Source of the DNA: a virus
Virus record (IMG/VR): IMGVR_UViG_3300032087_003676
Span: 1-25,171 of that record
Direction: 5' to 3' (one strand)
DNA length: 25,171 nucleotides
The notes under the pieces were generated by a model. The model was not told the origin of the DNA and did not search any database. It saw nothing but the letters and a program-made list of their open reading frames with translations. The position numbers and the translations under genes are program-made. Positions 1 to 25,171 of this stretch are shown here, piece by piece; position 1 is the first letter of the stretch; every line of letters starts with the position of its first letter.

Positions 1-250
1 GGGGTGGCATGTTGATAATCAACCGCTTCAACTCACCTCGTGCCACACGTTCAAAGGCATTCGCCATATCTTTGTGGTGCCTGCCAGAAATAAAGCTAGG
101 CCACATGAGTTTGGTAAAGCTCAGGAAGTCATCCTTGGCGTTCTTTTTGTTCTCAGCATCTTCAAGCTCAGACAATAGGTCTAACAGCTCTGCCTGTTGC
201 TCTACAGGAAGCTGGGATATCTTATCCTTCATAGCAGCAAGTTTCTGCAT
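1..250 (-). CDS. terL: Terminase large subunit, N-terminal part (cut by window edge)
   Basis: Leftward gene starting with ATG at 250-248 and running out of the window; 83 codons are visible. The ribosome binding site AGGAG lies 5 bases before the start. The visible protein has a helical acidic lead-in (about residues 1-38), then FLSFTKLMWPSFISG, a HHKDMANAFERVARGE segment and finally RLIINMPP. That order is the typical N-terminus of phage terminase large subunits, where the next residues form the Walker A loop of the packaging ATPase; here the window ends just before it. The family motor translocates DNA into the prohead and cuts it with a C-terminal nuclease. The small subunit is about 1.5 kb away on the same strand, separated by oppositely oriented small genes, which is unusual because terS and terL are normally adjacent. 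Confidence 0.88.
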   Translation of the reverse strand, partial: MQKLAAMKDKISQLPVEQQAELLDLLSELEDAENKKNAKDDFLSFTKLMWPSFISGRHHKDMANAFERVARGELKRLIINMPP

Positions 251-390
251 GCTTTCTCCTCTTATGTGGCAGACAGACAAGTTTGGTGGGGAATGCCTGC
301 CTGCCTGAGATAGATCAGGGAGAGTCTCTATCCCATGCCGATGATATCAGTCTTACGCGCGCGCGTATATATAATATATATATAATAATA

Positions 391-447
391 TATATCGGTA
401 GACTACCGATATAGATATATCGTCTACCGTAACGTCTACCGATATAG
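391..447. promoter_or_regulatory. Repeat module A: palindrome plus GTCTACCG iterons
   Basis: The gap 251-522 between divergent terL and the 523 gene holds this module, preceded by GCGCGCGC (358-365) and an almost pure AT tract (366-395). Bases 391-413 form a perfect inverted repeat with 11-base arms around one central base (arm TATATCGGTAG). Two direct copies of CGTCTACCG follow at 421-429 and 433-441, the second continuing into ATATAG. The three CTACCG units are spaced about 21 and 12 bases apart. The same arrangement recurs at 13299-13353. The spacing suggests protein binding on one face of the helix; it could be an operator, activator site or replication/partition site. Confidence 0.7.
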
Positions 448-466
448 GGACGTAGCAGTGACAGAA

Positions 467-480
467 AGTTCTATTGAACT
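467..480. promoter_or_regulatory. 14-bp palindrome site 1 (AGTTCTATTGAACT)
   Basis: One of seven intergenic copies of an inverted repeat with consensus AGTTCWATTGAACT. It lies 42 bases before the start of the 523 gene and just downstream of repeat module A. It could act as a repressor operator on DNA, or as a small RNA hairpin (stem AGTTC, 4-base loop). Confidence 0.65.
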
Positions 481-522
481 AAATCGCTGATTTATGATAC
501 CTTGGCAAGGAGAGGACAACAC

Positions 523-750
523 ATGGAAATGTATATCGATATCGCTATTGGTCTTATCATCGCCGTTGGTGGGTGGTGGTGTAAGAGTCAGCATGAAGAG
601 TTGAAGCGTGTCACAGTCCTTTTGAATCGTACTCGTGAGGAAATCGCCAAAGAGTATGTCTCTGTAACCCGCCAGCAATCTGATATGGATCGCGTTATTG
701 ATCGACTAGATCGTCTAGAAGGAAAGCTGGATAGACTCATAGAAAGATAG
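523..750 (+). CDS. Small membrane-anchored coiled-coil protein (holin-like or accessory lysis type)
   Basis: 75-residue protein. ATG at 523 is preferred over the upstream TTG at 502 because AAGGAGAGG sits 7-8 bases before it. It has one N-terminal hydrophobic segment (about residues 4-19, MYIDIAIGLIIAVGGWW), then a long charged coiled coil (about 24-75) ending in RLDRLEGKLDRLIER. This build, a short TM anchor plus heptads, is common for small phage proteins near terminase or lysis genes, some annotated as XhlA-like or holin-associated. No lysis function is shown here and no endolysin lies in the window. The next gene starts one base after this stop, so the two are probably co-translated. Confidence 0.75.
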   Translation: MEMYIDIAIGLIIAVGGWWCKSQHEELKRVTVLLNRTREEIAKEYVSVTRQQSDMDRVIDRLDRLEGKLDRLIER

Positions 751-751
751 G

Positions 752-1219
752 ATGGCTATCTTAGAATCTATTGCTGCTGCTAACGCTGCATACTCCGTGA
801 TTCGCACGGCACTATCCAACGGAAAGGAAACCGCTGGACTCATAGGGGCTGTGGGTAAGTTCCTTGGTGCCGAAGAAGACGTAAAAGATGCCATCAACAG
901 AAAGAAAAACAGTCCATTCACTGCAATAGCAGGTGGAGAACAAGGGGACTGGGAAGAGTTTCAGGCACTTGAAGACCTACGTGCCAAGAGACAAGAGCTT
1001 GAATCCTACTGCAGACTCTACGCACCACCGGGAACATGGGACAGATGGCAGCAATGGCAAGCAGAAGCACGTAAACAACGTCAGGCAGCCAAGAAAGCAG
1101 CAGAAAAAGCCAGAGAAGAACGTATGGAAGCCCTAGCAACCGCAGCAGGAATAGGAATGGCAGTTATTGTCGTTGGTCTCTTCATATATTACCTTGGTGT
1201 CTACCTAAAACGATGGTGA
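752..1219 (+). CDS. Phage protein with C-terminal membrane anchor, function unknown
   Basis: 155-residue protein. The start ATG (752) follows the TAG of the 523 gene with one base between, so translation is probably coupled. Residues 1-50 are small-residue-rich and helical (AANAAYSVIRTALSNGKETA, then GLIGAVGKFLGAEED). Residues 60-125 are strongly charged and predicted helical, rich in Lys, Ala, Arg and Glu (KKAAEKAREERMEA). A single hydrophobic segment lies at about 130-150 (GIGMAVIVVGLFIYYLGVYL) with a basic KRW end, as in a tail-anchored or inner-membrane protein. With the preceding coiled-coil membrane protein it could form a lysis or DNA-entry accessory pair; this is inference. It is not a recognised named family. 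Confidence 0.75.
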   Translation: MAILESIAAANAAYSVIRTALSNGKETAGLIGAVGKFLGAEEDVKDAINRKKNSPFTAIAGGEQGDWEEFQALEDLRAKRQELESYCRLYAPPGTWDRWQQWQAEARKQRQAAKKAAEKAREERMEALATAAGIGMAVIVVGLFIYYLGVYLKRW

Positions 1220-1220
1220 C

Positions 1221-1337
1221 GTGGTCTACAGGAACGAACAAGGTAAGTGGGTCGGCACCCTTCCTGACGGCACTATAGCCATAATCTGTAGTAACAGACG
1301 TATTGTAGTCCAATATCTAAAACAGCTCGCTAAGTAA
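1221..1337 (+). CDS. Possible 38-residue protein, GTG start
   Basis: Short frame beginning with GTG one base after the stop of the preceding gene; an in-frame TAA at 1206-1208 excludes an upstream start. The product reads VYRNEQGKWVGTLPDG, then TIAIICSNRRIVVQYLKQLAK, which resembles a compact beta-beta-helix peptide rather than random sequence. There is no clear ribosome binding site of its own, so it would depend on coupling to the 752 gene. Its length and weak start keep confidence low. Confidence 0.4.
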   Translation: MVYRNEQGKWVGTLPDGTIAIICSNRRIVVQYLKQLAK

Positions 1338-1436
1338 GTACGCTAGTGACCTACGTCTGCAGTCGATATAGCGAGCATAGACCAGTAGTTATAATACCCG
1401 AAAAGTTATTTCATAACATTATGTATATAATTCAAT

Positions 1437-1466
1437 GGGTTAAGGATTTTTAAGACCCCTTTTTTA
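1437..1466 (+). terminator. Weak intrinsic terminator after the 523-1337 cluster
   Basis: GGGTT (1437-1441) can pair with GACCC (1454-1458) around a 12-base loop, followed by CTTTTTT. The stem is short and includes one G-T pair, so this is a plausible but weak terminator. Confidence 0.35.
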
Positions 1467-1645
1467 GCATCGATTTCGTACCCTAAGTATTTTTTCCTAA
1501 AACTTTGCACTTTATAGGGGGGGTATAGGATTCCTAGCGGTATGGTATTGTTTGTGTGGAACATCATGTATACGAGCGCGTGGGTACGTGCGTCGAACAG
1601 GGGGGGTGGGGGTAGGTGGGGTGTCGCGTTCCGTCCAGATTGCGA
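1467..1645. other. Non-coding gap with G-run cluster
   Basis: The stretch 1338-1716 has no convincing gene. It contains homopolymer runs: G7 at about 1516-1522, and at 1600-1621 a cluster of the form G7-T-G5-TA-GG-T-G4 on the plus strand, a candidate four-stranded (G-quadruplex) structure. The stretch faces the 3' end of terS, so a packaging or genome-end site is conceivable, but nothing in the sequence proves it. Confidence 0.4.
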
Positions 1646-1687
1646 GGGGCGACCCGATTTAACATAATACTTATTATCGGATGCCCC
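1646..1687. other. Imperfect long hairpin downstream of terS
   Basis: GGGGC (1646-1650) pairs with GCCCC (1683-1687); after a small internal loop CCGAT (1654-1658) pairs with ATCGG (1676-1680). The apex is AT-rich and contains the repeat ATTTAACATAATACT and the palindrome ATAATACTTATTAT. There is no U-tract on either side, so it is not a classic terminator. It lies about 30 bases beyond the terS stop codon. Confidence 0.45.
1657..1671. repeat. 15-bp direct repeat, copy 1 (ATTTAACATAATACT)
   Basis: Exact 15-base match to 2299-2313, in the same orientation. The two copies flank terS, and each is followed by an AGTGCARTTGAACT palindrome variant (1703 and 2397). The identity does not extend beyond the repeat. 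Confidence 0.7.
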
Positions 1688-1702
1688 AACACATGGTGGA
1701 AA

Positions 1703-1716
1703 AGTGCAGTTGAACT
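1703..1716. promoter_or_regulatory. Palindrome site 2 (AGTGCAGTTGAACT)
   Basis: Variant of the AGTTCWATTGAACT element, directly abutting the terS stop codon (stop at 1719-1717 on the minus strand). Read leftward, the junction is TAA followed by AGTTCAACTGCACT. The same stop-then-palindrome arrangement occurs at 18346-18359 and 10012-10025. Confidence 0.6.
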
Positions 1717-2244
1717 TTATCCCAACAGGCGATCCAGCTTGGCTTGCAGCTCTCGCTTGATTGCATCAGCGTCACGCTCTGTCTTGTCCTCTGTCTCGAC
1801 CTTGTCGGTGAACAGTGCAACGCTCTTGCCCAGTAGCTCCAACGCCCTGACCCGCGCACCATCAGAGTTCTCTGTGTTCATGGCCTCTTCTGTTAGCTGT
1901 TTCAAAACGAAATCACTTCGAGAGAGGCTCTGCATGCGCCGCTGCTGTTCTCTTTCATGATGTAGCTGATCTAATCTTGCTGCGATCTTGGGGTTGTTGA
2001 CTAGCTCATGAGCCTGTCGATGTATCGTTGCTGCCTTCATGTTTTCTGCATCATAAGCCTCCCGATACGCATCACTAAACGACATGCCCGAAAACACTGC
2101 CATGCAGAACCCTTCTTGCTTCTCTGTGAGGCCATTGGAAAGAACTGGATTAGCACCTCTCTTAGTGCCTGTGATCTTCTTACCTGTACTACTCACTACC
2201 TTGAGCTTTGGCTTACTCTTACCTGTATCTGTGTTACTTGGCAT
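1717..2244 (-). CDS. terS: Terminase small subunit
   Basis: 175-residue protein, leftward. After a basic disordered N-terminus (residues 1-37, rich in Lys, Ser and Thr) comes LTEKQEGFCMAVFSGMSFSD and AYREAYDAENMKAATIHRQA, then HELVNNPKIAARLDQL. This is the DNA-binding helix-turn-helix of Terminase_2-type small subunits (about residues 38-92). The rest is helical with charged heptads, fitting the oligomerisation part. Family length is usually 130-200 residues. The protein recognises the packaging site and hands DNA to TerL. ATG 2244-2242 is preceded by GAGGTC, a modest ribosome binding site. A short upstream frame ends inside the first codons of this gene, which could couple their translation. 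It is separated from terL by rightward genes. Confidence 0.85.
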   Translation of the reverse strand: MPSNTDTGKSKPKLKVVSSTGKKITGTKRGANPVLSNGLTEKQEGFCMAVFSGMSFSDAYREAYDAENMKAATIHRQAHELVNNPKIAARLDQLHHEREQQRRMQSLSRSDFVLKQLTEEAMNTENSDGARVRALELLGKSVALFTDKVETEDKTERDADAIKRELQAKLDRLLG

Positions 2245-2335
2245 ATTGACCTCGACGCTGCGCTTGGCTTTCGTGGTTTTTCACATTCGGGTTTTGGAAT
2301 TTAACATAATACTGAGCCTCTGTAGCTTGCATCAT
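2234..2335 (-). CDS. Possible 33-residue leader protein overlapping terS start
   Basis: Short leftward frame with two ATG codons (2335-2333 and 2332-2330) after AGGGGG. The product starts MMQATEAQYYVKFQNPN and ends AQRRGQYAK. Its stop TAA overlaps codons 3-4 of terS, a layout typical of translational coupling. No family is recognised. It includes repeat copy 2, which could instead be a DNA site. The same frame is open further upstream to 2737, but that part has no good start. Confidence 0.3.
   Translation of the reverse strand: MMQATEAQYYVKFQNPNVKNHESQAQRRGQYAK
2299..2313. repeat. 15-bp direct repeat, copy 2 (ATTTAACATAATACT)
   Basis: Exact copy of 1657-1671, located 55 bases upstream of the terS start codon. 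On the minus strand it contains TATTAT, which resembles a -10 hexamer, but no -35 partner is obvious. Confidence 0.7.
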
Positions 2336-2396
2336 GACCCCCTGCGAATCACCCCTGATTTGGCACCTGATCTGAGGCCAAGCGATCCCCCAGAAA

Positions 2397-2410
2397 AGTG
2401 CAATTGAACT
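2397..2410. promoter_or_regulatory. Palindrome site 3 (AGTGCAATTGAACT)
   Basis: Variant of the repeated palindrome, about 150 bases upstream of terS and about 100 bases before the rightward promoter at 2507. It could control either direction. Confidence 0.55.
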
Positions 2411-2506
2411 AATCCACAGTCTACACCCTAAACTTTTTTTTGTCACGATATCCCTTGTTTTATTGGGATTAGTGCAATGATAGAGGAATATAAGGGAACA
2501 TAAGGG

Positions 2507-2535
2507 TTGACTAGGGAATGAACACCCCTTAGATA
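2507..2535 (+). promoter_or_regulatory. Sigma70-type promoter, rightward
   Basis: TTGACT (2507-2512), 17-base spacer, TAGATA (2530-2535). This is a good match to host housekeeping promoters. It would start transcription near 2542 and read into the 2938-9288 early block through a leader of about 400 bases. Confidence 0.6.
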
Positions 2536-2937
2536 AGTGTGTGTCGGACGGGCTGACGCGGCCTCTTTTGCCCCCTCGCCCTAACCCCGAACGCCGCCAC
2601 CTCTCAGCGGAATTGTCATAAAGCCTCGCAAGGGCAGTAGAGAGAGCTTCGTTCCTAGCGGACGGATGATCGGGCAACACGCCGACAATCATCTTTCCCC
2701 AGAAAGAGCGGGCTTCCCACCAAACGGGGCGCACCACTGATGTTCAGTTAGTCGTCGTTAGACGCGGCTTGGTATCGGACTTGACGCTGTCAGTCAGCAT
2801 CACCTTCCACAAGTGATGTCCGCTGAGGTTTTCCAGAGTGATCAAGGTAGAGAAAGACAGAGGTGGTTGGAGTGAGACAATTCGAGAGCGGCAGCTTCTG
2901 GTTGCCGTTGTCATGGTTTCATTCAGAGGAGTTCCTA
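2536..2937 (+). other. Long untranslated leader or cryptic region
   Basis: About 400 bases between the promoter and the first convincing rightward gene. It is more GC-rich than its surroundings (2540-2740). A minus-strand frame is open through 2737-2234, but its GTG start has no ribosome binding site. On the plus strand only a 24-codon frame from 2664 is seen. I recognise no riboswitch. It may be a structured leader, a degenerate gene or imported sequence. Confidence 0.35.
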
Positions 2938-3138
2938 ATGACCCATTTCAATAACGCCGTTGCTTCCTATCGCATGCATATCCGCTGCAAAGCAGATCGC
3001 AGTGATTATGAGGCTGAGAGCTACTACCAGTTGGCGCGTCACTTCGCCGATGTTTACGCTCAGGAAACTGGCACTACCCGCTACGCCGTGATGATGGACG
3101 TGATCGATCATCACATTGCAAACCCCATCTTTTCTTAA
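2938..3138 (+). CDS. Small hypothetical early protein
   Basis: 66-residue protein. ATG 2938 is chosen over the in-frame GTGs at 2863 and 2872 because GAGGAG lies 7 bases upstream. The sequence is helical with many aromatic and His residues (YRMHIRCKADRSDYEAESYY, then QLARHFADVYAQE). No TM segment, signal or known motif is seen. It opens the rightward early block and is followed 15 bases later by another small gene with its own strong ribosome binding site. Function unknown. Confidence 0.7.
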   Translation: MTHFNNAVASYRMHIRCKADRSDYEAESYYQLARHFADVYAQETGTTRYAVMMDVIDHHIANPIFS

Positions 3139-3153
3139 TCAAGGAGAACCATC

Positions 3154-3474
3154 ATGGCTTCAATCAATACCGTCTTCCGCTCAATCACCCGCGTTGGCAT
3201 CACTGTCGAAATCATCTTGGATGGTGATGGCGGTCAGCATGTCCTGAGCATCCGCTCTGATAGCGACACTGCTTTCCAGTGGACATATCAATACGCAAAT
3301 CCCCAAGGTGAGAGTTGGCGTTACCGTGCCGACGAATACCTTCACAATGAAGCCGTTCACGGCCCCTTCGATGATGGTGACCTCTTCCACGTCACCGCGA
3401 TGATCATGGCGGTCAAAGAGAACGGCAAGCATTTCGCCGCAAATGTCATTGCCGCGCACCCTGACGCTGCGTGA
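3154..3474 (+). CDS. Hypothetical early protein
   Basis: 106-residue acidic protein with AAGGAG 8 bases before ATG 3154. The pattern suggests alternating beta strands (TRVGITVEIILDGDGGQHVL, SIRSDSDTAFQWTYQYANP), then a helical end rich in Ala and His. I know no family for it. It is followed by a GC-rich hairpin (3485-3502) that recurs after the next two genes. Confidence 0.7.
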   Translation: MASINTVFRSITRVGITVEIILDGDGGQHVLSIRSDSDTAFQWTYQYANPQGESWRYRADEYLHNEAVHGPFDDGDLFHVTAMIMAVKENGKHFAANVIAAHPDAA

Positions 3475-3484
3475 TCCCAAAAGT

Positions 3485-3502
3485 GTGGCCCTGCGGGGCC
3501 GC
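3485..3502 (+). other. Intergenic GC hairpin, copy 1
   Basis: GTGGCCC-TGCG-GGGCCGC: 7-bp stem (one T-G pair) with a 4-base loop, 10 bases after the stop of the preceding gene. No U-tract follows, so it looks more like an mRNA end-protecting or processing structure than a terminator. Near copies lie at 4047-4064 and 4811-4830. Confidence 0.6.
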
Positions 3503-3531
3503 ATCATTGGTATCATGAAAAGGAGATTGCT

Positions 3532-4035
3532 ATGCAATACCACGTCATCAAGAAACGCATGTCCCCCCACGTTCGTGCGATGCTCAACAGCCCAGAGGGT
3601 AGTTGGGAAAGTCACCCCCAAGCTCGTGCCTATGCTGACCTGAACTTTCTGCTTGGCAAGGAAGCGAAAGACCTTGAGCTTGCTGCGCTGCATGCCCTGA
3701 TCCACCGCACCTATGGACACAAGACCTCATACGAGATCGAACTGGAAGAGGGTGGCGATGGTGCCGAACAGATCAAGGAAAACCTTGAGAAGATTTACGT
3801 GTTCGAGAACGCGCCCTACCCCACTGAGCTAAACCAGATCGCTTGTCGTCATGGCGGCGGTAGCAGCCTGTCAGTGGGTGATCTGGTGTTTGTCGATGCA
3901 CCCAAGCCCATGATCTTCATGTGTGCTTCTGTTGGCTACGTTCAGTTGTCCAACAAATTTGTCGATGCCTTCAAGGATATCGGCCCTGCAATCATTGTTG
4001 GCGAACACTGCGTCAACGACACTTGGGCTGCGTAA
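3532..4035 (+). CDS. Hypothetical early protein
   Basis: 167-residue protein, ATG 3532 after AAAAGGAG. The N-terminal half is helical (ARAYADLNFLLGKEAKDLEL, AALHALIHRTYG), followed by an acidic stretch (EIELEEGGDGAEQIKENLEK) and a beta-rich C-terminal half with GDLVFVDAPKPMIFMCASVG and a Gly/Ile-rich end. The His-containing helix and hydrophobic strands suggest a soluble globular protein. No catalytic motif or known family is recognised. It is flanked by two near-identical GC hairpins, suggesting that each gene here is an independently stabilised unit. Confidence 0.7.
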   Translation: MQYHVIKKRMSPHVRAMLNSPEGSWESHPQARAYADLNFLLGKEAKDLELAALHALIHRTYGHKTSYEIELEEGGDGAEQIKENLEKIYVFENAPYPTELNQIACRHGGGSSLSVGDLVFVDAPKPMIFMCASVGYVQLSNKFVDAFKDIGPAIIVGEHCVNDTWAA

Positions 4036-4046
4036 GCCCCTTCACT

Positions 4047-4064
4047 GTGGCCCTGTCGGGCCGC
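4047..4064 (+). other. Intergenic GC hairpin, copy 2
   Basis: GTGGCCC-TGTC-GGGCCGC, 7-bp stem, 11 bases after the stop at 4035. It has the same stem sequence as copy 1 but a different loop, and no U-tract. Confidence 0.6.
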
Positions 4065-4102
4065 ACCTTCCCAGTAACAGTCAGCCAGAAAAGGATGAAC
4101 AG

Positions 4103-4798
4103 ATGACTGCTAAAGAATTTATGGTTTCAGATGCTTCGATCAATGTTGTTTACAAAGCGGAGCAAAACATTGCTGACCTCAAGGGTCAGAACCGCGACAA
4201 CAACGAGGCGGCTAACGCCCACAAGATGGGTGCCTACGGCGAGGTGATCGCCTCTATCGCCCACGTCAAACTGGTCAAGGGCAACCTACCTCGTGCCGTG
4301 TCAAAGAAGCTGCGTTCTGCGCTGCTTGAAGAGGCGGGTCTGAAAGAGGCCACCGTCAAGCGGTACGTCGAGAACTCTGTCGGTGCCGTGCGTTTGATCA
4401 AGGATCAGATCGGCGACATCCCAAGCCAGTACACTGCGGACGCTATCGTTCGTGATCTGGCTGCGATGGAGATCGACAGTGAGAACAAACTTGCCAAGAT
4501 GGTCAAGGGTGAGACTGCCAAGTCGAAAGCCCAACGCCTTGCAGAGCAAGTTGTCGGCAAGTTCTCTACCAAGAAGGATGAGAACGGCAAGCAGGTTCAA
4601 GGCGATGTCTTCAAGGATGGCCTTGATGATGACGAGCTTGACGAGTTCCAGAACGTCATGCGTGAGTTGATGGCTGCGCGGAAAGCGTACCGTGACACTG
4701 AGGCGGCTAAGGCCGCTGCCGCTGAGGCTGAGAACGAGAACGACACTGTCGATGCTGCAGTGGTTGCGATGCTCGACGAGCTTGGCGTTGCGTCTTAA
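4103..4798 (+). CDS. Alpha-helical hypothetical protein
   Basis: 231-residue protein. ATG 4103 is preferred because AAGGA lies 8 bases before it; the open frame extends upstream into the hairpin but without a good start. It is almost wholly helical, with a charged, Ala-rich and acidic C-terminus (AAKAAAAEAENEND near residues 202-215). The middle part (KLRSALLEEAGLKEATVKRY, ENSVGAVRLIKDQIGDIPSQ) could form a small DNA-binding or adaptor helical domain, but I cannot assign a family. Strong codon use and a good ribosome binding site suggest high expression. It is followed by hairpin copy 3 and palindrome site 4. Confidence 0.75.
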   Translation: MTAKEFMVSDASINVVYKAEQNIADLKGQNRDNNEAANAHKMGAYGEVIASIAHVKLVKGNLPRAVSKKLRSALLEEAGLKEATVKRYVENSVGAVRLIKDQIGDIPSQYTADAIVRDLAAMEIDSENKLAKMVKGETAKSKAQRLAEQVVGKFSTKKDENGKQVQGDVFKDGLDDDELDEFQNVMRELMAARKAYRDTEAAKAAAAEAENENDTVDAAVVAMLDELGVAS

Positions 4799-4810
4799 TG
4801 AGTTTTGTTG

Positions 4811-4830
4811 GTGGCCCCTCGCGGGGCCGC
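4811..4830 (+). other. Intergenic GC hairpin, copy 3
   Basis: GTGGCCCC-TCGC-GGGGCCGC: 8-bp stem, 4-base loop, 12 bases after the stop at 4798. It lies 8 bases before palindrome site 4, whose T5 tail could serve as a delayed U-tract, so weak termination is possible here. Confidence 0.6.
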
Positions 4831-4837
4831 TGCGCAA

Positions 4838-4851
4838 AGTTCATTTGAACT
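4838..4851. promoter_or_regulatory. Palindrome site 4 (AGTTCATTTGAACT)
   Basis: Copy of the repeated palindrome, 17 bases before the ATG of the next gene and followed by T5. As RNA, AAAGTTC-ATTT-GAACTTT gives a 7-bp stem next to the GGAG ribosome binding site of the next gene. Confidence 0.65.
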
Positions 4852-4867
4852 TTTTATGGAGTGAAGA

Positions 4868-5038
4868 ATGTATATCAAAGTTGATCAGATAGAGGCGCGG
4901 GGCAAGTTCTACTCGCGGTACGAGTTCGAAACCTTTGAAGACCTTGAGCAATATTTCGTCAAAGAAATCCTTGGCACCAAGGGCATACGGTCAAAGGTTA
5001 TCGGGAAAGTGTTAATATGGGGAAAGGATGAGCAATGA
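4868..5038 (+). CDS. Small hypothetical protein (56 residues)
   Basis: ATG 4868 preceded by GGAG (spacing 7). The product begins MYIKVDQIEARGKFYSRYEF, continues with ETFEDLEQYFVKEILG and ends in IGKVLIWGKDEQ. Beta-strand and helix alternation suggests a small folded protein. Its stop TGA overlaps the ATG of the next gene (ATGA), so translation is coupled. Not a recognised family; called from its ribosome binding site, coding style and tight junction. Confidence 0.7.
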   Translation: MYIKVDQIEARGKFYSRYEFETFEDLEQYFVKEILGTKGIRSKVIGKVLIWGKDEQ

Positions 5039-5307
5039 CCACATACACATACCACACTGACGACAGTCATGGTTGGCTAGAAGTGCCGTACCGTGACTTG
5101 CTTAACGCAGGGCTGCACATGTCTCAGGTTAGCGGTTTCAGCTACGCTCAGGTCACTGACCAGTACGTGCCGACACTGTACCTTGAAGAAGACTGCGACA
5201 TGCCCCTCTTCCTCAATGCCTTACAGGCAAAGGGTGAGAGCTTTGAACTGGTCGAACAGCATCACGATGGCGATGCAATGTTTATCCGCAAACTTGGGAG
5301 AGTATGA
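5035..5307 (+). CDS. Hypothetical phage protein
   Basis: 90-residue acidic protein with coupled start (ATGA overlap). It starts MTTYTYHTDDSHGWLEVPYR and includes YLEEDCDMPLFLNALQAKG and a C-terminal FIRKL strand. Proteins with the same GHGWLEV and YLEEDCD pattern are familiar to me from phage and plasmid accessory regions of Gram-negative bacteria, but with no assigned function. It lies in a run of overlapping small genes (4868-7282). Confidence 0.72.
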   Translation: MTTYTYHTDDSHGWLEVPYRDLLNAGLHMSQVSGFSYAQVTDQYVPTLYLEEDCDMPLFLNALQAKGESFELVEQHHDGDAMFIRKLGRV

Positions 5308-11459: not shown

Positions 11460-13212
11460 CTACCTCAGAGTATGGCACTGGTGCATCAAGTATCGGATCA
11501 GGTACATGCTTCCTGTACGTTGATGTAGGGACATCGAACTCAAGTTCTGTGTCACCCTGCTTGCCAACCCATGAGAAGCGGCACTTCCAGATATGAATTT
11601 CAGAAACCCTAGAGTGTGCCGGATCAGGTCTGTGGACTGTTAGACCTACGTCAGCTTTCGCAAACCAAGCTGCACTACCGGATATGTCGTAGCCTTTTGG
11701 AGCGGGAACTTTTCCTGACTGATCTCGCATCATCTTTGTCGGATGGGCTACGAACCAAAGGTGTATGCCGTGTGCCTGAGCAAAGACACGCAGCCGTGTA
11801 AGCATGTCAGATATCCATTCGGTTTCACTGACGTTGGCATCCCTCTGGATGTAGTTGTATGGGTCTACGATTGCACCGCGTACACCGTGCCGCATCACTG
11901 CAACCTTCAAGCGTTCGATGATGCTATCGACTGAAGACATCGAACCGTCTGCCTGATACAGAAAAGAAAAGTGCGATTGAACAAATTCCTTTCCCTTGCG
12001 CAGCTCGTCTGGCGTTATCCGATCCATTGCACCTTCAAAGAAAGGCTTGCGGATATACTTGCTGATGAGCTTGGCAATATGAAGACGCGGCTCGTTCTCG
12101 AAAGAACAGATCGCAAACTTCCAACGCTTCTCTTGTGCCATGTTCACCATGATCTGATCTATGAACTCAGACTTACCAGATGATGGGTGACCAGTGACCA
12201 CAGTAAGCTGACCAGTGACAACGGTATACAAGTCATCGACATTGTCGTAGCCAGTACTCTCGCCACGCCCCATGCCCTTCTCGTAGATGTCATCGATCTG
12301 ATCATAGAAATGTTCTGCATCGTATAGACCTGCGACAGGCCACGGCTTGGCACCAACAACGACATCATCAACCTTGTCTTTGCCATGCTTCAGAAGGACA
12401 TCGTTGCAATCCTTGCAGTCCTCTGGGTACTCAATCTTGAAGCAGCGATCCTTTCCGATACGACGAGCGATCTCTTCCGCTGTTGCTTGACCCGCAGGGT
12501 CTGCATCCATAGCGATGATGATACGACTAGCGGCATCGATCTTCTTCTTTGCTGCCCATAAGAACTTGAATTTATTATCTTCTTTCGGATCGATGTTACC
12601 ATCGACAACTTTCATGACCGCGCCATTTGGTATTGATACAACGCTTTCGTAACCTGTCTCCATGAATGCAAGCGCATCCATTTCACCCTCGCAAATGATG
12701 AGATCATCATCACGCTGCACGTTCTTCAGATTGAATAAACTCTGTGGTGCGCCATTGCAAATGAACGCCTTGCTATCGATTGATCGTATCTTCTGGGCGT
12801 ACTCTTGACCCTCATGATTTTGATATGGGAATACGATGCTTGGTGTCTCATGGCCTATCGATTGGAACCATGTGACGGATGACTGAAGGTTTGCTTTCTC
12901 TGCTGTTTCTGCACTGATGCCACGGCTATTCAGCCATGCCAGTGCCGCCTCAGTAAGTGAGGTCTTATCTATCTTTTTGGCTACGGACATTGTTTCCACT
13001 CTGTTTATTTTTTCTACTCGCTCTGCCAACGGAACAATCCCCTGCTGATCACAGTGCCAACACTGAAACAGTATCTTGTCTTGTTCTATTTTTAGAGAGA
13101 GCGTTCTATCGGTTTTGTTTTTGCGGCTTGGACTACAGCTTGGGCATTTTATTTTATGTTGACCTTGCCCTAATCTGTACGCCTCGCCACGAACTTGTTG
13201 TTCGATTTGCAC
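11437..13212 (-). CDS. Bifunctional primase-helicase (T7 gp4 / TWINKLE-type)
   Basis: 591-residue leftward protein. Start is GTG 13212-13210, with AGGAG 7 bases upstream. Order of domains: zinc-binding (C23PSC26 and C51WHC54); toprim primase core with EGEMDA (residues 175-180) and DAD (236-238); linker; RecA-like DnaB-type helicase core with Walker A GHPSSGKS (341-348) and Walker B AIVDPYN (447-453), then WFVAHPTKMMRD (486-497) and GSAAWFAKADVGLTV. It unwinds DNA and synthesises primers at the phage fork. No DNA polymerase lies in this window; it must be elsewhere in the genome or supplied by the host. A good promoter and repeat module B lie upstream, and RusA precedes it on the same strand. 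Confidence 0.9.
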   Translation of the reverse strand: MQIEQQVRGEAYRLGQGQHKIKCPSCSPSRKNKTDRTLSLKIEQDKILFQCWHCDQQGIVPLAERVEKINRVETMSVAKKIDKTSLTEAALAWLNSRGISAETAEKANLQSSVTWFQSIGHETPSIVFPYQNHEGQEYAQKIRSIDSKAFICNGAPQSLFNLKNVQRDDDLIICEGEMDALAFMETGYESVVSIPNGAVMKVVDGNIDPKEDNKFKFLWAAKKKIDAASRIIIAMDADPAGQATAEEIARRIGKDRCFKIEYPEDCKDCNDVLLKHGKDKVDDVVVGAKPWPVAGLYDAEHFYDQIDDIYEKGMGRGESTGYDNVDDLYTVVTGQLTVVTGHPSSGKSEFIDQIMVNMAQEKRWKFAICSFENEPRLHIAKLISKYIRKPFFEGAMDRITPDELRKGKEFVQSHFSFLYQADGSMSSVDSIIERLKVAVMRHGVRGAIVDPYNYIQRDANVSETEWISDMLTRLRVFAQAHGIHLWFVAHPTKMMRDQSGKVPAPKGYDISGSAAWFAKADVGLTVHRPDPAHSRVSEIHIWKCRFSWVGKQGDTELEFDVPTSTYRKHVPDPILDAPVPYSEVDDDDWPL

Positions 13213-13237
13213 GGCTATCTCCTACTCTGATTTGCCC

Positions 13238-13267
13238 ATCATAGCGAAGACGGATACGAGTAGTCAA
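13238..13267 (-). promoter_or_regulatory. Sigma70-type promoter for the primase-helicase
   Basis: Leftward: TTGACT (13267-13262), 18-base spacer, TATGAT (13243-13238), about 25 bases before the GTG start. Repeat module B and its AT tract lie immediately upstream, so this module may control it. Confidence 0.65.
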
Positions 13268-13298
13268 CTTGCCAAATTTTTCCCGCCTAATATATAAT

Positions 13299-13353
13299 AT
13301 ATATACTTAGTCTACCGATATATAATATCGTCTACCGAACGTCTTCCGATATA
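13299..13353. promoter_or_regulatory. Repeat module B: GTCTACCG iterons
   Basis: AT-rich tract (13288-13307), then AGTCTACCG (13309-13317), CGTCTACCG (13329-13337) and CGTCTTCCG (13340-13348), each flanked by ATATA. Unit spacing of 20 and 11 bases closely matches module A (21 and 12). The RusA gene ends inside it: the RusA stop codon is in unit 2 and the last seven codons overlie unit 3. Confidence 0.7.
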
Positions 13354-13733
13354 AGATAGTCTGGTATTTTTTTTATATCACACGAACGAACACGAATAAC
13401 CGAACGTGGATTTTCTTTATCCAGACCCCAGTAAATAAACTTCTGCTTCACCTGCCTGTCGTTCTTATAGACACGGCACTGCATGCAATCTAGGATCAAA
13501 CTCTCATCCAGATCGGGGCGGCGTGATGCGTAATAGATCATCATCTCAACGACAACATCCTCAGTCGTTGGCACTTCCAAGACAGGGCATTGCTGCTCAA
13601 AGGTTTTCACGTAGTCCCTAGCCTTCTGGGATTTGATGAGGGCAGGTCGGCCCTTTATCAGCACCATCTTACGTGAGTTCGCCTTGGATGCGGGTTCACC
13701 ATGCACCGTAAATGTAACGTCAAAGTCTCCCAT
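13332..13733 (-). CDS. rusA: RusA-family Holliday junction resolvase
   Basis: 133-residue leftward protein; ribosome binding site AGGGGAAG before ATG 13733. The N-terminus has VHGEPASKANSR, the conserved substrate-loop sequence of the family. The core RRPDLDESLILDCMQ and VYKNDRQV carries the metal-binding aspartates (D74, D76 and D92, with D82 nearby). RusA enzymes are small dimers (about 120 residues) that cut four-way DNA junctions during phage recombination and before packaging. The C-terminus extends past the usual end into repeat module B. Confidence 0.9.
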   Translation of the reverse strand: MGDFDVTFTVHGEPASKANSRKMVLIKGRPALIKSQKARDYVKTFEQQCPVLEVPTTEDVVVEMMIYYASRRPDLDESLILDCMQCRVYKNDRQVKQKFIYWGLDKENPRSVIRVRSCDIKKIPDYLISEDVR

Positions 13734-13755
13734 ATCTTCCCCTAAATATTCCTAT

Positions 13756-13784
13756 TTGACTTTATGTTCCTGTTGTGATTTAAC
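13756..13784 (+). promoter_or_regulatory. Possible rightward promoter for the recombination island
   Basis: TTGACT (13756-13761), 17-base spacer, TTTAAC (13779-13784). The -10 is weak. The divergent gap between RusA and the nuclease gene needs a promoter on this side. Confidence 0.35.
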
Positions 13785-13805
13785 TACAGACCAGTGGAGA
13801 AAACA

Positions 13806-14696
13806 ATGAAAATAACGAACAAGCATAACTTACCAGATGCTTTCTTAAACTTTGCGCGGGACGACAAGTACTCGAAGGGCAAAGCGGATATCAGCGTCAC
13901 CAGTCTTATCGACTCACCGCGAGTGCGGCTGATGAAAGACCTGTATTCAAGCGAAGCAGAGACAGACGTGGTCGATATGATCTGGCCCCTGTTTGGTACG
14001 GCAGTACACCATATCCTTGAGAGTGCCGATGATCCTGCGAACGTGCAGGTAGAAGAACGCCTGTACGCAGACGTGGCAGGTTGGACTTTGTCTGGTGCGC
14101 TAGACCACCAAGAGGTTTTACCTGATGGCACCGTGCAGATCACGGACTACAAGGTCACGTCTGCTTGGTCTGTAATCCTTGGCAAGAAGGAATGGGAGCG
14201 TCAGCAAAACTGCTACGCTTGGTTAGTTGAGAACTCTTTAGCAGGTGCCAACCGCCAGAACAAAGTGAGCAAGTTGCGCATCTGTGCCATCCTCAGAGAT
14301 TGGCAACGCCGCAAGGCACAGTTCGATAGCGAGTACCCACAGTCACCAGTTGTGATTGTTGACCTTCCCCTGTGGAGTGCAGAGGAGCGTGAGGATTATA
14401 TCTACGAGCGTATCGATGCGCATCAATCAGCACAGATGGACTACGATCTCTATGATCAGTTCATTCTTTGCTCGAAAGAAGATCAGTGGGCAAAGCCAGA
14501 TCAGTATGCCGTGAAAGAAGCGGGGAAGAAGAGAGCATTGAAGCTGTGGGATACAGCGGAGCAAGCTCAAGAGCATGTCGATAGCAGCGATAAGAAGCTA
14601 GAGATTGAGTATCGTCAGGGCGAGAAGACCCGATGCGAAGGTAACTACTGCGGAGTGGCAGAGTTTTGTGAACAATACAATGGATGGAGAAAGTAA
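13806..14696 (+). CDS. PD-(D/E)XK nuclease (Cas4/RecB-like exonuclease)
   Basis: 296 residues from ATG 13806 (GTGGAGAAA upstream; GTG 13794 in frame is less likely). Active-site pattern: GTAVHHILES (64-73), SGALDHQ (96-102), the D-x-K core ITDYKVTSAWS (112-122) and RQQNCYAWL (132-140), as in the Cas4/RecB/AddB nuclease superfamily. One Cys in FILCSKEDQW and three near the end (CEGNYCGVAEFC) give a four-cysteine set that could hold an Fe-S cluster, as in Cas4 and AddB. It probably resects DNA for the Sak3 annealing protein encoded next, in the manner of lambda exo and beta. The next gene starts at TAATG on its stop. Confidence 0.85.
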   Translation: MKITNKHNLPDAFLNFARDDKYSKGKADISVTSLIDSPRVRLMKDLYSSEAETDVVDMIWPLFGTAVHHILESADDPANVQVEERLYADVAGWTLSGALDHQEVLPDGTVQITDYKVTSAWSVILGKKEWERQQNCYAWLVENSLAGANRQNKVSKLRICAILRDWQRRKAQFDSEYPQSPVVIVDLPLWSAEEREDYIYERIDAHQSAQMDYDLYDQFILCSKEDQWAKPDQYAVKEAGKKRALKLWDTAEQAQEHVDSSDKKLEIEYRQGEKTRCEGNYCGVAEFCEQYNGWRK

Positions 14697-15424
14697 TGTC
14701 CGTATGGGAAACACTATCTAAGATCGATGTAAACGATCACACGGAAAAGAAGAATGGCCTAACGTATCTATCGTGGGCATGGGCTTGGGGCGTTCTGAAG
14801 AACCACTACCCTGAAGCTGTATTCAAGAAACATATACAGCCTAACGGAATGCCATACATCAAAGATGAAAATGGGTATGCATACGTTGAGGTCACAGTTC
14901 TTGTCGAAGGAATTAGTGCAACTGAACTTTTTCCTGTTCTTGATTACCGCAACAAGGCGATCCAGAACCCAGATGCATTCGCAATCAACACCGCATTTCA
15001 GCGTGGACTAGCCAAGGCAATCAGCTACCACGGACTAGGTCACTACATCTATGCAGGTGAAGACCTGCCTCAGAGCGACGGAGAGGGGCGGCAGAGTGAG
15101 GTAAAGGAAAAACCTAAGCCCACCCCCACGAATAAGGAAAAGGATACTGAGCCGCCGAACGAGAAGCCTCTTGGCTACATGGTCAACTCAGGTGCCTATA
15201 AGCCAGAGGATCGTGAGCCTCGTGCTGTCTATGATTGGGACAGTTGGGCAGATGTTGCATGTGCTTGGGTGGATGCGATCAGGTCAATGGACACATTGAA
15301 GAAGTTCTACAACGCGAACAAGGAACTGTTCGAGTTAGCCAAAGAGCAGAACAGTACAGCCCATCAATCGGTGGCTGACAAAATCAAATCTAAGAAAGAA
15401 GAGTTATCAAAGGAGAAGAAGTAA
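14696..15424 (+). CDS. Single-strand annealing protein, Sak3/DUF1071
   Basis: 242 residues from ATG 14696, which overlaps the preceding stop (TAATG) with TGGAGAAAG upstream; an in-frame ATG at 14684 is possible. The core VWETLSKIDVNDHTEKKNG, LTYLSWAWAWGVLK and LAKAISYHGLGHYIYAGEDL matches DUF1071, classed as the Sak3 family of phage annealing proteins. It anneals complementary strands during phage recombination. The C-terminal part (after about residue 125) is a charged disordered linker followed by a small helical domain (DSWADVACAWVDAIR) that may bind a partner. It is coupled to the SSB-like gene by another TAATG junction. Confidence 0.88.
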   Translation: MSVWETLSKIDVNDHTEKKNGLTYLSWAWAWGVLKNHYPEAVFKKHIQPNGMPYIKDENGYAYVEVTVLVEGISATELFPVLDYRNKAIQNPDAFAINTAFQRGLAKAISYHGLGHYIYAGEDLPQSDGEGRQSEVKEKPKPTPTNKEKDTEPPNEKPLGYMVNSGAYKPEDREPRAVYDWDSWADVACAWVDAIRSMDTLKKFYNANKELFELAKEQNSTAHQSVADKIKSKKEELSKEKK

Positions 15425-15738
15425 TGGCTCAATATCCCGCATCAGGCATCCTGTTTCAGAACGACAGGAAGCAGAACGAACGTCAGCCAGACTACACTGG
15501 CAACCTTGAAGTAGATCGTGAGGTAGTGACTGACTTATGGAATCAAATGCAAGAAGGGGTGGAACACCCAAAGGCGAACCTAGTCGGATGGAGAAAGACA
15601 TCCAAGAATGGCAAGCCATTTCTATCGTTGCGCAGCGACTTGTTGAGAGAGCGCAGGAGCAGCGACAACTATCAAGCACCTGCGGGGCATCAGAATAACA
15701 AACAGTCTAACGACATGGATGATGAGATACCGTTTTAA
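15424..15738 (+). CDS. Single-stranded DNA-binding-like protein
   Basis: 104-residue protein, coupled start (ATG 15424 on the preceding TAA). Strand-rich core (GILFQNDRKQNERQPDYTGN, WRKTSKNGKPFLSLR) followed by a disordered Asn/Gln/Ser linker and an acidic tip ending DMDDEIPF. That ending closely resembles the DDDIPF tail by which SSB proteins recruit recombination and replication partners. No full OB-fold motif can be confirmed by eye, so SSB-like is an inference from core, tail and position in an exo-SSAP-SSB order. Confidence 0.65.
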   Translation: MAQYPASGILFQNDRKQNERQPDYTGNLEVDREVVTDLWNQMQEGVEHPKANLVGWRKTSKNGKPFLSLRSDLLRERRSSDNYQAPAGHQNNKQSNDMDDEIPF

Positions 15739-15762
15739 GTTTCAAATGAGTGGAGAAAAACA

Positions 15763-16572
15763 ATGGAAAAGCCAAAAGTAAAATATGATCTTACACTGGT
15801 CACACCAAAGATGGCCAGTGAGTTCCTAAAGCTCAACACAAAGAACAGAAAAATATCTGAGTCTTCAGTGTACCAATATGGAAAGGACATGGAGAGCGGT
15901 CACTTCAAATTTAACGGACATAGCGTATGCATATCAGACAAGGGTGTTCTTCTTGATGGTCAGCAACGATTAATGGCTAGTGTTCAAAGTAAGAAACCGT
16001 TTTGGACTATGCTCATTGAGGGTCTTGATGAAGATGTGATGGTTACAATAGACACTGGAAGGAGAAGAACCTTTGCTAATCAGCTTCAGATTAGAGAGTA
16101 TCCTAACGCAAGTTTAGTTGCCGCAACTGTATCTCAGCTTGGCTTGATAGCGATTGGCTCACCAAAAAATGTAAGCCAGTTTACGATGTCAGACTTAGAT
16201 AAAATACTGGATAAAAATAAAGATGTGTCTGATAGCGTTTCTTTTGCAAAGGGAACCTTCTATCACAACGCACTTCTTGCAGCGATACACTACATTGGAA
16301 ATCAAACTGGCTATCAGGATGAAGCAGATGCATTCATCAAGACTTACAAAGATGGGCAGAAGAATTACGAGAACGATCCTATCGTCGCTATTAGGGAGCG
16401 GATACTGAGAGACAATGTTCGTATAAAGAAAATGACACTTGAGCATAGGCTAAGGTTGATCATGCTTTCTTGGAACAAATTCTGCAGAGGTGAAACTATT
16501 CAGGTAGCCAAGATACCAAGTGATAGTTTTCGTATCGAAGGATGGACACTCAAGCAGTGCGGTCTGGAGTAA
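15763..16572 (+). CDS. ParB/Srx-fold-like protein with DGQQRL motif
   Basis: 269-residue protein; ribosome binding site GTGGAG before ATG 15763. Residues about 30-105 have the pattern SVYQYGKDMESGHFKFNG, then LLDGQQRLMASVQSK (63-77), and IDTGRRRTFANQL (96-108). The LLDGQ(H/Q)RL motif with a preceding Y-x3-M-x2-G-x-F segment is typical of ParB-like proteins encoded by many phages, whose role is not settled. The rest is helical. Codon use is noticeably richer in AT-ending and AGA codons than its neighbours, as is the 5' part of the next gene, suggesting separate acquisition. Confidence 0.7.
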   Translation: MEKPKVKYDLTLVTPKMASEFLKLNTKNRKISESSVYQYGKDMESGHFKFNGHSVCISDKGVLLDGQQRLMASVQSKKPFWTMLIEGLDEDVMVTIDTGRRRTFANQLQIREYPNASLVAATVSQLGLIAIGSPKNVSQFTMSDLDKILDKNKDVSDSVSFAKGTFYHNALLAAIHYIGNQTGYQDEADAFIKTYKDGQKNYENDPIVAIRERILRDNVRIKKMTLEHRLRLIMLSWNKFCRGETIQVAKIPSDSFRIEGWTLKQCGLE

Positions 16573-16575
16573 TCT

Positions 16576-16875
16576 ATGCTCATTCCGAAACATAAGAACA
16601 TTCGGGATGAGAAGTATCTGAATACTTTGCGGGGGACACCCTGCTTAGTGTGCAGACGTGGCGCAGAGGCTCATCACTTACAGCATGTTGGGGAACGTGG
16701 TGTAGGTATGAGGTCGGGAGATAACTGGGCTGTACCTCTGTGTCACGACTGCCATATGCAACTTCACCGATTTGGTGACGAGCGTACATGGTGGGATTTA
16801 GAAGGAGTTGATCCAATAGAGTGGGCCAAGAGAAACTGGGATAGATATAATGGCAAAGACACACCTAGTAGTTAA
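16576..16875 (+). CDS. HNH-type nuclease, DUF968/Ref-like
   Basis: 99-residue protein with C23LVC26, EAHHLQH (31-37), a G-V-G-x-R turn, PLCHDCHMQLH (54-64) and GDERTWW followed by a DPIEWA segment. This is the pattern of DUF968/Ref-type HNH proteins, zinc-stabilised His-metal nucleases. Ref from phage P1 is a RecA-dependent DNA nuclease; this short protein keeps only the core. ATG 16576 is 3 bases after the ParB-like stop, with no strong ribosome binding site, so it is probably translated by coupling. It overlaps the next gene by 26 bases. Confidence 0.8.
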   Translation: MLIPKHKNIRDEKYLNTLRGTPCLVCRRGAEAHHLQHVGERGVGMRSGDNWAVPLCHDCHMQLHRFGDERTWWDLEGVDPIEWAKRNWDRYNGKDTPSS

Positions 16876-17167
16876 AAGAATTAAAGAGGGCAACGAAACA
16901 AAAGCATATCCCTTGTTTGAGGGAGCAAAACCTTTCGCAAGAACATATAGAGAAGGGTACTTGGATGCGTACAAAGAAATCACAGGAAGATATCCAAGTC
17001 TACAAGACGGTGGAAAGATTTCAGTTGTTGACATGCAGCCCATAAGGGAAGCAAAGACCAAGGCTCACAGGGCGCAAACAAGGCTTGACCATGAGCCATG
17101 CAGAAAATGTGGGGCAACTGTTGGCGAGAGGTGTAAGCACTCAAGATCGGAAGATAACAATGAGTAA
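16850..17167 (+). CDS. Small zinc-finger protein
   Basis: 105-residue protein starting inside the HNH gene. Residues 20-60 include FARTYREGYLDAYKEITGRY, a helical unit. The C-terminus has C84RKC87 and C95KH97 in CRKCGATVGERCKH, matching the short phage zinc-finger (C-x2-C-G-A-x2-G-x2-C-x-H) often seen near the ends of small recombination or replication proteins. Its stop overlaps the next start by 8 bases. Probably nucleic-acid binding; exact role unknown. Confidence 0.68.
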   Translation: MAKTHLVVKRIKEGNETKAYPLFEGAKPFARTYREGYLDAYKEITGRYPSLQDGGKISVVDMQPIREAKTKAHRAQTRLDHEPCRKCGATVGERCKHSRSEDNNE

Positions 17168-17606
17168 CATCAGAGATGCAGCTATGGGCTTTGAGGCCGT
17201 GAAGGTGTCCATGTCTCAGGACAGGAACGGCATCATATTACGCCTCAACGTACACCCCAATGACTGCCCACCAGAACTACACACTGACTGGGTAGGCACA
17301 CGATACATGGTGGCTATGGTTAGATTGAACGATGAAGATCAACCAGAGACACGAGAAGAATATCAGCATATAGAAAGGCTGATTGCATCAGCAGGACTAC
17401 TGTGCCGTAACCAAGAGTTTGGCGAGTACCTGCACGACTGTGGGTTAGTAGGGGATATTGACCCATTTAAAATAGAGAATGCGGCTGTAGAAGCCGTGCG
17501 AAAATACTGTGGCATCACATCGCGGTCAGAGTTTAGAGATAATCCTGATGCCCGAAGTAAGTTCGAGAAGCTACGTGAGGACTTTAGGCAATGGAAGAAA
17601 AGTTAA
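17160..17606 (+). CDS. Conserved phage protein of unknown function
   Basis: 148 residues from ATG 17160, which overlaps the preceding gene; GGAAGA lies 7 bases upstream. The pattern SMSQDRNGIILRLNVHPNDC, then WVGTRYMVAMVRLNDEDQP and a helical end (AAVEAVRKYCGITSRSEFRD) is one I have seen as a recurrent unnamed phage family found next to recombination and replication genes. There is no catalytic signature. It lies within the recombination island and shares a TAATG junction with the AlpA-like gene. Confidence 0.7.
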   Translation: MSNIRDAAMGFEAVKVSMSQDRNGIILRLNVHPNDCPPELHTDWVGTRYMVAMVRLNDEDQPETREEYQHIERLIASAGLLCRNQEFGEYLHDCGLVGDIDPFKIENAAVEAVRKYCGITSRSEFRDNPDARSKFEKLREDFRQWKKS

Positions 17607-17791
17607 TGGACATACATGGGGTAGCAGAGATGATGTCAATGCATCCCAAATCTATGCGTAAGATCATAAGAGAAGACAAGAGCTTCCCTAAAGAGATCGT
17701 CTTTAGTGAGCGCGTCAAGCGTTGGAAGTATTCAGAGATATTAGAGTGGATAGATAGCAAACATGAAACCGACATACGAGAATCAGGCTGA
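17606..17791 (+). CDS. AlpA/MerR-like HTH protein (excisionase-type fold)
   Basis: 61 residues from ATG 17606, which forms a TAATG junction with the preceding stop; an in-frame ATG at 17591 is possible. DIHGVAEMMSMHPKSMRKII, then FPKEIVFSERVKRWKYSEIL and EWIDSK is the winged-helix pattern of AlpA-like proteins and excisionases. With no integrase in the window, a small transcription regulator or nucleoid-type DNA binder is more likely than an excisionase. It overlaps the following gene by 29 bases. Confidence 0.75.
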   Translation: MDIHGVAEMMSMHPKSMRKIIREDKSFPKEIVFSERVKRWKYSEILEWIDSKHETDIRESG

Positions 17792-18185
17792 CGCAGAAAA
17801 CGAAAGACAACTTGCACTTCTGCTAGAGGAAAAGTGGAAGTGTAAGATGCAGCGTCAGATGAAGTACGCACAGTTTGACTACGTTGCATTGCGCGGTAAG
17901 AAGATACAGGCATTCGTTGAGATGCGGCATAGGAATGTGCCGTATGATCAATACCCAACCTGTTTCATATCACTAACCAAATTGCTCATGGCACAGAACC
18001 TAAAGAACGTGTGTGATGTACCTTGCCTGTTCGTGGTTCAGTGGTCAGACAGAACTGGTTACTGCAACCTTGATATGAAGTGCGAGGTTGAGTTCAGCGG
18101 TGAAGGGTGGAATCGTCGCAACGATCCATCCGACATTGAAGCCATAGGCTTGATACCAACTAACAGGTTTGTAATGATTAACTGA
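17763..18185 (+). CDS. Putative PD-(D/E)XK nuclease-like protein
   Basis: 140-residue protein starting inside the AlpA-like gene. N-terminal helix with YENQADAENERQLALLLEEK, then QFDYVALRGKKIQAFVEMRH. The Glu in the first helix, the Asp of FDYVAL and Glu/Arg of VEMR are spaced as in small PD-(D/E)XK nucleases, with Arg replacing the usual Lys; a later strand (PCLFVVQWSDRTGY) fits the fold. Activity is uncertain because of the E-x-R change. If active, it would be the second small recombination nuclease after RusA. Last gene of the block, about 115 bases before a strong terminator. Confidence 0.5.
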   Translation: MKPTYENQADAENERQLALLLEEKWKCKMQRQMKYAQFDYVALRGKKIQAFVEMRHRNVPYDQYPTCFISLTKLLMAQNLKNVCDVPCLFVVQWSDRTGYCNLDMKCEVEFSGEGWNRRNDPSDIEAIGLIPTNRFVMIN

Positions 18186-18300
18186 ACAAAGCCCCGATGA
18201 TACTGCTCGTCATTGGGCCGTAAGCCGTGAGTGCGTTGTGTTAGATTGGTCACTTAACCACGGCAGTCCAAGCCTGATAACCTTTTTGGGTGATTGGACA

Positions 18301-18345
18301 AGAGGGGGTTTGTATTTAGTCAATACATCAAAGCCCCCTCTTTTT
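18301..18345 (+). terminator. Intrinsic terminator of the recombination island
   Basis: AGAGGGGG (18301-18308) pairs with CCCCCTCT (18334-18341), extended by TTTG with CAAA and by a GTAT with ATAC pairing, then TTTTT. Long stable stem and U-tract. The upstream gap 18186-18300 also contains GTCCAA and TTGGAC arms that could fold, but I recognise no RNA gene there. Confidence 0.88.
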
Positions 18346-18359
18346 AGTTCAATTGAACT
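18346..18359. promoter_or_regulatory. Palindrome site 7 (AGTTCAATTGAACT)
   Basis: Perfect palindrome, directly adjacent to the stop codon of the giant leftward gene (stop at 18362-18360), and directly after the rightward terminator. Read leftward it repeats the stop-then-AGTTCAATTGAACT junction seen beyond terS. Confidence 0.65.
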
Positions 18360-21300
18360 TTATCGATAGTCCTTCATCATCATGTTGCCACGAGCGTATA
18401 GCATCTGCTTCTGCTCATCCAACCTATCCAGTAGCAACTGACGCTGACTATCAGGAAGGTTTACATTATCACGGATGGCGTTCTGCTGCCGTGATATTTT
18501 TTTGATGGCATTGTTGATGGCTTTGATGCGGGGCAGTAGTGCGATCTCTTCAGAGTACTTCTCTCTGGCTCTCATGAACCTTGCACGGTCACCTGCTTCT
18601 TGTGCTGCCTTGATTTCCTGACCTACGTTCAAGATGCGATCACGCTTCTCAACGAACAGACCAATGTTTTCACGTTCAGATACGCTGCCGATAACCTTAC
18701 GAACGAACGGTATCTCTCGTGATAGGTCTTCACTAAACCCATCAGTGTAGATACGAGCAGGTGCTTCTGCTGTACGCTGTACGAACCGCCCGATACCACC
18801 AGTCAGATATTCAAACCAGTAGTCCATGATCTCTGGGTTCCAATCTACGAAGCCAGACATCTCGCTAGTGCCGCCTGTCAAGGAGTTCAAGTTATCAGTA
18901 ACCCAACGTGCTGACGGGCTGACGCTGTTAAAGTAGCGTTGGCTATCAGGCGATTGATCCCCCGGATACTGCTGCTTATATATCGGCACTCCCGCGTAGT
19001 TTTCGTTGCGCATGATCTCAATGAATGGGTCAGCAACTGTAGGCGCAACAAAGTTTGCCATGTTCTCAGTGCCACCGATTGGGTTCAACGCATCAACCGC
19101 AGTCATGAAGATTGAGTTGGCACCCTCTGATGCAGAGTACTCACCGCGAAGTGTACGGTTAAACGCACGTCCCGCGTTGACCGCCATGTTTAGACCATAC
19201 GGTAGAGGTATGGCTAGGTAAGAGCGTTCACCCATACCAAAGGTTGGAAGGATTAGGTTATGCTCAAGGATGTAGTCAGGTATCTTGTCGTAGATTTTGA
19301 TCTCATCATCATCCTCTTCAGACAACATAGCGTTAAGAGCATCCTGCATGACACCAGCGACAATCAGTCCACCCCATAACTTTCGAACTTTTGGCGATCT
19401 TAGGAACGCATTGAAAAGTGCAAATGAACCTTGGATAGATGCATTGTAGAACAAGTAGTAAGAGTTCATGAGAGTTTTCATCTCACCACCCTTACCAAAA
19501 TTCACGGTCACATTACGTGCAGCTTGTGCGGCTCTCTCGTTGGAGAACCCCTTGTCCTTCAGTCCCTTGTATACAGCAACACGTACAGCGTTCTCAGCCA
19601 CAGTGTTATAGTCTTCTAAGAACTTGAGTAGTGACTTTGTCTTCTCGCCTACGAAGCTGTTCTTCATCTTGTTGAACTTGCCACGCACACCATCTTCAGC
19701 AATATCACCTAGCAAGTTACTGATGTTTGCCATCTGATCAGCGACACTGTTCATAGGGTTGGCAGAGTTCTGACCACCATCACGGACGAAGTCAGCATAT
19801 ATCTTTGCCCACTCACTATCTGTATCACCGTTGCGAATGGCTCTCTTGATGCCGCCAAATGCCTTTCCGTAATCCTTGGCGATGCTCTTCACCATGCCAT
19901 CAGCATCAAACTGCTGCACGTTAATACCTGCTGTCTGAATATCGCGGACGATGTTGGTGATAAAGAACTCAGGGTTATATGAGGTGTTGATGTTTGATAG
20001 ATATCTATTCAACTTACCCAAGGCACGGTTGATTGTATCCAGTGAGCTTGGGCCTGTTCCATCTACACCTTTCAGTGCATTAGCTAGGCGTACATCACTT
20101 AGCTCAACGAAGACATCCTTCCCATTTTCTTTTGCAACGAAGATATTCGGGTCTTGGCCTGCCATCATGTCAGGTATTTCTCTAACCTTTCCAGATGAAT
20201 CCAAGACACGGCGTGTTGGCATGCGATCTAGAATGCGACCATATCCACGAGTTTTGTCTGGGTTTGCTCGAAGCAATCCAATGAATGCCTGACCAACCTT
20301 GTTGCGCTCACCACGAACCACAGAGTTCTGGTTCTGATTGATCACTGTTGCAAGAATATCTGTGGCATAGTCAAAGCGGCCCAGCGCACGACGATCTTCT
20401 CTGCCGCGCACACCAAACGGCGCACCGCCTGCAGGACGAGTGTAATCCATCTCATCTTCAAGCATGTCCACCTTGCCACGCAGTGGGACATAGGCATTGA
20501 AGTTCTTATCAGTGCGCATGTCGTCTGGGATTAAGCCATAGTTTCTGCGAGTTTCGTTTGTATTACCAACGATGCTGCGAACAGACTGCTGAACCTCACG
20601 CAATGCAGCGATGCTTGGGCCATCCAATGTGGCGACCCATCCTAAGATTGCATCTGCCTCTGCGTCAGACATACCTGAACCAGATGTATTGTCTGGGTCT
20701 CGTTGTCTGATGAATGCGTTACGTTCCTTAGCGTGTGTCGCATAGAGTACAGCGTCAACCACCGCGAGCTTCTTGCTTGGATAGCTATCAAGAGCCTTCT
20801 TAACGAAGCCATCCCCTGTCTCTGATGTTCTATCAGACAGAGCTTTTAGTTGATCGATCTTACCTTGAGCAATGTTAACGCCTTTAACTGCGTTCACTGC
20901 ATCTTTGTAGATTGTATTCTCACGACTATCGATCTCTGCTCCAACACGACCATGATACAGTTCTTCCTGTAGATAAGCGTCGAACGCATCAGTGATAGTA
21001 GCCCCCGCCTTCTGCATTTCCTGATAAAAACGACCCACTGAAATCATATCGTCTTGGAAGTTGTTAATAATTTTGTCTGCTGCTCTTTGCGCTTTTTCTT
21101 CTGGCACAAAGAATTTCAAACCCTTTGCCAGGAAGTCAGAGGTTCTAGCATATTCTAAATCGTATTGCTTTTCGCCTATCTGTTCTGGAAGTCTGCTCAT
21201 CAAGCGAGATTGACGAACAGGCGCAGTCTTACGTGCCTTCTTCTCTAGGATCGGGAAGAATGTCTTTACATAGAATACATCCTTAGCAGGTGCATTTGGT

Positions 21301-24300
21301 AGATCACGACCCGACTGCAATACAAGGCGCATGGGTGGCGCTTTGAACGCTAGGTTATTGCGCCACTCAAGAACGATACCACCCTGACTTGGATAAGAAA
21401 TCACAGACTCTCCGTCGTCATATCCCTGATCTTGCCAGCGACGAAGGAGATCAAAGATGGCATTCTCTACACGTTTATACTTAGAGTTTTCTACAAGCTC
21501 TTTGTCATGGTTGCGTTGCTGAATATGGAAAAGACCCTGACCAACTTCCACACCATTCTCGTATGTTTTGTGAGAACCTCTAGGCAAAACTATAGGACGC
21601 AGCTTGCCCGTTGTGTCGTCCCTAAAGTACCCATAGACTGGATTAGGAGAGCCATCAGCCATGTTAACTGGTGCGCGTAATGGCATGAGTGCCTGAGCAG
21701 GGATGAGGCGAGAGAACCGTTGAGGTGGTAGCTCTGGATCAACTTCTGCTCCCGCAAGATCTGCTTCTGTTTGCTGTAGCTGTTCGGTTGTTAGCTGTTC
21801 CTGTGGGGCCATAGACCCATCAAGAAGTGTTAGCTCTCTTGGGGCGAAGAAGTTACCCTCTTCTGGGCCTCGTTGTATTCTATCAATTTGTCTACCAATT
21901 TCTGCATCTCTGTCGAGTTGAGATTTGACAGTATTGATTCTTCCTCGTTCTGCATCGGGGAGTGTGGCTTCGATTTTGTCATCGCTTACACCTTTGTTTT
22001 TAAGGATGGCTATTGCACCATCTGCATAATCATTGTCATCACCACGACCTTTGCGCACACCACCAGCTTCAAAGATGCGCTTCTCTGCGTACCACATGAG
22101 GGCTTGGAAGTCTGCGTTGGTTAGATCTACACCAATCTGGTTGCTTTGACGCAGTATTTCTCTAGCACGATTAGCAGCAGCCCTCATGGCTGAACGCTCA
22201 CGGGCATTACGTGGATCTTCCTGAAGCTGAGGTTTTATTTTACCCGCTAAATTTTTAGCAGCTAATGCTAAGTCTGTGGATTTAGGACGTGCAGCTTTAG
22301 CAAGCTCCTTAACTTTTTCTGCGTCACGCCCAGTGACTGTGCCGTTTGATGTGACAAGAAAATTATATTGATCAGCAAGATCATCAAGCTTGTCATTGAA
22401 TGCCTTGTTGTAGAAATTCTTGTCCCAAACTTTCTGTACCTCTGGGGCAATAAGTTCAATATCACTTTTCTCTATAGTAGTAATTCCCAAAGCTTCGACA
22501 GTATCCACCAAAAGCTTTTGATCCATCTCTGTCAGACTATCTGGATTTGATATTAGGTTCCAAAGCTTTTCTTTGTTTTCTTGTACAAGCTCTTCACGAT
22601 AATCAACAATCGGGTTGCCAGTAATACGATTAACAAAGCGCATCCACCAGCGATCCATTGTTAGCGGATCAAAGTTGCCACGAAGGTTTTGATAGAAACC
22701 ATTTCCAATCTTAGGTCCAATTACATAGGCAACGCCAACGATCTCATCAGCAAGTTCTTTACCATCGATACTAAAAGGTAGATCTTTAATTCTATCAACG
22801 CCGAAGACAGACATCATTAAGTTGCCTAGATCACCCTTGCGCATCTGCCTTGTGAGAAGCTCATTGATTTGATTTGAGTCATACCCACGATCAGTGAGCA
22901 TGTTCCAAAACTCCCATGCCTTAATCATGGATTTGCCTTGCGCCCCAGAAGCTGAGAGCGGGAACTTACCGTCTTGGTTGTTTTTCCATGCGTCATACTG
23001 GCGAGATGCCAGTAGGTAGTTGTCAATTACAGACAAGCCGTTTGAGGTAACTGCTGTTGCATAGTCAAATGCATGCTCAGACGCTGGATCATACATTGAA
23101 TTCTCTGTGCCATCAGGACGCAGTGGTGATACCTCTGGGTACACAGGGAACAGAATTTGTTTTGCCAGCTTCAGCTTGGCATCATACCAACCAATCGCAT
23201 CGCTACTGGACAGAAGCGCAGCCTCTGCTTCTGCAGCCATGATGCGAGCGACCTCTTCGCGGTCTTGCTCTGAGTTGACGATGTCATATGTACGTGCGCC
23301 GCGAAGCTCAAGAAGCTTGTTGGCAAAGCTTACAAGGGTTTCAGAACCCTGCTTGTTTTTAAACTTGGGTTGTCCAGTGTTCGGGTCCAAATAATCCAGA
23401 ACACTAGCAGCACGTTGCTCAGGAGAGAGGGGTAAGGTTAGACGTGATTGTCTAAAGCCCTCTACTCCTCTAGTAAGCTGTTTTCTTTGGCTGGTGTTAC
23501 GGTTATTCCTTGCTTCCGCAAAGCGGCGACCAACCTCTGCAAGGTTTCTTTGGTATCCGATTGCGGTGTCACCTCTGTAAGCACCACTCTCTTGGAGTTG
23601 TCTGATTCCTTCATTGGTCCTGATCTCCTCAAAGTTATTCAGATCAAAGATTGCCAGTTGATCTGCAGCCTCAGCGATGTACAGCGCCTCTTCTGCAGTT
23701 GGCAGTATCAAAGTGTTGTCTAAGAAATATTGCTGAGAGTCTGTGTCGAACCAACCACCAAGGTAAACTGGCTTATTGACAGCCCTCGAAATATCCTTAT
23801 TATCCTCAATATAACCTAATAGTACCTCCTCTGGCAAGGTCTCTCCGACAATTATTTCGGCTTCTTTGAGGGGGGCGACAACGAAACCACCAGACGCAGG
23901 TTCCATAGAGACAGGATCAATAGTAAATCCATCAGGATTATTTCTGATAAAGTCTTGTAAACCTGATACACTAGGGGAGCGAGATAGCCTTGAGAACTTA
24001 ACTTGCTGTTCAACAGGCAAATCTGTAACATAGTCATCGGAGGTAGATAAGATGGCAGAACCTTTTGCACTCATAGAAGATGGCTCTTCACGGGCGCTTA
24101 TATTCAAGGCTGATGGATCTACATCAGTGCGTACTTCTGAAGGCGTTGTAATGCCAGCCTCTGCCGTTGCGGCAGAAGAGATCCCAACACCAGATGATCT
24201 ACGTGCATTCCGCGCAGCCTCAAGCAGTGAACTCTCTGCTCTTCTCCAAGATGCTTCTGCATCCTGACGTGTAGTGTTCATTCGATCTAGCGCAGCTTGG

Positions 24301-25171
24301 AAAGCCTCATCATAGTTTCTATAACTACGAGCGATGGCAGCAAAGTAAGCATCACGCTGCGCTGACAATTCCTCTTGTGTCTTGTTGCGCCATTCCTCAA
24401 AGATCAAATGACCACGAGCTTTCTTTTCAACTTCAAGCTCTCTCAGCGGCAGATACCATTCGACAAGCTGCCCATTCGGCATGCGTAAATCAAACGCAAT
24501 AATACGCCAGCCCCATTCCTTTGGCTCAAACAACTTGTTGGTGTCTATCTTGACCAGAGATATCCCATCAGCAAGTAACTCATTGAAAATTGCAGGAACC
24601 GCACGGAAGTCATCAATCACTGTCTTAAAGCGATAACTATCACGGATGTGGGAAACATCATGCCAAGGTTTCTTAGCCAGTATTGATGGGCGACGAGCTT
24701 TCTGCGTAACCTTTGACAGGTCTTTGGCGTTGTCGCCTGACTTAGTGCCGTACCTTTCATCAATCCGTCTGATCAATTGCTTGACCAGTGGGCGGTTCTG
24801 ATTTGTCATGCGCTGTATTTCAGCGCGGATTTGATCATTCGGTGCCGCAACATTCAATGGCATTCTAATGTTTTGTTCGGGTGTTGTTTCTTCTTCTGTT
24901 GCCGCTAGTCGTGACTGACGCGAAGACGCTGGTTCTGTCTGTTCTTGTGCAGCAATACCACGTTCACGCTGCCCAATATTTCCAACAACAATATCATCGA
25001 AGATGGATTGCACATCCGTAAAGCCATTAGCTTTCGCGCCGCCAATAATAGCTTTGAAGAAGTTTTTAATCTTATTAAACAAGCTTACTGGCTTGCCCTT
25101 CATACTCAATCGACCAGCGTTATAATCACGGAACATTTCTGCAACGGCTTCTTCAGCCTGTATTTCTGGGT
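18360..25171 (-). CDS. Giant polyvalent protein, C-terminal 2,269 codons (N-terminus outside window)
   Basis: The frame is open to the window edge, so the true start lies outside; residue numbers below count from an internal Met at 25136. Residues 1-60: AEEAVAEMF..., IFDDIVVGNIGQRE, a linker seen in phage polyvalent proteins. Residues about 105-250: RelA/SpoT-like (DVSHIRDSYRFKTVIDDF; NGQLVEWYLPLRELE; RGHLIFEEWR). About 400-510: GFTIDP..., LGGWFDTDSQQYFLD, LAIFDL, an unnamed conserved module. About 1165-1300: GLFHIQQRN, RVENAIFDLL and FYVKTFFPI, BECR-RNase-like. About 1700-2130: LPD38-like, with YNPEFFITNIVRDIQTAGIN and a hydrophobic segment near 1917-1938. The C-terminus is coiled coil. Five [RK][QF]SRL motifs (73, 380, 562, 1140, 1308) separate the modules. 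Such proteins are thought to be packaged in virions and delivered with DNA. No stop or frameshift is seen. Confidence 0.8.
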   Translation of the reverse strand, partial: PEIQAEEAVAEMFRDYNAGRLSMKGKPVSLFNKIKNFFKAIIGGAKANGFTDVQSIFDDIVVGNIGQRERGIAAQEQTEPASSRQSRLAATEEETTPEQNIRMPLNVAAPNDQIRAEIQRMTNQNRPLVKQLIRRIDERYGTKSGDNAKDLSKVTQKARRPSILAKKPWHDVSHIRDSYRFKTVIDDFRAVPAIFNELLADGISLVKIDTNKLFEPKEWGWRIIAFDLRMPNGQLVEWYLPLRELEVEKKARGHLIFEEWRNKTQEELSAQRDAYFAAIARSYRNYDEAFQAALDRMNTTRQDAEASWRRAESSLLEAARNARRSSGVGISSAATAEAGITTPSEVRTDVDPSALNISAREEPSSMSAKGSAILSTSDDYVTDLPVEQQVKFSRLSRSPSVSGLQDFIRNNPDGFTIDPVSMEPASGGFVVAPLKEAEIIVGETLPEEVLLGYIEDNKDISRAVNKPVYLGGWFDTDSQQYFLDNTLILPTAEEALYIAEAADQLAIFDLNNFEEIRTNEGIRQLQESGAYRGDTAIGYQRNLAEVGRRFAEARNNRNTSQRKQLTRGVEGFRQSRLTLPLSPEQRAASVLDYLDPNTGQPKFKNKQGSETLVSFANKLLELRGARTYDIVNSEQDREEVARIMAAEAEAALLSSSDAIGWYDAKLKLAKQILFPVYPEVSPLRPDGTENSMYDPASEHAFDYATAVTSNGLSVIDNYLLASRQYDAWKNNQDGKFPLSASGAQGKSMIKAWEFWNMLTDRGYDSNQINELLTRQMRKGDLGNLMMSVFGVDRIKDLPFSIDGKELADEIVGVAYVIGPKIGNGFYQNLRGNFDPLTMDRWWMRFVNRITGNPIVDYREELVQENKEKLWNLISNPDSLTEMDQKLLVDTVEALGITTIEKSDIELIAPEVQKVWDKNFYNKAFNDKLDDLADQYNFLVTSNGTVTGRDAEKVKELAKAARPKSTDLALAAKNLAGKIKPQLQEDPRNARERSAMRAAANRAREILRQSNQIGVDLTNADFQALMWYAEKRIFEAGGVRKGRGDDNDYADGAIAILKNKGVSDDKIEATLPDAERGRINTVKSQLDRDAEIGRQIDRIQRGPEEGNFFAPRELTLLDGSMAPQEQLTTEQLQQTEADLAGAEVDPELPPQRFSRLIPAQALMPLRAPVNMADGSPNPVYGYFRDDTTGKLRPIVLPRGSHKTYENGVEVGQGLFHIQQRNHDKELVENSKYKRVENAIFDLLRRWQDQGYDDGESVISYPSQGGIVLEWRNNLAFKAPPMRLVLQSGRDLPNAPAKDVFYVKTFFPILEKKARKTAPVRQSRLMSRLPEQIGEKQYDLEYARTSDFLAKGLKFFVPEEKAQRAADKIINNFQDDMISVGRFYQEMQKAGATITDAFDAYLQEELYHGRVGAEIDSRENTIYKDAVNAVKGVNIAQGKIDQLKALSDRTSETGDGFVKKALDSYPSKKLAVVDAVLYATHAKERNAFIRQRDPDNTSGSGMSDAEADAILGWVATLDGPSIAALREVQQSVRSIVGNTNETRRNYGLIPDDMRTDKNFNAYVPLRGKVDMLEDEMDYTRPAGGAPFGVRGREDRRALGRFDYATDILATVINQNQNSVVRGERNKVGQAFIGLLRANPDKTRGYGRILDRMPTRRVLDSSGKVREIPDMMAGQDPNIFVAKENGKDVFVELSDVRLANALKGVDGTGPSSLDTINRALGKLNRYLSNINTSYNPEFFITNIVRDIQTAGINVQQFDADGMVKSIAKDYGKAFGGIKRAIRNGDTDSEWAKIYADFVRDGGQNSANPMNSVADQMANISNLLGDIAEDGVRGKFNKMKNSFVGEKTKSLLKFLEDYNTVAENAVRVAVYKGLKDKGFSNERAAQAARNVTVNFGKGGEMKTLMNSYYLFYNASIQGSFALFNAFLRSPKVRKLWGGLIVAGVMQDALNAMLSEEDDDEIKIYDKIPDYILEHNLILPTFGMGERSYLAIPLPYGLNMAVNAGRAFNRTLRGEYSASEGANSIFMTAVDALNPIGGTENMANFVAPTVADPFIEIMRNENYAGVPIYKQQYPGDQSPDSQRYFNSVSPSARWVTDNLNSLTGGTSEMSGFVDWNPEIMDYWFEYLTGGIGRFVQRTAEAPARIYTDGFSEDLSREIPFVRKVIGSVSERENIGLFVEKRDRILNVGQEIKAAQEAGDRARFMRAREKYSEEIALLPRIKAINNAIKKISRQQNAIRDNVNLPDSQRQLLLDRLDEQKQMLYARGNMMMKDYR

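Follow-up and report, generated by a model that had tools for sequence, protein, structure and literature searches.

Bacillus phage SPP1 carries two replication origins 12-13 kb apart, made up of direct repeats and an AT-rich unwinding element, one of them lying within the replication genes and the other in the late region (PMC6316719, PMC3485210). G38P binds both origins and theta replication proceeds from oriL, while a block at oriR has been proposed to trigger the switch to concatemers together with a resolvase, an exonuclease and an annealing protein, all of which, as well as an SSB, are encoded by SPP1 (PMC6316719, PMC3485210). In the literature we found no descriptions of such sites in marine phages.

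Satellite phage P4 has two separated sites as well, ori1/crr, which share short repeats and are bound by the alpha primase-helicase, a protein with an origin-binding domain of its own. To our knowledge, the replication origins of most uncultured phages are not known. Here we describe a pair of distant sites, A and B, in a clade of such phages and ask how well they can be read as sites of replication initiation.

The stretch of DNA analysed (25 171 nt, called the window throughout) is by its gene content a 25-kb fragment of a tailed phage. It encodes terS and terL, a MoxR/VWA pair, a TOPRIM/DnaB-type primase-helicase, RusA, an exonuclease, a Sak-like annealing protein, an SSB-like protein and an ORF of 2258 aa. 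A DNA similarity search returned no named phages with DNA similar to the window. The best named matches of terL are ~52-60% identical and belong to 023Pt_psg01, DSL-LC04 and the Pelagibacter phages HTVC027P and HTVC023P, all of which carry a DNA polymerase and a different replication module; for the primase, the best named matches are found in Synechococcus and Planktothrix phages at 35% identity. Judged from its named relatives alone, the clade would be marine. The gene order of the window is kept in metagenomic relatives with lengths of up to 62 kb. In one of these, G004, the MoxR gene is divided between the two contig ends, as a circularly permuted map would give, and from terL the late genes extend leftward over ~40 kb. 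The late operon ends in a very large ORF (window 18360-25136), which measures 2258 aa when counted from the first ATG and 3009 aa in G004. The MoxR-type ATPase and its DUF2201 metallopeptidase/VWA protein (6263-8673) are kept across the clade, and Planktothrix phage Pag-Yong1 shows an ATPase and a VWA protein in the same order. The genes of the window next to the two sites are as follows:

2-250, minus strand: 5' part of terL; the ORF runs past the window edge
11437-13212, minus strand: TOPRIM/DnaB-type primase-helicase (ORF and domain scans)
13332-13733, minus strand: RusA-like Holliday junction resolvase (ORF and domain scans)
13794-15738, plus strand: exonuclease, Sak-like annealing protein and SSB-like genes, adjoining site B

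Site A lies upstream of terL and site B upstream of the primase-helicase gene, both of them leftward genes; the two sites have the same orientation, with a TA tract on the left of each. In module A the unit CTACCG occurs at 403, 424 and 436 on the plus strand with spacings of 21 and 12, and an additional inverted copy (396-401) forms together with the first direct box a perfect 21-bp palindrome, ATATCGGTAGACTACCGATAT, at 392-412. Module B has CTACCG at 13312 and 13332, followed with one mismatch by CTTCCG at 13343, so that the spacings are 20 and 11.

356-365: (CG)5, flanking site A towards terL, read from the sequence; several relatives have a similar stretch
366-395: alternating TA tract, the candidate unwinding element of site A (rank 1 least stable 60-bp window)
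392-412: 21-bp palindrome (inverted plus first direct box), read from the sequence; absent from relatives L200 and L231
403-408, plus strand: box A1, CTACCG, inside AGACTACCGATAT
424-429, plus strand: box A2, CTACCG
436-441, plus strand: box A3, CTACCG, inside CGTCTACCGATAT
13238-13267, minus strand: sigma70-like promoter of the primase-helicase gene, TTGACT-18-TATGAT; similar sequence at related loci
13288-13307: TA tract, the candidate unwinding element of site B (rank 2 least stable window)
13312-13317, plus strand: box B1, CTACCG
13332-13337, plus strand: box B2, CTACCG, overlapping the RusA stop codon
13343-13348, plus strand: box B3, CTTCCG, a variant unit

The initial annotation had seen three CTACCG units in each module, which is exact for A and holds in B for two units, the third being the variant. 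Its other structural observations, namely an AT tract beside both modules, a common orientation, near-equal spacing, the extra perfect palindrome in A and a position of both modules upstream of leftward units, all agree with the sequence and the gene map. We considered the palindrome as the functional core of site A or as a terminator and rejected both, as it is not conserved: in L200 and L231 the three-unit array at A is present and the palindrome is missing. The repeats of B are flanked only by RusA and the primase-helicase gene, and in the window the final RusA codons and the stop fall within B. In the relative L023, however, RusA stops short of the array, yet the array remains; B is therefore not maintained for coding, and we rejected the view that it is kept merely as RusA coding sequence.

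Two conserved hairpins are found between site A and the start of terL, in the terL leader (window 268-334, minus strand). Among 12 relatives, compensatory changes were observed at 14 of 20 pairs and 93% of the cells were paired, a support that was reached in 0 of 500 shuffles; no Rfam match was found for these hairpins. Hairpin 1 carries the loop CTCCC, complementary in sequence to the ribosome-binding region of terL, which suggests translational control or a packaging-site structure.

Chance is excluded as the source of the match between A and B. When A was compared with the rest of the window, the local score was 66 at B and 22 at the next best place. The maximum score was 27 in 100 dinucleotide shuffles of the whole window and 34 in 2000 shuffles of B's own neighbourhood.

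Duplex stability was calculated with a nearest-neighbour model in 60-bp windows and ranked over each whole contig. In all 16 contigs with both positions, the two lowest stabilities (ranks 1 and 2) were those of A and B; some of these sites were first spotted by their AT content, while their places were set by gene position (upstream of terL and of the primase gene). Within the clade, long alternating TA tracts occur at A and B only. Four phages have terL in common with the clade but carry a DNA polymerase and a different replication module; no long TA tracts were found in them, and no extreme unstable pair stood out in these four or in the more distant G035 and G036. GC skew was rejected as origin evidence, as it tracks gene direction and transcription and the G004 minimum at A is not independent of gene direction; skew methods fail where skew follows transcription, as in this clade.

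The initial annotation had named as counterevidence that close relatives of the same gene order might lack both modules. This is not the case: G001, G004 and G005 have both of them, and in the close relatives generally they occupy the same places. Within this close group conservation is higher in the modules than in the flanking DNA (0.96 against 0.81-0.83 for B and 0.92 against 0.71-0.79 for A). Across the clade the distance between A and B is about 10.7-13.6 kb. More distant lineages lack the GTCTACCG boxes, but a TA-rich tract and a motif are still present at both places. The motif varies between lineages and usually agrees between A and B within a genome. At both sites G010 has ACGTCTTCCGACTTATA..ACATAACGTCTTCCG, G013, G014 and G033 have a CTCTCTC..GAGAGAG palindrome, G034 has GACTACCTAT boxes, and G011, G012 and G016 have a TA-only core, which in this lineage is long and identical between A and B. 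G021 carries an identical AGTTCATATGAACT adjoining both sites, the sole such palindrome in its contig. Box spacings of 11-12, 20-21 and 30-33 bp stay near whole helical turns though the sequence changes. Phased direct repeats with a predicted AT-rich unwinding element, the iteron-type arrangement, are present in the box lineages; clear direct repeats are missing from the palindromic and TA-only lineages.

The agreement between the sites was evaluated in 16 related contigs holding both positions, which represent about nine lineages and, as contigs within a lineage are related, an effective sample of ~9. When the nine A sites were combined with the nine B sites, the summed score of the true pairing was reached by this pairing alone among all 362 880, and the mean A-B score was 70 within genomes versus 39 across genomes; in a seven-lineage version the true pairing was likewise 1 of 5040. 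Not every contig follows the rule: in G015 the common motif is inverted and weak, in G022 the A-B match is weak, and the mosaic contig G009, which keeps both positions, combines a CTC-type A with a GTCTACC-type B. The A side of G009 is 99.98% identical to a second contig, L251, over 4.2 kb, and G009 is probably a natural recombinant and not a one-off chimera, although both contigs are metagenome assemblies. From its mismatch it follows that the matched pair is a rule and not an absolute requirement. Upstream of terL, L256 and L258 have near-alike leaders with a site-A motif of CGGAAGACG in the one and a CTCTCTCT palindrome in the other, which on sequence comparison is a motif swap inside one backbone.

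A match within genomes could also arise by recombination between the sites, either as concerted evolution (e.g. through Sak and the exonuclease) or because they are site-specific recombination sites, and would then need no selection by a shared protein. Phage annealing proteins are able to recombine short, diverged repeats, the long identical core of the TA-only lineage would fit such an exchange, and region A has been exchanged between lineages. However, the likeness is centred on the boxes and the TA tract, the boxes are spaced differently at the two sites of one genome (21/12 at A, 20/11 at B), as they would not be in a recent copy, and the modules are conserved in their own right, so that we regard this explanation as very improbable.

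We favour, with somewhat better than even confidence, the reading that A and B are paired replication-initiation sites, that is, sites of initiator binding and unwinding comparable to SPP1 oriL and oriR. This reading best accounts for phased boxes that lie beside the least stable DNA, once at the primase-helicase gene and once where the late operon begins, and the two least stable places per contig, the near-helical box spacing and the oriL/oriR-like layout all point in this direction. The initial annotation had left the choice between sites of one regulator and replication or partition sites; a shared trans-acting recognition is supported, replication sites are favoured, and regulation is still a rival.

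Indeed, the chief rival is a shared transcription regulator, with A and B as its operator or activator sites, the TA tract as an UP-like or bent element, and the late operon (from terL) and the primase under common control. Both sites lie directly upstream of leftward genes with the TA tract proximal and the boxes distal, B is located ~20 bp above a good sigma70-like -35, and in G004 the ~40-kb late operon runs leftward from A, all as a regulator would have it. On the other hand, exactly two sites per genome, both of them stability minima, would be unusual for operators, a search for a sigma70-like promoter at A found none, and G001, G005 and G006, which carry the same motif, gave no match to the HTH protein encoded at 8683-9288. 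A different, dispersed palindrome moreover resembles a general operator. Taken together, we consider a shared regulator rather unlikely, though deserving of attention.

This dispersed palindrome, AGTTC-N4-GAACT, occurs exactly at 467, 4838, 7333, 10012 and 18346 and with one mismatch at 1703, 2397 and 14915 of the window (8 sites versus 0.9 expected), and most relatives have 2-9 sites. It resembles an operator or a promoter element such as a phage regulon would have.

The pair might also organise the phage chromosome, as an array for partition, looping or the anchoring of packaging. One factor recognising two like arrays could bridge them, and A is situated beside terL and near terS; among the proteins scanned, a subset of the genes, no ParA/ParB-type family was found, however, and partition sites require no unwinding element. 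We judge this reading to be improbable, and both it and concerted evolution are less likely than the regulator.

If A and B are initiation sites, a DNA-binding protein, most likely phage-encoded, would bind the helically phased boxes at both of them and destabilise the adjoining TA tract, where the primase-helicase could load and recruit the host polymerase. The early (theta) origin would be site B, whose neighbours are the primase-helicase and recombination genes. Site A, heading the late operon, would serve as a second origin or, by analogy with the proposal for SPP1 oriR, as a fork-blocking site that aids the switch to concatemers for packaging. It is conceivable, and we put it forward tentatively, that the clade uses two origins which are recognised by an as yet unrecognised family of initiators, and that the target of this family switches from lineage to lineage, between phased GTCTACCG-like boxes, a CTC/GAG palindrome and a TA-only core, at both sites alike.

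Two proteins of the window are candidates for the binding protein:

4103-4798, plus strand: conserved 231-aa protein, present in nearly all lineages; candidate binding protein
10040-10795, plus strand: conserved, fast-evolving 251-aa protein; weaker candidate binding protein

Their predicted models are of good confidence (mean pLDDT 80 for the 231-aa and 86 for the 251-aa protein), and neither model has a structure match in the PDB; a scan of bacterial genomes found nothing for the 251-aa protein. The HTH protein mentioned above (HTH_3) was rejected as the reader, as it has no match in genomes that carry the same motif. A stand-alone DnaA C-terminal (DNA-binding) domain occurs within a 106-aa phage protein in G021 (16668-16859), where it lies downstream of the 251-aa homologue, and in G020 (3880-4071). 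As it was found only in these two, we rejected the DnaA C-terminal domain as a general reader. Alternatively, a host protein may read the sites, in which case the motif would have changed as the phages changed hosts.

In every contig examined, a test on sequence only, combining the two least stable sites with matched boxes, marks the same two places. If our reading is true, a marine clade whose replication module differs from that of SPP1 shares its two-origin plan, an unrecognised initiator is predicted, and the lineages offer a natural series of matched site pairs for following joint change of an initiator and its target.

By primase, the best named relatives are Planktothrix phage Pag-Yong1 and Synechococcus phage MinM2, the latter compared by protein matches only. 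Pag-Yong1 resembles the window in terL (47% identical), an ATPase in the MoxR position, a VWA protein, the primase-helicase (primase 35%) and the exonuclease; unlike this clade, it has no TA tracts and no matched pair of very unstable sites. With P4 the clade shares two separated repeat sites and a primase-helicase gene, but in contrast to P4 alpha the 591-aa protein of the window shows TOPRIM and DnaB-like domains only in the domain scan. As a positive control we applied the same kind of scan to the SPP1 relative 000TH010, where the best partner of the replisome-organizer gene is one late intergenic site (score 59, next 32). Its origin-like repeats are in the same orientation, as in A and B; the late site at ~5.3 kb is the least stable window (rank 1) and the organizer-gene site has rank 12, whereas here both sites are the most unstable of the genome.

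SPP1 itself differs in its box sequences, which are unrelated, and in having a helicase, a separate loader and the host primase in place of the fused primase-helicase. The G38P-type initiator domain (Phage_rep_org_N, PF09681) was found in none of 15 genomes, several of these being incomplete contigs. As this domain was not found and binding is a prediction, we describe A and B as sites that would work like the SPP1 pair and do not file them as a member of it. The likeness lies in the plan: two distant sites per genome with short repeats in common, each beside an AT-rich segment (weak in G015 and G022, mismatched in G009), with B in the replication genes (primase-helicase/RusA), A in the late region (terL), and RusA, exonuclease, Sak and SSB-like genes beside B.
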